The notes under the pieces are model-generated. The model was given only the letters and a program-made list of their open reading frames with translations. It searched no databases and was not told where the DNA came from. 64,000 nt of DNA. Source: Pelagibacteraceae bacterium AG-319-F18. Lineage in GTDB: Bacteria; Pseudomonadota; Alphaproteobacteria; Pelagibacterales; Pelagibacteraceae. The position numbers and the translations under genes were made by a program. Within the stretch, counting starts at the first letter, position 1, and each line of letters opens with the position of its first letter. The stretch is taken from positions 1 through 64,000 of the forward strand of contig QBXA01000002.1 in the NCBI GenBank assembly GCA_003283905.1. The letters are read 5' to 3'. Below are positions 1-64,000 of this stretch, piece by piece.

Positions 1-1
1 T

Positions 2-1816
2 AGAATTAAAGGTGCTTCTTGTAGTGGTGAAGGTGGCGAAGATGAAAAAAGATTTAAAGTTTTGGATAGTGGAGATAGTGCAAATTCAAGAGTAAAACAG
101 ATAGCTTCAGCAAGATTTGGAGTAACTATAAATTATCTAAATAATTGTAATGAAATTGAGATCAAGATTGCTCAAGGTGCTAAACCAGGGGAAGGTGGTC
201 AGTTACCAGGATTTAAAGTTACAGATGAAATTGCAAAATTAAGATATTCAACTCCTGGAGTTACTCTTATTTCTCCTCCTCCTCATCATGATATTTATTC
301 TATAGAAGATTTGGCTCAATTAATTTATGATTTAAAACAAACAAACCCAAATGCTCGAATAGGTGTAAAGTTAGTTGCGTCTTCAGGAGTTGGTACAATA
401 GCAGCTGGAGTAGCAAAAGCTGAGGCAGATATAATTTTAATCTCAGGTCATAATGGTGGAACTGGGGCAACACCACAAACTAGTGTAAAATACGTTGGTA
501 TTCCTTGGGAAATGGGTCTGACCGAGGCTAATCAAGTACTAACATTAAATAATCTTAGACACAAAGTTACTTTGAGAACTGATGGTGGAATTAAAACGGG
601 AAGAGATGTTGTAATAGCTGCAATGATGGGTGCAGAAGAATATGGAGTAGCTACAACAGCTTTAGTTGCTATGGGATGTATAATGGTAAGACAATGTCAT
701 TCAAATACTTGTCCGGTAGGGGTATGTACACAAGATGAAAAGTTAAGAGAAAAGTTTACAGGTACACCTGACAAAATTGTAAATTTGTTCACTTTTATTG
801 CATCAGAGGTAAGAGAAATTTTATCTGAACTTGGTTTTAAATCTTTAAATGAAATTATTGGAAGAACAGATTTATTAATGCAAGTTAACAAAGCCTCTCC
901 AAATCTAGATGATTTAGATTTAAATCCACTTTTTGTTCAAGCAGATCCAGGTAATAACAAAAGATATTGCGAGAATTCATCGATTAATAAAGTACCTGAT
1001 ACTTTAGACCAAGAAATTTGGCCAGAAATTGAAAAATCTTTAGATAATTCAAAAAAAATTGAAAAAGAATTTTTGATTAAAAATACAAACAGGGCTGTTG
1101 GTACAAGAATTTCGCACCACTTATATATGAAATATGGATATGAAAAATTAAATGAAAATTTTTTAGAGTTGAACTTTAGAGGTTCAGCTGGCCAATCCTT
1201 TGGGGCATTTACATCAAAAGGTTTAAAACTTGTACTCAAAGGTGATGCAAATGATTATGTTGGTAAAGGTTTGTCAGGTGCAACAATTTCAATAAAACTT
1301 TCAGATGAAAGTAATTTAATATCAAAAGAAAATACAATTATAGGTAATACAGTTCTTTATGGAGCAACTTCAGGTAAACTTTTTGCTGCAGGTCAAGCAG
1401 GAGATAGATTTGCCGTAAGAAACTCTGGTGCCACTGCAGTAATTGAGGGATGTGACTCTAATGGTTGTGAATATATGACGGGAGGGACAGTTATAATTTT
1501 AGGAAATGTAGGAGATAATTTTGCGGCAGGTATGACAGGTGGAATGGCATTTATTTATGATAAAGAACAAGACTTTGAAAAAAAAGTTAACCCAGAGTCT
1601 GTTGTCTGGCAAAATGTAGAAACTGATTATTGGAAAAAATTTCTTAAAGATTTAATTTTAAAACATTTTAATGAAACTAAGTCTGATTTATCTCAAAAAA
1701 TAATTGAAAATTTTGAGGAAGAGGTGGTTAAATTTGTTCAAGTTTGTCCAAAAGAAATGTTAGATAAATTAAAAAATCCGATAACATTAAAGCGTATTGT
1801 TAAAGAAGTGAGTTAA
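2..1816 (+). CDS. gltB: Glutamate synthase (NADPH) large subunit, C-terminal part (5' end outside window)
   Basis: The reading frame is open from base 2, so the gene starts upstream. The visible ~604 residues cover part of the FMN-binding synthase domain, beginning with the conserved SGEGGED motif, and the C-terminal beta-helix (GXGXG) domain. A Cys-rich motif (CIMVRQCHSNTCPVGVC, about bases 676-726) supplies the three ligands of the 3Fe-4S cluster. The enzyme transfers the amide of glutamine to 2-oxoglutarate to give two glutamates and is the main ammonium-assimilation step with glutamine synthetase. The family is ~1500 residues long, so over half is missing here. gltD is not in the window. 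The stop overlaps the end of the convergent hydrolase gene by 4 bases. Confidence 0.96.
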   Translation, partial: RIKGASCSGEGGEDEKRFKVLDSGDSANSRVKQIASARFGVTINYLNNCNEIEIKIAQGAKPGEGGQLPGFKVTDEIAKLRYSTPGVTLISPPPHHDIYSIEDLAQLIYDLKQTNPNARIGVKLVASSGVGTIAAGVAKAEADIILISGHNGGTGATPQTSVKYVGIPWEMGLTEANQVLTLNNLRHKVTLRTDGGIKTGRDVVIAAMMGAEEYGVATTALVAMGCIMVRQCHSNTCPVGVCTQDEKLREKFTGTPDKIVNLFTFIASEVREILSELGFKSLNEIIGRTDLLMQVNKASPNLDDLDLNPLFVQADPGNNKRYCENSSINKVPDTLDQEIWPEIEKSLDNSKKIEKEFLIKNTNRAVGTRISHHLYMKYGYEKLNENFLELNFRGSAGQSFGAFTSKGLKLVLKGDANDYVGKGLSGATISIKLSDESNLISKENTIIGNTVLYGATSGKLFAAGQAGDRFAVRNSGATAVIEGCDSNGCEYMTGGTVIILGNVGDNFAAGMTGGMAFIYDKEQDFEKKVNPESVVWQNVETDYWKKFLKDLILKHFNETKSDLSQKIIENFEEEVVKFVQVCPKEMLDKLKNPITLKRIVKEVS

Positions 1817-2556
1817 ATAATAAGTTTAAGTTCTCTTAAAATTATTTTCAATTTATTTGGTTTGGATAAACTATGATCACCATTTTTAATTATTAATAAC
1901 TTTTTTTTAGCATTTTTGAAAATTTTTAAAACTTTTCTAGAATAGGAAATAGGCACAACCTCGTCTTTTTGTCCGTGAATCATTGTAACTTTTATTTTTG
2001 AACCAATTTTTTTGTTGAATACTTTGTTTTTTCTACCATCTTTTATTAATTGTAAAGTTATGGGGTACTCATAATCTCCATGTTTAAGATGATAAATTCC
2101 TTTTTTTATAGTTTCAGCTTTCATTTTTTTGGAAAATTTTTTCCACATTAAATTTTCTAAAAATTCAGGCGCAGAACCAATACCCAAGAATCCACTTATT
2201 TGATTTTTAAATTTTTTAAATTGTTTTAATGCAATCCACGCCCCCATACTTGAGCCAATTAATATAAATTTATTTTTTTTTACTATTTTATTTATTAAAA
2301 TTGATGTTTCGTTACTCCATTTAGTGATATTGCCTTTTGTAAATATACCTGATGATTTGCCATGCCCAGAATATTCTAAAGCTAAAAAACTTAATTTATT
2401 TTTTTTTGCAAAATTTAAAAAAGCTTTAGGTTTTTCTCCTTCTAGATCCGACATAAAACCATGTAAAAAAACAACAAAAGAGGAATCTTTATTAATTTTT
2501 GAAATATATCTAATTTTCTTATTTTTTGTGATTTTATGATATCTGAAATTAGCCAT
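1813..2556 (-). CDS. Alpha/beta hydrolase (serine esterase/lipase-like)
   Basis: A 247-residue alpha/beta hydrolase-fold protein. The oxyanion-hole HGF motif is at residues 32-34, the nucleophile elbow GSSMG at 101-105 (Ser103), the likely acid Asp198 in HGQKDEVVP, and the catalytic His228 in GDHSL. There is no signal peptide, so it is probably cytoplasmic. The layout resembles small carboxylesterases and Abhydrolase_1 proteins found across alphaproteobacteria. The substrate cannot be told from sequence. It converges on gltB with a 4-base overlap and diverges from the glycosyltransferase gene at 2599, with 42 bases between for two promoters. Confidence 0.85.
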   Translation of the reverse strand: MANFRYHKITKNKKIRYISKINKDSSFVVFLHGFMSDLEGEKPKAFLNFAKKNKLSFLALEYSGHGKSSGIFTKGNITKWSNETSILINKIVKKNKFILIGSSMGAWIALKQFKKFKNQISGFLGIGSAPEFLENLMWKKFSKKMKAETIKKGIYHLKHGDYEYPITLQLIKDGRKNKVFNKKIGSKIKVTMIHGQKDEVVPISYSRKVLKIFKNAKKKLLIIKNGDHSLSKPNKLKIILRELKLII

Positions 2557-2598
2557 AATGATTTATATGATTCGTCTAATAATATATAACTATAACAG

Positions 2599-3753
2599 AT
2601 GACATCTAATTTGAAAGTTTTGCAGGTAATACCAAAATTGGGCTATGGTGGAGCTGAAACAGGATGTTATGATATTGCACATTACTTAACTGAAAATAAT
2701 TGTGAATCATTTATAGTTACTAGTGGTGGTGAACTTTTAAAATTTGTTGATAAAAAAAAAGTTAAAGTTATCAGACTCCCAGTTAACAGTAAAAATCCAT
2801 TATTAATATTTTTTAATTCTTTAGTTTTGATTGGAATTATCTTGTATAATAATATTTCAATCGTGCATGCTAGAAGTAGAGCACCGGCATGGTCTTGCTA
2901 TTTAGCAACTATGATTACCGGTAGAAAATTTGTAACAACTTTTCATGGCACATATAATTTTGGAAATAAATTTAAAAAATTTTATAATTCAGTAATGGTT
3001 AAATCTGATTTAATAATTGCTGGATCTAACTTCATTTTTTTTCATATAAAAGAAAATTATTCAAAATATTTTGATGTAAAAAAAAGATTACTCGTTATCT
3101 TTAGAGGTATTAACGTTGATTATTTTGATCCTACCACAAAATTAGAAAGTGAAGAAAAAGAATTATTAAGAAAGTGGGAAATTGAGAAAGATAAAAAAAT
3201 AATTTTATTACCTGGAAGACTTACTTCTTGGAAAGGACAAGAGCTTTTTATTGACGCTATAAATTTAGTTAATATTGAACTTGGTTATGAGGCATTTTAT
3301 GTGGTTATTCTTGGAAATGATCAAGGTAGAGATTTGTATAAAAAAAAACTAATTAGACTGACAGAACAATTTAGAATGAATAAACAAATAAGATTTATTG
3401 ATCATTGCAAAGACATGGCTCTCGCTTATAAAATTTCAGACATAATTGTGTCAGCATCTACAGAGCCTGAAGCATTTGGGAGAGTTGCTGCTGAAGCTCA
3501 ATCAATGGAAAAGCCAATAATTGCAAGTAATATTGGTGGTTCTAATGAAACTGTAATTGATGAAAAGACTGGTTTTTTATTTGAATCTAACAATTCAAAA
3601 TCATTAAGCCAAAAAATTTTAAAAATACTTTCTATGGATGAAGCAGCATTAAAATTATTAGGTAAAGCAGGAAGAAAAAACATAATTCAAAAATTTAATG
3701 TTGAAAAAATGTGCTTTTCTACCTATTCAGAGTATAAAAGAATATTAAATTAA
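2599..3753 (+). CDS. Glycosyltransferase family 4 (GT-B fold)
   Basis: A 384-residue GT-B glycosyltransferase. The N-terminal acceptor domain opens with VLQVIPKLGYGGAE, typical of GT4. The C-terminal donor domain contains GRLTSWKGQ and the E-x7-E signature region EPEAFGRVAAEA, followed by PIIASNIGGSNE, which binds the nucleotide-sugar phosphates. It probably acts on lipopolysaccharide or other surface glycan at the inner face of the membrane. Donor and acceptor are unknown. The stop codon abuts the thrS start with no intervening base, so it leads the translation-gene operon, an arrangement without an obvious functional reason. Confidence 0.88.
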   Translation: MTSNLKVLQVIPKLGYGGAETGCYDIAHYLTENNCESFIVTSGGELLKFVDKKKVKVIRLPVNSKNPLLIFFNSLVLIGIILYNNISIVHARSRAPAWSCYLATMITGRKFVTTFHGTYNFGNKFKKFYNSVMVKSDLIIAGSNFIFFHIKENYSKYFDVKKRLLVIFRGINVDYFDPTTKLESEEKELLRKWEIEKDKKIILLPGRLTSWKGQELFIDAINLVNIELGYEAFYVVILGNDQGRDLYKKKLIRLTEQFRMNKQIRFIDHCKDMALAYKISDIIVSASTEPEAFGRVAAEAQSMEKPIIASNIGGSNETVIDEKTGFLFESNNSKSLSQKILKILSMDEAALKLLGKAGRKNIIQKFNVEKMCFSTYSEYKRILN

Positions 3754-5670
3754 ATGCCTATAATTACACTACCAGATGGAAATAACTTAACATTTCCAGA
3801 CAAAGTTACAGGTCTAGATGTAGCTGAAAAAATTAGTAAATCATTAGCTAAACAAGCGTTGATAATGAGTGTAGATGGCGAACTTAAAGATTTATATTTT
3901 GAAATAGATAGGGATTGTTCAGTTAAAATTTTTACGGCAAAGGACCCTGAAGGTTTAGATGCAATCCGTCATGATACTACTCATATAATGGCTATGGCAG
4001 TTCAAGAATTATTTCCAGGAACAAAGTTAGCAATTGGGCCCGCAATCAAAGATGGTTTTTATTATGATTTTTATAGAGAAGATCCATTTACTCCAAAAGA
4101 TTTAGAAAAAATAGAAATTAAGATGAAAGAGATTGTAGAAAAAGATGAAAAAACACGAAGAGAAGTTTGGGAGAGAGAGCATACTAAAAAACATTACGGA
4201 GAATTAGGTGAAAAATATAAAGTTGAGTTAGTCGACATGATACCTGAAGGCAATGATGTTTTTATTTATTATCATGGAAAATGGTACGATCTTTGTAGGG
4301 GTCCACACTTATTGTCTACTGGCAAAATTGGGAAATATTTTAAACTTACAAAAGTTGCTGGTGCATATTGGAGAGGAGACTCAAATAATGAAATGCTTCA
4401 AAGAATTTATGGAACTGGTTGGGCAACTCAAAAAGATTTAGATAATTATTTAAAAAGAATTGAAGAAGCTGAAAAAAGAGATCATCGAAAATTAGGGAAA
4501 GAAATGGACTTATTTCATTTTAGAGAAGAAAGTCCGGGTTCAGTATTTTGGCACGAAAGAGGTTGGGCTCTGTTTCAAAAATTAATCAAATATATGAGAA
4601 GCAGACAAGATGATGCTGGTTATAAAGAAGTGAATACACCAGAAATATTAGATAGACAACTATGGGAAAAGTCTGGGCACTGGGAAAAGTATGGTGAAAA
4701 TATGTACACATCAGAAACACCAGACGAAAAGGTATTTGCAATTAAACCTATGAACTGTCCTGGGCATATTCAAGTATTTAATCAAGGTTTAAAAAGTTAT
4801 AGAGATTTACCTTTGCGTATCACAGAATTTGGTAAAGTACATCGTTATGAACCTTCAGGAGCGTTACATGGCTTATTAAGAGTAAGAGCATTCACCCAAG
4901 ATGATGCGCATATATTTTGTTCTGAGGATCAAATTACAAGTGAATGTTTAGAGGTAACCAATTTAATCTTAGATATCTATAAAGATTTAGGTTTTGAAAA
5001 TGTAATTCTTAAATATGCAGATAGACCAGAAGTAAGAGTTGGCGAAGATGATGTTTGGGATAAAGCAGAAGCTTCTTTACTGGAAGCAGTCAAAGCATCT
5101 AAGTTAGAATATAGTATTAATAAGGGTGAAGGAGCATTTTATGGTCCAAAAATTGAATTTGTATTAAGAGATGCGATTGGAAGAGATTGGCAGTGTGGAA
5201 CTTTGCAAGTAGATTTAAACTTACCTGGAAGATTAGATGCTTCTTACGTTGATAAAGATGGATCTAAAAAAGTTCCAGTTATGCTTCATCGAGCTTTATT
5301 TGGTTCTTTAGAAAGATTTATTGGAATTCTAATAGAAAACTATGCAGGTAAGTTTCCTTTTTGGATTTCTCCTTTACAAACTACAGTGATACCTATTTCA
5401 GAAGAATTTAATGACTATGCGGTTAAAGTATCGAAAAAAATAAAAAAAGTAGGCATTAGTTCGGCAGTAGATTTAAAAAATAATAATTTAAATTATAAAA
5501 TTAGAGATCATTCTTTAGCAAAAATACCGGTTTTGTTAATTTGTGGTAAAAAAGAAGTTGACTCCAATTCAGTAACTATTAGAAGATTAGACTCTAATAA
5601 ACAAGAAAATATGGATATAGACCAATTTTTAAAAACATTCTCTGCTTTAAACAAAGTATCCTCAAACTAA
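3754..5670 (+). CDS. thrS: Threonyl-tRNA synthetase
   Basis: A 638-residue class II aminoacyl-tRNA synthetase, normal length for bacterial ThrRS. The order is an N-terminal TGS domain (about 1-60), an editing domain with the HDTTHIMA motif, the catalytic core with MNCPGH (zinc-binding Cys) and motif 2 near RITEFGKVHRYEPSG, motif 3 near HRALFGSLERF, and the C-terminal anticodon-binding domain. It charges tRNA-Thr with threonine and hydrolyses Ser-tRNA-Thr. It starts immediately after the glycosyltransferase stop and ends directly before infC, so it is likely cotranscribed with both. Its tRNA-Thr(GGT) substrate at 35287-35360 has an unusual T-loop. Confidence 0.98.
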   Translation: MPIITLPDGNNLTFPDKVTGLDVAEKISKSLAKQALIMSVDGELKDLYFEIDRDCSVKIFTAKDPEGLDAIRHDTTHIMAMAVQELFPGTKLAIGPAIKDGFYYDFYREDPFTPKDLEKIEIKMKEIVEKDEKTRREVWEREHTKKHYGELGEKYKVELVDMIPEGNDVFIYYHGKWYDLCRGPHLLSTGKIGKYFKLTKVAGAYWRGDSNNEMLQRIYGTGWATQKDLDNYLKRIEEAEKRDHRKLGKEMDLFHFREESPGSVFWHERGWALFQKLIKYMRSRQDDAGYKEVNTPEILDRQLWEKSGHWEKYGENMYTSETPDEKVFAIKPMNCPGHIQVFNQGLKSYRDLPLRITEFGKVHRYEPSGALHGLLRVRAFTQDDAHIFCSEDQITSECLEVTNLILDIYKDLGFENVILKYADRPEVRVGEDDVWDKAEASLLEAVKASKLEYSINKGEGAFYGPKIEFVLRDAIGRDWQCGTLQVDLNLPGRLDASYVDKDGSKKVPVMLHRALFGSLERFIGILIENYAGKFPFWISPLQTTVIPISEEFNDYAVKVSKKIKKVGISSAVDLKNNNLNYKIRDHSLAKIPVLLICGKKEVDSNSVTIRRLDSNKQENMDIDQFLKTFSALNKVSSN

Positions 5671-6216
5671 GTGGCAGATTTTAAACAAAATTACTTTCAA
5701 AGAAGAACAAAAGACAAAGGTCCAAGATCTAATAATAGAATCTCTTCTCCTGATGTTCAGGTTATAGCAAGTGATGGTGAAAATCTTGGAGTGATGAATA
5801 CAAATGAGGCAATCTCGATGGCAAAAAATCAAGGATTAGATTTAATAGAGATAGCAGCTAATACCAACCCACCTGTTTGTAAAATTATGGATATGGGTAA
5901 GTTTAAATACGATGCTCAGAAGAAAGCAAATATTGCTAAAAAAAAACAAAAAATTGTTTTATTAAAAGAAATTAAAATGAGGCCTGTTACAGAAACTCAT
6001 GATTATGATTTTAAGGTTAAAAATGCAAAAAAATTTATAGCTAAAGGAGATAAAGTAAAATTTACTGTCAGATTCAAAGGTCGTGAATTACAACACTCTC
6101 ATTTAGGAAAAGAATTGATGGATAAGATCAAAGAAGACATGAAGGATATTGGCAAGGTAGAATTGCATCCAAAGTTTGATGGCAAGCAAATGATCATGGT
6201 AATTCAGCCTTTATAG
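5671..6216 (+). CDS. infC: Translation initiation factor IF-3
   Basis: A 181-residue IF-3 with the N-terminal domain, lysine-rich linker (about 85-100, KKKQKIV) and C-terminal domain that binds the 30S subunit and prevents premature 50S joining. The start is GTG, directly following the thrS TAA with no spacer. Rare start codons are a known autoregulatory feature of infC (AUU in E. coli), so GTG here may serve the same control, which is inference. It sits in the conserved thrS-infC-rpmI-rplT-pheS-pheT order. Confidence 0.97.
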   Translation: MADFKQNYFQRRTKDKGPRSNNRISSPDVQVIASDGENLGVMNTNEAISMAKNQGLDLIEIAANTNPPVCKIMDMGKFKYDAQKKANIAKKKQKIVLLKEIKMRPVTETHDYDFKVKNAKKFIAKGDKVKFTVRFKGRELQHSHLGKELMDKIKEDMKDIGKVELHPKFDGKQMIMVIQPL

Positions 6217-6229
6217 GCCTTAATATAGG

Positions 6230-6258
6230 TTGTAAATTTATATCAATCTTTGTATAAC
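6230..6258 (+). promoter_or_regulatory. Candidate internal promoter for rpmI-rplT
   Basis: In the 53-base gap after infC, TTGTAA (6230-6235) and TATAAC (6253-6258) are separated by 17 bases, a good sigma-70-type spacing. The predicted start near 6265 would leave only about five bases before the rpmI ATG at 6270. In AT-rich DNA such matches arise by chance, so support is modest. Confidence 0.3.
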
Positions 6259-6269
6259 ACCGCAGAATT

Positions 6270-6476
6270 ATGCCAAAATTAAAAACAAAAAGCTCAGCGA
6301 AAAAAAGATTTAAGATATCTGCAAAGGGTAAAGTAATGACAGCCCAAGCTGGTAAGAGACATGGCATGATAAAAAGAACTAATTCTCAAATAAGAAAATT
6401 AAGAGGCACAACAACAATGTCCAAGCAAGATGGAAAAATTGTTAAATCATACATGCCTTACAGTTTAAGAGGTTAA
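6270..6476 (+). CDS. rpmI: 50S ribosomal protein L35
   Basis: A 68-residue, strongly basic protein with the L35 pattern: [14 protein letters not shown] at the start, a KRHGMIKRT stretch in the middle, and a C-terminal region. It is a structural component of the large ribosomal subunit. It lies 53 bases after infC and 2 bases before rplT, the conserved bacterial arrangement. In enterobacteria L20 represses this operon through an RNA structure; no such structure was identified here. Confidence 0.97.
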
Positions 6477-6478
6477 TA

Positions 6479-6835
6479 ATGGCAAGAGTAAAAAGAGGCG
6501 TAACTAGCAAAGCAAAACATAAAAAAGTTTTAAAAGCTGTCAAAGGTCAATGGGGCAGAAGAAAAAATACTATTAGAGTTGCTAAACAAGCAATGGAGAA
6601 AGCGATGCAGTATGCTTATAGAGATAGACGAAATAAAAAAAGAGATTTCAAATCTTTGTGGATACAACGAATTAATGCCGGTGTTAGAGCTGAAGGTTTG
6701 ACTTATTCTAAATTTATCAATGGTCTTGGTAAATGTGGAATTACAATTGATCGAAAAATTCTCGCTGAAATTGCTTACGATAGCCCAGAGGCATTTAAAA
6801 CCATTGTACAAAAAGCTCAATCAGCTTTAAATTAA
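6479..6835 (+). CDS. rplT: 50S ribosomal protein L20
   Basis: A 118-residue L20, the usual length, starting [16 protein letters not shown] and continuing with [17 protein letters not shown] and the globular C-terminal domain ([13 protein letters not shown]). It binds 23S rRNA early in 50S assembly. It is separated from rpmI by two bases and from pheS by 43 bases. The antisense reading frame over the gene is a composition artefact. Confidence 0.97.
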
Positions 6836-6878
6836 TCTTCGCTATTGTTTTTATTTCTTAAGGAAATAATCTACCAAT

Positions 6879-7946
6879 ATGTCAGACATAAAAAATATTC
6901 ATAATAACTATTCTGCTAAACTTAATAATAATTTAAGTTTAGAAGAGATTAATCAAATTAAGACAGAGTTATTTGGCAAAAATGGTTTAATTTCATCTCA
7001 ATTCAAAAATATTGGATCTATACCAGAGACAGATAGAAAAAAATTTGCATCAGATCTAAATCAAATTAAGGACGAGTTACAAAATTTAATAACGAATAAA
7101 ATTAGTGAAATTGAAACAAAAAAAATAAATGAAAAATTAGAAAAAGAAAAAGTTGATGTAACTCTTCCTGAGCGATCATTTGTTAGAGGTAAAATCCATC
7201 CTGTTTCACAAACTATAGATGAAATTTCATCAATCTTTTCTGAGATAGGTTTTAGTGTTGAAGAGGGCCCAGATATTGAAAATGAATATAATAATTTTAC
7301 AGCCCTAAACACTCCTGACAATCATCCAGCAAGAGATATGCATGACACATTTTATCTTAATGAAAATAAAGAAATTTTATTAAGAACTCACACGTCTCCA
7401 GTTCAAATTAGAACAATGTTAAAAGATAAACCTCCATTTAAGATTATTGCGCCTGGAAGAACTTACAGGTCTGATAGTGACCAAACACATGCTCCAATGT
7501 TTCATCAAGTAGAAGGTTTGCATATAGACAAAGATATAAATATGGGACATCTAAAAGGTTGTTTAAATTATTTTATTAAAGAGTTTTTTGAAGTTGAAAA
7601 AATTAAAATGAGATTTAGACCAAGCCATTTTCCATTTACTGAACCATCAGCAGAAGTAGATATTGGTTATGAAATTAAAGATGGGAAAATAATTATTGGA
7701 GAGGGTGACCAATGGCTTGAAATCCTTGGATGTGGAATGGTTCACCCTAATGTCTTGAAAAATGTGAAAGTTGACCCTTCAAAGTACCAAGGATATGCAT
7801 TTGGAATTGGGATTGATAGATTGGCGATGCTTAAATATGGAATTAATGATTTAAGGGCTTTCTTTGATTGTGATTATAGATGGCTAAATCATTTTGGTTT
7901 TGATCCTTTAGATGTACCAACAAATTATAGAGGCTTGAGTCGATGA
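6879..7946 (+). CDS. pheS: Phenylalanyl-tRNA synthetase alpha subunit
   Basis: A 355-residue alpha subunit of the (alpha-beta)2 class II synthetase that charges tRNA-Phe. It has an N-terminal coiled-coil arm (about 1-90) that contacts tRNA and a catalytic domain with motif 2 ([21 protein letters not shown]) and motif 3 ([16 protein letters not shown]-like, read here as [12 protein letters not shown]). Its last four bases overlap the pheT start (ATGA), implying coupled translation. The cognate tRNA-Phe is at 39474-39548. Confidence 0.97.
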
Positions 7947-10351
7947 AAATTACATTTGATTGGTTAAAAGATCATTTAGATACAAAATTAAAAGAAGACA
8001 AACTTTTAGAACAACTAACAAATGTTGGGCTAGAGGTTGAAAGTGTGGTAAATTTATCTTCTGGTCTTGATTTATTCAAAGTGGCAAAAATTCTAAAGAC
8101 AGAAAAACACCCAAACGCAGATCGACTTAAAGTTTGTGATGTTGATGTGGGAGAAAAAGAAATAAAAAAAGTTGTATGTGGTGCACCAAATGCAAGAGAA
8201 GGATTAATTACAATATATGCTCCCCCTGGAGCAGTTGTTCCAAAAAGCAAAGTAAAATTAGTGGTGGCCAAGATTAGAGATGTTACCTCTTGTGGGATGC
8301 TTTGTTCTGAGTCTGAATTAAATTTATCTGATGAAAGTGATGGAATAACAGAATTATCATCAAAAAAATATGAAAAGAGTATTGGAAAAAGTTATTTTTC
8401 AAAATCAGACTCTAATCTTATAGATCTATCAATTACTCCTAATAGACCAGATTGTCTTGGTGTTAGAGGAATAGCGAGAGACCTTGCAGCTTCAGGTTTT
8501 GGAAAATTAAAAAATTTAAAAGAAAAAAAAATTAAATCAAAATCTAAGCAAATTGTAAAAGTAAAAATTAATAAAGATAAAAATCAAGCATGTAGTTCTT
8601 TTGGTAGTTGTTTAATTACCAATGTAAAAAATACCGAAAGTCCTAAATGGCTAAAAGATAAATTAGTTTCAATTGGGCAAAAGCCAATTTCAGCAATAGT
8701 TGATGTTACTAATTATGTAATGCTTGATATTAATCGTCCATTACATGTGTATGATGCTGATAAAATTGAAAAAGGTATTGTAGTTCGAAACTCAAAATTT
8801 GGAGAAGAATTCACAGCTCTAGATAACAAAAGTTACAAATTAGATGATGGGATGTGTGTGATAAGTGACGGTAAGGGGGTATTGGGATTAGGTGGAATTA
8901 TTGGAGGCACAAGATCTGGTACTGAATTTGATACTAAAAATATTTTATTAGAGTCAGCATATTTCAAACCTAGATCAATTAGAAGCACATCAAAAAAACT
9001 AAATCTAGATACAGATGCAAAGTTTAGATTTGAAAGAGGTATTGATCCATTATCTATTGAAGACGGATTAAATAAAGCGGCATTATTAATTAAAGATATT
9101 TGCGGTGGAGAGATTAGTAAAATTGATATTCAAAGAATTGAAACAAGTAAAATTAAAACTATTAAATTTGACACTAATTTATTTGAAAAAATAACTGGAT
9201 TTAAAATTTCAACTAAGGAAATGTTTAAAATTTTAGAAGACCTTGGTTTCAAAATTAAAAAAGAAAGTAAATATTTAAAATTAACTATTCCAACATGGAG
9301 ACCAGATATTTCACAAGAAATAGATATTGTTGAGGAGTTAGTAAGAGTAACCGGTTATGATAAGATAAAAATTATAGATCCAATTAAAGAAAGAACAAAA
9401 TCTACTCTAACTCAGTCACAAAAGTTATTTCATTTTTTACAAAGAGCAATTGCTTCAAAAGGATATTTAGAGGCAATAACTTGGTCATTTACTGACACAA
9501 ATTATAATGATCATTTTAAAGATAAGAATAAAGAAATTAAAATTGTAAACCCTATAAGTTCAGATTTGGGAGTTTTGAGAAACTCAATATTTTCAAATTT
9601 AATTATGTATATGAATAAAAATTTGGACAGAGGCTTTAAAGATTTATCAATATTTGAAATAGGGCCAATTTTTACTGGTTCAAATCCAGGCGAACAAAAC
9701 ACGGTAGTCTGCGGTTTATCAGCAGGTAAAAAATCAAGGTTATCGTGGATTGAGAAAGAGAGAAATATTGATGTATTTGATGCTAAAAGAGATGTAGTTC
9801 AAACTTTAGTTGAAGCAGGTTTTAATTCGGATAAATTTTTTATAGATAGCGAGACACCAAATTACTACCATCCAAGTAAGTCAGGTAGATTGTTTTTAAA
9901 TAAAGGTAAAGATCAAATAGTAGCTTATTTTGGTGAGATTCATCCAAATATTATAAAAAGTATAGATATGAAAACAGAGTCTTTAGTGGGTTTTGAAATT
10001 TTTCTAGATAATTTAAAATTACCAAAAAAAACATTAAAAGACCAAAAAGCTAAATTTGAAGTATCAGATTATCAAAAATCTGAGAGAGACTTTGCGTTTA
10101 TAGTTAATAAAGAAATTAAAGCTCAAGATTTAATTAATGCGGTCTCAAGTGTGGATCAAAAACTAATTAGTAATATTAAAGTTTTTGATGTCTATGAGGG
10201 TGAAAATATTCCAAAAAATCAAAAATCAATAGCAATTAGTGTAACTATTCAGTCATCTGAAAAAACATTGAATGACAATGATTTAGAAAACATTAATAAT
10301 TCTATAATTAAAACAGTTGAAAACAAAACTGGTGCTAAGATACGTTCTTAA
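7943..10351 (+). CDS. pheT: Phenylalanyl-tRNA synthetase beta subunit
   Basis: An 802-residue beta subunit of normal length. Domains in order are an N-terminal tRNA-binding OB fold (about 40-150), the B3/B4 editing domain that removes Tyr-tRNA-Phe (including [11 protein letters not shown] and [13 protein letters not shown]), the B5 helix-turn-helix domain, a pseudo-catalytic core, and the C-terminal ferredoxin-like anticodon-binding (FDX-ACB) domain. It overlaps pheS by four bases and ends five bases before lepA. Confidence 0.97.
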
Positions 10352-10356
10352 GTCAA

Positions 10357-12165
10357 ATGAGTAATATCGATAATATTAGAAATTTTGCGATTATTGCTCA
10401 TATTGATCATGGTAAATCTACAATAGCAGACAGAATAATTCACAGTTGTGGTGGGCTTACAGAAAGAGAAATGAAAGCTCAAGTTTTAGATTCAATGGAT
10501 ATTGAGCGTGAAAGAGGAATTACTATTAAGGCTCAAACGGTAAAACTCAATTATAAAGCAAAAGATGGTAAAGATTATATTTTAAATATTATCGATACAC
10601 CAGGTCACGTGGATTTCAGTTATGAGGTTAGCAGATCTCTTTATGCTTGTGAAGGATCAATTTTAATTGTTGATAGTACCCAAGGAGTAGAAGCTCAAAC
10701 GCTTGCAAATGTTTATCAAGCCCTAGAAATTGATCATGACATAGTACCAGTTTTAAACAAAGTAGATCTTCCAGCATCAGATTTATATAGAACAAAAAAA
10801 CAAATCGAAGAAGTAATAGGTATAGATACGGAAAACGCTATTCCTTGTTCTGGAAAAACAGGCGAAGGTATAGAAGATATTTTAGAGCAAATTATTACAG
10901 TCTTGCCGGGACCTAAGGGTGAAAGTTTAGGTGATTTAAAAAGTTTGTTGGTTGATAGCTGGTACGACACATATCTAGGAGTAGTTATTTTGGTAAGAGT
11001 TATTGATGGTAAAATTTCCAAAAATATGAAAATTAAAATGATGTCAACTAGTCAAGAATATATTGTTGAAAAAGTTGGTGTATTTACGCCAAAAGCTACA
11101 GACATCAATGAGTTAAATGCTGGAGAAATAGGCTTTATAACAACTGGAATAAAAGTTTTATCTGAAACAAAAGTTGGTGATACAATATGTGATGCCGCAA
11201 AACCTTTAAAAGAAGCGCTACCTGGTTTTAAACCAAGTAAACCTGTAGTGTTTTGTGGATTGTTTCCTGTAGATAGTTCTGAGTATCAAAAATTAAAAGA
11301 TGGTTTAGCAAAACTTCAATTGAATGATGCAAGTTTTTCATTTGAGCCTGAATCTTCATCAGCTTTGGGATTAGGTTTTAGATGTGGGTTTTTGGGATTG
11401 CTTCATTTAGAAATTGTTACAGAAAGATTAGAAAGAGAATTTGATGTAAACTTATTAACAACAACTCCAGGAGTAGTATATAAAGTTCATTTGAATAGTG
11501 GAGATATTGTTGATCTTCATAATCCCTCAAGTTTGCCAGATCCAACATTAATAAAGTTAATTGAAGAACCATGGATAAAAGTAACCATAATTACTCCAGA
11601 TGAATACTTAGGTTCAATAATAAAAATGTGCCAGGATAAAAGAGGAGTACAAACCAATTTAAGTTATTCTGGAAATAGAGCTGTTGTGAATTATGAATTA
11701 CCTTTAAACGAAGTAGTTTTTGATTTTAATGATCGTTTAAAATCAATGACTAGTGGATATGCCAGTTTTGACTATGAAATTATTGAGCATAGAGAGGGTG
11801 ATTTAGTAAAACTTGGAATTTTAGTTAATGCAGAGCCGGTAGATGCATTAGCAATGATGATTCATAAAGATTTTGCTCAAACAACAGGAAGAGAAGTTTG
11901 TGAAAAACTAAAAGATTTAATTCCAAGACATAATTTTATGATACCAGTTCAGGCAGCGATTGGGGGTAAAATTATTGCCAGAGAAACAATCAAAGGTTTT
12001 AAAAAAGACGTATTAACAAAAATTCATGGTGGTGGAGCAACCGATAGAAAAAGAAAATTACTAGAAAAACAAAAAAAGGGTAAGGCTCGATCAAAACAAT
12101 TTGGAAGAGTTGAAATTCCCCAGGAAGCATTTATTGGTGTCTTAAAAATTAATAAAGAGAAATAA
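10357..12165 (+). CDS. lepA: Elongation factor 4 (LepA), ribosome back-translocating GTPase
   Basis: A 602-residue translational GTPase, close to the standard ~600. G motifs are visible: AHIDHGKST (G1), DTPGHVDF (G3), NKVDL (G4) and a G5 region near SGKTGEG, followed by the EF-G-like domains III and V and the LepA-specific C-terminal domain with [19 protein letters not shown]. It remodels stalled ribosomes and assists 30S assembly under ionic stress. It follows pheT after five bases and precedes a glycosyltransferase by 17. Confidence 0.98.
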
Positions 12166-12182
12166 AAAGTTTTAATTATAAA

Positions 12183-13232
12183 ATGAAAAAAACAATTGCA
12201 TTTCACCTTTATCAAATGTCAGAAAGAGGGACTGAAATTAGTACTTTTGATTATGCTAGATTTAATAAAACTATTCTTGGAAATGAATCTATAATTATTG
12301 CTAATAGAAAAAAACTTTTTAATTCATTAGAAAAATTTTTTATTGATACCTTTATTAAATTTAATTTAATGAATGATAATAATATAAAAATATTCCCCAA
12401 AAGACAGAGATCTACATACTCAAAATTTACTAAAAATTTTAAGGTTTTCTTTTACGATGATCCTAAAGATATAGATTTAATATGTAAGGAAAATAATGTT
12501 GATTATTTTTATGCTCAAAAATATGGGACAAAAGATAACGTAATGAGCAACTATTGTAGAAATTTAATACATGCAATTTTTATGACAAAGGATTTTCATG
12601 GTGAAAAGTATCTATATGTCTCAGAATGGCTAGCAAAAACTATGACAGGAAATCCAAAACAATTTGTGCCACTAATTGTGGATGATGCAAATTTAGATTT
12701 TAAGGAAAATTTAAGAAATCAATTTAGTATCCCAAATGATTATACTGTTGTTTCATCATATGGTGGAAAAAGAGTTTTTGATATTGAGTTTGTAAAAGAG
12801 ACAATTAAAGAGATTGTTGAAATCAGAAAAGATATAGTTTTTATGTTTTTAAATATTAAGCCATTTTATAAACATCCTAGAATTCACTTTCTCCCAAGAT
12901 CAATTAACAAAGAATTTAAAATGAAATTTGTTAACACTTCAGATTTTATGATACACGCTAGAGCTAGAGGTGAAACATTTGGACTGGCTGTTGCAGAATT
13001 TTCTATTAGAAATAAACCTATAATTGCTTTTTCAAATCCTCCAGAAAAAGCTCATCTAGATATTTTGGGTGAAAAATGTTTAATTTATAATGATAAACAA
13101 GATTTAAGAAAACTTTTGTTAAATATAAACAGAAATTTTATTTCAAAAAGTAATAGTTATTACGATTGTTATACGAAACAATTTAATCCAAAAAAAGTTA
13201 TGCAATTATTCCAAGAAAGATTTTTAGATTAA
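12183..13232 (+). CDS. Putative glycosyltransferase (GT4-like, divergent)
   Basis: A 349-residue protein whose C-terminal half resembles the donor domain of GT-B enzymes: HARARGETFGLAVAEFS places a Glu pair like the GT4 E-x7-E motif, followed by PIIAFSNPPEKAHL. The N-terminal half begins with MKKTIAFHLYQMSERGTE, like a GT-B nucleotide-fold opening. Similarity to characterised families is weak, so donor and acceptor are unknown. It may modify surface polysaccharide. It lies 17 bases downstream of lepA on the same strand and converges on the GT17 gene across an AT-only inverted repeat. Confidence 0.65.
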   Translation: MKKTIAFHLYQMSERGTEISTFDYARFNKTILGNESIIIANRKKLFNSLEKFFIDTFIKFNLMNDNNIKIFPKRQRSTYSKFTKNFKVFFYDDPKDIDLICKENNVDYFYAQKYGTKDNVMSNYCRNLIHAIFMTKDFHGEKYLYVSEWLAKTMTGNPKQFVPLIVDDANLDFKENLRNQFSIPNDYTVVSSYGGKRVFDIEFVKETIKEIVEIRKDIVFMFLNIKPFYKHPRIHFLPRSINKEFKMKFVNTSDFMIHARARGETFGLAVAEFSIRNKPIIAFSNPPEKAHLDILGEKCLIYNDKQDLRKLLLNINRNFISKSNSYYDCYTKQFNPKKVMQLFQERFLD

Positions 13233-13238
13233 AATTAT

Positions 13239-13278
13239 TAAATTTTATCTCCTTAGAAAATTTAAAAAATAAAATTTA
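13239..13278. terminator. AT-only inverted repeat between convergent genes
   Basis: Ten-base arms TAAATTTTAT (13239-13248) and ATAAAATTTA (13269-13278) are separated by 20 bases between two convergent glycosyltransferase genes. The position fits a bidirectional terminator. The stem has no G-C pair and no long T-run follows, so the call is weak. Confidence 0.22.
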
Positions 13279-13300
13279 TTTATATAAATAATGATTATTT

Positions 13301-14143
13301 TTATGCGATATAATCTGATAATTTTTCAATATTTTCATTAATATATGATGGAAAAGTATTATCAATTTTTACTTTTTTTAAAAAAACGTCACTCCTTCCA
13401 TAAGGATCAATAAAATTTTTTAATTTATTTTTAATAATTTCATCATCAAATAGTTTATTTTTAGACTCCTCGTCGTTCCTAAGGACATGCTGAATTTCTC
13501 CTGGTACTCTTAATAACTTTAATTTAATTTGTTCTTCATTCATTAAATAAGAAAAATGCCAACCACCATCTTGTTTGACATGCCTTTTAATTTTTCTGTC
13601 AAATCTCCACCATGGAAAATTTTTCACTCTAAATTCTCTAACTTGTCGTGCTGATTTAAAATATTTAAATTTACAACCTTTTGTTCCCGGCCATTTGTTG
13701 TTCCATTTTAAACCTTTATACAAATGGACATTAAATTTATAATAATACATATTTTGTAAAAATACTGTACTGTCATATTTTAAAAATTCTTTATTATCTA
13801 ATTTTGGTATTTCATCTAAATCAGAAATTAATACATAATCATCATCATTTAAATTATTGAGTCCTAACCCAATTTTATTAATATGGAAATCATCATATAC
13901 CCAATGACTTTTTTCGTTATTTTTAAAATCATAATTTGGAAAATTATTAATAAAATAAAAATCAATTTTTTTTTTAAATTCTTTAAAGTTATTTATATCA
14001 AAAAGTTGCTTTTTCTCTTCCCCATTATAATATTTGTTGCCTTCGATTATTATAAATTTATCAACTTTATTATAAAGAGTTTTCAATCTTAAATTTAAAA
14101 GTAAATCTTCGCCACAATATCTAAAACAATCAAAAATTTTCAT
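13301..14143 (-). CDS. Glycosyltransferase family 17 (N-acetylglucosaminyltransferase-like)
   Basis: A 280-residue protein matching the GT17 pattern: an opening MKIFDCFRYCGEDLLLNLRL, then LYNKVDKFIIIEG, and the core ISDLDEIPKL, a DxD-type metal/nucleotide site. Eukaryotic GT17 enzymes add bisecting N-acetylglucosamine to N-glycans; bacterial and viral members probably decorate surface polysaccharides. No membrane anchor is seen. It stands alone between a convergent GT4-like gene and tRNA-Ser on the other strand. Acceptor and donor are not evident. Confidence 0.75.
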   Translation of the reverse strand: MKIFDCFRYCGEDLLLNLRLKTLYNKVDKFIIIEGNKYYNGEEKKQLFDINNFKEFKKKIDFYFINNFPNYDFKNNEKSHWVYDDFHINKIGLGLNNLNDDDYVLISDLDEIPKLDNKEFLKYDSTVFLQNMYYYKFNVHLYKGLKWNNKWPGTKGCKFKYFKSARQVREFRVKNFPWWRFDRKIKRHVKQDGGWHFSYLMNEEQIKLKLLRVPGEIQHVLRNDEESKNKLFDDEIIKNKLKNFIDPYGRSDVFLKKVKIDNTFPSYINENIEKLSDYIA

Positions 14144-14191
14144 TTAATAAAAATTATATAGATATATAATTATAACTATACACTAATTTTA

Positions 14192-14281
14192 GGAGAGGTG
14201 GCCGAGCGGTTGAAGGCGCACGCTTGGAAAGCGTGTAAAGGAGTAATCCTTTCATGGGTTCGAATCCCATTCTCTCCGCCA
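14192..14281 (+). tRNA. tRNA-Ser(GGA)
   Basis: A 90-base class II tRNA with a seven-pair acceptor stem (GGAGAGG/TCTCTCC), anticodon stem-loop CACGC-TTGGAAA-GCGTG (anticodon GGA, reading UCC/UCU), a long variable arm as expected for serine, a canonical T-loop TTCGAAT, discriminator G, and encoded CCA (14279-14281). Confidence 0.97.
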
Positions 14282-14292
14282 TCAAATAAGCC

Positions 14293-14322
14293 TTAATTAA
14301 AAGGGTTAATTAACTTTTTTTT
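14293..14322 (+). terminator. Candidate rho-independent terminator after tRNA-Ser
   Basis: TTAATTAA (14293-14300) pairs with TTAATTAA (14306-14313) around a five-base AAGGG loop. After one C a run of eight T follows (14315-14322). The stem has only A-T pairs, so it is weak, but its place between tRNA-Ser and gyrB fits. Confidence 0.4.
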
Positions 14323-14348
14323 GACTATTTTAGTAAAGATAAATCAGC

Positions 14349-14390
14349 ATTTTTTCCAAAAAATGTTATAATTTTTTTTTCCAAAAAATT
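14349..14390 (+). promoter_or_regulatory. gyrB promoter region with paired T6-CC-A6 elements
   Basis: Two near-palindromic T-tract/A-tract elements, each T6-CC-A6, are centred at about 14356 and 14381. They flank a perfect TATAAT (14367-14372) upstream of the gyrB ATG at 14396. No convincing -35 box is seen. The phased A/T tracts could bend DNA or bind a regulator. This is inference from layout only. Confidence 0.35.
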
Positions 14391-14392
14391 AA

Positions 14393-16456
<2,064 letters not shown>

Positions 16457-16458
16457 TA

Positions 16459-17739
16459 ATGAAGTTGTTTGAAACTTCAAAATATCATTTTTTTAAAAAA
16501 TCAACTTATATAAGTTTAAGATGGATTGGTATTATTGGGCAATTAATATCAGTTAACTTTGTTTATTTTTTTTTAAATTTTAATTTTGATTTTATCACTT
16601 CTAATCTGGTTATATTTTTAGGTATTTTAAGCAATCTATATTTATTTTTTATATACAAAAAAACACAATTATCAGATAGATCAGCTTTTATTTTTTTAGT
16701 AATAGATATATTACAGCTAGGTGCTTTACTTTATCTAACAGGTGGTGTTGTTAATCCATTTGTCATTTTTTTATTAATTCCAAGTATTTTTGCATCATCA
16801 AATTTAAGTTTTAAAACTAATTTTTTATTAGTATTTCTAACAATAATTATTATTTTTATACTTACATTTTACTCATTAGATTTACCTTCTCCGATTAGTG
16901 ACCATTTTCATGTAAGTTCATATTATTTTTATTCAATCCCAATATCTTTAATAATTGCTTTAATTTTTTTAAATTATTTAGCTATGTCATTTGGAACACA
17001 ATCTAGACTAAGAAGAGAAGCATTAGCAAAAATGGAAGAGATCATGGCTACTGAACACGAACTTTTATCATTAGGGGGCCAAGCTGCAGCTGCAGCTCAC
17101 TCACTTGGAACTCCCTTGTCTACTATTAAGATTATTATCCATGATTTAGAAAAACAATTTAAAGATCAAGAGGATGTTAAAAAAGATATAGAGTTATTGT
17201 CCAGCCAGGTAGAAAGATGTAATGAAATTTTAAAACGATTAACTTTAAATCCTGTAGAGGAAGATGATTTTATAGACAAAGATCTTTCAATGAAAGATTA
17301 CTTAAGTGAAATTATTTCGTCATTTAGAGAGATTAGTCAAAAAAAGTTTATTTTTAATTATGATCAATTTTCAAATCAAAAAAAAATAACCAAATCTATA
17401 GAAATTGTATATGGTTTAAGGAATTTTATTGGAAATGCTAATAAATTTTCTAATAAGGAAATCTATATAACTTTAAAAAGTGATAGTGAAATTACTGAAA
17501 TTATAATTGAAGAGGATGGAAATGGCTATCCAAAAGATGTTTTATCGAAAATTGGAGAACCATATTTAAGAACTAAAAATCCTTTTGAAAAGTCAAAAAC
17601 AGGTTTGGGATTAGGTTTATTTATTGGAAAAACACTTTTAGAAAAAAATTTTGCCTCAATTAATTGTAGAAACTCAAAAACAAGAAGTGGAGCAGAAGTG
17701 ATTATTAAATGGAATAATAAAGATTTATTTAATATTTAA
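16459..17739 (+). CDS. regB: Redox sensor histidine kinase, RegB/PrrB type
   Basis: A 426-residue membrane kinase. About six transmembrane helices occupy roughly residues 20-180, with the RegB quinone-site motif [12 protein letters not shown]. The H-box [14 protein letters not shown] places the phosphorylated His at 214. VERCNEIL gives a Cys at 254, matching the redox-active cysteine of RegB. A HATPase domain ends with [15 protein letters not shown]. RegB senses respiratory redox state and phosphorylates RegA, which controls energy and carbon metabolism. No regA is adjacent, so it is an orphan kinase here. It follows gyrB by two bases and converges on cobT with a 4-base overlap. Confidence 0.88.
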
Positions 17740-19535
17740 TGAAATTTTTTTTTAGTTTCAAACAAAGAACTTAATTGAGATATCATAACATCTCCTAATT
17801 CATTTACATCAGTGATTTTGATCGCCTTGTCGTAATATCTTGAGACGTCATGACCAATTCCAATTGCTAAAACTTCAATTTCGGTTTTGTTTTCAATAAA
17901 TTTTACCATTTTTTTTAGATGTTTTTCTAAAAAATCTCCTGAATTTACCGAAAGTGTTGAATCATCTACTGGTGCACCATCAGAAATCACCATCATAATT
18001 TTTCTTTCCTCTTTTCTTTTTTTTATTCTATTGAACGCCCAAGAAATAGCTTCTCCATCAACATTCTCTTTTAATAAACCTTCTTTTAACATTAGTCCTA
18101 AATTATTTTTAGCTTGTCTCCAGTGAGTATCAGCTCCTTTATAAATTATATGTCTTAAATCATTTAATCTACCAGGAGTTTTAGGTTTTGAAACTTTATT
18201 CCAAAGTTCTCTACTTTGTCCACCTTTCCAATTTTTAGTTGTGAACCCTAAAATTTCAACTTTAACTGAGCATCTTTCTAAAGTTCTGGACAATATGTCT
18301 GCGCATATTGCGGCTATAGTAATAGGTCTTCCTCTCATTGATCCAGAATTATCTATTAACAAAGTAACAATTGTGTCCTTAAAATCTAAATCCCTTTCTT
18401 TTTTAAATGATAATGAATTATATGGATCTATAATAATTCTTGGTAATTTCGAACTATCAAGTAACCCCTCTTCTAAATCAAAATCCCAAGCTCTGTTTTG
18501 CTTTGCAAGCAACTGTCTTTGAAGTTTATTTGCAAGTTTAGTTATTACATCTTGAAACCCAACTAATTGCTGATCTAGTGTTCTTCGAAGTTTTGCTGCT
18601 TCGTCTTCATTTTCTAATTTTTCAGCTTTTGTTATTTCATCATATTGAGTTGTAAAAATTCTGTAATCTAAATTAATATTATCAAGATTTTTTTGAACTA
18701 TTTGTTCTAAGCTTTGCTCATCTGATTCCGTATCTGAAAGTTGTTCATCAAGATTAAATTCATCGACATTATAATCAGCTTCCAAAGTGGCTTGTGTTTC
18801 CTGATCATTATTTTCATCCTTATTGTCTTCTTTATCTTTATCCTGATTGTCGTTTGATGGATTGTCTTGGCCTTGATCTTGATTTTCCTCTTTTTTTTCA
18901 TCATCTTCTTCACTCTGAAAAATATCCATTTCTTCTAAAATTTGCGAAAATCTGGTACCGTAGTTCTCTTGATTTTCTAAATTTTCTTGTAAAAATTTTT
19001 TATGTTTTTCTATTGATTGTTCAAAGTCTTTTTCCCAAAAATTTAATATTTTTGTAGTTAGAGGATTTAACTCTATTTGATGAAAGTTTTTAAGCATATA
19101 TAATTCAAATGCTTCTGTTACAGGTACATCTTCTTTTGTTTTTAATTTATCTTTTCTTTTAGTATTAATTATATTTGAATAATTTTGTTGAAAATTTTTT
19201 TTGATACCTTTGAGCATTTTACCACCCAGTACTTCATATCTTATTTTCTCAGCTATATTATAGAGCGATCTTGACGAAGTATTAGATGGAAGATTTTTTC
19301 TATAAACAACATCATTAGAAAATTTTTTTTTTAAAGCAGTAGAGTCTGTTTCGGCACGTAATTTAATAAAATCACTTGGATTTGTTAAATTATCAATTTC
19401 AATTAAATCATAATCTTTTTTTTTATCATTTTTTGCTGATTTGCTGATTAAATTAAAATCATCTGAAATTACTTTTGCTGTTGAAGTTAATGCAAGTCTA
19501 AATTTTTCTTTTAAACTTGATATCTTATCACTCAT
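17736..19535 (-). CDS. cobT: CobT-like cobaltochelatase subunit (VWA domain)
   Basis: A 599-residue CobT-family protein. The N-terminal helical region is followed by an extremely acidic Asp/Glu/Asn/Gln-rich segment (about 215-280). A C-terminal von Willebrand A domain has the MIDAS motif DNSGSMRG near residue 394 and a typical GAPVDDSTL stretch. With CobS it forms the AAA+/VWA chaperone of the aerobic cobaltochelatase CobNST, which loads cobalt into hydrogenobyrinate diamide. No cobN or other cobalamin gene is in the window, and SAR11 strains are not known to make B12, so its client may differ. It is directly adjacent to cobS. Confidence 0.9.
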
Positions 19536-20510
19536 TTAAATCTGAATATTCATCAACGACTCTGGTAGTTCTTCACCAAAGCATCTTTGATAATATTCTG
19601 CGATAGTATTTTTTTCAATTTCATCACATTTGTTTAGGAAAGTTACTCTAAAAGCATAACCTGTATCTTTAAAAATTTCTGAGTTTTCTGCCCAATGCAT
19701 TACTGTTCTAGGACTCATCATTGTCGATATGTCACCTGCAACAAATCCTTTTCTTGTTAGTGAGGCTACTTTTATCATATTGGAAATTTTTTCTTTACCT
19801 TTTGCGTTATTGAGATTTTTATTTTTTGATAAAACTATATCTAATTCTCTTTCATGACTAAGATAGTTAAGTGTGGTAACTATATTCCACCTATCCATCT
19901 GTCCTTGATTTATTTGCTGGGTTCCATGATAAAGACCTGTGGTGTCTCCTAGTCCTACAGTATTTGATGTAGCAAATAATCTAAAAAATTTGTTTTGTTT
20001 AATTACTTTGTTTTTATCAAGAAGAGTAAAGCTACCTTCAGCTTCCAATACTCTTTGAATAACGAACATTACATCTGGTCTACCAGCATCATACTCATCA
20101 AAAACAAGCGCTACTGGATTTTGTATTGACCACGGCAAAATACCCTCGTTAAACTGAGTGACTTGTTTTCCATCTTTAAGAACAATTGCATCTTTTCCTA
20201 TCAAATCTATTCTGCTTACATGGCTGTCTAAATTTACACGAATACATGGCCAGTTTAATCTGGCTGCAATTTGTTCTATATGAGTTGATTTTCCAGTACC
20301 ATGATATCCCTGAACCAAAACTCTTTTGTTGTAGGCAAAACCAGAAATTATTGCTATCGTAGTGTCTCTATCAAATTTATAACTTTTATCTATTTCAGGA
20401 ACATATTCGTTTTTTTTTGAAAATGCCTCCACCTCCATATCAGAGTCGATCCCAAAAGTTTGCTTTAATGAAACTTTTATATCAGGTTGAATGTCAAGGT
20501 TAGGTGTCAA
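19536..20510 (-). CDS. cobS: CobS-like cobaltochelatase AAA+ ATPase
   Basis: A 324-residue MoxR-type AAA+ ATPase. Walker A is [10 protein letters not shown] (about 67-76), Walker [12 protein letters not shown] (about 137), and a sensor-1 Asn lies in [11 protein letters not shown]. It forms the hexameric motor that works with CobT on a chelatase or another metalloenzyme. cobT follows without a gap, and the start overlaps the J-domain gene by 11 bases. This J-protein-cobS-cobT order next to a divergent bolA is common in alphaproteobacteria, including strains without B12 synthesis. Confidence 0.92.
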
Positions 20511-21027
20511 TTTTTTCTCTATAAGTATTTTTAAGCTGTGTATAAGCTAAAGTTATTAATTTAAGTTTTTCCTCATATTTTTTATTTCCAGCATTTATAT
20601 CTGGGTGATATTTTTTGACAAGCAATTTGAACTTATCTTGGACTCTTTTCCAATTTAATCCAACGGAAACTCCCAATATTCCAAAGGCTTTGATATCTTT
20701 GTGGTTAAATTTAAATTGACACATATGATCATAATCACCGTTAATTTTGTCTTTATCTAATTCATCTCTTAAAGTGTTGTTCCAAAGAACTTTAAAAAAA
20801 TTGTCTGAAGAACTAAAACTTTGAGTTGGTTTATGCCAAATCATGTCTGACTTTAAAAAATCTAAAACTTGACCATCGTTCATGCCTGAAAAATAATTCC
20901 AATTCTTGTTAAATTCTTTAACATGTTCCAAGCAAAGCATCCTATATTTTTTGCTATTATCCTTTTCCACTGGCGCTTTATATTCACCAATCTTGTTACA
21001 ATTATTCCAGTCGCAAATATTTTTCAT
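20500..21027 (-). CDS. J-domain (DnaJ-like) co-chaperone
   Basis: A 175-residue protein with a C-terminal J domain (about 112-175) carrying the HPD tripeptide in [10 protein letters not shown]. The N-terminal ~105 residues have two cysteines (CDWNNC) and a CLEHV motif that could bind metal. J domains stimulate DnaK ATPase and deliver clients. Its 11-base overlap with cobS suggests it assists folding of CobST or its substrate. It is divergent from bolA, with 21 bases between the starts. Confidence 0.82.
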
Positions 21028-21048
21028 GATGTATAATAGATTTGATTT

Positions 21049-21309
21049 ATGGATATAAATGAGTTAATTGCAATTGTAAAAAAAAAACTTACTGATCGCA
21101 TTGATATTGATAGTATAAAAATTGAAGATAAATCATTTCTACATAAAAATCATGCTGGTAATCAAGAGGGCAAGTATCATTTAAAGATTATTTTGAACTC
21201 AAGTGAATTAAAGACTTTGAGTAGAATTGAAAGTAATAAAAAAATTTATAAAATTTTAGACAAAGAGTTAAAAGAGGATATTCACTCAATTCAAATTTTA
21301 ATTTCTTAA
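21049..21309 (+). CDS. bolA: BolA family protein
   Basis: An 86-residue BolA/IbaG-type protein with the class II KH-like fold. The conserved His in the HAGNQEGKYHLKI segment is a typical ligand with monothiol glutaredoxin for a shared 2Fe-2S cluster. It probably works in iron-sulfur trafficking or stress response. The start follows a short spacer from the divergent J-domain gene. Its end overlaps the convergent aroB by 12 bases. The numbered family member cannot be fixed from sequence alone. Confidence 0.85.
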   Translation: MDINELIAIVKKKLTDRIDIDSIKIEDKSFLHKNHAGNQEGKYHLKIILNSSELKTLSRIESNKKIYKILDKELKEDIHSIQILIS

Positions 21310-22404
21310 TTCATTTTTTAGAAATTTTGCTAAATCATCTTTTTTATATTCTCTATTTATAATTGGATAGCCAATCTTTTTTAATAAAACTAAATTAATT
21401 TTATTTGAATTATTTTTTTTATCTTTAATCATAAAAGATAATATTTTATTTAAATGGCTAATTTTAAAAAATTTTTTTATTTTTGATGGTAAATTTACCT
21501 CTGAAATATGCCTTAAGATTGAATAATAGTCATTTTTTTTAATTAAATTATTTTTTAAACTAAAACTTAATGCACTTTTCATGCCAAGTATCACTGCTTC
21601 ACCATGATTGAGTTTTTTTGAATAACCTAAGGAAGCTTCGTAAGCATGTGCAAATGTATGGCCAAAATTCAAAATTTTTCTTAGACCTTTTTCTTTTTCA
21701 TCTTTTTCTACAACATTTTTTTTTATTTTACAGCTTTCGTAGATAGCTTTTTCGATAAATGGAGAAGAAAGTTTTAAAATTTTATCACTATTTTTATCTA
21801 AAAATTTAAAAAAACTTTTATTAGCGATTAAAGAATGTTTTAAAATTTCACCATAACCACATATCAATTCTCGTTTTGGTAATGTTTTTAAAAATTGAAT
21901 ATCTGATATAACTAGGTTTGGTTGATAAAAACTTCCTATTAAATTTTTTCCATACTTAGTATTTATCCCTGTTTTGCCTCCAATAGATGAGTCAACTTGA
22001 GATAATAAAGTAGTTGGAATGTTAATAAATTTTAAACCTCTTTTAAATAGACTAGCTGCAAAACCACTTATATCGCCTGTAATTCCCCCACCAATAGATA
22101 TAACACAATCTTCTCTTGAAAAATTTTTGTTTAACAAAATATTCACGATTTTATTTACACTGCTAAAATTCTTGTTAATTTCATTAGCTTTAAAAAAATG
22201 AATATAAATTTTTTTTTTATTAAGAGATTTTTTTATTTTTGAAATAAATTTTTGTGAAATATTTTTATCAATTATGATTAGACATTTTTGAAAATTAATT
22301 GAATTTTCTTTTAAAATTTTTGATATATTAACCCCTAAATTTGAACCAATAATAATTGAGTATTTTTGAGTTTTAGTATTTATCTTTAACTTAATGGGTT
22401 TCAT
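21298..22404 (-). CDS. aroB: 3-Dehydroquinate synthase
   Basis: A 368-residue enzyme of the shikimate pathway converting DAHP to 3-dehydroquinate using NAD and a divalent metal. The NAD-binding motif GGGITGDISGF, the PTTLLSQVDSSIGGKTGIN stretch, and metal-ligand histidines in NFGHTFAHAYE are visible. Its start overlaps the end of aroK by 14 bases, so the two are translated together. The high Lys/Ile/Asn content matches the neighbours. Length is normal for the family. Confidence 0.96.
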   Translation of the reverse strand: MKPIKLKINTKTQKYSIIIGSNLGVNISKILKENSINFQKCLIIIDKNISQKFISKIKKSLNKKKIYIHFFKANEINKNFSSVNKIVNILLNKNFSREDCVISIGGGITGDISGFAASLFKRGLKFINIPTTLLSQVDSSIGGKTGINTKYGKNLIGSFYQPNLVISDIQFLKTLPKRELICGYGEILKHSLIANKSFFKFLDKNSDKILKLSSPFIEKAIYESCKIKKNVVEKDEKEKGLRKILNFGHTFAHAYEASLGYSKKLNHGEAVILGMKSALSFSLKNNLIKKNDYYSILRHISEVNLPSKIKKFFKISHLNKILSFMIKDKKNNSNKINLVLLKKIGYPIINREYKKDDLAKFLKNELRN

Positions 22405-22903
22405 AATTTTTTAAGACTTTTTTAATAACCTCACTTTTTGACATTTCATCACATTTAATTTCATATAATGCTTTAGAGTAAATGTTAGATCGTTTTTTTA
22501 TTAAATCAATCAATTCATTCTCTGTTGCATTAAAAGCAAGTGGTCTTTTTTTGCTATTCTTAATTCTATTTAGTAATGTATCATTATCCCAATTTAACCA
22601 AAAAGAAATATGGTTTTTAAGTATTTCTTTTCTAATAACTCTGTTTACAAATGCCCCTCCGCCAAGAGAAACTACGGTTGAATTAATCTTTAGAATTTTT
22701 AGAGTTATTTTTTCTTCAAATCTTCTAAAATAACCTTCGCCTTTTGTTTCAAATATCTTTGATATGGATAAGCCCAATTCTTTTTCAATTTCTTTATCTA
22801 CATCTATGAAATTTAATTTTAATTTTTTTGCCACAAGTGAACCAATAGAAGTCTTTCCTGATCCCATCATACCTAAAAACACAAGATTTTCTTTTGATTT
22901 CAT
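22391..22903 (-). CDS. aroK: Shikimate kinase
   Basis: A 170-residue P-loop kinase that phosphorylates shikimate on the 3-hydroxyl. Walker A GMMGSGKTS, the shikimate-binding DxD (DVDKEIE) and the GGGAF motif are present, with a lid region KKRPLA. The frame stays open to 22966, but that Met would overlap the divergent gene at 22961. The internal Met at 22903 (MKSKENLVFLG) is only ten residues before the P-loop, as in other family members, and leaves room for promoters, so it is chosen. Confidence 0.92.
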   Translation of the reverse strand: MKSKENLVFLGMMGSGKTSIGSLVAKKLKLNFIDVDKEIEKELGLSISKIFETKGEGYFRRFEEKITLKILKINSTVVSLGGGAFVNRVIRKEILKNHISFWLNWDNDTLLNRIKNSKKRPLAFNATENELIDLIKKRSNIYSKALYEIKCDEMSKSEVIKKVLKNYETH

Positions 22904-22960
22904 AAGTTTCTTTATTGAAAAAACACAAATATGTCTTAATTTGAAATTAACTAAAGTTAT

Positions 22961-23143
22961 ATGCAATTTAATAAAAATACAAGTTCAGGCAAAACCAATA
23001 TCATTGCTATAGTTGTCAAATCTATAATTGGCTTTGTAGTTATTTTTGGACTTGTTTTTTTCATAAATCAAGTCGATTTTCCAGCTCCAAAAAAAGAAAT
23101 AGAAAAAATTATTCCAAATGAAAATTTTAAAATTGTTAAATAA
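22961..23143 (+). CDS. Small single-pass membrane protein
   Basis: A 60-residue protein: polar N-terminus (about 1-12), one hydrophobic helix (about 13-40, IIAIVVKSIIGFVVIFGL), then a basic/acidic tail. No family is recognised. It sits divergently from aroK and overlaps the start of the next exported protein by 26 bases, which suggests the two are translated together. The tail following the helix has a PAPKKE motif. It could be an anchor for the downstream protein, which is speculation. The gene appears real from its context but is short. Confidence 0.5.
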   Translation: MQFNKNTSSGKTNIIAIVVKSIIGFVVIFGLVFFINQVDFPAPKKEIEKIIPNENFKIVK

Positions 23144-24881
23144 GAAAAATTTATCAATTATAATTGTTTCTTTATTATTGTCATTCTCCACAATTGCAGA
23201 GGAAAAACCCGTAGATATTTGGAATATAGATAAAGAAGAATCCGAAACTATTTCAGAAGAAAATTTGTCAGTCGAAAAAAATGAAGAAATATCTCAAAGC
23301 AACATTTATAAAATGCAATCAGGAAAAAAAGAAGACTCTATAAAGTTAGATCAAGACCTAACATCAAAAACAATTAGAATTGCAGGATTATATGATCCAC
23401 AGGATTATGGACTAAGTATTAGTATGTGGTCAAATTCTGATGGTTCAACATTAAAAAAGCTTTTTAAAAATATAGAAAAATACAATCTTTCAAAAGATGC
23501 GTCTGAAATTCTAAATATTTCGTTATTAACAAATGCTTATTATCCAGACCAAAATATTACAGATGTAGAATTTTTAAAATTTAAAACTAAATGGTTAATC
23601 AAAAACTCTGACTTAGAATTGATCGAAAAATATCTTATTAAGAATCAAATCACTAATTTGCACCCTGAACTAATGAGGTATACGGTTGATAAATATTTAT
23701 CTCAATCAGATATTAAGAGATCATGTGAGATTTTTTCTAAAATTAAAGAGCCCTTAGAAAATGAATATTTATCAAAATTTAATTTGTATTGTTTAATTAA
23801 TTATGGAAAAAATGAGGAGGCTCAATTAATTTTAGACTTAAAAAAAGAATTAGGTTTCAATGATGAGTATTTTGAAAATAAAATAAATTATTTATTTGGA
23901 TACATTGATGTAGCTAATAAAGAAATTTCTGAGAATTCTATCTTAGATTTTCATTTAGCTCATAGAACTATCCCTGAATTTAAGTTTGAGCCAAATAAAG
24001 ACACTCCAAAGTTAATTTGGAAGTATTTATCGTCTTCCAATTTATTATATCGAATTCAAGATGTAGAGATTACAGATATAGATAAAATTTCAACTATTGA
24101 AAAAGCCACTCATGATAAAAATTATTCAGAAGAAGAGTTATTTGAGTTTTATAAGCGATTTCAATTTAATATAAATCAGCTGTTAAATACAAAAGAGTCA
24201 TACAAATCTCTATCATCCATTGAAGGTAAAGCTTTGGTATATCAAAGATTACTTTTAACAGAAGAACCAAAACTAAAACTGGAATTAATGAAAATTTTAA
24301 AAGATATCTTTAAGTCTGAGGGTATTGAGGAAGCTTTTGATGATGAACTTAGAAAATTCTTAAAACAAATTGATGAAACAGATGTACCATCAAATTTCAC
24401 TACTTTTTATAATCAGTATTTAAAAAATGATGAAATTATTAATAAAAAAATTAAATATAATAATAAAATATTACATCAATCTAAGCTGGTAAATTATTTC
24501 AATGGTGATTATGCAAAATCAAAAATTGAAGAAGATCTTGATAGGTTTTTAAAAAAAATAAAAAAAAATAAAAAATATGTTTTATCAAAAAAAGATATAA
24601 TTTTTCTAGAAGCTTTAAAATCTGATGGAATTAAGATTTCAAAAAAATATGAAAATCTCTATAAAGTTAACAAATCAGAGATGCCCTCAGATATTCAGAA
24701 AATGGTTGATAATAAAGAAATTGGGGCAGCATTACTTAGAATTATAGAGGTTATTGGTTCAGAGAAAATTGAGGATATAGATGATGATACAGTTTATTTT
24801 ATAATCAATACACTGAACCAATTAAATACTGACTTAATTAGGAATAAACTTTTATTAAAAGTTCTTCCTTTAAAAGTTTAG
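23118..24881 (+). CDS. Exported hypothetical protein, mostly helical
   Basis: A 587-residue protein with a clear signal peptide: basic MKILKLLNKKN, a hydrophobic stretch SIIIVSLLLSFSTIA, and probable cleavage before EEKPVDIW. The mature part is acidic and then helix-rich without recognised catalytic motifs; repeated leucine/isoleucine spacing suggests TPR-like or other helical solenoid packing. It is probably periplasmic or envelope-attached. The start lies inside the 60-residue membrane-protein gene, and def follows 23 bases after it. It may be a SAR11-restricted envelope protein. I do not recognise a function. Confidence 0.75.
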   Translation: MKILKLLNKKNLSIIIVSLLLSFSTIAEEKPVDIWNIDKEESETISEENLSVEKNEEISQSNIYKMQSGKKEDSIKLDQDLTSKTIRIAGLYDPQDYGLSISMWSNSDGSTLKKLFKNIEKYNLSKDASEILNISLLTNAYYPDQNITDVEFLKFKTKWLIKNSDLELIEKYLIKNQITNLHPELMRYTVDKYLSQSDIKRSCEIFSKIKEPLENEYLSKFNLYCLINYGKNEEAQLILDLKKELGFNDEYFENKINYLFGYIDVANKEISENSILDFHLAHRTIPEFKFEPNKDTPKLIWKYLSSSNLLYRIQDVEITDIDKISTIEKATHDKNYSEEELFEFYKRFQFNINQLLNTKESYKSLSSIEGKALVYQRLLLTEEPKLKLELMKILKDIFKSEGIEEAFDDELRKFLKQIDETDVPSNFTTFYNQYLKNDEIINKKIKYNNKILHQSKLVNYFNGDYAKSKIEEDLDRFLKKIKKNKKYVLSKKDIIFLEALKSDGIKISKKYENLYKVNKSEMPSDIQKMVDNKEIGAALLRIIEVIGSEKIEDIDDDTVYFIINTLNQLNTDLIRNKLLLKVLPLKV

Positions 24882-24904
24882 AAATTATAATAAAATAATT
24901 CATA

Positions 24905-25420
24905 ATGACTGTTAAAACTATAATCACTGAGCCAAATAAATTGCTAAGACAGATTTCAAAGCCTGTTCGAAATGTTGGTAAAGAAGAACAACAACTAATG
25001 AATGATATGCTGGATACAATGTATGATGCTAATGGTATAGGCCTTGCAGCGATTCAAATTGGTATCCCTAAGAGAATTATAGTAATGGATATAGCTAAAG
25101 ATGTAAAAAAAGAACCCAGATATTTTGTTAATCCAGTTATTTTGAACAAAGATTCAATTAAGAATACACATGAAGAAGGATGTTTGTCAGTGCCAGAACA
25201 ATTTGCAGAAATAGATAGACCAAGTAAATGTGAGGTAGAGTATCTTGATTACAATGGAAAAAAACAATTATTAAAAGCTGATGGGCTACTTGCAACATGC
25301 ATTCAGCATGAAATAGATCATTTAGAGGGAATATTATTTATTGATTATCTTTCAAAATTAAAAAAATCCATGATTAGAAAAAAACTATCTAAATTAAAAT
25401 CAAATACTGCAGTCCTTTAA
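24905..25420 (+). CDS. def: Peptide deformylase
   Basis: A 171-residue metalloenzyme that removes the formyl group from nascent N-termini. All three motifs are present: GIGLAAIQIG, EEGCLSVPE (Cys ligand) and QHEIDHLEG (two His ligands and the catalytic Glu). Length is normal. fmt starts directly after the stop codon, and truA follows it, the usual def-fmt-truA order. The start ATG is preceded by an AT-rich leader without a strong ribosome-binding site. Confidence 0.97.
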   Translation: MTVKTIITEPNKLLRQISKPVRNVGKEEQQLMNDMLDTMYDANGIGLAAIQIGIPKRIIVMDIAKDVKKEPRYFVNPVILNKDSIKNTHEEGCLSVPEQFAEIDRPSKCEVEYLDYNGKKQLLKADGLLATCIQHEIDHLEGILFIDYLSKLKKSMIRKKLSKLKSNTAVL

Positions 25421-26347
25421 TTGATGGTAAAAAAGATTGTTTTTATGGGCACGCCAATGTTTGCTGTACCCATTTTGAAATCATTGTATCAAAATGGTTA
25501 TCCTATATCAGACGTTTACACGCAACCTCCTCAAAAATCACAACGGGGACAAAAAATAAATAAATCACCCATACAAGGGATTGCTGAAACTTTAAATTTG
25601 GATTTTAGAACTCCAAAATATTTAAAAAACAACAATGAGGAATATGAATATTTTAAAAATATAGATGCTGATCTTGCAATAGTTGTTGCTTATGGACAAA
25701 TCATTCCAAAAGAATTTCTAAGTTTAACTAAAAAAGGATTTATTAATATTCATGCATCTCTTTTGCCAAAATGGAGAGGAGCAGCACCTATACAAAGATC
25801 TATAATGAATCTTGATAAAGAGACAGGATTTAGTGTCATGAAAATAGCAGAACAGCTTGATACAGGTCCAGTATGTAATACTTATAAAATAAATTTAGAA
25901 GATAATTTAAACGCCAGTGATATTGCAGATAAATTATCTTTAATAGCAGCTGAAAAAATATTAGATAATGTTGATAATATTTTGGAAGATAAAGCAAAAT
26001 TTATTGATCAAGATCATTCAAGAGCTACATATGCGTTTAAAATTAAAAAAGCTGAGGGCGAAATCAATTGGAATGATGAGGCAAAAATTATTATTGGAAA
26101 AATAAATGGTTTATACCCTGTGCCAGGTGCTTATTTTATTTATAAGGGAGAAAGATACAAAATTTTAAAAGCAGAAATTGGTAATGGGATTGGAAAGCCG
26201 GGTGAGATTGTTTCTGACTATTTAGAGGTTGTTTGTGGCGATAAGCAAACAATAAAGATTAAAGAGATCCAAAGACAGGGGAAAAAGCCTCAAAATATTG
26301 GTGAATTTATGCTTGGGTCTCAAATAAAAAAAGGTTCTGTCATTTAA
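25421..26347 (+). CDS. fmt: Methionyl-tRNA formyltransferase
   Basis: A 308-residue enzyme that formylates initiator Met-tRNA using 10-formyltetrahydrofolate. The N-terminal Rossmann domain begins VFMGTPMFAVPIL, and the catalytic region has NIHASLLPKWRGAAPI with the Asn-His pair, then AEQLDTGPV. The C-terminal OB-like domain follows from about residue 205. It starts TTG (25421) immediately after def; the ATG at 25424 in the same frame is an equally possible start. truA starts right after its stop. Confidence 0.96.
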   Translation: MMVKKIVFMGTPMFAVPILKSLYQNGYPISDVYTQPPQKSQRGQKINKSPIQGIAETLNLDFRTPKYLKNNNEEYEYFKNIDADLAIVVAYGQIIPKEFLSLTKKGFINIHASLLPKWRGAAPIQRSIMNLDKETGFSVMKIAEQLDTGPVCNTYKINLEDNLNASDIADKLSLIAAEKILDNVDNILEDKAKFIDQDHSRATYAFKIKKAEGEINWNDEAKIIIGKINGLYPVPGAYFIYKGERYKILKAEIGNGIGKPGEIVSDYLEVVCGDKQTIKIKEIQRQGKKPQNIGEFMLGSQIKKGSVI

Positions 26348-27088
26348 ATGACCAGATACCAACTGATTATTGAATATGTAGGTACAAATTTTAGGGGGTG
26401 GCAAATTCAAAAAAAAGGATCAACTATTCAAGGACTTGTTCAAGAAAAACTTACAAAACTTTTAAAAGAAAAGATAATTTTAAATGGTTCAGGCAGAACA
26501 GACACAGGTGTACATGCGATTGAACAATCAGCTCACTTTGATTGTAAGAATGAGATTTCAGATTTGATAAAATTTTTAAAGTCAATTAATCATTTTTTAA
26601 ATAACCAAGGTATTGCAATAACTAAAATTAAAAAAAGGAACAATAAATTTCACTCAAGATTTTCTGCAAAACAAAGAGTTTATAAATACATAATTTTTAA
26701 TCAGATAAGTGCTCCAGTAATTGAAAAAAAAAGAGGATGGCATGTAAGAAAACCATTGGATTTAGATTTAATTAAAAAAGGAGCTAAGAGATTAGTTGGA
26801 ACTCACGATTATTCTACTTTTAGATCTTCAAGTTGTCATGCAAAAAGTCCTATTAAAACAATTAAATCAGTGAATGTTAGGTTGTCAAAAAACAAAATAG
26901 AAATAGAATTTAAATCACAATCTTTTTTACAACAACAGGTAAGATCTATGGTTGGTTGTTTAAAATATTTAGGTGAAAAAAAATGGGATTTAAAAAAATT
27001 TGACAAAGCATTTAAATCAAAAAAAAGAATATTATGTGCACCACCAGCACCACCTGAGGGACTTTTTTTAGTGAGAGTTATTTACTAA
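26348..27088 (+). CDS. truA: tRNA pseudouridine synthase A
   Basis: A 246-residue enzyme making pseudouridine at positions 38-40 of tRNA anticodon stems. The catalytic Asp is in GRTDTGVHA, and RVYKYIIFN plus a C-terminal QQVRSMVG motif are typical. It follows fmt with no gap. The final 21 bases overlap the convergent SET-domain gene. The length fits bacterial TruA. Confidence 0.96.
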   Translation: MTRYQLIIEYVGTNFRGWQIQKKGSTIQGLVQEKLTKLLKEKIILNGSGRTDTGVHAIEQSAHFDCKNEISDLIKFLKSINHFLNNQGIAITKIKKRNNKFHSRFSAKQRVYKYIIFNQISAPVIEKKRGWHVRKPLDLDLIKKGAKRLVGTHDYSTFRSSSCHAKSPIKTIKSVNVRLSKNKIEIEFKSQSFLQQQVRSMVGCLKYLGEKKWDLKKFDKAFKSKKRILCAPPAPPEGLFLVRVIY

Positions 27089-27559
27089 TTTTTTTTTGTT
27101 ACTCATTGAAAATTTTTTATTTATTCGCCATCTAGACTCTGCTCTTACAATATAACCACAACAATTTTTTGACTTACATTTACATGGAAATTGTTTGTAA
27201 TTTTCATCATAACCAAACCCATAATCACAAGTAAATTCTTCACCTTTTTTAATATCCTGGATGGCTTTAACCCAAATTTTAAGTCCTTTACCATCATAAT
27301 CACAATTATTATTGCATGAATGATTAATTAACCCTGCTTTATTCCAAGGAAAATCTCCATCAAGATCATATCTTTTATTTATGGTAAATAAATAAATTGG
27401 TTTTCCATTATCATATTTATCTGAATCTTCAGTTTGTTTCTTAGTAATTAATTTTCCGATATAATCTATTATTTTTGTTCCTTCTTTGATGTCTCTTGTA
27501 GCGTAAAGTCCTCTACCTTTTTTATCAATTACAGATTTTCTAATTTTGTAAATTTTCAT
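27068..27559 (-). CDS. SET-domain protein with post-SET-like cysteine motif
   Basis: A 163-residue stand-alone SET domain, the fold of protein lysine methyltransferases using S-adenosylmethionine. Visible motifs are KKGRGLYATRDI (AdoMet-binding GxG), LINHSCNNNCDY (NHSC), GEEFTCDYGFGY (catalytic Tyr region), and PCKCKSKNCCGYI, a CxC...C post-SET zinc site. The substrate is unknown; ribosomal or DNA-binding proteins are possible. It is the last gene of the rpmH-to-dapE minus-strand run, 31 bases after an HDAC-family gene. The end overlaps truA by 21 bases. Confidence 0.88.
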   Translation of the reverse strand: MKIYKIRKSVIDKKGRGLYATRDIKEGTKIIDYIGKLITKKQTEDSDKYDNGKPIYLFTINKRYDLDGDFPWNKAGLINHSCNNNCDYDGKGLKIWVKAIQDIKKGEEFTCDYGFGYDENYKQFPCKCKSKNCCGYIVRAESRWRINKKFSMSNKKKLVNNSH

Positions 27560-27590
27560 AAAGTTTTATTTAGAGAGTTATAAAGAATTA

Positions 27591-28520
27591 TCAATTAAAT
27601 TCTATCAGAGCATCCACATGTCTTTGAGTGCTTTGCTGAAGAGCTTTAAGATCATAACCTCCTTCAAGGATTGAAACTACATTTCCATTACAAAATGATT
27701 TAGAAATTTTCAATGTTCTTTTTGTTAACTTATAAAAATCTTCTTCATTAAGCCTTAGTTGTGCTAAAGGGTCATCAATATGAGCATCAAAACCCGCAGA
27801 AAATAATAAAAATTCAGGTTTAAATTCTTTCAATTTTTTTAAAACATGTTCGTATGCATTTAGATATTCTTCAGCAGATGTTCCAGCTTCAAGTGGAATG
27901 TTAAAGATATTATTAAACTTTCCTTTTTCTTTTTCTGAACCTGAACCAGGATAGTAAGGATATTGATGAGTTGAAATATATAGCACTTTTTCATTATCAT
28001 AGAAAATATCCTGTGTTCCATTTCCATGATGAACATCAAAATCAATAATAGCAACTTTACTATAGTTATATTTTTCAATTAGATAATTAGCACCAACAGC
28101 AACATTGTTATATATACAAAATCCCATTGCTTTCCCTTTTTCTGCATGATGACCTGGCGGTCTAACAGCACAAAATGCATTTTTAAATTCTTTATTTTGA
28201 ACACCATCTATGGCTGTAATAATAGAACCTACGGCATCTTTTGTTGCTTCTTTGCTTCCAGGTGAAACAACTGTGTCTCCATCAAGAAAAGCTAAACCAT
28301 TTTCTGGAAATGATTTACTTACTAGATCTATATATTCAGAAGAATGTGTATTAATTAAAAAAGATTGATCAAATTTAGCTGGTTTTTTCCAAATCAATTC
28401 TTTGTTATCTATTTTCTTAAAGTTATCAATAACAGCTGTTACCCTATCAATCTTTTCTGGATGTCCTTCACCTGTGTTATGATTTTGATAAGTATCAGAG
28501 GTAACTAGACCAGTTTTCAC
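27591..28520 (-). CDS. Histone deacetylase family protein (class II-like / acetylpolyamine amidohydrolase-like)
   Basis: A 309-residue arginase/deacetylase-fold hydrolase. The catalytic dyad lies in RPPGHHAE; zinc ligands in DFDVHHGNGTQDIF and the later Asp in SAGFDAHIDDPLAQL; a C-terminal EGGYDLKAL glycine loop follows. Bacterial members remove acetyl groups from polyamines, acetoin-related compounds or protein lysines. The start overlaps the end of dapE by four bases (ATGA), so it is coupled to lysine/diaminopimelate synthesis and lies next to a SET gene. The true substrate cannot be decided here. Confidence 0.92.
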   Translation of the reverse strand: MKTGLVTSDTYQNHNTGEGHPEKIDRVTAVIDNFKKIDNKELIWKKPAKFDQSFLINTHSSEYIDLVSKSFPENGLAFLDGDTVVSPGSKEATKDAVGSIITAIDGVQNKEFKNAFCAVRPPGHHAEKGKAMGFCIYNNVAVGANYLIEKYNYSKVAIIDFDVHHGNGTQDIFYDNEKVLYISTHQYPYYPGSGSEKEKGKFNNIFNIPLEAGTSAEEYLNAYEHVLKKLKEFKPEFLLFSAGFDAHIDDPLAQLRLNEEDFYKLTKRTLKISKSFCNGNVVSILEGGYDLKALQQSTQRHVDALIEFN

Positions 28521-29659
28521 TTAAAGTAATTCTTTAAAATATTTGAGTAAATTAAAGTTAATTTTTTTAAATCTGAAATTGATGTTCTTTCATTGATTTG
28601 GTGAATGCTATTATTTTTTAAACCTAGCTCTAGTCTTGGTATTGACCCTAAAAAACGACTATCACTTGTTCCACCTCTACAATTTAATTTTGCTGAAATT
28701 CCAGTAACTTTTTTTACAACTTTTTTTACCATAAGAATTTCTTTGTTTGGCTTAGTATAAAAAGCCTCACCACTTACTTTATATTCTATTTTAGTTTTAC
28801 ATTTTTCTTTTTTTGCAACTGCATTAATTATTTTATTTAGTTTCTTCTTTAAAGAAGATGATTTGTATTTAGAGTTGAATCTTACATTAAATTTTGCATT
28901 AGCTGACTGAGGCACTACATTTTCAGATAAATTATCAACATTCATTTTTGTAAATTCTAGATTAGATGGTGGCATGTATTTAGTACCATTATCTAAAGGA
29001 GAACTTTTTAATTTTGCTATTATTTTAGCTAAAGCTGTACACGGATTAATATAAGAACCATAAAATGCTGAGTGTCCACTTTTTCCATAAACAGTTATAA
29101 TTCCATTCATAGAGCCTCTTCTTCCAATTCTTATTTCATCTCCAACTGATTTATTTGAAGATGGCTCACCTACTATTGAAAAATCTATTTTTTCACCTTT
29201 TTTTCTTAGATATTTCATAACTGAAGGACATCCGTAGCCTGTTGTTTCCTCGTCTGCTGAAATGATGATTGAGATAGATCCTTTAAATGTATTATTTTTT
29301 ATAAAATTACTTACTGCACTTATCCAACAAGCTATACCACCCTTCATATCTTGAGCACCTCTACCATTTAAATACCCTTTCTTGACTACAGCTTTGAATG
29401 GTGGAAATTTCCAATTATCCAGGTTTGCAACTACATCAGTATGGCCTAAAAACATAATGGATGGTTTGGATTTACCATACCTTGCATATAAATTGTGAGC
29501 TGGCTTTGGTCCAGTTCCTTTTGATTTTATTATTGTGCATTTAAAACCAATAGCAGTTAATTTTTTTGATAAGAATTTCATTATACCCTTATCTTCAGTT
29601 TTAATTGTTGGAAATCTTATTAGCTCTTGAGCTAATTTTATTTCATTATAAGTTTTCAT
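28517..29659 (-). CDS. dapE: Succinyl-diaminopimelate desuccinylase
   Basis: A 380-residue M20-family metallohydrolase. Zinc ligands lie in MFLGHTDVV, GAQDMKGG and ISADEETTGYG, with the catalytic Glu in the EE pair, and a later dimerisation domain. It hydrolyses N-succinyl-LL-diaminopimelate in the lysine and peptidoglycan precursor pathway. It follows dapD by four bases and overlaps the HDAC-family gene by four, so it forms part of the same transcript. Length matches the family. Confidence 0.96.
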   Translation of the reverse strand: MKTYNEIKLAQELIRFPTIKTEDKGIMKFLSKKLTAIGFKCTIIKSKGTGPKPAHNLYARYGKSKPSIMFLGHTDVVANLDNWKFPPFKAVVKKGYLNGRGAQDMKGGIACWISAVSNFIKNNTFKGSISIIISADEETTGYGCPSVMKYLRKKGEKIDFSIVGEPSSNKSVGDEIRIGRRGSMNGIITVYGKSGHSAFYGSYINPCTALAKIIAKLKSSPLDNGTKYMPPSNLEFTKMNVDNLSENVVPQSANAKFNVRFNSKYKSSSLKKKLNKIINAVAKKEKCKTKIEYKVSGEAFYTKPNKEILMVKKVVKKVTGISAKLNCRGGTSDSRFLGSIPRLELGLKNNSIHQINERTSISDLKKLTLIYSNILKNYFK

Positions 29660-29663
29660 TAAC

Positions 29664-30494
29664 TTATTCTCTTAAAAGATCATTAACCGATGTCTTTGAT
29701 CTTGTTTTTTCATCAACTTGTTTAATTATTACTGCACAATAAAGTGATGGAGCAGAGGCATTATTTTTATCAGGTAGCGATCCAGGTACAACCACAGAAT
29801 AAGGAGGTATCTTTCCGTAAGTTATTTCTCCAGTTTTTCTATTTACTATCTTAGTAGATTGTCCAATATACATACCCATACTTAAAACAGATCCTTCTCC
29901 AACTATAACACCCTCAACAACTTCTGACATTGCTCCGATAAAACAATTATCTTCAATAATAGTTGGTAATGCTTGAGCAGGTTCTAACACTCCGCCAATA
30001 CCACTTCCTGCAGAGATATGACAATTTTTTCCAATTTGGCAACAACTACCAGCACGACTAAAGGTATCCATCATTGTACCATCATCAATATAAGCTCCAA
30101 TATTAACATAGCATGGCATTAGTACTGCATTTTTACCAACAAACGACCCTTTTCTAACAGGAGAGTTTGGCACCATTCTAAAACCAGCTTTTTCATGATC
30201 TTCTTTTGTCCAACCAGCTGTTTTACCTTTTAATAAATGCGCTTTGTCATACCAACTACTGTAAGGACCATTTAAATTTTCCATTGGATAAATTCTAAAA
30301 CTTAACATGATGGCTTTTTTAATATGTTGATGAGTGACCCACTCACCATTAATTTTTTCAGCGACTCTAACTTTACCACTATCTAAATCAAAAATCATTT
30401 GATTGATGGTATCTTTTAAATTTTGTTCAGAGTCTTGGTTTACATTATCTCTATTTTCCCATGCTTCATTTATAATTTTTTCTATATCTCTCAT
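29664..30494 (-). CDS. dapD: 2,3,4,5-Tetrahydropyridine-2,6-dicarboxylate N-succinyltransferase
   Basis: A 276-residue acyltransferase of the left-handed beta-helix type. Hexapeptide repeats are seen from about residue 100 (VRKGSFVGKNAVLMPCYVN, IEDNCFIGAMSEVVEG, VGEGSVLSMGMYIG). It transfers succinyl from succinyl-CoA in the diaminopimelate pathway, the step before DapC/DapE. Length is close to the usual 275. It is followed four bases later by dapE and preceded by the HAD phosphatase with 22 bases between. Confidence 0.97.
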   Translation of the reverse strand: MRDIEKIINEAWENRDNVNQDSEQNLKDTINQMIFDLDSGKVRVAEKINGEWVTHQHIKKAIMLSFRIYPMENLNGPYSSWYDKAHLLKGKTAGWTKEDHEKAGFRMVPNSPVRKGSFVGKNAVLMPCYVNIGAYIDDGTMMDTFSRAGSCCQIGKNCHISAGSGIGGVLEPAQALPTIIEDNCFIGAMSEVVEGVIVGEGSVLSMGMYIGQSTKIVNRKTGEITYGKIPPYSVVVPGSLPDKNNASAPSLYCAVIIKQVDEKTRSKTSVNDLLRE

Positions 30495-30516
30495 ATTTTT
30501 TATCTAGATAGTTAAT

Positions 30517-31188
30517 TTAATTATTCCTTAATATATTAATTTCTTGAAGAAAAGAAGGCAAGTTCTTAATCTTGTAATCTATATACGGCTTGCCCGAGTC
30601 TTTTTTTGCAAATGTCTCTTCATTTTCTAACCAACAAGTTTTCATTCCTAAATTTTTTGCTTGCTCTAAATTGTGTGCGATATCTTCAATTAAAATTGAT
30701 TTATTTGGATCTAAATCAAATTTTTCAATTAATTTTTTGTAAGGATCTAGATGAGGTTTTGGAATAAAATTTGCATCTGTTATATCAAATGCCCCATCGA
30801 ATAAACCATCTATCCCTAATTGTTTTGTAACATTTTCAACATGCGCATGTGAACCATTAGTAAAGATAATCTTTTTTTCTTTAATTTTTATTAATTCTTT
30901 TCTTAAAACCTTATCTTTTGGTAACCAGCTAATATCGATATCGTGAACAAATTTTAAGAATTCATCAGGATTAATATTGTCCTGATTCATTAATCCAGAA
31001 AGAGTTGTGCCATATTCATAGAAATATTTTTTTTGAATTTCTCTTGCTTTTACTAAATCAATATTAAATTTTTTTGAAATAAATGATGACATTTTTTTAT
31101 CTATTTCAGAAAAAACTTTTGTTTGACCACTATAGAGTGTGTTATCTAGATCAAATATCCAATATTTTATGTCTGTTAGTTCTTTCAT
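30517..31188 (-). CDS. HAD-family pyrimidine 5'-nucleotidase
   Basis: A 223-residue HAD hydrolase. Motif I is FDLDNTLYSG with both catalytic Asp residues, motif II is IIFTNGS, and motif III/IV lies around KSILIEDIAHNLEQAK. The arrangement matches the SDT1/YjjG-type pyrimidine 5'-nucleotidases found beside argB in many alphaproteobacteria. It dephosphorylates nucleoside monophosphates or related small molecules. The start overlaps the end of argB by four bases. The exact substrate is inferred from family context only. Confidence 0.85.
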   Translation of the reverse strand: MKELTDIKYWIFDLDNTLYSGQTKVFSEIDKKMSSFISKKFNIDLVKAREIQKKYFYEYGTTLSGLMNQDNINPDEFLKFVHDIDISWLPKDKVLRKELIKIKEKKIIFTNGSHAHVENVTKQLGIDGLFDGAFDITDANFIPKPHLDPYKKLIEKFDLDPNKSILIEDIAHNLEQAKNLGMKTCWLENEETFAKKDSGKPYIDYKIKNLPSFLQEINILRNN

Positions 31189-32051
31189 TTTCTAATTAAG
31201 GTTCCAGAACCTTTGTCAGATAGTAGTTCAAAAAGTATAGAGTGATTTTTTCTTCCATCTATTATCACCACTCCTTTAACGCCATTTGATGCCACATCTA
31301 AACAATTATTTATTTTTGGAATCATTCCTCCTGTAACAACCTTATTATCTATTAAATTTTTAATTGAATTAGAATTAATCTCTGGAATCAGTTTTTTATT
31401 ATCATCTAAAACACCTTCAACATCGCTCATAATTATTAATCTTCTAGCCCCAATCTTCTTTGCAATCGAGCCAGCAGTAGTATCTGCATTTATATTATAG
31501 GTTTGATTATTCACATCTAATCCTAAAGGAGCAATAACTGGTACTTTTTTGTCATCTACAATTTTGTCAATTATAGCGTTATTTATTTCAGTAGGCGTAC
31601 CAACAAAACCAAGCTCAATATTTTCTTGAACAACTTTAATAATATTATTTTCTTTAGAATTAATAGTTTGACTATTACACGATTGTTCTTTTAATGCCTC
31701 TATAATTTCAGAATTAAACTCTATTAATACTTGTTCAACCACTTTAATAGTTTCTTTTTCGGTAACTCTTAAACCTTTTATAAAATTACTTTTAATTCCT
31801 AATTCACTAAGTTTATTATTAATTCTTTTTCCACCACCATGAACAATAATTGGAATAAAACCTAGTTTATTTAATACTGAGATATCTCTTATAAAAATAT
31901 CAAATAAATTTTGATCAACCAGAACACTACCTCCACATTTAATGACAATGTATTCATCGTTGTATTTTTCTAAATATCTTTTAACCTCATCGATTGAAGG
32001 ACCATCTGATGGTAGGATTTTTTTTAACTCCTCTTCTTTGATTTCCAACAT
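31185..32051 (-). CDS. argB: Acetylglutamate kinase
   Basis: A 288-residue amino-acid kinase that phosphorylates N-acetylglutamate, the committed step of arginine synthesis. Motifs are YIVIKCGGSVLVD (phosphate binding), IVHGGGKRIN (substrate binding) and IMSDVEGVLDD, with TGGMIPKI near the C-terminus. It directly follows yidC and overlaps the HAD gene by four bases. In many alphaproteobacteria the ribosome-assembly GTPase gene yihA/engB lies between yidC and argB; it is absent here. Confidence 0.96.
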   Translation of the reverse strand: MLEIKEEELKKILPSDGPSIDEVKRYLEKYNDEYIVIKCGGSVLVDQNLFDIFIRDISVLNKLGFIPIIVHGGGKRINNKLSELGIKSNFIKGLRVTEKETIKVVEQVLIEFNSEIIEALKEQSCNSQTINSKENNIIKVVQENIELGFVGTPTEINNAIIDKIVDDKKVPVIAPLGLDVNNQTYNINADTTAGSIAKKIGARRLIIMSDVEGVLDDNKKLIPEINSNSIKNLIDNKVVTGGMIPKINNCLDVASNGVKGVVIIDGRKNHSILFELLSDKGSGTLIRK

Positions 32052-33731
32052 TTAAGTTGTTGTTTTAACTTTAGTTCGCTTCATAATGAACACTTGTTGT
32101 GCCATAGTTAATATATTGTTAAAAGTCCAATAGATAACTAATCCCGCCGGAAATGGTGCCAGTATAACTGTTAAAAATAAAGGAAAGAACATAAATATTT
32201 TGGCCTGCATAGGGTCTGTTGGTGCCGGATTGAGTTTTTGTTGTATAAACATTGATACTCCCATCGCCACGGGCCATGCTCCTATCATCAACATACTAGG
32301 AACATCATAAGGTAACAAACCAAATAAATTAAATAAGCTAGTAGGATCTCTTTCTGATAAATCTTGAATCCAACCATAAAAAGGCATTTGTCTCATTTCA
32401 ATAGTTACAAACAGAACTTTATATAATGCAAAAAATACAGGTATCTGAACCAATATAGGCAAACAACCCGACATTGGATTGACTTTCTCTTTCTTATAAA
32501 GTGCCATCATTTCTTGCTGTAATTTCCTTTTATCTTCTTTATGTAAGTCTTTTAATCTTGCCATTTCTGGCTGAAGAGCTTTCATCTTAGCCATGCTTCT
32601 AAATGAAAAATTTGCAAGCGGAAAAAAGGCTAGTCTTATACAAACTGTAACAGCAATAATTGCTAGTCCATAATTTCCAAATATTTTGAAAAAATAATCA
32701 ATAGCTGTGAATAATGGGCGCGTTATGAAGTACAGCATGCCCCAATCAATTGCCAGATCAAATTTATCAATTTTTAAAGATTCAGCATATCTATCAATAA
32801 CGTCTACTCTTTTGGCTGCTACGATAACGTCCATTTTATCTTCAATAGTTGAGTTACTTCGAAGTTCTAAGGGTTCCGTTGTAACAAAATTTGCACGAAA
32901 TTTATTTTTGTAATCAAATGTTGTTTTAAATTCTTTACCTTTTGGTGGAACTAAAGATGTTAGCCAAAATTTATCAGAAATTGCGATCCAACCTTTTTGA
33001 GAAGTTCTTGTGAACTTTTCTTCTTGAATATCATCATAATCTTCTTCAATTAGTTCTTCATCTAATGTTGCTAAAAGACCTTCATGGAGGATATAAAAAT
33101 TTGATATACCAGAGGGAATTTTGTTTCTAATAATTTGTCCATAAGAGTAAAAATCATATTCATTATTTGTTGAGTTGATTATTCTTTGTTTAATTGTAAA
33201 TAAAAATTTGTCATCTAAAGATATTTCTTTTTCAAAAGTAATTCCTTGATCATTAGTCCATGATAATTTAACAGGAGATTGATTGGTTAATTTATTATTT
33301 CTTGATACAGACCAAATAGTGTTTGAATTAGGAATATCAATATTTTTATCAGTAGTTATAAATCCACTTTCTATTAAGTATCCATCTTTTGTATTTCTTG
33401 GTGCTAATAGTTTGACTTTTTCCTTACTATCTAAAGTCACATTATATTCTTTAAAAGTTAGGTCATCGATTACAGCACCTTTTAAAGATATGCTACCAAC
33501 AACACTTTGATTCTCAAATTGAACTCTTTCACTTTGGCCTAGAGCCTCTTCTCTTGAAATTTCTGTTACATTTTCCTTTTGATCTAAACTTGGAGTATCA
33601 ATGTTTTGTTCAGTTTTATTTTTTTCTGCTAACTGTTCTTTAGTAATAGGTGGCGGCGCAAAAAAAAGTGAGTAGAGAATAATAACAGCAGCTGATAATG
33701 AAATGGCTGCAATAACGTTTTTAGTATCCAT
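32052..33731 (-). CDS. yidC: Membrane protein insertase YidC
   Basis: A 559-residue inner-membrane insertase. An N-terminal transmembrane helix (about 8-27) is followed by a large periplasmic beta-sandwich (about 60-330) and five core helices from about residue 340 (AIIAVTVCIRLAFFPL, GCLPILVQIPVFFALYKVL and others). The arginine in CIRLAFFPL matches the hydrophilic groove residue. It inserts and folds membrane proteins alone or with SecYEG. It overlaps yidD by one base and abuts argB. Confidence 0.97.
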   Translation of the reverse strand: MDTKNVIAAISLSAAVIILYSLFFAPPPITKEQLAEKNKTEQNIDTPSLDQKENVTEISREEALGQSERVQFENQSVVGSISLKGAVIDDLTFKEYNVTLDSKEKVKLLAPRNTKDGYLIESGFITTDKNIDIPNSNTIWSVSRNNKLTNQSPVKLSWTNDQGITFEKEISLDDKFLFTIKQRIINSTNNEYDFYSYGQIIRNKIPSGISNFYILHEGLLATLDEELIEEDYDDIQEEKFTRTSQKGWIAISDKFWLTSLVPPKGKEFKTTFDYKNKFRANFVTTEPLELRSNSTIEDKMDVIVAAKRVDVIDRYAESLKIDKFDLAIDWGMLYFITRPLFTAIDYFFKIFGNYGLAIIAVTVCIRLAFFPLANFSFRSMAKMKALQPEMARLKDLHKEDKRKLQQEMMALYKKEKVNPMSGCLPILVQIPVFFALYKVLFVTIEMRQMPFYGWIQDLSERDPTSLFNLFGLLPYDVPSMLMIGAWPVAMGVSMFIQQKLNPAPTDPMQAKIFMFFPLFLTVILAPFPAGLVIYWTFNNILTMAQQVFIMKRTKVKTTT

Positions 33732-33982
33732 TATTTTTTAGCCTTCATTTCTTTTTTAACAGGATCAAACCCATCACCACCTCCTAAAAACTTTATAGGG
33801 TGACATGATAAAATTCTTTTTAAGCTCATAAAACTTCCTTTGGCTAAACCAAATTTTTTTAAAGCCTCTATACTATATTCAGAACAAGTTGGTAAGTATC
33901 TACAGGATTGACCAAGTAATGGACTAATAAGAAATTTATAACCCTTAATAAATTTAATTAAAATATTTGTTAAAATGTTCAT
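33731..33982 (-). CDS. yidD: Membrane protein insertion efficiency factor YidD
   Basis: An 83-residue small protein with the family core ISPLLGQSCRYLPTCSEYS, including the conserved cysteines, and HPIKFLGGGDGFDPV at the C-terminus. An amphipathic N-terminal helix would bind the membrane. It aids YidC-dependent insertion. It overlaps rnpA and yidC by one base each, in the conserved rpmH-rnpA-yidD-yidC order. Confidence 0.96.
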   Translation of the reverse strand: MNILTNILIKFIKGYKFLISPLLGQSCRYLPTCSEYSIEALKKFGLAKGSFMSLKRILSCHPIKFLGGGDGFDPVKKEMKAKK

Positions 33983-34323
33983 TATTTAATTTTTTCTAAA
34001 TCCTGAAATAGAGTTTCTTTTATATTTTTGTACTCATTGTTTAGCATAGTTGACTTAGCAATAACAAGATATGAATAGCTAAATTTTAATGTTACTTTTT
34101 TAACTGCTTCATTAACAATATTTCTTAATCTACGTTTAATTTTATTTCTTTTTACTGCATTCCCAATTTTCTTTTTGGTTACAAAACTAATATTTAGTTT
34201 GTTATTATTTTTATTGGCCAGATTACCAAAAAAAATTGTAACATATTTGTTAGATATCTTTTTTTGCTTTAGTAGATTTTTGAATTCTTCGTTTTTTGAA
34301 AGAGCAAGTATTTTGCTTTTCAT
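33982..34323 (-). CDS. rnpA: Ribonuclease P protein component
   Basis: A 113-residue basic protein that assists the RNase P RNA in 5' maturation of tRNA. The signature KKKIGNAVKRNKIKRRLRNI is the RNA-binding RNR motif. Residues before it form the usual beta-sheet. It starts four bases after the end of rpmH and overlaps yidD by one base. The RNA component rnpB is not in the window. Confidence 0.95.
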   Translation of the reverse strand: MKSKILALSKNEEFKNLLKQKKISNKYVTIFFGNLANKNNNKLNISFVTKKKIGNAVKRNKIKRRLRNIVNEAVKKVTLKFSYSYLVIAKSTMLNNEYKNIKETLFQDLEKIK

Positions 34324-34327
34324 TTTT

Positions 34328-34468
34328 CTAGACTGATACAGTTAAAGATTTTCTTCCTTTTGCTCTTCGTCTAGCTAAAAGTTTTTGTCCACCCTTAGTC
34401 TTCATTTTTGATCTAAAACCATGTTTTCTGGCTCGTTTAACGTTAGATGGTTGATATGTTCGCTTCAT
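34328..34468 (-). CDS. rpmH: 50S ribosomal protein L34
   Basis: A 46-residue highly basic protein, short but complete, starting [18 protein letters not shown] and continuing [21 protein letters not shown], the L34 signature. The TAG stop lies at 34328-34330, four bases before the rnpA start. It is the first gene of the minus-strand operon, with 92 bases to the divergent TVP38-type gene that must hold both promoters. dnaA, often upstream of rpmH in other bacteria, is absent. Confidence 0.97.
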
Positions 34469-34560
34469 AAAATGTGGTTAAAATTTATTAATTTTCGCCC
34501 TTTATAGTAACTAAATATATAAATAGCAAATAGAAGATTATAGAATAAGCATTGTATTTA

Positions 34561-35283
34561 ATGGAAAAAGCTAAAAAAATTAAATTATTTATAGGTTTAT
34601 TTTATCTTACATCTATTTGTTTATTTTTATATTTTTTCTTTTCAAAATTTAGCCTTCAGGAATTAACGTCCTATGATTTTATTAGAGAAAACAAATCTTA
34701 TTTTTTTGAACTTAAAAAAACGAATTTATTTTTATTATCAGTAATTTTTTTAGGGCTTACAATATTATGGGTATTTCCATTTTTAGGATTTGGATCACCA
34801 GTTGCATTAATAGGAGGATTTATTTTTGGAAAATGGATTGGAACAATACTTGTTATTTTTGGATTAAGTATTGGTGCAACTTTTATATATTTATTTGGTA
34901 ATTATTTTTTAAAAGAATTAATTAGAGAAAAATTTTCAAATAAATTTAAAAACCTTGAACAAAAATTTCAAAAATCTGAATTTATTTATTTGTTAATATA
35001 TCGCTTTATAGGGGGAATACCTTGGCAGTTAAGTTGTCTTTTGCCAACCCTTTTTAATGTAAAAGTGAATAATTTTTTCTTTGCAACTTTAATTGGAATT
35101 ATACCTCAAATATTTTTAACTGTTTCTATTGGTAACGGTTTGGAAAAGGTTATTGATCAGAATTCAAAAGTTCCTGGAATAACTGATATTATTTTTTCAG
35201 CAGATATCTATTTACCAATTCTAGCTTTTTTTGGGTTAATTTTATTATCAATTTTTTTAAGAAAATTTTTCTATAAAAATTAA
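34561..35283 (+). CDS. TVP38/TMEM64 (DedA-like) membrane protein
   Basis: A 240-residue integral membrane protein with about five or six hydrophobic segments. The central region GFGSPVALIGGFIFGKWIG and YRFIGGIPWQL matches the SNARE-associated/VTT domain of the TVP38/TMEM64 group, relatives of DedA flippases. It may move lipids or lipid carriers across the inner membrane. A TTG at 34552 gives three extra residues; the ATG at 34561 (MEKAKK) is preferred. The stop is only three bases from the convergent tRNA-Thr 3' end. Confidence 0.82.
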   Translation: MEKAKKIKLFIGLFYLTSICLFLYFFFSKFSLQELTSYDFIRENKSYFFELKKTNLFLLSVIFLGLTILWVFPFLGFGSPVALIGGFIFGKWIGTILVIFGLSIGATFIYLFGNYFLKELIREKFSNKFKNLEQKFQKSEFIYLLIYRFIGGIPWQLSCLLPTLFNVKVNNFFFATLIGIIPQIFLTVSIGNGLEKVIDQNSKVPGITDIIFSADIYLPILAFFGLILLSIFLRKFFYKN

Positions 35284-35286
35284 TTA

Positions 35287-35360
35287 TGGTGCTCCGACCC
35301 TGTACTGACCAGGGAGCTAATCATTACCAATGACTTGATTTTCCATTAATCTACCGGAGC
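35287..35360 (-). tRNA. tRNA-Thr(GGT) with unusual T-loop
   Basis: On the minus strand a full 74-base cloverleaf forms. The acceptor stem is GCTCCGG/TCGGAGC, the discriminator A and encoded CCA are at 35287-35290. The D-arm is GATT-AATGGAA-AATC, with A14, A15, G18, G19 and A21. The anticodon arm is AGTCA-TTGGTAA-TGATT (anticodon GGT, Thr codons ACC/ACU). The four-base variable loop ends in T48, pairing with A15. The T-stem is CCCTG/CAGGG, but the T-loop is GTCAGTA instead of TTCRANY: T55, C56 and A57 remain, while G replaces T54 and A58. It may be the genome's only GGT tRNA or a tRNA-like RNA. Confidence 0.8.
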
Positions 35361-35460
35361 TTATCGACAATTTGTATTTTATTCACAATAAAGCATTTTT
35401 TTCAAAATATTGCCTTAATTATTTGATGAATATGCTTTATATTTACGTGAGGAAAATTTT

Positions 35461-35661
35461 ATGGGAATTCATTACGATTATAAATCTACTAAAGGAAATA
35501 AGCTTATGGAGAAGCAAGCTAAAAGAGAGAAGAAGCTTGCAGAAAAAAAAGCTAAACGTTTAGCAAAAGAAGGCCCAAAAGAAGAGGAAGCTAAACTTAA
35601 AACATTAGATGCCTCAAAGCCAATTACATTAGACTTCCTTACTAATCCAGATAAAGAATGA
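35461..35661 (+). CDS. Small Lys/Ala/Glu-rich protein
   Basis: A 66-residue protein with a highly charged helical middle (residues 16-48, KQAKREKKLAEKKAKRLAKE) and a short tail ending in TNPDKE. GAGGA lies eight bases before the ATG at 35461, a rare clear ribosome-binding site in this window; AAGGA also precedes a possible internal start at 35506. No family is recognised. The TGA overlaps the next ATG (ATGA), linking it to the 33-residue protein and dcd. It may bind RNA or ribosomes, which is inference from charge. Confidence 0.65.
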   Translation: MGIHYDYKSTKGNKLMEKQAKREKKLAEKKAKRLAKEGPKEEEAKLKTLDASKPITLDFLTNPDKE

Positions 35662-35759
35662 ATTCTAAAGAAAAAAATGAGCGTTTAAGCTTAGCTCTTA
35701 GAAAAAATTTAAAGAAACGAAAACTTTTTCAAAAAAAAAATAAGAAGAAAACTAAATAA
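35658..35759 (+). CDS. Tiny basic protein upstream of dcd
   Basis: A 33-residue frame starting ATG at 35658, inside the stop of the preceding gene (ATGA), and ending TAA at 35757-35759, which shares one base with the dcd ATG (TAATG). The sequence has the pattern [18 protein letters not shown] followed by a lysine-rich tail. Similar very short proteins with a RL..AL..NLKRRK motif occur before housekeeping genes in alphaproteobacteria, from memory. Precise coupling on both sides and the motif support a real gene. Function unknown, possibly ribosome-associated. Confidence 0.65.
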
Positions 35760-36313
35760 TGTCAGTCCTTTCAGATAAGTGGATTAGAAAAATGTCAAAA
35801 GAAGAAGGCATGATTTCTCCATTTGAGGAAAAACAAGTTAGAGGGGACAGTATTTCTTATGGACTATCATCATTTGGTTATGATGCTAGAGTTTCTGATG
35901 AATTTAAGATTTTTACCAATGTTAATTCAGAAATAGTTGATCCAAAAAATTTTAAACCAACAAACTTTGTTACAAAAAAAGTATCAGAATGTATTATTCC
36001 ACCTAATTCATTTGTTTTAGCAAGAACAGTTGAAAAATTCAAAATTCCAGACGATGTGTTAGTTATTTGCCTTGGTAAGTCTACTTATGCTAGATGTGGA
36101 ATTATTGTAAATGTTACGCCTTTAGAACCGGGCTGGGAAGGGTATGTTACTCTTGAATTTTCAAACACAACACCTCTACCAGCAAAAATATATGCAAATG
36201 AAGGTGTTGCACAATTTATCTTTTTAAAGGGAAATGAAAAACCAGAAGTGACATACGCCGATCGTGATGGAAAGTATATGGGTCAAACTGGGGTAACGTT
36301 GCCTAAAGTTTAG
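35759..36313 (+). CDS. dcd: dCTP deaminase
   Basis: A 184-residue enzyme of the dUTPase/dCTP deaminase trimeric fold that converts dCTP to dUTP. Characteristic stretches are [37 protein letters not shown] and a C-terminal [13 protein letters not shown] that closes over the nucleotide. It overlaps the preceding 33-codon gene by one base and ends two bases before murA. It supplies dUMP for thymidylate synthesis. Confidence 0.96.
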
Positions 36314-36315
36314 TT

Positions 36316-37569
36316 ATGCAAAAACTAGAAGTCTTTGGAGCAAATAAGCTCAAAGGACAAATAAAAATATCAGGTTCAAAAAATGCATCTCTACCAATTT
36401 TAGTTGCAACTTTATTATCAAGAAAAAAAGTTTATCTAAAAAATTTACCTAGAGTAAAAGATATTGAGACAATGGTTAGTTTGTTGCAATCATTAGGTTC
36501 TAAAATTAAGCTCGACAACAATAACTTGGTTATTGATAACATAAAACAAAGTAAAAGTTTTGCATCTTATAGTTTGGTCAAAACTATGAGAGCAGGAATT
36601 TTAGTTCTTGGGGCTTTGTTGGCAAAATTTGGTAAAGCAAAAGTATCCCTTCCAGGAGGTTGTGCAATTGGCACAAGACCTGTCGATATACATTTAGAAG
36701 CTTTATCAAAGCTAGGAGTTAAATATAAAATCATTCAAGGGTACGTTCACGCTGTTGCACCCAAAGGATTAATAGGAAGTAAAATTCGATTTTCAAAAAT
36801 ATCAGTTGGTGCTACTGAAAATTTAATAATTGCAGCAAGTTTTGCAAAAGGAACAACAGTTTTAAGTAATTGTGCAATTGAACCTGAAATAAAAGATTTA
36901 GTTAATTTTTTAAAAAATATGGGATGTAATATTAAATGGATTAGTAAGCGTTCAGTTAAAATTGAAGGAGTATCAAAGGTTAAAGAAATTACTTACTCTG
37001 TAATGTTTGACAGAATTGAAGCCGGAACTTATTTGGTTGCAGCAGCTGTGACAGAAGGAAATTTAAAGATAAAAAGTATAGTCCCAAAAATTATCCAAAC
37101 AGAAATTAATACCTTAAAAAAAATAGGTGCAAAAATAAAAGTTAAAAAAGATGAAGTACATATTATGGGTAATAAAAAAATTAAAAGTATGAATATCAAA
37201 ACTGCTCCATATCCAGGTTTTCCAACTGATTTACAAGCTCAAATGATGGTATTGTTATGTAAAGCAAATAAACAGTCTGTGATTAAAGAAGATATTTTTG
37301 AGAACAGATTTATGCATGTTGCTGAATTAAATCGAATGGGTGCCAAAATTTCAACTGATGGTAATAAAGCAAAAGTTACTGGTAACATTAATTTTGCATC
37401 AGCTGAATTGATGGCAACTGACTTAAGAGCTTCTGTTTCATTAATTCTCGCAGCGTTAACTGCAAAAGGAAAATCAGTCATAAATAGAATTTATCATCTT
37501 GATCGTGGATATGAAAATATAGAAAAGAAATTAAAAAAAGTTGGAGCAAAAATTAGAAGAGTTAAATAA
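36316..37569 (+). CDS. murA: UDP-N-acetylglucosamine 1-carboxyvinyltransferase
   Basis: A 417-residue enolpyruvyl transferase, the first committed step of peptidoglycan synthesis. It starts with KLKGQIKISGSKNASLPIL. The catalytic loop PGGCAIGTRPVDIH retains the Cys that fosfomycin attacks. LMATDLRASVSLILAAL near the C-terminus is typical. The stop overlaps the start of the DUF2948 gene by one base. Length is normal. Confidence 0.97.
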   Translation: MQKLEVFGANKLKGQIKISGSKNASLPILVATLLSRKKVYLKNLPRVKDIETMVSLLQSLGSKIKLDNNNLVIDNIKQSKSFASYSLVKTMRAGILVLGALLAKFGKAKVSLPGGCAIGTRPVDIHLEALSKLGVKYKIIQGYVHAVAPKGLIGSKIRFSKISVGATENLIIAASFAKGTTVLSNCAIEPEIKDLVNFLKNMGCNIKWISKRSVKIEGVSKVKEITYSVMFDRIEAGTYLVAAAVTEGNLKIKSIVPKIIQTEINTLKKIGAKIKVKKDEVHIMGNKKIKSMNIKTAPYPGFPTDLQAQMMVLLCKANKQSVIKEDIFENRFMHVAELNRMGAKISTDGNKAKVTGNINFASAELMATDLRASVSLILAALTAKGKSVINRIYHLDRGYENIEKKLKKVGAKIRRVK

Positions 37570-37967
37570 TGAATAAGAAATATTTAGCAAAAATTATAGC
37601 TTCAGATAATGAAGGTTTACAAATGATTTCAGCATGTAGTGCTGGGGCAAAGGTAAAAGTGTCAGATATAAAGTATCTTGCGTCAAACAAAGTTTTTTTA
37701 TTATTGATAGAAAGAACCAAAATCGAAACAGACCAGGAAGATAAGAAAATTAACAGTATTTGTAGGTTTGATTTTGTCGATAAGGTTAAATCTAAAAATA
37801 TTGATCAAAAAAATGAGGATTTAGTTTTAGAATTGATAGCAATAGATTATCTAAAAAATAAAGATGATTACGAAATTAATTTATTTTTTAATAATAATGT
37901 TCACATTGCTTTGACTACGGAAACAATTGAAGTAAGACTAGAAGATCAGAACGAAATTAAAGAGTAA
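37569..37967 (+). CDS. DUF2948 family protein
   Basis: A 132-residue protein matching the DUF2948 layout: AKIIASDNEGLQMISACSAGAKVKVSDIKYLAS, then a CRFDFVDKVKSKNID stretch and a C-terminal LTTETIEVRLED. No function is known. The family sits between murA and hisD in many alphaproteobacteria, as here. It overlaps both neighbours by one base. It is a small mixed alpha/beta cytoplasmic protein without transmembrane segments. Confidence 0.82.
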   Translation: MNKKYLAKIIASDNEGLQMISACSAGAKVKVSDIKYLASNKVFLLLIERTKIETDQEDKKINSICRFDFVDKVKSKNIDQKNEDLVLELIAIDYLKNKDDYEINLFFNNNVHIALTTETIEVRLEDQNEIKE

Positions 37968-39250
37968 TGAAAATATTAAATAGTAATAATAAAAATTTTG
38001 ATAAAAATTTAGATACCTTACTTTTGCAAAGAAAGAAAAAAGTACAATCTAATTCAGTTTCAGTTTCAAGTATTATTAAAAATGTTAGAAAAAATGGAGA
38101 CAAAGCATTGGTAAAATATGAAAAAAAATTTAATCAAAACAATGTAATTGTTCCTTCTCAAAAACAGATTTTTAATTCGATAAAATCACTGGATAAAAAA
38201 GTGAAGCAGGCAATTGATATTGCGTACAATAGAATTTACAAATTTCACTCACTTCAAAAATTTAAGAATATTTCATACGTTGATAAGTATAAAAATAAAC
38301 TTGAATATAAATATATGCCCTTAGAATCTGTTGCAATTTATGTACCTGGCTCAACAGCCTCATATCCCTCAAGTGTATTAATGAATGCTATTCCAGCAAT
38401 TGTTGCAGGAGTTAAAAGAATTGTGATGATTAATCCTGGATTTAAAGGAAAACAAAATCCAGCAGTATTATATGCGGCGCGTAAATGTAAGATTAAAGAA
38501 ATTTATTCAATAGGTGGGCCTTCAGCAATTGCAGCAGTAGCTTATGGAACAAAGAAGATTAATAAAGTTAACAAAATAGTAGGTCCTGGTAATGCATATG
38601 TAGCCGCAGCTAAAAAAGAAGTTTTTGGTGATGTTGGAATTGATGGAATGACAGCAGGCCCATCTGAAGTCACCATTGTTTGTGATAAATTTTCAAATCC
38701 AGAATGGGTTGCAAGTGATTTAATAGGACAAGCAGAACATGATAATCTTGCTCAATGTATACTAATTTCCAAAGATAGATCTTTGATTAATAAAGTTCAA
38801 AATGAAATTTCTAAACAATTAAAAGAAATTCCAAGATCTTCTATCGCTAAAAAAAGTTTAATGAGCAATGGAATTTTAATGCATATTAGTTCTGATAAAA
38901 AAATAATCGATGTTGTGAATAAAATAGCACCCGAACATTTGGAGCTAAATATAAAAAATTATAAATCTTTTGTACCAAAAATTAAAAGTTCAGGATCTGT
39001 TTGTTTAGGAAAATATGCCGTTATGGCAATGACTGACTATAATGTTGGTTCTAACCACATATTACCAACAAATGGTTCAGCAAAATATTCAAGTGGAGTA
39101 AGTGTAAATGAATTTTATAAACGGATTTCCTATATAAACTTATCCAAAAAGGGTATTGAAAGTCTTGGTCCTTCAGTTATAACACTTGCAAATTACGAAG
39201 GATTAGCAGGACATGCTCAATCTGTAAAAAAAAGAATTAGGAGAAAATAA
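37967..39250 (+). CDS. hisD: Histidinol dehydrogenase
   Basis: A 427-residue NAD-dependent zinc enzyme that oxidises histidinol to histidine in two steps. The motifs [54 protein letters not shown] and the zinc region [12 protein letters not shown] and APEHLEL are present. It overlaps the DUF2948 gene by one base and is followed two bases later by infA. Other his genes lie at 41522-43266. Confidence 0.97.
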
Positions 39251-39252
39251 AA

Positions 39253-39468
39253 TTGTCTAAACAAGATTTGCTTGAATTTAAAGGAAAGGTCATGGACTTA
39301 CTTCCAAATGCAATGTTTAGAGTTAAGCTAGAGAATGGGCATACCGTTACTGCTCATACTGCTGGTAAGTTGAGAAAAAATAGAATTAGAGTATTGCAAG
39401 GCGATAACGTGACAGTCGAGATGACACCTTACGACCTTACAAAAGGTAGAATAATCTTTAGGGGTTAA
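39253..39468 (+). CDS. infA: Translation initiation factor IF-1
   Basis: A 71-residue OB-fold protein that occupies the ribosomal A site during initiation. It begins with TTG ([18 protein letters not shown]) and contains [20 protein letters not shown] and [12 protein letters not shown], the standard IF-1 core. It follows hisD by two bases, and tRNA-Phe begins five bases after the stop, so both are probably on one transcript. Confidence 0.97.
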
Positions 39469-39473
39469 TTTTT

Positions 39474-39548
39474 GCCTCGGTAGCTCAGGAGTAGAGCAGA
39501 GCCCTGAAAAGGCTTGTGTCGGAGGTGCGAATCCTTCCCGAGGCACCA
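39474..39548 (+). tRNA. tRNA-Phe(GAA)
   Basis: A 75-base tRNA with acceptor GCCTCGG/CCGAGGC, discriminator A and encoded CCA, D-arm GCTC-AGGAGTA-GAGC, and anticodon arm GAGCC-CTGAAAA-GGCTT (anticodon GAA). The T-stem is GGAGG/CCTTC with loop TGCGAAT, in which G replaces the usual T55. It begins five bases after infA. Confidence 0.96.
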
Positions 39549-39629
39549 CCATCAACTTTTCATCTTGAAATAATCATAAAAGAAATTAACTTATTTAAAT
39601 AATAAATAACTAAAGGACTAAGAAATAAG

Positions 39630-39842
39630 ATGAGTACACTAACTGGTAAAATTAAATGGTATAATGGTAAAAAAGGCTATGGTTTCATTGAAAGAGATGA
39701 CAAAGAAAAAGATGCCTTTGTGCATGCATCAGCAGTTAAAGCAGCTGACATGAGATATTTAAATGAAGGTGATAAACTAGAGTTTACATTAGAAGATGGT
39801 CCAAAAGGTCCTTCTGCGGTTAATCTAAAAAAAATAGACTAA
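39630..39842 (+). CDS. Cold-shock domain protein
   Basis: A 70-residue CspA-type OB-fold nucleic-acid-binding protein. RNP-1 is KGYGFIERD and RNP-2 is DAFVHASAV, with KWYN at the start. It binds single-stranded RNA or DNA and melts RNA secondary structure. The leader from tRNA-Phe is about 80 bases, and a strong terminator hairpin follows at 39860. It is transcribed singly. Which paralogue it is cannot be told. Confidence 0.94.
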   Translation: MSTLTGKIKWYNGKKGYGFIERDDKEKDAFVHASAVKAADMRYLNEGDKLEFTLEDGPKGPSAVNLKKID

Positions 39843-39859
39843 TTTTAAAATATTTCAAA

Positions 39860-39900
39860 GGGCGTTAAATCTATAAAATAGATTAACGTCCTTATTATTT
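39860..39900 (+). terminator. Rho-independent terminator of the cold-shock gene
   Basis: A stem of about 14 pairs joins GGGCGTTAAATCTAT (39860-39874, one bulged A) with ATAGATTAACGTCC (39878-39891) around an AAA loop. It is followed by a T-rich tract. This is the clearest intrinsic terminator in the window. Confidence 0.7.
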
Positions 39901-39922
39901 TTACCTTGAATAATGATAATTA

Positions 39923-39951
39923 TTGTCTAAAAGACTGTCCATGATTATAAA
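39923..39951 (+). promoter_or_regulatory. Candidate promoter for a small RNA or tRNA-His
   Basis: TTGTCT (39923-39928) and TATAAA (39946-39951) are separated by 17 bases, and a start near 39958-39960 coincides with the 5' end of a predicted structured segment. It lies after the cold-shock terminator, so a fresh promoter is expected before tRNA-His. Confidence 0.38.
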
Positions 39952-39959
39952 TATTACAT

Positions 39960-40020
39960 ACAGAGAGACTTCAAGAAGTACTCATAGAATCTGTTTCCAT
40001 AGCCTGTAGGCTATTTATTT
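39960..40020 (+). ncRNA. Candidate small structured RNA
   Basis: In the 225-base gap between the cold-shock terminator and tRNA-His, ACAGA (39960-39964) pairs with TCTGT (39990-39994), enclosing ACTT-CAAG-AAGT. It is followed by a perfect ATAGCC-TGTA-GGCTAT hairpin (39999-40014) and TTATTTAT, like a weak terminator. A promoter-like pair lies just upstream. It might instead be a leader or attenuator for tRNA-His-hisS. No known RNA family is recognised. Confidence 0.35.
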
Positions 40021-40067
40021 ATAATATAATTTTTAATCCACACAAAAATAATATAAAAACAAGGAAT

Positions 40068-40142
40068 GCCTGGGTGGTGTAACGGTTAGCACGAAAGTTT
40101 GTGGAACTTTAAGTTTGAGTTCGATTCTCAGCCCGGGTACCA
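40068..40142 (+). tRNA. tRNA-His(GTG), lacking G-1
   Basis: A 75-base tRNA with acceptor GCCTGGG/CCCGGGT (G1-T72 wobble), discriminator A73 and encoded CCA (40140-40142). The base before G1 is T, so there is no genomic G-1 opposite a C73. The anticodon arm is AAAGT-TTGTGGA-ACTTT (anticodon GTG) and the T-loop is TTCGATT. Loss of G-1 with A73 is known for part of the alphaproteobacteria. The gene lies 7 bases upstream of hisS. Confidence 0.95.
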
Positions 40143-40149
40143 AAAAAAC

Positions 40150-41544
40150 ATGAATAAAGAAAATAAATTAGTTCCTGGATTGCCATCAGGATTTGAAGAT
40201 CGTTGGGGAAAAAAAATTCTTCTTAAAAAAAAGCTATTAAAAGCTATTGAGAATAATTTTATTAAATTTGGAGCAGAAGCTATTGAAACTCCAACGTTTG
40301 AAATTAGTAGAAATATCGGATCTTTTCTTGCAGAAGATGATAGTAATCCTATGTCTGATGTATTTTCATTTCAAGATGGAGATGAAAGCTTAACCGCTCG
40401 TTATGATCTTTCAAGTCCGCTTGCAAGATTTTATGCACAAAACAACCAAGAACTTCCATCAATATTTAAACGTTATCAAATTCAAAATGTTTTTAGAAAT
40501 GAAAAAGCTGGAAATGGCAGGTACAGGGAGTTCCTTCAAGCAGATTTTGATATAGTTGGAAATGTTAATCCCGCTCAAGCTAATGCTGAACTTTGTAATT
40601 TAATTTCAAGTACATTATCAGATTGTGGATTAAAAAAAGATCAATTTACAATCAATGTAAGTAATAGAAAAATAGTTCAAGGATTAATTGATGAATTAAA
40701 AATTTCTGAAGAAAAACAAATTAAAGTCATTCGAGCAATTGATAAATTAGATAAGCCTGGATTTGGTTTAAAAGGAGTTGAAGATTTATTAAAAAAAGAA
40801 AGAAAAGATCAAAGTGGTGCTATTACTAAAGGAGCCGATCTATCAGATGATCAAGCAGCACAAATATTAAATTTTTTAAAAATAAAAGATTTAAATGAAT
40901 TAAAAGAAATTTTAAAAAATCCATTATCTCAAGAAGGTATAAGTGAACTTGAGAATGTATTTGAAGTATTAGGATATGGATCAAATTTAAATCAAGTTAA
41001 GACGAATTTTACAATTGTAAGAGGTTTAGCTTATTATTCTGACTTTATTGTAGAGACTAACTTAAATTTTAAAGTCACAAATAATAAAGGTAAAGAAGTA
41101 GATATTGGAAGCATATGTTCTGGTGGCGCTTATGCAAAATTGATATCCAGATTTAGAGGAGTTGATATTCCAGGAACAGGAATAAGCTTTGGCGTAGACA
41201 GGCTATTATTTGCTTTAATGCAATTAGATCAAATTAAAATAGAAGATCAAAAACCTGTTTTAGTTTGTGTCATGGATCAAAAGTATTTAAAAAATTATTA
41301 TGAATTAGTTGATCTATTAAGAGACAATAATATTAACGCTGAAATCTTTTTAGATAGTAAAAAAAATCTAGGTAAACAATTAACCTTTGCAAATAAACGT
41401 GAATTACAAGTTGCGGTTATTTGTGGAGAAAACGAGTTTAATGATAACACGGTCACTATTAAAAACCTTAAAGGCGTTAAGGGTGAAAACAATCAAACAA
41501 TTCCAAAAGCTGATTTAATTAATGAAATCAAAAAACTTATCTGA
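40150..41544 (+). CDS. hisS: Histidyl-tRNA synthetase (divergent alphaproteobacterial type)
   Basis: A 464-residue class II synthetase. It has LPSGFEDRWGKK, motif 2 FRNEKAGNGRYREFLQADFDIVG, the histidine A-site region RGLAYYSDF, and GTGISFGVDRLLFAL (motif 3). The wording RYDLSSPLARFYAQN and RNEKAGNGRYREF matches the alphaproteobacterial HisRS that charges tRNA-His lacking G-1. The frame extends back to 40099, inside tRNA-His, so the ATG at 40150 (MNKENKLVPG) is the real start, with no ribosome-binding site in the 7-base leader. The end overlaps hisZ by 23 bases. Confidence 0.95.
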   Translation: MNKENKLVPGLPSGFEDRWGKKILLKKKLLKAIENNFIKFGAEAIETPTFEISRNIGSFLAEDDSNPMSDVFSFQDGDESLTARYDLSSPLARFYAQNNQELPSIFKRYQIQNVFRNEKAGNGRYREFLQADFDIVGNVNPAQANAELCNLISSTLSDCGLKKDQFTINVSNRKIVQGLIDELKISEEKQIKVIRAIDKLDKPGFGLKGVEDLLKKERKDQSGAITKGADLSDDQAAQILNFLKIKDLNELKEILKNPLSQEGISELENVFEVLGYGSNLNQVKTNFTIVRGLAYYSDFIVETNLNFKVTNNKGKEVDIGSICSGGAYAKLISRFRGVDIPGTGISFGVDRLLFALMQLDQIKIEDQKPVLVCVMDQKYLKNYYELVDLLRDNNINAEIFLDSKKNLGKQLTFANKRELQVAVICGENEFNDNTVTIKNLKGVKGENNQTIPKADLINEIKKLI

Positions 41545-42574
41545 AAATATCCTTAGATCGGTAAAATCTAAAGGATTTAAGTATATTGATTTACCTTCAG
41601 TAATTGAGGCTAATCACATTGTTCAAAGATCAGGTGAAAACTTTAGAAAATTTATATTTTCTTTTATTGATCAAAATGGAAGTGAACTTTGTTTAAGACC
41701 AGATTTAACTATTGCATCATGTCTTAGATATTTAGAGAACAATTTAAAAGGAAAAGAAAAGATTTTTTATAGTGGTCAGGCTTATAGAAAGTCACAAAAT
41801 AAAAAAGACTCTATAATTAGAGACCAAGTTGGGTTTGAAATTATTGGATCTAAAGATGAAAAGAATGATGATAAAGAAATCATAAATACTTCTTTAAAAT
41901 CTCTTCAAAATATTAAATATACTTCAGGAACATTAACAATTGGTAATGTTGAAATCTTTAATTTATTAATTTCAAAATTAGATATTCCAAAACGTTGGAA
42001 GTTAAGGTTATCAAGACATTTTTGGAGAGAGAAATATTTTAATGATCTTTTAAAAAGATTAGAAACTAATTCAGATGTAGATCCAACCATCGTTGAGATT
42101 GATAAAAAACGATATTTTAAAATGTTAAAAGAAGATCCATCAAAAGTTATTGCAGGACGTTCAATTAACGAAATATTAAAAAGATTTGATAATAAAATTA
42201 GAGATCCAAGAGGAGCGAGAAAAGGTGAAAATGTATCAAAGATCATAAAAGAGTTCCTTAAAATTAAATGTCCAATTAATAAAGTTGCAAGTGAACTAAA
42301 TAAGTTTTTTAAAAAGAATAAGATCAATTTAATAGTTGATCAGAAATATTTTCCAATCTCTAATAACAAAATATCAAAACTCAATGTTGTTTTCTCAGCT
42401 TCATTTGGAAGACAGTTAGAATATTACACAGGCATGGTATTTAAAATTGATATCAAATCTAAATTAAAGAACAGAAACATAATTAACGGTGGAAGATATG
42501 ATAAATTAATCTCAGATCTTGGCTCTAAAAATCAAGTAGCTGCAGTAGGAGCTGCTTTAAATTTAAATTACTAA
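41522..42574 (+). CDS. hisZ: ATP phosphoribosyltransferase regulatory subunit
   Basis: A 350-residue HisRS paralogue without charging activity that is required by the short form of HisG. Class II-like segments are visible (LCLRPDLTIASCLRYL, YSGQAYRKS, EYYTGMVFKI, NGGRYDKLISDLG). The catalytic residues of true HisRS are not conserved. It overlaps the end of hisS by 23 bases and hisG by one. It confers histidine feedback inhibition on HisG in the heteromeric complex. Confidence 0.92.
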   Translation: MKSKNLSENILRSVKSKGFKYIDLPSVIEANHIVQRSGENFRKFIFSFIDQNGSELCLRPDLTIASCLRYLENNLKGKEKIFYSGQAYRKSQNKKDSIIRDQVGFEIIGSKDEKNDDKEIINTSLKSLQNIKYTSGTLTIGNVEIFNLLISKLDIPKRWKLRLSRHFWREKYFNDLLKRLETNSDVDPTIVEIDKKRYFKMLKEDPSKVIAGRSINEILKRFDNKIRDPRGARKGENVSKIIKEFLKIKCPINKVASELNKFFKKNKINLIVDQKYFPISNNKISKLNVVFSASFGRQLEYYTGMVFKIDIKSKLKNRNIINGGRYDKLISDLGSKNQVAAVGAALNLNY

Positions 42575-43266
42575 TGAAAAAAAATATAATTAATATTGGT
42601 ATTCCAAGCAAAGGTAGACTTAGAAAAGATATTCTAAAGATATTCAAAAAAAATAAATTAAATTTAGTTTCTGAAAGAGGAGAAAGAGATTTATTAGGGT
42701 CAATAAAACAATTAAAAAATGTTAAAGTTCTATATCTTCATGCAAGAGAAATAGTTGAAAGACTTGGAGACGGTTCGCTGGATCTTGGTTTTTCAGGATA
42801 TGATTTATTAAAAGAGAGTGAAATAAATATTCAAAATAAAATTAATGTATCTAAAAGATATGATTTTGGCAAAGCAACTTTAGTTGTGGCTATTCCAGAC
42901 CCATGGATAGATGTTCAAACCGTTGCAGATTTAGAGGAAATTGCATTTGAGTTTAAAGATAAAAAGAAGAAAAGACTAAGAGTTGCAACAAAATATCCAA
43001 ATTTAACTAGAGAGTTTTTATTTTCAAAAGGAGTTACTCAATTTAAGTTAGTTGGAAGTTTAGGAGCCACAGAGGCTTATCCTTTTACTGGATCAAGTGA
43101 GATTATCACCGATATAACATCAACAGGTGAGACTTTAAAAGCCAACAATCTACGTATTTTAAAGGATGGAGAAATATTAAAATCTGAGGCTTGTATGATG
43201 ATATCGAAATCATCCGTAAAAAAACCTGAAGTTAAAAAACTAATTAAACTACTTTCTAAGAATTAG
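42574..43266 (+). CDS. hisG: ATP phosphoribosyltransferase, short form
   Basis: A 230-residue catalytic subunit that condenses ATP and PRPP in the first step of histidine synthesis. It starts NIGIPSKGRLRKDIL, with LGDGSLDLGFSGYDLL and the PRPP-binding loop ITDITSTGETLKANNL. It lacks the C-terminal regulatory domain of the long form, as expected with HisZ beside it. It overlaps hisZ by one base. The last 18 bases overlap a possible small minus-strand gene. Confidence 0.96.
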   Translation: MKKNIINIGIPSKGRLRKDILKIFKKNKLNLVSERGERDLLGSIKQLKNVKVLYLHAREIVERLGDGSLDLGFSGYDLLKESEINIQNKINVSKRYDFGKATLVVAIPDPWIDVQTVADLEEIAFEFKDKKKKRLRVATKYPNLTREFLFSKGVTQFKLVGSLGATEAYPFTGSSEIITDITSTGETLKANNLRILKDGEILKSEACMMISKSSVKKPEVKKLIKLLSKN

Positions 43267-43380
43267 GTCTTTCCAATAAACTAGAATAATCTTAATAATA
43301 TTAAGGTTTCTAGCAACCGCATAAAGTGCAATTACTGCCCCTATGATAAATATAATTTTTAATATTAAGAATAATTCCAT
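43249..43380 (-). CDS. Possible small membrane peptide
   Basis: A 43-residue frame starting ATG at 43380, four bases after the stop of the 124-residue exported protein. It has one hydrophobic helix (about residues 3-22, LFLILKIIFIIGAVIALY) and a basic end (WKDLILRK). It overlaps the hisG end by 18 bases. Placement at the end of the HerA/NurA operon supports a real gene, but there is no visible ribosome-binding site and AT-rich DNA can give such frames by chance. Confidence 0.38.
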   Translation of the reverse strand: MELFLILKIIFIIGAVIALYAVARNLNIIKIILVYWKDLILRK

Positions 43381-43384
43381 AATT

Positions 43385-43759
43385 TTAATTTATATAAGAT
43401 CTTACAACTGTGCATTCATAATGATCAAGAAATTTATCGTTTATATAATCATATTTAGACATCGTAATAGTAGGTTTAGTATCACCCGCAAAAACGATCC
43501 TCTGAAAACCTAACTCGTACTCTTGAAATTTAGCAGTAAAACTATCTTCACCATACTCTAAATCCTTGGCTGGAATCATCTTAAATTTATTATGATTTTT
43601 ATCAAAATAATGAAAACCTGTTACTTCAAGCTTAAAGTTTAAAGGTTCATAATTTCTACCAAATGCCGATAACATGTTTTTGCAGGAAAGGTTTAAACCC
43701 TCATCAGCAAGCAAAATATTAGGTATTAGCATTATGAATAATATAATAATTCTAAGCAT
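43385..43759 (-). CDS. Small exported protein of unknown function
   Basis: A 124-residue protein with a signal peptide (MLRIIILFIMLIPNILLADEG), cleavage probably after LLA. The mature part has two cysteines (SCKNML near the start and YECTVV near the end) that could form a disulfide, and beta-rich patterning. It is probably periplasmic. It shares one base with the upstream 87-residue gene, in the run of small genes downstream of herA. No family is recognised. Confidence 0.65.
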   Translation of the reverse strand: MLRIIILFIMLIPNILLADEGLNLSCKNMLSAFGRNYEPLNFKLEVTGFHYFDKNHNKFKMIPAKDLEYGEDSFTAKFQEYELGFQRIVFAGDTKPTITMSKYDYINDKFLDHYECTVVRSYIN

Positions 43760-44022
43760 TAACTCTCTTTATCTAATATGTCGGTTACATTTACTGAATT
43801 TGTAAAGATTTCACTTACAACTTCCTCAGAAAGAGTGATTGTTTTGCCTGAATTATAGGTAAAACGAGTAAAAGGTTTTTCATTTGCTCTGATCATCAAG
43901 AAAGTTTGCTCTTTATCTTTTTTCTTAAGCCTTAGGTATACGCACCAATTACAAGCATGATCCGTATTTTGCTTCTCAAATTCAATTTCAATCCCATCAA
44001 CGGTTAATAATTTAGTCATCAC
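43759..44022 (-). CDS. Small protein of unknown function with a CxxC motif
   Basis: An 87-residue protein opening MMTKLLTVDGIEIEFEKQ, with ACNWCVYLRLKKKD around residue 24 (CxxC) and a C-terminal charged helix. It may bind a metal. The start overlaps the preceding zinc-ribbon gene by four bases (ATGA), and it shares one base with the next gene. Its function is unknown; the operon context links it to the HerA/NurA genes. The second Met is an equally likely start. Confidence 0.6.
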   Translation of the reverse strand: MMTKLLTVDGIEIEFEKQNTDHACNWCVYLRLKKKDKEQTFLMIRANEKPFTRFTYNSGKTITLSEEVVSEIFTNSVNVTDILDKES

Positions 44023-44213
44023 TGTATCGTTGCCACCTCAGGTTCATAAAGATCTCTAGAATATTCTTTAGAGCAGAATTTACATTCCTCAGTTACTTCT
44101 TTACCTAAATGATATTTACCAATTTGAGCAATGTTTTTAATTACTTTGGCTTTTTTTGTACCATCGCACACCGGACAATTTAGAGATCTATTGTTCTGGA
44201 TTGATTTTTTCAT
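44019..44213 (-). CDS. Small zinc-ribbon-like protein
   Basis: A 64-residue protein with CPVC (about residue 13) and CKFC (about residue 44), separated by ~27 residues. This is the pattern of a small treble-clef or ribbon zinc site. The rest is charged. It overlaps the upstream membrane-protein gene by 26 bases and the downstream gene by four. It may be an adaptor that binds nucleic acid or protein. The family is not recognised. Confidence 0.6.
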   Translation of the reverse strand: MKKSIQNNRSLNCPVCDGTKKAKVIKNIAQIGKYHLGKEVTEECKFCSKEYSRDLYEPEVATIQ

Positions 44214-44502
44214 CGTTCCTTTCTTTAAATAATTGATGTTTTGTTAATACGGTATGCACTAATAGAAGAGCCAAAATGCTAACTATAAACAGGCCGCCTT
44301 TAATTAGCTGATAGTTATTTAAGAACAGACCAACAGATAAGAATAAACAGCCGCCCATACTAAATGACCACACTAAATGCATTGCATATCTTGGAATTTT
44401 TCCAAAGCTTCCCAATATATAAAATATTAGTACTCCATATAAAATTAGAGTTGCCTTCATCATGATAATAATGAAATTTATTGTAAAAGGAGAAATGATC
44501 AA
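44188..44502 (-). CDS. Small multi-pass membrane protein
   Basis: A 104-residue protein with about three hydrophobic segments (roughly 5-35, 43-62 and 68-88) and a charged C-terminal tail with lysine and glutamate. The start overlaps the herA stop by four bases (ATGA), so the two are coupled. A membrane protein directly after a HerA-type pump is notable, and might anchor it, but there is no family evidence. Start alternatives at Met 14 or 15 would shorten it. Confidence 0.6.
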   Translation of the reverse strand: MIISPFTINFIIIMMKATLILYGVLIFYILGSFGKIPRYAMHLVWSFSMGGCLFLSVGLFLNNYQLIKGGLFIVSILALLLVHTVLTKHQLFKERNDEKINPEQ

Positions 44503-46181
44503 TTGGCTCTCCTTTTATCAATTGAAGTTATATTAGAAAAATCTTTGGCAAATTTTTTTCTTTGTTTAACAGAGTCTTTATCATCCCAATTTTCAACTGC
44601 AGAGATAAAATTTTCATTTCCAATATCATCATTGATTAATTCAGCATCAAATTTAATTTGAACTGGAAGTGAGAAATTTACAACTTGGCCACTTATAATA
44701 CCTTGGCCATTTGCTAGATTTGGTAATTGTTTAGAGTCATCAACACTTAAGGTTTCAGAGTCCCTTGTAGTTGCTCTTTGATCTTTTTGATTAACCATTC
44801 TAAAAATAATTTGACTGTTACACTGTGAGGCAATGGTTTCATCCAATCTCGATGGCCTTTGTGAGATAATCATAATACCAGTTCCAAATTTTCTACCCTC
44901 AGTTATTACTTTTCTAATAGTCTCAACTGATGGAAGGTGATCTTTATCTTCAGACCTTGATGGAATAAAATTATGAGCTTCTTCAATGATAGTTAAAAAT
45001 GGTGGAATTTCTTCTTCGACTTCTTGTCTATGTCTAAATAAGTTTTCTAATAAGATTGATACAATTGCACTTGCAGGTAAGTTCTCATAACCTTTAAGAT
45101 ATAGAATACTTAATTGGCCTTTTGCTATAATTTTTTCAGGTTCTGTTCCTGCATCTGGTAGTTCTTCAAATTTAAGTTTACTCATTTTTTGTCTATGTCT
45201 GAAATTAGTCTGTTCCATATTTTTAAGTTTTTTTGCAACTTGACCTAAACTTCTTACAACTACATACATAGAAGCAGGTCTTATATTTTTAAAAGATTTA
45301 GAAGAATCTGATGCAAACTCTCTTGCCTTACGAGCAAGTAATTCGATATATTTAAGTAAGCTTCCACCTTCATATTTAACTTTTTCTAATAAAGAGCTTA
45401 AAAAGTCTTTTTGTGGATCAGTTAATGTGTTTCCTAGTTTATCAATTAAAGTGTAGATAATTTCTTTATCTTCAGAGCTCACTGATAGATTTGGATAAAA
45501 TAATTTAACATTATTGTCTGGGTATAATTTTTTTTGTTTTTGAATAAAGCCTAAGTAATCTCCATGGATATCTAAAACTAACATTGGGTACTGTTTCTTT
45601 AAAAGCTCATCCATAATTCTTCGAACCATTACTGTTTTTCCAGAACCAGACATTCCAAAGATGGATACATGACGAGAGACCAAATTATCCGCATCAATCC
45701 TTATTTTTACAGCATCTCTTGCAAGCAAACTGCCAATAAATAATGGGTGATCTGAGTCTAAATCTGAGATTAACAAGGCTTCAACATCTTCACTAGATGG
45801 ATAGCTAACTGTTGATGCTGGGCATACAGGATAATTAAGCGGCATTAATTTAAGATTATCTTTTAGAGTGAAACCTAAAATAATTACTTTGCAGATTAGT
45901 TCATCTCTAGTGGTCGGTAGAATAGTGTCTCTAATATCAATATTTTCATTAGTTAATTCTTGAGCAGCTTCTGTTGGAAAGAAGGCATTTGAGCTTTCAA
46001 TAGATGAAATTTTACCCCACACTGTTACGGGCACAATATTTCCTTCACTTGATGGAATTTTAGATTCTGTTGTAATGATATCCCCTTTTTTAGCTTTATA
46101 ATTTTTTAAGCTAAAGTAGAAGTGATCTATATTAGTTTCACCTAAGACTGTACCAATTGATTGCCATTTATTTTTATTCAT
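44499..46181 (-). CDS. HerA-like hexameric DNA translocase (DUF87 ATPase)
   Basis: A 560-residue HerA/FtsK-superfamily ATPase. An N-terminal beta-barrel (HAS-type, about 1-100) opens with WQSIGTVLGETN. Walker A is GMSGSGKTV (about 175), and the Walker B segment IIEEAHNFIP is near 395. A sensor region follows (IMIISQRPSRLDETI) and a probable arginine finger segment (NQKDQRATTRDSE). HerA works with NurA to resect DNA ends in archaea and pairs with nucleases in bacterial defence. The frame extends to 46217, but the ATG at 46181 overlaps the nurA stop (TAATG) and is preferred. It is coupled to NurA and to a membrane protein. Confidence 0.86.
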   Translation of the reverse strand: MNKNKWQSIGTVLGETNIDHFYFSLKNYKAKKGDIITTESKIPSSEGNIVPVTVWGKISSIESSNAFFPTEAAQELTNENIDIRDTILPTTRDELICKVIILGFTLKDNLKLMPLNYPVCPASTVSYPSSEDVEALLISDLDSDHPLFIGSLLARDAVKIRIDADNLVSRHVSIFGMSGSGKTVMVRRIMDELLKKQYPMLVLDIHGDYLGFIQKQKKLYPDNNVKLFYPNLSVSSEDKEIIYTLIDKLGNTLTDPQKDFLSSLLEKVKYEGGSLLKYIELLARKAREFASDSSKSFKNIRPASMYVVVRSLGQVAKKLKNMEQTNFRHRQKMSKLKFEELPDAGTEPEKIIAKGQLSILYLKGYENLPASAIVSILLENLFRHRQEVEEEIPPFLTIIEEAHNFIPSRSEDKDHLPSVETIRKVITEGRKFGTGIMIISQRPSRLDETIASQCNSQIIFRMVNQKDQRATTRDSETLSVDDSKQLPNLANGQGIISGQVVNFSLPVQIKFDAELINDDIGNENFISAVENWDDKDSVKQRKKFAKDFSNITSIDKRRAN

Positions 46182-47494
46182 TATTTTGCCATACCACCCA
46201 AAGGTCTGTTTCTCCACGATCTAACTTTTTTAGATAAAATTTTTACTGCAAGAGAAATTGTATTTTGATCTTTGCTTTTAACTGCTTGTTTTAATAAATG
46301 AGTTGCATAATATCTTCTTGAGACCTTACTCATCCAATTAGGAATTTTAGCAAATTTATCGACCACATTAAGTCCAACTGGAAAACCATAGTTAGGCAGT
46401 AATCTTGCTGTAGCTAAAATATATTCATAATCTTTTTTAATATTTTTTGAAGATGTTAGAGACTCTATTCTTATTGGAGATGAGTGGTCTGTTGTCTTGA
46501 TATAACCCATATTAACATCTGGAAAAGAATCCATTTTATCTTCCCAAGCAGATCCAGAAGTTACACTAAACCCTTTTATTTGTTTTTTAATTTCTATAGG
46601 TTTTAAAGCTTGGCCACTCTTTAATATGATCTCAAGCAAATGTGAGTCTGTAATTTTGTATTTTTTAATTGTTGCTAAAGTATTTTTAAAATCTTTATCT
46701 GAAATAATACCTTTAGTTTTATAACTATATAAAAGATTTTTGATATAAGGTGCTGAAACAGATGTTTCAACTATTCCATAAATTGGAAATTTGCTTTTTT
46801 TAATGTGATTTAAAGCTTCAAGATAAACATTTACAAAATGTCTAGCTTCTGCGTTTAATCTGTTTTTATTATAGAAGGGTAGCATATTCTCTACTGCAAA
46901 TTTTGTAAAAGTTGGAAAACCCATTACGGTAAATGGCATTACCGTTGCTTCAATAGGGCCATGTAAGAAACAATAATCAAATTTTCTATTAAGTAAGATA
47001 TGTTTAACAACAGTCACTGCTTCAAAGATAATTCGTGCACCATCCTTTTTCTTGTTAAGCATTTGATCTTCTTCAAAATCATCATCTGCTAAGTCATAAA
47101 GTTCGTTTTTTGGATCGTATAGATCACCTAAAAAGACCATACTCTCTTCAAAGAACTCTCTGTTCTTATCTTCAGCATCTGGTTTAACAATATAGCTACC
47201 GGTTCTAATACTTAGAGGAGCACTACTAATAATAGAGGTCTTATCAACACCACCATCGATAAAACATGATGTTTTACAACGGTTTTCTAACCAAAAGTCT
47301 TTACCTTTATAATCAAGATCCATTATTAAATTAGCATCTTCAATTATCTTTTTAACAGTAAGAGCAACTTGAGCTGAGACTTCTAGAAAGTTATTTTGAA
47401 CTTTAGGTGAAGCTGTAACTGCATTTTTTACAAAGTTAGTAAATAAAGATGAGTTAGCTTTTATCTTATTTTTGATTTCTATTTCATCACTCAT
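46181..47494 (-). CDS. NurA-domain nuclease
   Basis: A 437-residue protein with NurA motifs. An acidic motif CFIDGGVDKTS lies near residues 76-86, a second FLHGPIEATVMPF near 175, and GIVETSVSAPYIKN near 240. NurA is a 5'-3' single- and double-strand exonuclease/endonuclease dependent on Mn that is driven by HerA. Compared with archaeal NurA (~340-400 residues) this one has extra sequence, including an acidic insert (about 110-145) and a long C-terminal part. It overlaps the upstream Ser/Arg-rich gene (ATGA) and HerA (TAATG). Its biological role in this genome is unknown. Confidence 0.75.
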   Translation of the reverse strand: MSDEIEIKNKIKANSSLFTNFVKNAVTASPKVQNNFLEVSAQVALTVKKIIEDANLIMDLDYKGKDFWLENRCKTSCFIDGGVDKTSIISSAPLSIRTGSYIVKPDAEDKNREFFEESMVFLGDLYDPKNELYDLADDDFEEDQMLNKKKDGARIIFEAVTVVKHILLNRKFDYCFLHGPIEATVMPFTVMGFPTFTKFAVENMLPFYNKNRLNAEARHFVNVYLEALNHIKKSKFPIYGIVETSVSAPYIKNLLYSYKTKGIISDKDFKNTLATIKKYKITDSHLLEIILKSGQALKPIEIKKQIKGFSVTSGSAWEDKMDSFPDVNMGYIKTTDHSSPIRIESLTSSKNIKKDYEYILATARLLPNYGFPVGLNVVDKFAKIPNWMSKVSRRYYATHLLKQAVKSKDQNTISLAVKILSKKVRSWRNRPLGGMAK

Positions 47495-47832
47495 ATTTTT
47501 GCTCCATAGAAATATTGAATTTTAGTACCGCGTCCATTAGTTCGAATAGTTAATTTTCTATTTGTCAAACTATGAAATTTTTCTTTTAATTTTTGTTTAA
47601 AAAGCCAACAAGATTTTCTAGAAGAGAAACTTCTAAAATGAACTTTTGTTAAATCTTTATTAGCCTTGGTAGAGCTGCTGGAGAAAGACCCTTGGACATT
47701 TATGAAAGGAACATGAAGGGATCCAGGGGTACGAGGCGTTACCGCTACTCGACAGCTGCTTTTACCAAAGCTACTAAAGTTATTTGAACGTAACCTCCTT
47801 TGTTTGTATTTGTTATTAAAGTTAAACTGCAT
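47491..47832 (-). CDS. Ser/Arg-rich small protein of unknown function
   Basis: A 113-residue basic protein rich in Ser, Arg, Lys and Phe with several cysteines: SSFGKSSCRVAVTPRTPGSL, GSFSSSSTKAN, FRSFSSRKSCWLFKQKL, then KLTIRTNGRGTKIQYFYG. The 47690-47790 segment is distinctly richer in G+C than its surroundings. The gene sits 15 bases after the sigma-factor stop and overlaps NurA by four bases. The beta-like C-terminus (NGRGTKIQYFYG) may be a nucleic-acid-binding fold. No family is recognised; it could be a transferred or misread frame, but the coupling favours a real gene. Confidence 0.5.
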   Translation of the reverse strand: MQFNFNNKYKQRRLRSNNFSSFGKSSCRVAVTPRTPGSLHVPFINVQGSFSSSSTKANKDLTKVHFRSFSSRKSCWLFKQKLKEKFHSLTNRKLTIRTNGRGTKIQYFYGAKI

Positions 47833-47847
47833 AATTAATAGATAGGG

Positions 47848-48747
47848 TTAAATATATTTTTTTTCTGTATTTAATTTTTTTTTTGATGAAATAATTATTT
47901 GTCTTATAGATTCTTTATTTGATTTGAATTCTTCAGCTATTTCCTCCAGTCCATAACCAGCAAGATGATAATTAAAGATATTATATTCTTTATTTGTTAA
48001 AATTTTTTCACGATCTAGCCTTGAGTCAATTTTAAGTTGAGTAGCTTCAGATTCTATTAATGATTTATTAAAAAAATAATTTTCAAAATCTTTTTCTGAA
48101 TTTGAAATATTAATAGAGTCAATATATTTTTTAACGTTATAATCTTTAACTTTTGATCCTAAAGGATGATCTTTATTTAATTTTTTTACTACTCTTGAAA
48201 TTTCTTTATTATCTAGATCACAACAGGATTTATTTATTTTTAATTTATTAATAGTAGAAGCTATATTATAAAAAACCTTTTCATCTTCTTTAGTAGTGCA
48301 AAATTTGATACTTGAAGAATTTTTTAAGCAGTAATCATTTAAGGTATTTTTAACCCACCATTGAGCATAACTTGAAAACCTAAGTTTAACCCCATCTTCT
48401 TGTTGGGTGCCCCATTTTTCTACTTTAAAATTTTTAATAGCTATAAGGATACCAATATTAGCTTCAGCAAATAAATCTTCAAAATTTATTTTTTTACCTA
48501 TTGAGTTAAATTTAATTTTTGCTTGCTTGAAGGCATATTTTGAAAAATATCTACTTAATTTGTTTGTAGCGTTTTGGGAAATTTTTGAATTGTCAGATTT
48601 TGCTTCTTTTAAAAGCGCAAATTCCTGACACTCAGATAACACATCTTTAGGAAAAAGGTTTGTAGATTGCATTTTTTTTATGCAATCAACTATTTCGTCG
48701 TTAATTATAGACTGATTTTCAGCACTTTTTGTTGTTTTTTGATCCAT
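47848..48747 (-). CDS. Divergent sigma-70-family factor (RpoH-like)
   Basis: A 299-residue sigma factor. Region 2 is seen as DLFAEANIGILIAIKNFKV, then RFSSYAQWWVKNTLNDY, the -10-recognition and melting helices. Region 4 is LTNKEYNIFNYHLAGYGLEEIAEEF followed by a helix-turn-helix KESIRQIIISSKKKL. The best relatives are RpoH-type factors, but the linker between (about 165-230) is divergent. It likely directs RNA polymerase to a special promoter set. It leads the minus-strand operon with NurA and HerA, and a perfect 12-base palindrome lies just before its start. It is not the housekeeping sigma or a canonical rpoH. Confidence 0.75.
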   Translation of the reverse strand: MDQKTTKSAENQSIINDEIVDCIKKMQSTNLFPKDVLSECQEFALLKEAKSDNSKISQNATNKLSRYFSKYAFKQAKIKFNSIGKKINFEDLFAEANIGILIAIKNFKVEKWGTQQEDGVKLRFSSYAQWWVKNTLNDYCLKNSSSIKFCTTKEDEKVFYNIASTINKLKINKSCCDLDNKEISRVVKKLNKDHPLGSKVKDYNVKKYIDSINISNSEKDFENYFFNKSLIESEATQLKIDSRLDREKILTNKEYNIFNYHLAGYGLEEIAEEFKSNKESIRQIIISSKKKLNTEKKYI

Positions 48748-48750
48748 GTA

Positions 48751-48762
48751 TGTTGATCAACA
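48751..48762. promoter_or_regulatory. Perfect 12-base palindrome before the sigma-factor gene
   Basis: TGTTGATCAACA is perfectly symmetrical and lies 4-15 bases upstream of the sigma-factor start at 48747. A TATATA box lies further up at about 48783-48788 (minus strand). It could be an operator for a repressor dimer or form an RNA hairpin over the ribosome-binding site. Confidence 0.4.
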
Positions 48763-48831
48763 ACAATTTGATGTGCTAATAAATATATAGGTATTAAATT
48801 TAAAAATTTCAATAAAAATTTTAAATTCAAT

Positions 48832-49854
48832 CTAAAGTTGAGAAACTGGCCTGTCTGCTAAAGTAAGCATATAATTTGGCAGATTTAAGTGTTCTTTTTC
48901 ACTTATCCAATGAAAACTAGAGTCTTTGTGATTTAGTTTATTATTAAATAATTCAAAGGGATGATTTCCAGTTTCTAGACCTCCATAATTACTATAAATT
49001 CTTCTGCCATGACTTTCCCCAACATTTCCTTCATTACCAGTATCCCACTTTAAAATCTTTAACTTAAAATTAATTTGCCCATCAATTTTTTTAAGAAATT
49101 CATAGGCCTCATCTGAAAATGTTTTAATAGACATTTTAAATTCATCTAATAATCTAGCCCTAACTCCGGTAATTATTTCTATTTCTATTTTTTCCCCAGT
49201 GATTTTTTCAATTTGATTGAAAATTTTAATCAAATATTTGAGACTTTTTTCATATACTGCACGATTTTGACTTGTAAAATTTCCTTTAGCAATTCCTTCC
49301 CAAAATTCTTTAGCAACTATTGTTATTTTTGAAGAACACCAAAATGTATTAAATAAAATTTCTTCATATTCTTCAAAACTTTTAATATTTGAATTATTAC
49401 TATCTGCTAAAAGAGTTTCATTATCAGTTATATGATGTTTTTCTGAAAATTTTTCTATGATTTGAAATATTTTATCAAGCTCTTCTAATTGAAAAGTTTC
49501 AATATCATCATCAATTTTTTTATCAGAAATTACAATTTGTATTGGGTATTTTTTTGTTTTTAAATCTTTTGCAAATTCAATAAAATCATTTTCATATTTC
49601 CCTTTAGTTTTATAGTCAATCTTATTAGTTCCATTAATTAGAGAAGTTAAAAATATTTCAGTATTTTTAATATTTTGATTACTTATTTTTTCATGTTTAG
49701 CAATCTTTTTTAAAAGATTTTTATTGTTATCTAGTAATATAATTATATTTGTTTTATTTTTAAAATAAGAAAATAAATTATTAATAGTTTTTTCTTCTCC
49801 TTCTGTTAATTTGTTACAAATGTAATCAGAGTCTAAAATGATATTTACATTCAT
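48832..49854 (-). CDS. Unknown partner protein of the AAA/DUF3696 ATPase
   Basis: A 340-residue protein that overlaps the ATPase stop by one base, so it is translated with it. The N-terminal third looks like a nucleotide-type alpha/beta fold (NIILDSDYICNKL, IIILLDNNKNLL). The C-terminal part has GRRIYSNYGGLETGNHPFELF, an Arg/Tyr/Asn/Gly-rich loop that resembles a conserved region in proteins found beside such ATPases in defence loci, from memory. No catalytic site can be named. It may be a nuclease, effector or sensor. No signal or membrane segment is seen. Confidence 0.62.
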   Translation of the reverse strand: MNVNIILDSDYICNKLTEGEEKTINNLFSYFKNKTNIIILLDNNKNLLKKIAKHEKISNQNIKNTEIFLTSLINGTNKIDYKTKGKYENDFIEFAKDLKTKKYPIQIVISDKKIDDDIETFQLEELDKIFQIIEKFSEKHHITDNETLLADSNNSNIKSFEEYEEILFNTFWCSSKITIVAKEFWEGIAKGNFTSQNRAVYEKSLKYLIKIFNQIEKITGEKIEIEIITGVRARLLDEFKMSIKTFSDEAYEFLKKIDGQINFKLKILKWDTGNEGNVGESHGRRIYSNYGGLETGNHPFELFNNKLNHKDSSFHWISEKEHLNLPNYMLTLADRPVSQL

Positions 49855-51995
49855 TAAATTTCATTTAACCTTTCATTAAATAAACCGTGTCTCCATGTAT
49901 TTATAAATTCACCCTTTTTATCTATCTGCATGTGATCAATTTTAGATCCATCACCATTTTCATCTAAATAAACATAATTAATTGCAACATCATCAGGATT
50001 TAATTTATTTTCTCTTATTAATTTTTGAATTCTTAATAAAAAATGTTCACTATGAGTTTCTATAATTATTGAATTCCCCTTTTCCTTGATAACATCTGCT
50101 AGTAGTTCAATTAAATTTCCTTGTATTTTAGGGTGAAGTTTATTTTCAGGTTCTTCTAAGATAATTACAGATTCTTCTGATCTAGATATATCTGCTAATA
50201 AAAGTAAAATTGACCTCAATGCATTTCCAGATTGTTCCAAAGGAATTTCCTTAATCTCATTGTTTACTTTTGAAATTCTTTTATTCTCAAAACTTAGTCT
50301 GATATTCCCACTTTCATCTGACTTAGAACTTATTTCAAAAGGAAGATCAATTTTTTCTAAAAAGGAGATTATTTTTTTTTTGTATTCAGGGTTTTCGTGA
50401 ATCCCATTATGCAAAAATCTACTCATATTGTGGGTTCCTGAACCGGTTACCCCCATTGGAAAAGGTGAATTAAAATTACTTTTTTTGAATTTGGATAAAT
50501 CCTCACGAAATTTAAATAAATTTCTCAGTTGTTCTACTATTGAAGTAGGATTTGTTTCTTCAATTTTTTTAATATATTCATGTCCTTCATCTGTGATCGG
50601 TTGAAGCTCACCGTTTTCATCAAAATTACCTATATAACTGTCTAAGAACTTCTCGGGAATTTCATCAAATAAAAGTCTAAAAATGAATCCACCATAAAAA
50701 CGTTGGTTAGGTAAAAAAGTATTTCCTTGGATTATGTAAGTTTCAAGGTCTTCACTCATTATATTAATGAATTCATTTAAATCTGACTCCATTACTTTAA
50801 GTGTTTTTTTATAGGTATCGTCAACTTGAGGTATACTTTTCGGGTCAACCCCAAAGTTATCCTCAAGCCATATTCGTGCGTTATAAAAATGCTCATCAAC
50901 GTAAATTTTAAAAATTTGTTTTTTAGATATATCTTTTTTTATATTCTTTTGAATTTTAATCATTTCTTCTTTTAAAAATTGTAAAAAATCAAAATATTTT
51001 TTCCAAATTTCAGGATCTTTTGAAATTTTTGTAGGTAAGAATAAATATTTAATTAATTTTGTAGTATCTTTTTTTAATTCTTTTGGACCATTTGGACCAA
51101 TCATGTCAAAAATTCTTATCGGATTAAACTCGCCATCTCTATATTCATTATAGAGATCTTTTGAAGTTTTCACTTTAACTTCAAAATCAAATTTTCTATT
51201 TACTAAACCAGACTCACCTGAAAAATTTTCTTTATAATGCTGAATTAATATATCCCTTATATTTTTTTCTTGTTCCAAACCTGCAACTTTAGATGTTCTT
51301 CCAAATAGAATGCCTCTTCCTTCGGTATCAATTTTTGGCATTTCTACGATTTTAAAAGTAATAAAGTTTTTGTTTTCTTGAATAATTTCTAATTCTTTAA
51401 TTTTTAGATTATTAATACCTTCAACTTTATCATCTCTTAAAAATGAAGGCACTTTAGTTTTATCCCTTTCTTCTTTTGCCATTTGTTCAGCTTCTTCAAT
51501 TGTTTCAGGCTCTTTTTTTTTTAAAGACTCATTTTTAATTCTTATCTGTTCATCAAATATTTTTTTCATTCCTACAAGCAGATCATCTCTATCCTTGTTA
51601 GATAAACCATATTTTTCAAATTTTTCTAATATTCCTGGATCATTAATAATATCTTCAATTTCATATGAAGTTATTTTTGAGCTAGGATTTACAAAATTAA
51701 AGGAAAATATAGTTGATTCATCTTTTTTTAAATTTGAAGAAAAATTTAATGCAAAAGTAGAATTTTTTGATCTATCAAAAGATAAAGTTTTAATGTTTGC
51801 AAAATCTGATCTGGTTAAATCTAAAAAATTACTACGAGAGCTAGTTCTGGTACTCTCTCTTAGTGCTAAAAAAAATTTCCATAATGAACTTTTTCCTGAA
51901 CTATTAGGTCCATAAATAAGTGTTATAGGCGCAATTTTTAATGTGGCGTCTTCATTAAATGATTTAATATTTTTAAGTGAAAGATTACTTAACAT
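49854..51995 (-). CDS. ABC-type AAA ATPase with DUF3696-like C-terminus
   Basis: A 713-residue SMC/RecF-like ATPase. Walker A is IYGPNSSGKSSLW (about residues 27-39), a signature-like region is LEQSGNALRSILLLLADI, Walker B is VIILEEPENKLHP near 610, and a histidine switch lies in IIETHSEHFLLRI. The C-terminal segment DKKGEFINTWRHGLFNERL matches the DUF3696 pattern. A long, charged and helical middle (about 100-560) separates the ATPase halves, as in OLD-like and Septu-like proteins. Such ATPases sense DNA and often guard against phage, together with a partner gene. The next gene overlaps it by one base. It diverges from rmuC. Confidence 0.85.
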   Translation of the reverse strand: MLSNLSLKNIKSFNEDATLKIAPITLIYGPNSSGKSSLWKFFLALRESTRTSSRSNFLDLTRSDFANIKTLSFDRSKNSTFALNFSSNLKKDESTIFSFNFVNPSSKITSYEIEDIINDPGILEKFEKYGLSNKDRDDLLVGMKKIFDEQIRIKNESLKKKEPETIEEAEQMAKEERDKTKVPSFLRDDKVEGINNLKIKELEIIQENKNFITFKIVEMPKIDTEGRGILFGRTSKVAGLEQEKNIRDILIQHYKENFSGESGLVNRKFDFEVKVKTSKDLYNEYRDGEFNPIRIFDMIGPNGPKELKKDTTKLIKYLFLPTKISKDPEIWKKYFDFLQFLKEEMIKIQKNIKKDISKKQIFKIYVDEHFYNARIWLEDNFGVDPKSIPQVDDTYKKTLKVMESDLNEFINIMSEDLETYIIQGNTFLPNQRFYGGFIFRLLFDEIPEKFLDSYIGNFDENGELQPITDEGHEYIKKIEETNPTSIVEQLRNLFKFREDLSKFKKSNFNSPFPMGVTGSGTHNMSRFLHNGIHENPEYKKKIISFLEKIDLPFEISSKSDESGNIRLSFENKRISKVNNEIKEIPLEQSGNALRSILLLLADISRSEESVIILEEPENKLHPKIQGNLIELLADVIKEKGNSIIIETHSEHFLLRIQKLIRENKLNPDDVAINYVYLDENGDGSKIDHMQIDKKGEFINTWRHGLFNERLNEI

Positions 51996-52086
51996 ATAAT
52001 AAAGATAGCGGTTAAATTGATTTAATTCAACTTCTAGTAATTTTTAAATTATTGAAAAAAAACTAGATTGTCTGTACTTATAAAGT

Positions 52087-53157
52087 ATGGAATCAGTACT
52101 AATAGTTTTAAACATTTTAACTTTGACCCTAATTATTATTGGGGGCTTTTATTTTTATCAAAGAAATTCAAAAAAAAAATTAGAGCAAGAAATTGAAGAT
52201 CAGAACAATGAACTTGGTAAAAAGGATGAAATTAATGAACTAAAATCAACTTTTCAAGAGTCTTTCAATATTATGAGTAAAGAAATTGCAAGAGATATGA
52301 CTGGCGCTTTAACTAAAGTGGATGAAAAAGTGGGAAATTTTAATAGTCAGGTTGAGTTACTAAATAAAAGCCAAGAGGGGATAAGTAAAATTTTAGCGGG
52401 TGTTAAAAAATATGGAACCCTTGCTGAATTTAGTTTAGATGCTTTAATTAAAGATTTATTACCAGTCTCTCAATTTATGACTAATGTTAAGATGAAGGAA
52501 GATACTAGTGAGAATGTTGAATTTGCAATCAAGCTTCAAGGAGATGTTCTGGTGCCAGTTGATAGTCATTTTCCAGTAGAAAAATTTAAAGCAATTACCG
52601 ATGGTCATGACGCGGATGATAAAAGGGCTGTTGCAGACGCTAGAGCAAAATTAGCTACTGCTTTTAAAGCTAAGGCAAAAAGCGTTAATGAAAAATATAT
52701 TGTTCCTCCAAAAACTACAGATTTTGCAATTGTTTATGCTCCAACTGAAAGTTTATATAAAGAATTAACTGAATACCAAGATCCAAGTACTAAAGAGTTA
52801 TTAACTCAAGAATTAATGAAAAAACATAAAGTTGTAATCTGTGGACCAAACACTCTTTCAGCTTACTTGCAATCTTTACATATGGGTTTTCAATCTTTAA
52901 AAGTTCAAAAAGGAGCTACAGAAATTTATAATCACTTAAAAACAATAACTTCAAGATTTGGAAAACATTTTGAAAATATAATTTCTCTTAGAAAAAAATT
53001 AGAAGAAGCTATGTCCGTTGTGGATAAGTTTGGAACAGATGCAAGATCAATTACTAGAACTCTTGAAAGTATTAAAGACCCTGAACAACTTGAAAAAGCG
53101 GTTCAAACAGAAAATGTAGAAAAATTTGTTGAACATTCAAAACAAGCCAAAAATTAA
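52087..53157 (+). CDS. rmuC: RmuC family DNA recombination protein
   Basis: A 356-residue protein: an N-terminal transmembrane helix (about 5-24), then a coiled-coil segment with repeated charged heptads (about 30-90), then the RmuC domain with VLVPVDSHFPVEKF, FAIVYAPTESLYKEL and the VVICGPNTLSAYLQSL core. Members limit DNA inversions and probably contain a restriction-nuclease-like fold, anchored at the membrane. It is the first gene of a plus-strand run ahead of the MGME1-like exonuclease and ExoI, from which it is separated by 37 bases. Confidence 0.9.
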   Translation: MESVLIVLNILTLTLIIIGGFYFYQRNSKKKLEQEIEDQNNELGKKDEINELKSTFQESFNIMSKEIARDMTGALTKVDEKVGNFNSQVELLNKSQEGISKILAGVKKYGTLAEFSLDALIKDLLPVSQFMTNVKMKEDTSENVEFAIKLQGDVLVPVDSHFPVEKFKAITDGHDADDKRAVADARAKLATAFKAKAKSVNEKYIVPPKTTDFAIVYAPTESLYKELTEYQDPSTKELLTQELMKKHKVVICGPNTLSAYLQSLHMGFQSLKVQKGATEIYNHLKTITSRFGKHFENIISLRKKLEEAMSVVDKFGTDARSITRTLESIKDPEQLEKAVQTENVEKFVEHSKQAKN

Positions 53158-53194
53158 TTTCTTTTTTTCTCTAATAACGAATATAAGAAATCAC

Positions 53195-53881
53195 ATGGAG
53201 TGGAATAATAAATATAGCTATCCAAAATCAACTAGATCAATAGTAGATGGCTCAAGGCATTATTCTGTGAATGAGGAACGATTACCCTCAGTGACAACAA
53301 TTTTAAAAGCAACTGAATCTGAGGAAAAAAAAGCATCTCTTCAAGCTTGGAAGCAAAGAGTAGGTCAAAAGCAGGCTGAAATTATTACTCGTGAAGCAAG
53401 TAGTAGAGGAAGCTCAATGCATGAATACTTGGAAAAATTTTTACTTGGAAAGTTAAATTTAGATTTACTAGGAGACAATACTAAAGAACGAATGATGGCA
53501 GACCAGATTATTGAAAATGGATTAAGAAATAAACTTGATGAAATTTGGGGCTGTGAGGCAACATTATATTATCCAGGAAAATATGCCGGAGCTGCTGACT
53601 GTGTTGGTGTTTATGAAAACAAAGAAACAATAATTGATTTCAAACAAAGTAATAAGCCAAAAAAAGATGAGTGGATCGATGATTATTATTTGCAATGTGC
53701 GGCGTATGCTTTAGCGCACAATACTGTTTATGGATCTAATATTACCCAAACAGTTATTTTACTTTGTACAAAAGATAACATGTTTCAAAGGTTTTTAATT
53801 GAGGGTGATAGATTAAAAGATTATCAAAATAAATTTTTAGAAAAAGTTGAACAATTTTATGCACAAAGGATAGCAAATTGA
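53195..53881 (+). CDS. PD-(D/E)XK exonuclease resembling mitochondrial MGME1
   Basis: A 228-residue nuclease. Its N-terminal LPSVTTILKAT and LQAWKQRVG segments closely resemble human MGME1. His76 lies in SSMHEYLEKFL, and the catalytic set is Asp135 (GAADCV), Asp148 and Lys150 (IIDFKQS), followed by a QCAAYALA motif. The D-to-D spacing of 13 and D-x-K match the MGME1 site as I recall it (D238, D251, K253; H180). MGME1 is an exonuclease of single-stranded DNA that processes 5' flaps in mitochondrial DNA. The frame extends to 53126, but the ATG at 53195 fits better. It overlaps the ExoI gene by four bases, suggesting joint end processing. Confidence 0.85.
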   Translation: MEWNNKYSYPKSTRSIVDGSRHYSVNEERLPSVTTILKATESEEKKASLQAWKQRVGQKQAEIITREASSRGSSMHEYLEKFLLGKLNLDLLGDNTKERMMADQIIENGLRNKLDEIWGCEATLYYPGKYAGAADCVGVYENKETIIDFKQSNKPKKDEWIDDYYLQCAAYALAHNTVYGSNITQTVILLCTKDNMFQRFLIEGDRLKDYQNKFLEKVEQFYAQRIAN

Positions 53882-55323
53882 ATTACGTAGTATGGGATAT
53901 TGAGACAGATTCTGCCCAAACAGATTGGGCAACTATTATTGAAATTGGTGCGATTTTACTTGATGAAAACTTTAAAGAAAAAGAACGTTTTTCAGCGAGA
54001 TGTAGGTTGCCTCAAGACAGAGTTCCAAGTGCTACTGCACTTTGTATCAATAAATCAAATGTAGACTTATTAACTAAAGGCAATTTAAGTCATTACGAAA
54101 TGTTAACTCAGGTTGAACAAAAATTTAGAGAATGGTCACCTGCAACCTTTTTAGGCTATTCAAGTATCAACTTTGATGATGAAGTAATTAGAAAAGAATT
54201 TTTTAAATCTTTAAGAAAGCCATATTTGACAAACACAGAAGGAAATGTTCGTCATGATGCCTTAAATATTGTTAGAGCAGCATTTGCAATCGATGATGAT
54301 GTTTTAAAAACTGAATTAAATCCTAAAGGAAATAAATCAATGAAACTAGAGTCTTTAGCAAGATTAAATGGGTTTGAGTCTGCTGGAGCACACTCTGCAT
54401 TATTTGATACTGAACTTACTGTTAAGGTTTTAGATTTAATTAAACAAAAACAACCAACCCTTTGGCAAGAATATTTTAAAACAAGTAGCAAAGTAATTGT
54501 TGAGAACATGATTAAGCAAGAAAAAATATTTACTCTTAATGAATATTTTTATGGAACAAGTCGATTATATTTATGTGCTCCACTACATCCAAATGCTTGC
54601 ATGCATCCAGTATATAAATGGGGTCAAGCAGTAGATTTAAGAGTTGATATTGAAGCTATCCAGAAATTAAATTATGAGGATCTAAAAAAAGAGATGAAAA
54701 AATCTCCTAAGTTTTTAAGAACTATCAGATCAAATAAAGCACCAATAATTTTAGATCAAAGTTTTGGAATGAAAGTTGAACCATATAGCAAACTGGATCC
54801 TAACTTGATTAAAAAAAGAGCTGAGTTAGTTAAAACTAATGAAAAATTTTCACAAAATATTTGTAATATTTTAAGAGAAGCTGCTGAAGAGAAAATGGAA
54901 ACCTCTTCACAAGAGGATATTGAGCCAGAAGAGTCTATTTATTCTGGAGGTTTTACCTCAGCTAAAGATCAAGCTTTATTTCCTAAATTTCATACAGGAG
55001 ACTGGAAAGAAAAGTTTGCTTTATTAGATAAATTTGAAGATGAAAGATTGGTTACATTTGGCCATGGCCTTATATTTAATGAGGCACCTGAAATTTTACC
55101 AAAAGAAATTCATAAAAAAATTAAACGTCGTATAGCTTCAAGAATACTGAGCACTAATAAGGAGAAATGGTGGACAGTCTCTGCCTTTTATTCAGAGTGT
55201 GATGAGATTAGAGAGAATGAAGATAAGATGTTTTCATTCAAAAACGTAGATGAAAAGCTTAAATTTTTAGATGGAATTAATGAATATGTGATGAATCTAG
55301 AACAAAAGTATTCAGACGCATAA
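53878..55323 (+). CDS. sbcB: Exodeoxyribonuclease I
   Basis: A 481-residue DEDDh 3'-5' single-strand DNA exonuclease. The DnaQ-like core has VVWDIETDS (Asp7, Glu9), FLGYSSINFDDEVIRKEFF (second Asp), and AHSALFDTELTVKV (His and last Asp). The ExoI-specific SH3-like and C-terminal domains follow, with HPVYKWGQAVDLRVD and WWTVSAF. It starts with TTG at 53878, overlapping the stop of the MGME1-like gene (TTGA). It acts in mismatch repair and recombination. ExoI is not universal in alphaproteobacteria, so its coupling to the MGME1-like exonuclease is notable. Confidence 0.92.
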   Translation: MNYVVWDIETDSAQTDWATIIEIGAILLDENFKEKERFSARCRLPQDRVPSATALCINKSNVDLLTKGNLSHYEMLTQVEQKFREWSPATFLGYSSINFDDEVIRKEFFKSLRKPYLTNTEGNVRHDALNIVRAAFAIDDDVLKTELNPKGNKSMKLESLARLNGFESAGAHSALFDTELTVKVLDLIKQKQPTLWQEYFKTSSKVIVENMIKQEKIFTLNEYFYGTSRLYLCAPLHPNACMHPVYKWGQAVDLRVDIEAIQKLNYEDLKKEMKKSPKFLRTIRSNKAPIILDQSFGMKVEPYSKLDPNLIKKRAELVKTNEKFSQNICNILREAAEEKMETSSQEDIEPEESIYSGGFTSAKDQALFPKFHTGDWKEKFALLDKFEDERLVTFGHGLIFNEAPEILPKEIHKKIKRRIASRILSTNKEKWWTVSAFYSECDEIRENEDKMFSFKNVDEKLKFLDGINEYVMNLEQKYSDA

Positions 55324-55355
55324 TTTAATAAATCAAAAAAATCTATTTTTGCCCA

Positions 55356-55383
55356 TTGAATAATCAATTGAATCAATTATATC
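55356..55383 (+). promoter_or_regulatory. Candidate promoter of the thioredoxin gene
   Basis: TTGAAT (55356-55361) and TATATC (55378-55383) with a 16-base spacer lie in the only gap upstream of trx. The predicted start falls at or within a few bases of the ATG at 55390, so the mRNA could be leaderless. Chance matches are common in this composition. Confidence 0.3.
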
Positions 55384-55389
55384 AGTGAT

Positions 55390-55707
55390 ATGCTAAATGA
55401 TTTTAAAGACGAAGATTTTGATAGTAAAATAAAAAACGAAGATATTTCAGTTATCCAGTTCTCAGCTGCTTGGTGTGGACCTTGCAAGGCTCTTGTTCCA
55501 GTAATGACTAAGCTTTCAGACGAATATAAAGACAAAGCTGGTTTCTATTACGCAGACATCGAAGATGGTGGGATTAATACTGGAAGTGCTGCAGGAATAA
55601 GAGGTGTACCAACAGTTATTATCTACAAAAAAGGTGTTGAAGTAGATAGAAAAGTTGGTGGAGTTCCTGAAAGTCACATGAAAGAATTTTTAGATAAAAA
55701 TATCTAA
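55390..55707 (+). CDS. Thioredoxin
   Basis: A 105-residue thioredoxin with the active-site WCGPC (about residues 29-33) and the cis-Pro loop GVPTVIIY. It reduces protein disulfides and is kept reduced by thioredoxin reductase. Length and motifs match bacterial TrxA. The end overlaps the convergent folC by four bases. An upstream promoter-like pair is present, and no ribosome-binding site is obvious. Whether it is TrxA or a paralogue cannot be told. Confidence 0.92.
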   Translation: MLNDFKDEDFDSKIKNEDISVIQFSAAWCGPCKALVPVMTKLSDEYKDKAGFYYADIEDGGINTGSAAGIRGVPTVIIYKKGVEVDRKVGGVPESHMKEFLDKNI

Positions 55708-56972
55708 TTTAAATTCAATACTTCCCCTGCAAGATAAAGAGATCCAGTAATTAGGATAATATCGTTTTCCTTGACCGGAATTGACCTAATAGCATCCTCT
55801 ATATTTTTTTTGTAATTGATATTTATGAAGCTATTTAGCTTATCTTTAAGCTCTTTTCCTTTAATTGAGTTTGGTTGATTAGGGATATCAATAGTGGTCA
55901 AGGTTTTAACATTCTTAAAGAAACTCATGTATTCGTTATGATCTTTGTTAGCCATCATTCCTAAGATGATATGTTTATTACAATCCAAACTTTCTAAATA
56001 TTCATTTAATACTTTTGCCCCTAAAGGATTATGCGAACCATCAACAAAAAGTTGATGATCTTTAACAAGCTCTTTAAGTTTACCTGATTTAATTTCCTGT
56101 AATCTTGCAATACTGTTTATTTTTGTAATTCCTTTTTTGATATGTTCATCTTTTATATCAAAATTTTTTAAAGTTCTTAACGTTGTAATAGCGGTTGAGA
56201 TATTCTCTAATTGAAATTGTCCTTCAACATTAGGCATTGGTAATTTTAGACCACCCAACTGATCCTCATAATAAAAGAAATCGTTTTCTTTAATAGTAAA
56301 ACTATAATTTTCATTATGAAAAAACTTATTTGAACTATTATTTGAGATTGTTTTTTTAATACTATCTGTAATTTCTTTAGAACTTTGTTTTGCAACTAAA
56401 ATATTTGAATTTAAAAGAGTTGAAGTTTTCTCATAAATAATTTTTTCAACAGTTTGTTCATTTTCAGGTAACCAATCTAAATGATCAAGACCGATGGAAG
56501 TTACAATACTAGCTAGATTATTTTTAAGAATATTTGTGGCGTCAAATCTATGAAATAAGCCAGTTTCTATTAGATTGATATTATCTGGGTATTGAGAGGC
56601 TTTTAAAAAATAAGCAGCAGTTAATATCTCAAAAAAAGTAATGGATTCATTATTGTTAGCACTTTCAATTTCTTCAAACAAATTTGCTAACTCTTCATCA
56701 TTAAGTTCTTCATTATTAAAAACAAATCGTTCATTGATACTTTTGATATGTGGACTAGTGTAGATATTACATTTGATATTTGCTTCTTTTAAAATAGCAA
56801 ACATTGCTTGAATTGTTGAATACTTTCCATTGGTTCCTACAATTGAAATTGCTTTAAGTTTATCTTGAGGATTTCCTAATCTTTTACAGAGATTTTGAAT
56901 ACGATCTAAACTAAGATCTATTTCTTTAGGATGCAGCTCTTGTAAGCGACTTACTATCTTCTGAAGTTTCAT
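55704..56972 (-). CDS. folC: Folylpolyglutamate synthase / dihydrofolate synthase
   Basis: A 422-residue Mur-ligase-type enzyme that adds glutamate to dihydropteroate and folates. It begins LQELHPKEIDLSLDRIQNLCKRLGNP, typical of alphaproteobacterial FolC. The P-loop reads GTNGKYSTI, with Tyr51 where family members have Gly (GTNGKGS). The C-terminal domain has FVDGSHNPLGAKVL, with the DGAHN-like motif changed to DGSHN. The start overlaps the accD end by 47 bases, yet the standard FolC N-terminus requires this start. Activity is probable but should not be taken for granted. Confidence 0.9.
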   Translation of the reverse strand: MKLQKIVSRLQELHPKEIDLSLDRIQNLCKRLGNPQDKLKAISIVGTNGKYSTIQAMFAILKEANIKCNIYTSPHIKSINERFVFNNEELNDEELANLFEEIESANNNESITFFEILTAAYFLKASQYPDNINLIETGLFHRFDATNILKNNLASIVTSIGLDHLDWLPENEQTVEKIIYEKTSTLLNSNILVAKQSSKEITDSIKKTISNNSSNKFFHNENYSFTIKENDFFYYEDQLGGLKLPMPNVEGQFQLENISTAITTLRTLKNFDIKDEHIKKGITKINSIARLQEIKSGKLKELVKDHQLFVDGSHNPLGAKVLNEYLESLDCNKHIILGMMANKDHNEYMSFFKNVKTLTTIDIPNQPNSIKGKELKDKLNSFININYKKNIEDAIRSIPVKENDIILITGSLYLAGEVLNLN

Positions 56973-57858
56973 TTTGCTCAGAACTTATAACAGAATTTTG
57001 CTTTAACAATATTGATAATAAAGTTCCTATTTTTGATGCAAGATCTTTACGTTCAACAATTAAATCAACAAAACCTGTTTTTTCAACATATTCACTTTTT
57101 TGAAATCCTTCAGGTAATTCTTCTTTAACCGTTCCTTGAATTACGCGAGCCCCAGCGAATGCTACGAGGGCGTCGGGCTCTGCAATATGAATATCACCTA
57201 ACATTGCATAACTAGCGGTAATGCCGCCCGCAGTTGGATCCGTCAATACAACTATATAAGGAAGACCTGCGGCTTTAACCTCATTAATTGCAAGTGTCGT
57301 TCGGGTCATTTGCGATAATGAGATTAATGATTCTTGCATTTTCATTCCTCCCCCTGATGAGACCATCAATAAAGGTTGTTTATTTTCTATTGCATGTTGA
57401 GCGGCAAATAAAAAAGCTTCTCCTTCAGCAGCACCTATACTTGCACCCATAAAATCAAAGTCTGATGCGATTGCAGTAATTTTTATTTGATTGATAGATC
57501 CTTCTGCTATTACCATACTACATTCTAAGCCTGTTTTTTTACGAGCAGCTTTTAATCTCTCTTTGTATGGTTTAGAGTCTGTCCAGTTTAGAGGATCATC
57601 TTTTGGAATAGAGGTTTTAAATACTTCATAATTATTTTTACCGAATAAGATATCAAATCTTTGGCTAGGTTTAATTCGGTGATGTTTGTTACAATCAGGG
57701 CAAACCCATAAGTTTTGTTCTAAATCTTTTTTAAGAATGGGACCTCTACAACAACTAGTCCAGTCTGACTTAGCTATATCTTCTTTTGAAGCTCTTTCAT
57801 GAAAAGCAGTTTTAATTTTTTCTGAAGCCTTAATTATTTTTTGTAACCAATTAACCAT
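56926..57858 (-). CDS. accD: Acetyl-CoA carboxylase carboxyltransferase subunit beta
   Basis: A 310-residue crotonase-fold subunit that with AccA transfers carboxyl from biotin to acetyl-CoA, making malonyl-CoA. SSGGGMKMQESLISLSQM and LTDPTAGGITASYAMLGD form the active site. The N-terminal zinc ribbon is altered: the second half CPDC is intact, but the first is CC in TSCCRGP rather than CxxC. It lies between trpA and folC, the common alphaproteobacterial order. It ends by overlapping folC by 47 bases. Confidence 0.95.
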   Translation of the reverse strand: MVNWLQKIIKASEKIKTAFHERASKEDIAKSDWTSCCRGPILKKDLEQNLWVCPDCNKHHRIKPSQRFDILFGKNNYEVFKTSIPKDDPLNWTDSKPYKERLKAARKKTGLECSMVIAEGSINQIKITAIASDFDFMGASIGAAEGEAFLFAAQHAIENKQPLLMVSSGGGMKMQESLISLSQMTRTTLAINEVKAAGLPYIVVLTDPTAGGITASYAMLGDIHIAEPDALVAFAGARVIQGTVKEELPEGFQKSEYVEKTGFVDLIVERKDLASKIGTLLSILLKQNSVISSEQNETSEDSKSLTRAAS

Positions 57859-57859
57859 A

Positions 57860-58663
57860 TTATTTTAATTCTTCTGTAAAATTTTTCACTAAATTGCCTA
57901 AACTTTGTGGTAAATCTTTGTTCTCAATATTATCTTGAATATATTTTACAAATGCCGATCCAACAATAACGCCATTACAGCCACTATTAGCCATTTTTTT
58001 AGCATCTTCAGGACTCTTAATTCCAAATCCTGAACAAATCGGAATATCAGTTAAATTTCTAATTCTTTTTACAAAATTTGTAACATCAGCTTCATTTGCT
58101 GATTTAACTCCAGTTACGCCTGACACATTGACTTGATACAAAAATCCGGAAGCTATTTTAACAATATCTTTAAGTCTGTTGTCATCAGTAGTAGGGGCAA
58201 CTAATTTAATAAGTGATAATCCATTTTTATTTAGAGCTTCCCTTAGTTGATTTTCTTCTTTTAACTCATGAGGAGCATCGACAACTAAAACAGCATCAGC
58301 ACCTGCTACTTTAATATCGTCTACAAAGTTTGAAATAGGGTACTTGTATAAATTAGCAATATAACCCATCAATACAATTCCCACATCCTGATTGTATTCT
58401 CTAATATCCTTAACTAGCTTAATAATATCATTAAGATTATGACCATTACTTAATACATGATCGTGAGCAGCTTTAATAATAGGTCCTTCCGCAGATGCTT
58501 CTGATGTGCAGTAACCGATTTCCAAAATAGATACTCCATTATTAATGGCTTCCTTGATTAACTCTAAACTTATTTCTGGAGTGGGGTAACAGCCTACAAA
58601 ATAAGAAACTAATTTTGTTTTAGGAAGTTTTTCAGCAAAAATTTTTTTAAGTCTATCACTCAA
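57860..58663 (-). CDS. trpA: Tryptophan synthase alpha chain
   Basis: A 267-residue TIM-barrel subunit that cleaves indole-3-glycerol phosphate, passing indole to TrpB. The catalytic Glu region ISILEIGYCTSEASAEGPI, VLVVDAP and GVIVGSAFVKYI are visible. The frame runs back to 58717, deep inside trpB; a TTG at 58663 (SDRLKKIFAEK) gives the usual short N-terminus with an 8-base overlap and is preferred. The usual GDP of the early strand reads GCYPTPE here. accD follows after one base. Confidence 0.92.
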   Translation of the reverse strand: MSDRLKKIFAEKLPKTKLVSYFVGCYPTPEISLELIKEAINNGVSILEIGYCTSEASAEGPIIKAAHDHVLSNGHNLNDIIKLVKDIREYNQDVGIVLMGYIANLYKYPISNFVDDIKVAGADAVLVVDAPHELKEENQLREALNKNGLSLIKLVAPTTDDNRLKDIVKIASGFLYQVNVSGVTGVKSANEADVTNFVKRIRNLTDIPICSGFGIKSPEDAKKMANSGCNGVIVGSAFVKYIQDNIENKDLPQSLGNLVKNFTEELK

Positions 58664-59846
58664 AGTCTTTACCAATATGTTCTTGAATTGTATTAAGGTC
58701 CTTCTCGCCGGTCCCACATAGGTTCAAACAAATAAGATAATCTTTAGGTTTATTCTTTGCTTGTTTTATTAATTCAGCTGCACCAGCCATTGGCTCAAGC
58801 GCACTACAAATTCCTTCAGTTGAAGCTATAAGCTTATAAGCCTCTAAAATTTCTTTATCAGTTGCACTTGTATATTTAACAACACCTTGATCTTTTAAAA
58901 ATGCATGTTGAGGGCCAACGCTAAAGTATTGAATACCCGCTCCTAGAGATGAGCCACCTAAAGATTTAGATCCATCATCTGTTTGAAGCATATACGTTTT
59001 CATCCCTTGCATAATTCCTGGTGTACCATTTGATAGTGCAGCAGTTTCAGCAGCCTCTACACCTATCTTAATAATTTCTGGTTCATCTAAAAATTCATGA
59101 ATCATACCAATTAAGTTACTTCCACCGCCACAACACGCGATTAACATATTAGGCAATCTTCCTTCTTGTTCCATTGACTGTTCTCTAATTTCTCTTCCAA
59201 TTACACTTTGAGCAAATTGAACAATTCTTGGATAGGGTGCGCTAGAAACAGCAGAACCACATATGTATGCATAGTCTGGATTACTTGAAAAAGTTTTGAT
59301 AGCTTCTGTAATAGCTTCTTTTAATGTCCCAGGTACACTTTTTAATTCTGCTCCATAGTGTTTAGCTTTGATTATATTTTGGTTTACCCTAGCTATATCT
59401 ATATCACCCATCACGCCGGTTAGAGGCATGCCAAATTTAGCAGCAACTGCAGCTGTAGCTGAAAAATGTTGTCCAGCTCCTGACTCACAGATTAATGCTT
59501 TTTTACCCATTCTTTTTGCTAATAATACTTGAAACAATGAGTTGGTCACCTTATGGCTTAAAGTGTGATTAAGATGTTCTCTTTTAAATAAAATTTTTGC
59601 ACCACCTAATTTCTTTGTAAGATTTTCTGCATAGTATAGCGGGGAAGGTCTACCAATATAATGCTTACAGTGATAATTAAATTCATCTAAAAAACTTTGA
59701 TCTTTGATTGCATCTTCAAAGCCTTGGTTTAACTCATGCAAAACGGGCATAAGTGTTTCGCCAACTGCCATTCCACCCATAGCAGAGTTACCCTCGCCAA
59801 AATAACCTAACTCATTAGGGCCTGTTTTATATGAATTTTTTGTCAT
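58656..59846 (-). CDS. trpB: Tryptophan synthase beta chain
   Basis: A 396-residue PLP enzyme that joins indole to serine. The PLP lysine is in LNHTLSHKVTNSLFQ, the phosphate loop is CCGGGSNLIG, and the catalytic Glu region is ICESGAGQHFSATAAV. It is preceded by trpF with a 9-base gap and overlaps trpA by eight bases. The length is normal. trpB and trpA form the classic two-subunit channelling complex. Confidence 0.97.
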   Translation of the reverse strand: MTKNSYKTGPNELGYFGEGNSAMGGMAVGETLMPVLHELNQGFEDAIKDQSFLDEFNYHCKHYIGRPSPLYYAENLTKKLGGAKILFKREHLNHTLSHKVTNSLFQVLLAKRMGKKALICESGAGQHFSATAAVAAKFGMPLTGVMGDIDIARVNQNIIKAKHYGAELKSVPGTLKEAITEAIKTFSSNPDYAYICGSAVSSAPYPRIVQFAQSVIGREIREQSMEQEGRLPNMLIACCGGGSNLIGMIHEFLDEPEIIKIGVEAAETAALSNGTPGIMQGMKTYMLQTDDGSKSLGGSSLGAGIQYFSVGPQHAFLKDQGVVKYTSATDKEILEAYKLIASTEGICSALEPMAGAAELIKQAKNKPKDYLICLNLCGTGEKDLNTIQEHIGKDFE

Positions 59847-59855
59847 AGATAATTT

Positions 59856-60479
59856 TTAAGAACTTATATTATGGACTGTATTTAAAAACTTATCAATTTT
59901 ATTTATATCTTTAACACCTTTTTTAGACTCTAAATTACCACTGACATCTATTAAAAAAGGCTTATCCTTAAAATTATTTAAATCATCAGTTTTGATATCG
60001 CCAGCTACCATAATTGGCTTTGAACTATTTACATTATCTAAAAAATTATGATTAAAAGACTCTGTTTTTTCATAACCTTTAGAGTCAAAAAGCAATATGT
60101 CTGCAATATCTTCAAAAGCTTCATGCTTATTGACGTCATCTTGATTAGATACTGTAAGAACTGAAATAATTTTTTTATTATACTTTTGCTTAATTTTTTT
60201 TATTTCTTCAGGTTTACAGTCATAAATTTGATAATAATCAAAAGGCAGATGTTTAATTTCTTCTAAAATATCTTCATCAGGTTTTACAAGTACTGCTACA
60301 AAATTAGATTTTTTTTTATCTAATGTTAATAGTTCGTTTAGTTTTTCAACCTCAACATATCTTGAGCTTTTTTTATAATTACAAATGAAACCAATAAATT
60401 GAGGTGGGTAGGGATGATTGATTATAAAATTAAGAGTATTGAGATCTGAAATCCCACAGATTTTAGACCCCTTAATCAT
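59856..60479 (-). CDS. trpF: Phosphoribosylanthranilate isomerase
   Basis: A 207-residue TIM-barrel isomerase in tryptophan synthesis. The N-terminal catalytic Cys is in KICGISDLNTL, and the C-terminal ADILLFDSKG and LIDVSGNLESKKGVKD complete the phosphate-binding site. GDIKTDDL is slightly unlike the usual GGL. It overlaps the pyrF stop by four bases (ATGA). It is the first trp gene here; trpD, trpC and trpE are not in the window. Confidence 0.92.
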   Translation of the reverse strand: MIKGSKICGISDLNTLNFIINHPYPPQFIGFICNYKKSSRYVEVEKLNELLTLDKKKSNFVAVLVKPDEDILEEIKHLPFDYYQIYDCKPEEIKKIKQKYNKKIISVLTVSNQDDVNKHEAFEDIADILLFDSKGYEKTESFNHNFLDNVNSSKPIMVAGDIKTDDLNNFKDKPFLIDVSGNLESKKGVKDINKIDKFLNTVHNISS

Positions 60480-61168
60480 TTATTTAAATGGTTAATTAAT
60501 CTTTTAACATTGTTTTTGATATTTCCTTTAATTAAGGATCTTCCCATTACGATTCCAGATACTTTATTTTTAAAAGCATCATTAGGGTTCATTATTCTTG
60601 ATTGATCGTTAGCATTATCTCCAGGTAGTCTTATTCCAGGAGTTACAATAAATAAGTTTTTATATTTTTTTCTAACCAATTTTGCTTCTTGTGCAGAACA
60701 CACAATACCATCACAACCTGATTTTTTTATTAGATCAGCTTGCTTTAATACTAATTGTTGTATGGACTTTGTGTGTCCTATTTCTTTAAGCGATTTATTA
60801 TTAAGGCTTGTGAGAATTGTTACAGCAAGCACTTTTAAATCTTTATTGATTGATTTAGCTTTCTTTTTAATAGCCTTTAACATTTCAAGACCACCATTTG
60901 CATGGACGGTTATATATTTACATTTTTTTAGATCTTTTAAACTATCTACGGCAGATAATGCTGTTTGTGGAATATCGTTAATTTTTAGATCAAGCCAAAA
61001 ATCTTTTTTAAAATTTTCTAAAAATTTTCTTCCATTTTTAGAGTAAAAAAATTGTAAGCCAAATTTTGGAACAACTTTGAGTTTATTTGTCTGTGTTTGT
61101 TTTATTATTTTTTTTATTTCACTTAAATTGGAAGTATCACAAGCAACAAAAATGTTTTTATGTTTCAT
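60476..61168 (-). CDS. pyrF: Orotidine 5'-phosphate decarboxylase
   Basis: A 230-residue TIM-barrel enzyme converting OMP to UMP. The catalytic cluster is in FWLDLKINDIPQTA (the DxKxxDIP motif with N replacing the first lysine-adjacent residue, typical DLKLHDIPNTV), VTPGIRLPGD closes the phosphate site, and CDGIVCSAQEA is conserved. It overlaps the ihfB stop by 11 bases and trpF by four. The DIP loop retains the lysine and aspartate. Confidence 0.94.
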   Translation of the reverse strand: MKHKNIFVACDTSNLSEIKKIIKQTQTNKLKVVPKFGLQFFYSKNGRKFLENFKKDFWLDLKINDIPQTALSAVDSLKDLKKCKYITVHANGGLEMLKAIKKKAKSINKDLKVLAVTILTSLNNKSLKEIGHTKSIQQLVLKQADLIKKSGCDGIVCSAQEAKLVRKKYKNLFIVTPGIRLPGDNANDQSRIMNPNDAFKNKVSGIVMGRSLIKGNIKNNVKRLINHLNK

Positions 61169-61448
61169 CGTTTAATTTTTTAAACAAGTCTTTTGACATT
61201 TTAAAGTGAATTGTTTTTTTTTGAGGCGTGTTTACCTTCTCGCCGGTTTTGGGGTTTCTACTGATCCGAGCATTTTGAATATTTGTTGAAAATACACCAA
61301 AACCTCTAAGTTCTACTCGATCTCCTCTCTTTAGAGCTCTTTTAATTTCATTTAAAATTATATTGGTAAATTTCTCGAGATCTTTTTTAAGAAAATTGGG
61401 ATAGTTTTTGGAGAGTTGTTTTAAAAGCTTTGATTTTACAATAGCCAA
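61158..61448 (-). CDS. ihfB: Integration host factor beta subunit / HU-like protein
   Basis: A 96-residue DNA-bending protein of the HU/IHF family. It has RGDRVELRGFGVFS and ARISRNPKTGEKVNTP, the beta-arm with the Pro that intercalates into DNA. Position after rpsA and wording match IHF-beta rather than HU. It would bind with IHF-alpha, which is not in the window. It follows rpsA by 14 bases and overlaps pyrF by 11. Confidence 0.9.
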   Translation of the reverse strand: MAIVKSKLLKQLSKNYPNFLKKDLEKFTNIILNEIKRALKRGDRVELRGFGVFSTNIQNARISRNPKTGEKVNTPQKKTIHFKMSKDLFKKLNDET

Positions 61449-61462
61449 TTTAAATCTTCTGT

Positions 61463-63190
61463 TTATTCTTTATCTTTATCTTTTTTTTTTAAATCTTCAG
61501 AAAGTGATGAGAATGGTAAGTTTTTACCTGAACCTTCAGATCCATATTTATCTAAAGCTTCTTTTTTCTCAATTTCTTCTAATAGTTTAATACTTAAAGC
61601 TACTTTTCTCTTATCTAAATCAAGGTCAGCTATTACACAGTCAAGTTTTTCTCCACCTGTCCATCTGCTTGGTCTAGCATCAGCAGCATTAATTGCGATT
61701 GCTGACTTTTTAATTTGGAAATCCATTTCACAACCTTCAGGTCTAACTGTTAAACCTTTATTGTCAGTAGATATAACTTTAACTGTAATTGTTTGGTTTT
61801 TAGATTTATCTTTAAACCAATCAAAAGGATCAGCTTGAGTTTGTCTTAGACCAACTCTTATCTTTTGTTCTGAAACTTTTACCTCAAGTACTTTAACTTT
61901 AATTTTATCACCTTTTTTATATTTCTCTAATTCTTCTTCACCATTGTTAAGATAAGTTAAATCATTGCAATGTAAAAAAGCTTCTACATCTAAATCCTCA
62001 ACTTTTACAAATAATGAATATTCGTTTTTATTAACAATTTCTCCCTCAACAATTGTTCCAACAGGATATTTTTTTTCAAATGTTTCAAATGGATTGTCTT
62101 GAGTTAATCTATGTGAAATTGCTACACGTCTTTTTTCTTTATCGATTTCAGTAATTATACAATTTATCTCATCACCAATCTTAAACATTTTTTTAGCTGA
62201 AATATTTTTCTTAGTCCAACTTAGTTCACTTGAGTGAAGTAAAGTTGTAAGTCCTGGTTCTAATTCACAGAATGCGCCAAAGTCCATTAATTTTACAACT
62301 TTCACTTTATAAATTTTATTTAATTCGTAGTTTTCAATATGTTCAAAAGGATCAGGTGATAATTGTTTTACAGAGCATCCAACTTGTAGTTTTTCATTAT
62401 CTACAGTGATTACTTTTAAGTCATGTTTCTCACCAATGTTAAAAACTTCATCAGGATGATTAACTCTTGAATAAGAAATTTCCTGTAAGTGAACTAAAAC
62501 ATCTAATTCGCCATTTACGTTAAAGAAACATCCAAAAGAGCTATAACCTTTAACTTCAGCACCTTTAATAATATCTCCAACTTTGTATTTTTCTACAATT
62601 TTAGCTTTATCTTCTTTTTTAAATGATGAAATTATTTCTCTTCGTGAGACACAAGCATTTCCTCTAACTTTATCTAATTTTATTAAAGCGAATTTTTGAG
62701 GTTCATTCATTAAATGGCTAATATCTTTTAATGGTTTGTCACTTATTTGTGACCCAGGTAAAAACATAAGAGAACCTGTATCTATGTGTTCAACAATACA
62801 TCCACCCTTACATTTTGATGTAATTTTACCCATGATTGGTTCATTTTTTTCGTAAGCTTCAACAAGTTTGTCCCAACCTTTAATTTTTTGAGCTTTGTTA
62901 GCAGAAACTAGCACTTCTCCATGTTTATCCTCAATTTTTTCTAATAATACTGGAATTATTTCACCTATTTTTATTTTTTCTCCAAGACCCATGCTTTTTA
63001 ATTCATTAACATCAAGTACTGGTTCACTCTTTAAGCCCTCAACAAATAAGAAAACGAATTTTTCTGTTATTTTATTAATCTTACCCTCTATTATTTTTCC
63101 TTCTTCAATTCGGATTTTAGAGAGTTGACTATTAAGTAGTTTTTCGAATTCTTGTGATGCTGGATTTGATAGGTCTTTATAAATTTCCAT
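61463..63190 (-). CDS. rpsA: 30S ribosomal protein S1
   Basis: A 575-residue protein with six S1 (OB-fold) repeats beginning near residues 30, 115, 200, 285, 370 and 460. Recognisable starts include GKINKITEKFVFLFVEG, GAEVKGYSSFGCFFNV and VKVVKLMDFGAFCELEPG. It recruits mRNA to the small subunit, which matters in a genome with few Shine-Dalgarno sites. It overlaps the cmk stop by one base and lies upstream of ihfB, as in most proteobacteria. Confidence 0.97.
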   Translation of the reverse strand: MEIYKDLSNPASQEFEKLLNSQLSKIRIEEGKIIEGKINKITEKFVFLFVEGLKSEPVLDVNELKSMGLGEKIKIGEIIPVLLEKIEDKHGEVLVSANKAQKIKGWDKLVEAYEKNEPIMGKITSKCKGGCIVEHIDTGSLMFLPGSQISDKPLKDISHLMNEPQKFALIKLDKVRGNACVSRREIISSFKKEDKAKIVEKYKVGDIIKGAEVKGYSSFGCFFNVNGELDVLVHLQEISYSRVNHPDEVFNIGEKHDLKVITVDNEKLQVGCSVKQLSPDPFEHIENYELNKIYKVKVVKLMDFGAFCELEPGLTTLLHSSELSWTKKNISAKKMFKIGDEINCIITEIDKEKRRVAISHRLTQDNPFETFEKKYPVGTIVEGEIVNKNEYSLFVKVEDLDVEAFLHCNDLTYLNNGEEELEKYKKGDKIKVKVLEVKVSEQKIRVGLRQTQADPFDWFKDKSKNQTITVKVISTDNKGLTVRPEGCEMDFQIKKSAIAINAADARPSRWTGGEKLDCVIADLDLDKRKVALSIKLLEEIEKKEALDKYGSEGSGKNLPFSSLSEDLKKKDKDKE

Positions 63191-63846
63191 TAATTATTAA
63201 TTTTCCTGTCTATAATTTTTTTTATTTTTAAAAAACAGGCTCTTTTAGTAAGTTTCGATGTATTTAGCAACACTGAATCTTTAGTTTTCTTTAAGGGTGA
63301 TATTTTTCTATTATAGTCACTTTTATCACGTTTTTTGATGCTTTTTAGCACTTCTTGAAAGGAAATTTTTTTCTTTAGACTTTTTAGCTCATTATATCTT
63401 CTAAGAGCTCTTGTTTTTACATTTGCTGTTATAAAAAATTTAAAATCTGCATCAGGTACAATATTGTAAGTGATATCTCTTCCATCGAGACAGGATCCTT
63501 TATAACTCTTTGGAGGATTATAGGCAAAATTTAACTGAAAAGAATGGACAAGTTTTCTTGTATTTTTTACTTTCGATATAATTGACGCTTCTGTTCCAAC
63601 TTCATCTGACAGTAGACCTTTATTTGCAAGATCTTTTACTTTCAAGGTTTTAATTTTAGATTTGATGAAATTTTGATTAAATTTTTTTGGAAACTTTATT
63701 TTTAGATAAGCAATCATTCTATAAATTTTTCCAGTATCTAAATAAAAAAGATTGTAATGTTTAGAAATTGCCTTTGCTAACGTCCCAGCTCCTGCGGCAG
63801 CTGGGGAATCAATTGCAATTTTAATAATATCTTTTCTTTTAATCAT
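63190..63846 (-). CDS. cmk: Cytidylate kinase
   Basis: A 218-residue P-loop kinase for CMP and dCMP. The P-loop is IDSPAAAGAGTLAKAI, slightly unlike the usual GPxxSGKGT (Ala and Ala-Gly replace Ser-Gly-Lys), so the lysine of the Walker A motif is absent. The NMP-binding YLDTGKIYRMIA and CLDGRDITYNIVPDADFKFFI segments are normal. It overlaps aroA and rpsA by one base each. The order aroA-cmk-rpsA is conserved. The P-loop change deserves a check. Confidence 0.93.
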   Translation of the reverse strand: MIKRKDIIKIAIDSPAAAGAGTLAKAISKHYNLFYLDTGKIYRMIAYLKIKFPKKFNQNFIKSKIKTLKVKDLANKGLLSDEVGTEASIISKVKNTRKLVHSFQLNFAYNPPKSYKGSCLDGRDITYNIVPDADFKFFITANVKTRALRRYNELKSLKKKISFQEVLKSIKKRDKSDYNRKISPLKKTKDSVLLNTSKLTKRACFLKIKKIIDRKINN

Positions 63847-64000
63847 TATTTTTTTAAATCATCTATTATATTTAAGAATTTAGGAAAAGAAGTTTTTATA
63901 GAGTCTTTATCATGTATATTCCAAGTTCCACCAAAAGTTAAGGCTGCTATTACACTTGTCATAAAAACTCGATGATCTTTTAAATAATCTTTAATAATAA
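63846..64000 (-). CDS. aroA: 3-Phosphoshikimate 1-carboxyvinyltransferase, C-terminal end (rest outside window)
   Basis: The last ~51 codons of EPSP synthase, on the minus strand and running off the window. KDHRVFMTSVIAALTFGG, then DKDSIKTSFPKFLNIIDDL, matches the family's C-terminal DHR and SFP..F motifs. The TAA shares one base with the cmk start (TAATG). This is the sixth shikimate-pathway step; aroB and aroK are at 21298-22903. Only this tail can be assessed. Confidence 0.9.
   Translation of the reverse strand, partial: IIKDYLKDHRVFMTSVIAALTFGGTWNIHDKDSIKTSFPKFLNIIDDLKK

Follow-up and report, generated by a model that had tools for sequence, protein, structure and literature searches.

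One genus of SAR11, a group of abundant ocean bacteria, carries a phage-type PD-(D/E)XK exonuclease gene (exo) that is paired with a gene for an exonuclease I (ExoI)-like protein (sbcB) and whose spread goes along with a lack of RecJ in most of the genus. This domesticated exonuclease and its pairing with ExoI is the more interesting result of our analysis of the window, a 64,000-nucleotide stretch of contig QBXA01000002.1. With modest confidence, we favor the reading that exo encodes a single-stranded DNA exonuclease of MGME1 fold, which was captured once into an rmuC/sbcB cluster, serves as the 5' counterpart to ExoI and freed these cells from the need for RecJ. The ancestor of the genus would have acquired exo a single time from the virus pool, and the captured gene would have landed in a cluster of rmuC and sbcB that was already there. 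Its product would trim single-stranded DNA from the 5' end and the neighboring ExoI from the 3' end, and together they may process ends for recombination and repair in cells without AddAB. As a 5' single-strand exonuclease, exo could have rendered RecJ dispensable, and RecJ would then have been lost in most of the genus. In E. coli, RecJ degrades single strands from the 5' end and ExoI from the 3' end. Where AddAB is lacking, 5' trimming is required to free the 3' strands on which recombination depends. The human enzyme MGME1 degrades single strands starting at the 5' end and does so most readily if that end is phosphorylated (PMC9460513, in the excerpt available); an earlier paper reports cutting in both directions (PMC4222359, likewise in excerpt). 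Given the MGME1 fold and manufacture beside ExoI, SAR11 would have both polarities, and two-ended trimming by the pair is plausible. If a viral nuclease did make RecJ dispensable, this bears on SAR11 recombination and would be a clean case of a phage gene joining a core repair pathway.

In the window, exo begins 37 nt after the end of rmuC, and its stop codon TGA (53879–53881) shares bases with the TTG start codon of sbcB (53878–53880). The features of the locus are collected in Table 1. Among 55 close homologous loci from a species-level genome collection (71–98% identity; 54 labeled SAR11 and one only Alphaproteobacteria), 50 have an rmuC match; in the wider set of 106 exo-bearing genomes, 87 have one with >50% identity. 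The thioredoxin gene lies downstream in many SAR11 loci. The median dN/dS of exo is 0.07 (460 pairs), indicating that the gene is under purifying selection.

Table 1. Features of the exo–sbcB locus, in window positions
Feature	Position	Strand	Remarks
rmuC (PF02646), first gene of the cluster	52087..53157	+	Pfam E 1.2e-47
exo, 228-aa PD-(D/E)XK exonuclease, MGME1 / PHROG 298 type	53195..53881	+	
exo W52 codon, aligns with MGME1 pin residue W152	53348..53350	+	W152 role: PMC6237815 (excerpt)
exo H76 codon, motif Ia, equivalent to MGME1 H180	53420..53422	+	
exo E121 codon, motif I, equivalent to MGME1 E223	53555..53557	+	
exo D135 codon, motif II, equivalent to MGME1 D238	53597..53599	+	
exo D148-x-K150 codons, motif III, equivalent to MGME1 D251 and K253	53636..53644	+	
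exo Q167..Y171 codons, motif IV, QhxxY	53693..53707	+	
AAAGGA, Shine-Dalgarno-like, within the exo 3' end, 7 nt ahead of the sbcB start	53865..53870	+	
TTGA, overlap of exo stop and sbcB start	53878..53881	+	
sbcB, exonuclease I-like, 481 aa, RNase_T and Exonuc_X-T_C	53878..55323	+	
Thioredoxin gene, conserved flank	55390..55707	+	Pfam Thioredoxin E 9.6e-22

The best family for exo is the phage exonuclease family PHROG 298 (E 3.3e-52, residues 8–224), and in Pfam it makes only a sub-threshold match to PDDEXK_1. Human MGME1, about 26% identical, is the only credible sequence match in the PDB (E 2.4e-12). The AlphaFold2 model of exo, built with 55 SAR11 plus viral sequences, has a pLDDT of 94.4. 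In the PDB fold comparison MGME1 is the top match to this model (Z 22.1, rmsd 2.2 over 187 residues, with the catalytic motifs matched), followed among other kinds of fold by RecE (Z 13.7), AddA (11.1) and RecB (about 7). The nuclease is thus MGME1-like, as the earlier note had proposed from the letters of the DNA, and the correspondence of H76, D135, D148 and K150 with MGME1 that it listed is borne out by alignment on the MGME1 motif residues. Of the two shared segments it named, WKQR is identical in human MGME1, while PSVTTIL is common only in part (PSVTRVL in the human protein).

The motif set Ia, I, II, III and IV is complete in exo (H76, E121, D135, D148, K150, Q167 and Y171). All of these residues are invariant across 106 genomes apart from H76, which is present in 105, a truncated row being the exception. 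Helices 43–56 and 58–83 of the model correspond to the helical arch of MGME1, which lies over single-stranded DNA (PMC6237815, in excerpt). Trp52, the counterpart of the pin tryptophan, is retained in 105 of the 106 rows, again with one truncated. The position of MGME1 Phe173, however, is Ser, Thr, Leu or Ala in 105 rows, so exo has one aromatic residue in place of the two-residue pin, suggesting that flap opening may differ from that in MGME1. Human MGME1 and exo have in common the fold, the arch, all five motifs and the pin tryptophan, and they differ in the Phe173 equivalent and in their partners: the neighbor of exo is ExoI, whereas MGME1 acts with the mitochondrial replisome (PMC9460513, in excerpt).

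Human MGME1 itself matches PHROG 298 with an E of 9.7e-23, compared with just 1.4e-6 for Pfam PDDEXK_1. The shared family and fold matches indicate that phage exonucleases, SAR11 exo and MGME1 belong to one family, whose members are nearer to one another than they are to domains of the RecB type. A placement among phage exonucleases and far from MGME1 had been raised as the result that would speak against the MGME1 assignment; exo does fall best into a phage family, yet human MGME1 falls into the same one. The phage members of PHROG 298 (HTVC027P gp27, and those of Kyanoviridae and Ackermannviridae) resemble exo over most of its length and have all motifs. The phage copies examined sit among phage genes, whereas SAR11 exo is chromosomal, beside rmuC and sbcB. 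The nuclease domains of RecB and AddA share the PD-(D/E)XK core (Z 7–11) but are parts of large helicase-nucleases; exo is a nuclease domain alone, in 228 residues. In the excerpts available, PMC4222359 terms MGME1 a close homologue of RecB and PMC6237815 describes it as structurally like phage exonucleases. Neither a kinship of MGME1 with phage exonucleases beyond such structural likeness nor a loss of RecJ in SAR11 was found in the excerpts of PMC6237815, PMC4222359, PMC6963530, PMC12753301, PMC9927291 and PMC9460513 or among the matches listed, and this silence of the literature is weak evidence that both are new.

The overlap of four bases between exo and sbcB, TTGA, that the earlier note had pointed out is real. 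A –4 overlap with a TTG start of sbcB is present in 50 of the 55 close loci and so is no accident; the remaining loci have a gap of 213 nt (one) or about 1.12 kb (four). AAAGG stands just 5' of the sbcB start in 46 of the 50 overlapping loci, and the full AAAGGA in 41. In the wider set, all 106 exo-bearing genomes have an sbcB-type match near exo, on the same strand in 103. Eight of these 103 pairs overlap by 4 nt, 89 are separated by 1–215 nt and six are about 1.1 kb apart. In both cases of the wide spacing that were scanned with Pfam (G012 and G031, the latter outside the 106), rmuC occupies the space. With eight overlaps against 106 pairings, the overlap is a feature of one clade and is ruled out as a general trait, while the pairing is general. 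In three genomes exo faces a divergent sbcB (26–31% identity), so the pairing has outlived replacement of the partner. In exo-free relatives the matching place holds rmuC–sbcB–trx (G435) or sbcB–rmuC–trx (G037), from which it appears that exo entered an older rmuC/sbcB cluster.

The sbcB product is over the Pfam cut-offs for RNase_T (E 8.5e-10) and for the ExoI C-terminal domain Exonuc_X-T_C (E 1.5e-14). NCBIfam PRK11779 matches it with an E of 4.7e-44 and 150.8 bits, below the equivalog cut-off of 260 bits, and the partner is accordingly described as an ExoI-like protein under the equivalog threshold. The protein also matches a phage family whose function is unknown, PHROG 19080 (E 2.2e-53), showing that phage ExoI-like genes exist. 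However, tblastn with the ExoI protein finds two phage records, both short and unannotated, and a scan of viral contigs with six short ExoI peptides found no relative of this sbcB. These two results suggest that exo and sbcB may have come together in the host and give no support to a joint arrival from a phage, although the PHROG 19080 match points the other way.

Close copies of exo are confined to one SAR11 genus among the genomes searched. In a set of 155 Pelagibacterales genomes, comprising the window's own and others selected for a completeness of ≥90%, exo is present in 106 of 115 from this genus and in none of the 40 others. Restricting the set to the 152 genomes that are ≥90% complete and ≤5% contaminated leaves exo in 104 and RecJ in 57. 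In earlier draws, which included less complete genomes, 26 of 37 genomes of the genus had exo and 10 of 39 had RecJ. Among 385 genomes from across the class, strong matches (E 7.5e-49 or better) occur in three, all of the window's genus. The seven weaker matches comprise five in ORFs of at least 1000 aa, the size of AddA, a 319-aa ORF near an integrase-like gene (G154) and, in a further alphaproteobacterium, G311, a distant but nearly full-length match on a short contig (E 6e-21). Among 398 genomes from the phylum, exo is found in the window's genome only, and the two further matches are AddA-sized.

Viral copies are, by comparison, numerous. The pelagiphage HTVC027P copy is 49% identical to exo, 937 phage records match it, and two scans of viral contigs, which may overlap, gave 317 and 577 exo-related stretches. 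In both trees that we computed, the SAR11 copies form one clade (support 100/100 and 100/99) beside a viral clade that includes HTVC027P, and deeper viral lineages fall outside the SAR11 and pelagiphage clades. The tree with support of 100/99 has 26 host and 16 viral rows, and the other has 47 representatives and MGME1. From the 285 candidate rows, eight that were incomplete or very long had been removed. The cellular part of the tree is made up of SAR11 copies: L083 fell short of the profile and L085 was among the removed rows, so that the non-SAR11 cellular ORFs, the G311 match among them, are not included. The nesting of the SAR11 clade by viral lineages agrees with a single capture by the ancestor of the genus out of the virus pool, and it is from this nesting that we infer the direction of transfer.

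In the same 155 genomes, the exo genus has RecJ in 22 of its 115 members compared with 37 of 40 other Pelagibacterales, the three negatives outside the genus being obtained by subtraction (40 minus 37 matches). Within the genus, 86 genomes have exo without RecJ, 20 have both, two have RecJ only and seven have neither. The two exo-free genomes with RecJ (G880 and G919) are 97% and 99% complete. Ten of the 155 genomes have neither gene, roughly the miss expected from assemblies 90–99% complete. RecJ is missing in 3 of 40 exo-free relatives and exo in 7 of 93 RecJ-less genomes of the genus, 7.5% in each case, and incompleteness alone could account for this rate. For G022, which has neither, a real double loss is possible, as the neighborhood of its rmuC holds a different sbcB together with another PD-(D/E)XK protein. 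A 99-genome tree (99 of the 106, leaving out G856, G862, G883, G913 and three with a short sbcB) requires four or more changes in the state of RecJ, and about four changes within one genus provide few independent observations. The presence of exo tracks the absence of RecJ in the genus as a strong trend built on few independent events.

The genome of the window and 19 further exo-bearing genomes retain RecJ. The DHH motif is intact in all eight RecJ proteins of the genus inspected, seven of them from exo-bearing genomes, and the upstream neighbor, read as glpX, is as usual where neighbors were read. Each of the 11 Pelagibacterales genera searched has RecJ in at least some genomes. The data do not show that RecJ decays faster in the exo genus: the scores are lower there and mean identity is 45% among eight RecJ proteins of the genus and 46% among five from outside, but sbcB of the genus is also diverse. 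AddA is over the cut-off in none of eight SAR11 genomes and in both of the other alphaproteobacteria checked. The SAR11 matches to AddA are partial, at most 49 bits, and were taken for UvrD-like helicases. In the proposed role exo would resemble RecJ, as a 5' single-strand exonuclease alongside ExoI; the two differ in their motifs, which are DxDG and DHH in RecJ here and PD-(D/E)XK in exo.

The same distribution could arise if exo and ExoI jointly scavenge single-stranded DNA and RecJ was lost through ordinary genome streamlining, with exo having no compensating role. SAR11 genomes are small, the absence of RecJ is phylogenetically clumped, and the seven genomes of the genus without both genes agree with such a loss. 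Yet exo-free relatives of similar genome size retain RecJ in those 37 of 40 cases, as do G880 and G919, and we consider simple streamlining unlikely. We are equally doubtful that exo processes flaps or primers in replication like mitochondrial MGME1, with the loss of RecJ unrelated. Besides the fold match to MGME1, this agrees with the phage copies, which are often near replication or recombination genes. The copy of Salmonella phage SenALZ1 lies between uvsY and a helicase gene, six of the seven cyanophage-type records examined have their copy next to gp33 (the exception is C48C1), and one helicase family is within 1.8 kb, center to center, in 46 of 163 viral loci. In SAR11, however, the linkage is with rmuC and sbcB, and all 10 genomes checked encode PolA with its 5'–3' exonuclease domain, so a remover of this kind is already there and exo is not needed as a primer remover. 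The presence of this domain also disposes of exo as a stand-in for a missing PolA 5' exonuclease.

A nuclease of phage type could also serve in anti-phage defense or superinfection exclusion. The phage kinship, weak matches of exo to Cas4 models (E 2.4e-6), a defense-like ATPase upstream and the best PADLOC match of the partner, an RT-associated SbcB model (E 1.5e-74), all point that way. Against this stand the occurrence of exo in 106 of the genus's 115 genomes, its dN/dS of 0.07 and its conserved neighbors, and no reverse transcriptase was seen by eye in the ORF list for 48000–60000; a defense role is improbable. More improbable still is a vertical, alphaproteobacterial kinship of exo with the gene ancestral to mitochondrial MGME1: the homology is real and the topology test does not reject MGME1 and SAR11 as one clade (p-AU 0.145), but exo is absent from the 40 other Pelagibacterales, the nine other class and phylum matches are seven ORFs of at least 1000 aa plus G311 and G154, the SAR11 copies branch beside pelagiphage copies, and viral rows match MGME1 as strongly as SAR11 rows do.

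The suggestion that an alphaproteobacterial relative bears on the origin of the mitochondrial enzyme finds no support, since in the genomes searched close copies of exo are confined to one SAR11 genus and branch beside pelagiphage copies, and we do not adopt alphaproteobacterial descent of MGME1 as the leading reading. The phylogeny with phage and alphaproteobacterial homologues that had been called for places the SAR11 clade beside a viral clade, and on MGME1 with SAR11 it neither shows nor rejects a grouping. MGME1 is about equidistant from the SAR11 and the viral copies and forms a long branch (2.62) as the sole eukaryotic row. With MGME1 placed with SAR11, with SAR11 and pelagiphages, or with cyanophages, p-AU is 0.145, 0.157 and 0.027, for groupings named after inspection of the tree; MGME1 as sister to the cyanophage copies is thus rejected.

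Returning to the captured exonuclease as the 5' partner of ExoI, we can tentatively extend this reading to mitochondria. SAR11 and mitochondria may each have recruited one phage exonuclease family for DNA upkeep, which in SAR11 would be paired with ExoI and would replace RecJ, a possibility that we put forward with some doubt. The mitochondrial polymerase, helicase and RNA polymerase are commonly considered phage-derived. If the extended reading is true, SAR11 recombination relies on a viral nuclease and MGME1 is a further phage-derived part of mitochondrial replication. As human MGME1 matches the phage exonuclease family, the origin of the mitochondrial enzyme becomes answerable by a broad tree. 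In BFVD, one phage protein is already labeled MGME1.

The exonuclease gene lies between phoH and gp33 in six cyanophage records (L090, L125, L126, L295, L297 and L298). In T4 the nearby spot is taken by the rnh 5' nuclease, and therefore the cyanophage exonuclease may be a replacement for rnh as well.

The product of the sbcB gene in the window (53878-55323) reaches 150.8 bits with the ExoI equivalog of NCBIfam but scores higher, 249.6 bits, with the PADLOC model RTasSbcB. It also matches PHROG 19080 (E 2.2e-53). A second, divergent sbcB of about 480 aa is found in three other genomes (G862, G856 and G022), where it overlaps or abuts a partner gene of 380-468 aa; the partner in G862 is a Peptidase_S24 match. 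Neither exo nor RecJ was found in G022, and an additional PD-(D/E)XK protein in this genome is flanked by a thioredoxin gene and rmuC.

In the window, the three minus-strand genes adjoining rmuC possibly form a defence island. PADLOC candidates for the ATPase are PDC-M55A (4e-36) and NsnB (3e-35). In genome G267, what look like his genes occupy the corresponding place instead of these three.

Location of the additional genes
Feature	Location	Genome or strand	Profile match
Additional PD-(D/E)XK protein	L420:2024-2800	G022	PDDEXK_1, E 1.5e-7
Three genes adjoining rmuC	47848-51995	window, minus	
ATPase, 713 aa	within 47848-51995	window, minus	AAA_21/AAA_15 + DUF3696 (Pfam)
340-aa protein	within 47848-51995	window, minus	no match in Pfam or PADLOC searches
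Sigma-70 region 2 protein	within 47848-51995	window, minus	
Divergent sbcB + partner	L417:392-2979	G862	
Divergent sbcB + partner	L416:59-2805	G856	
Divergent sbcB + partner	L420:7215-10071	G022
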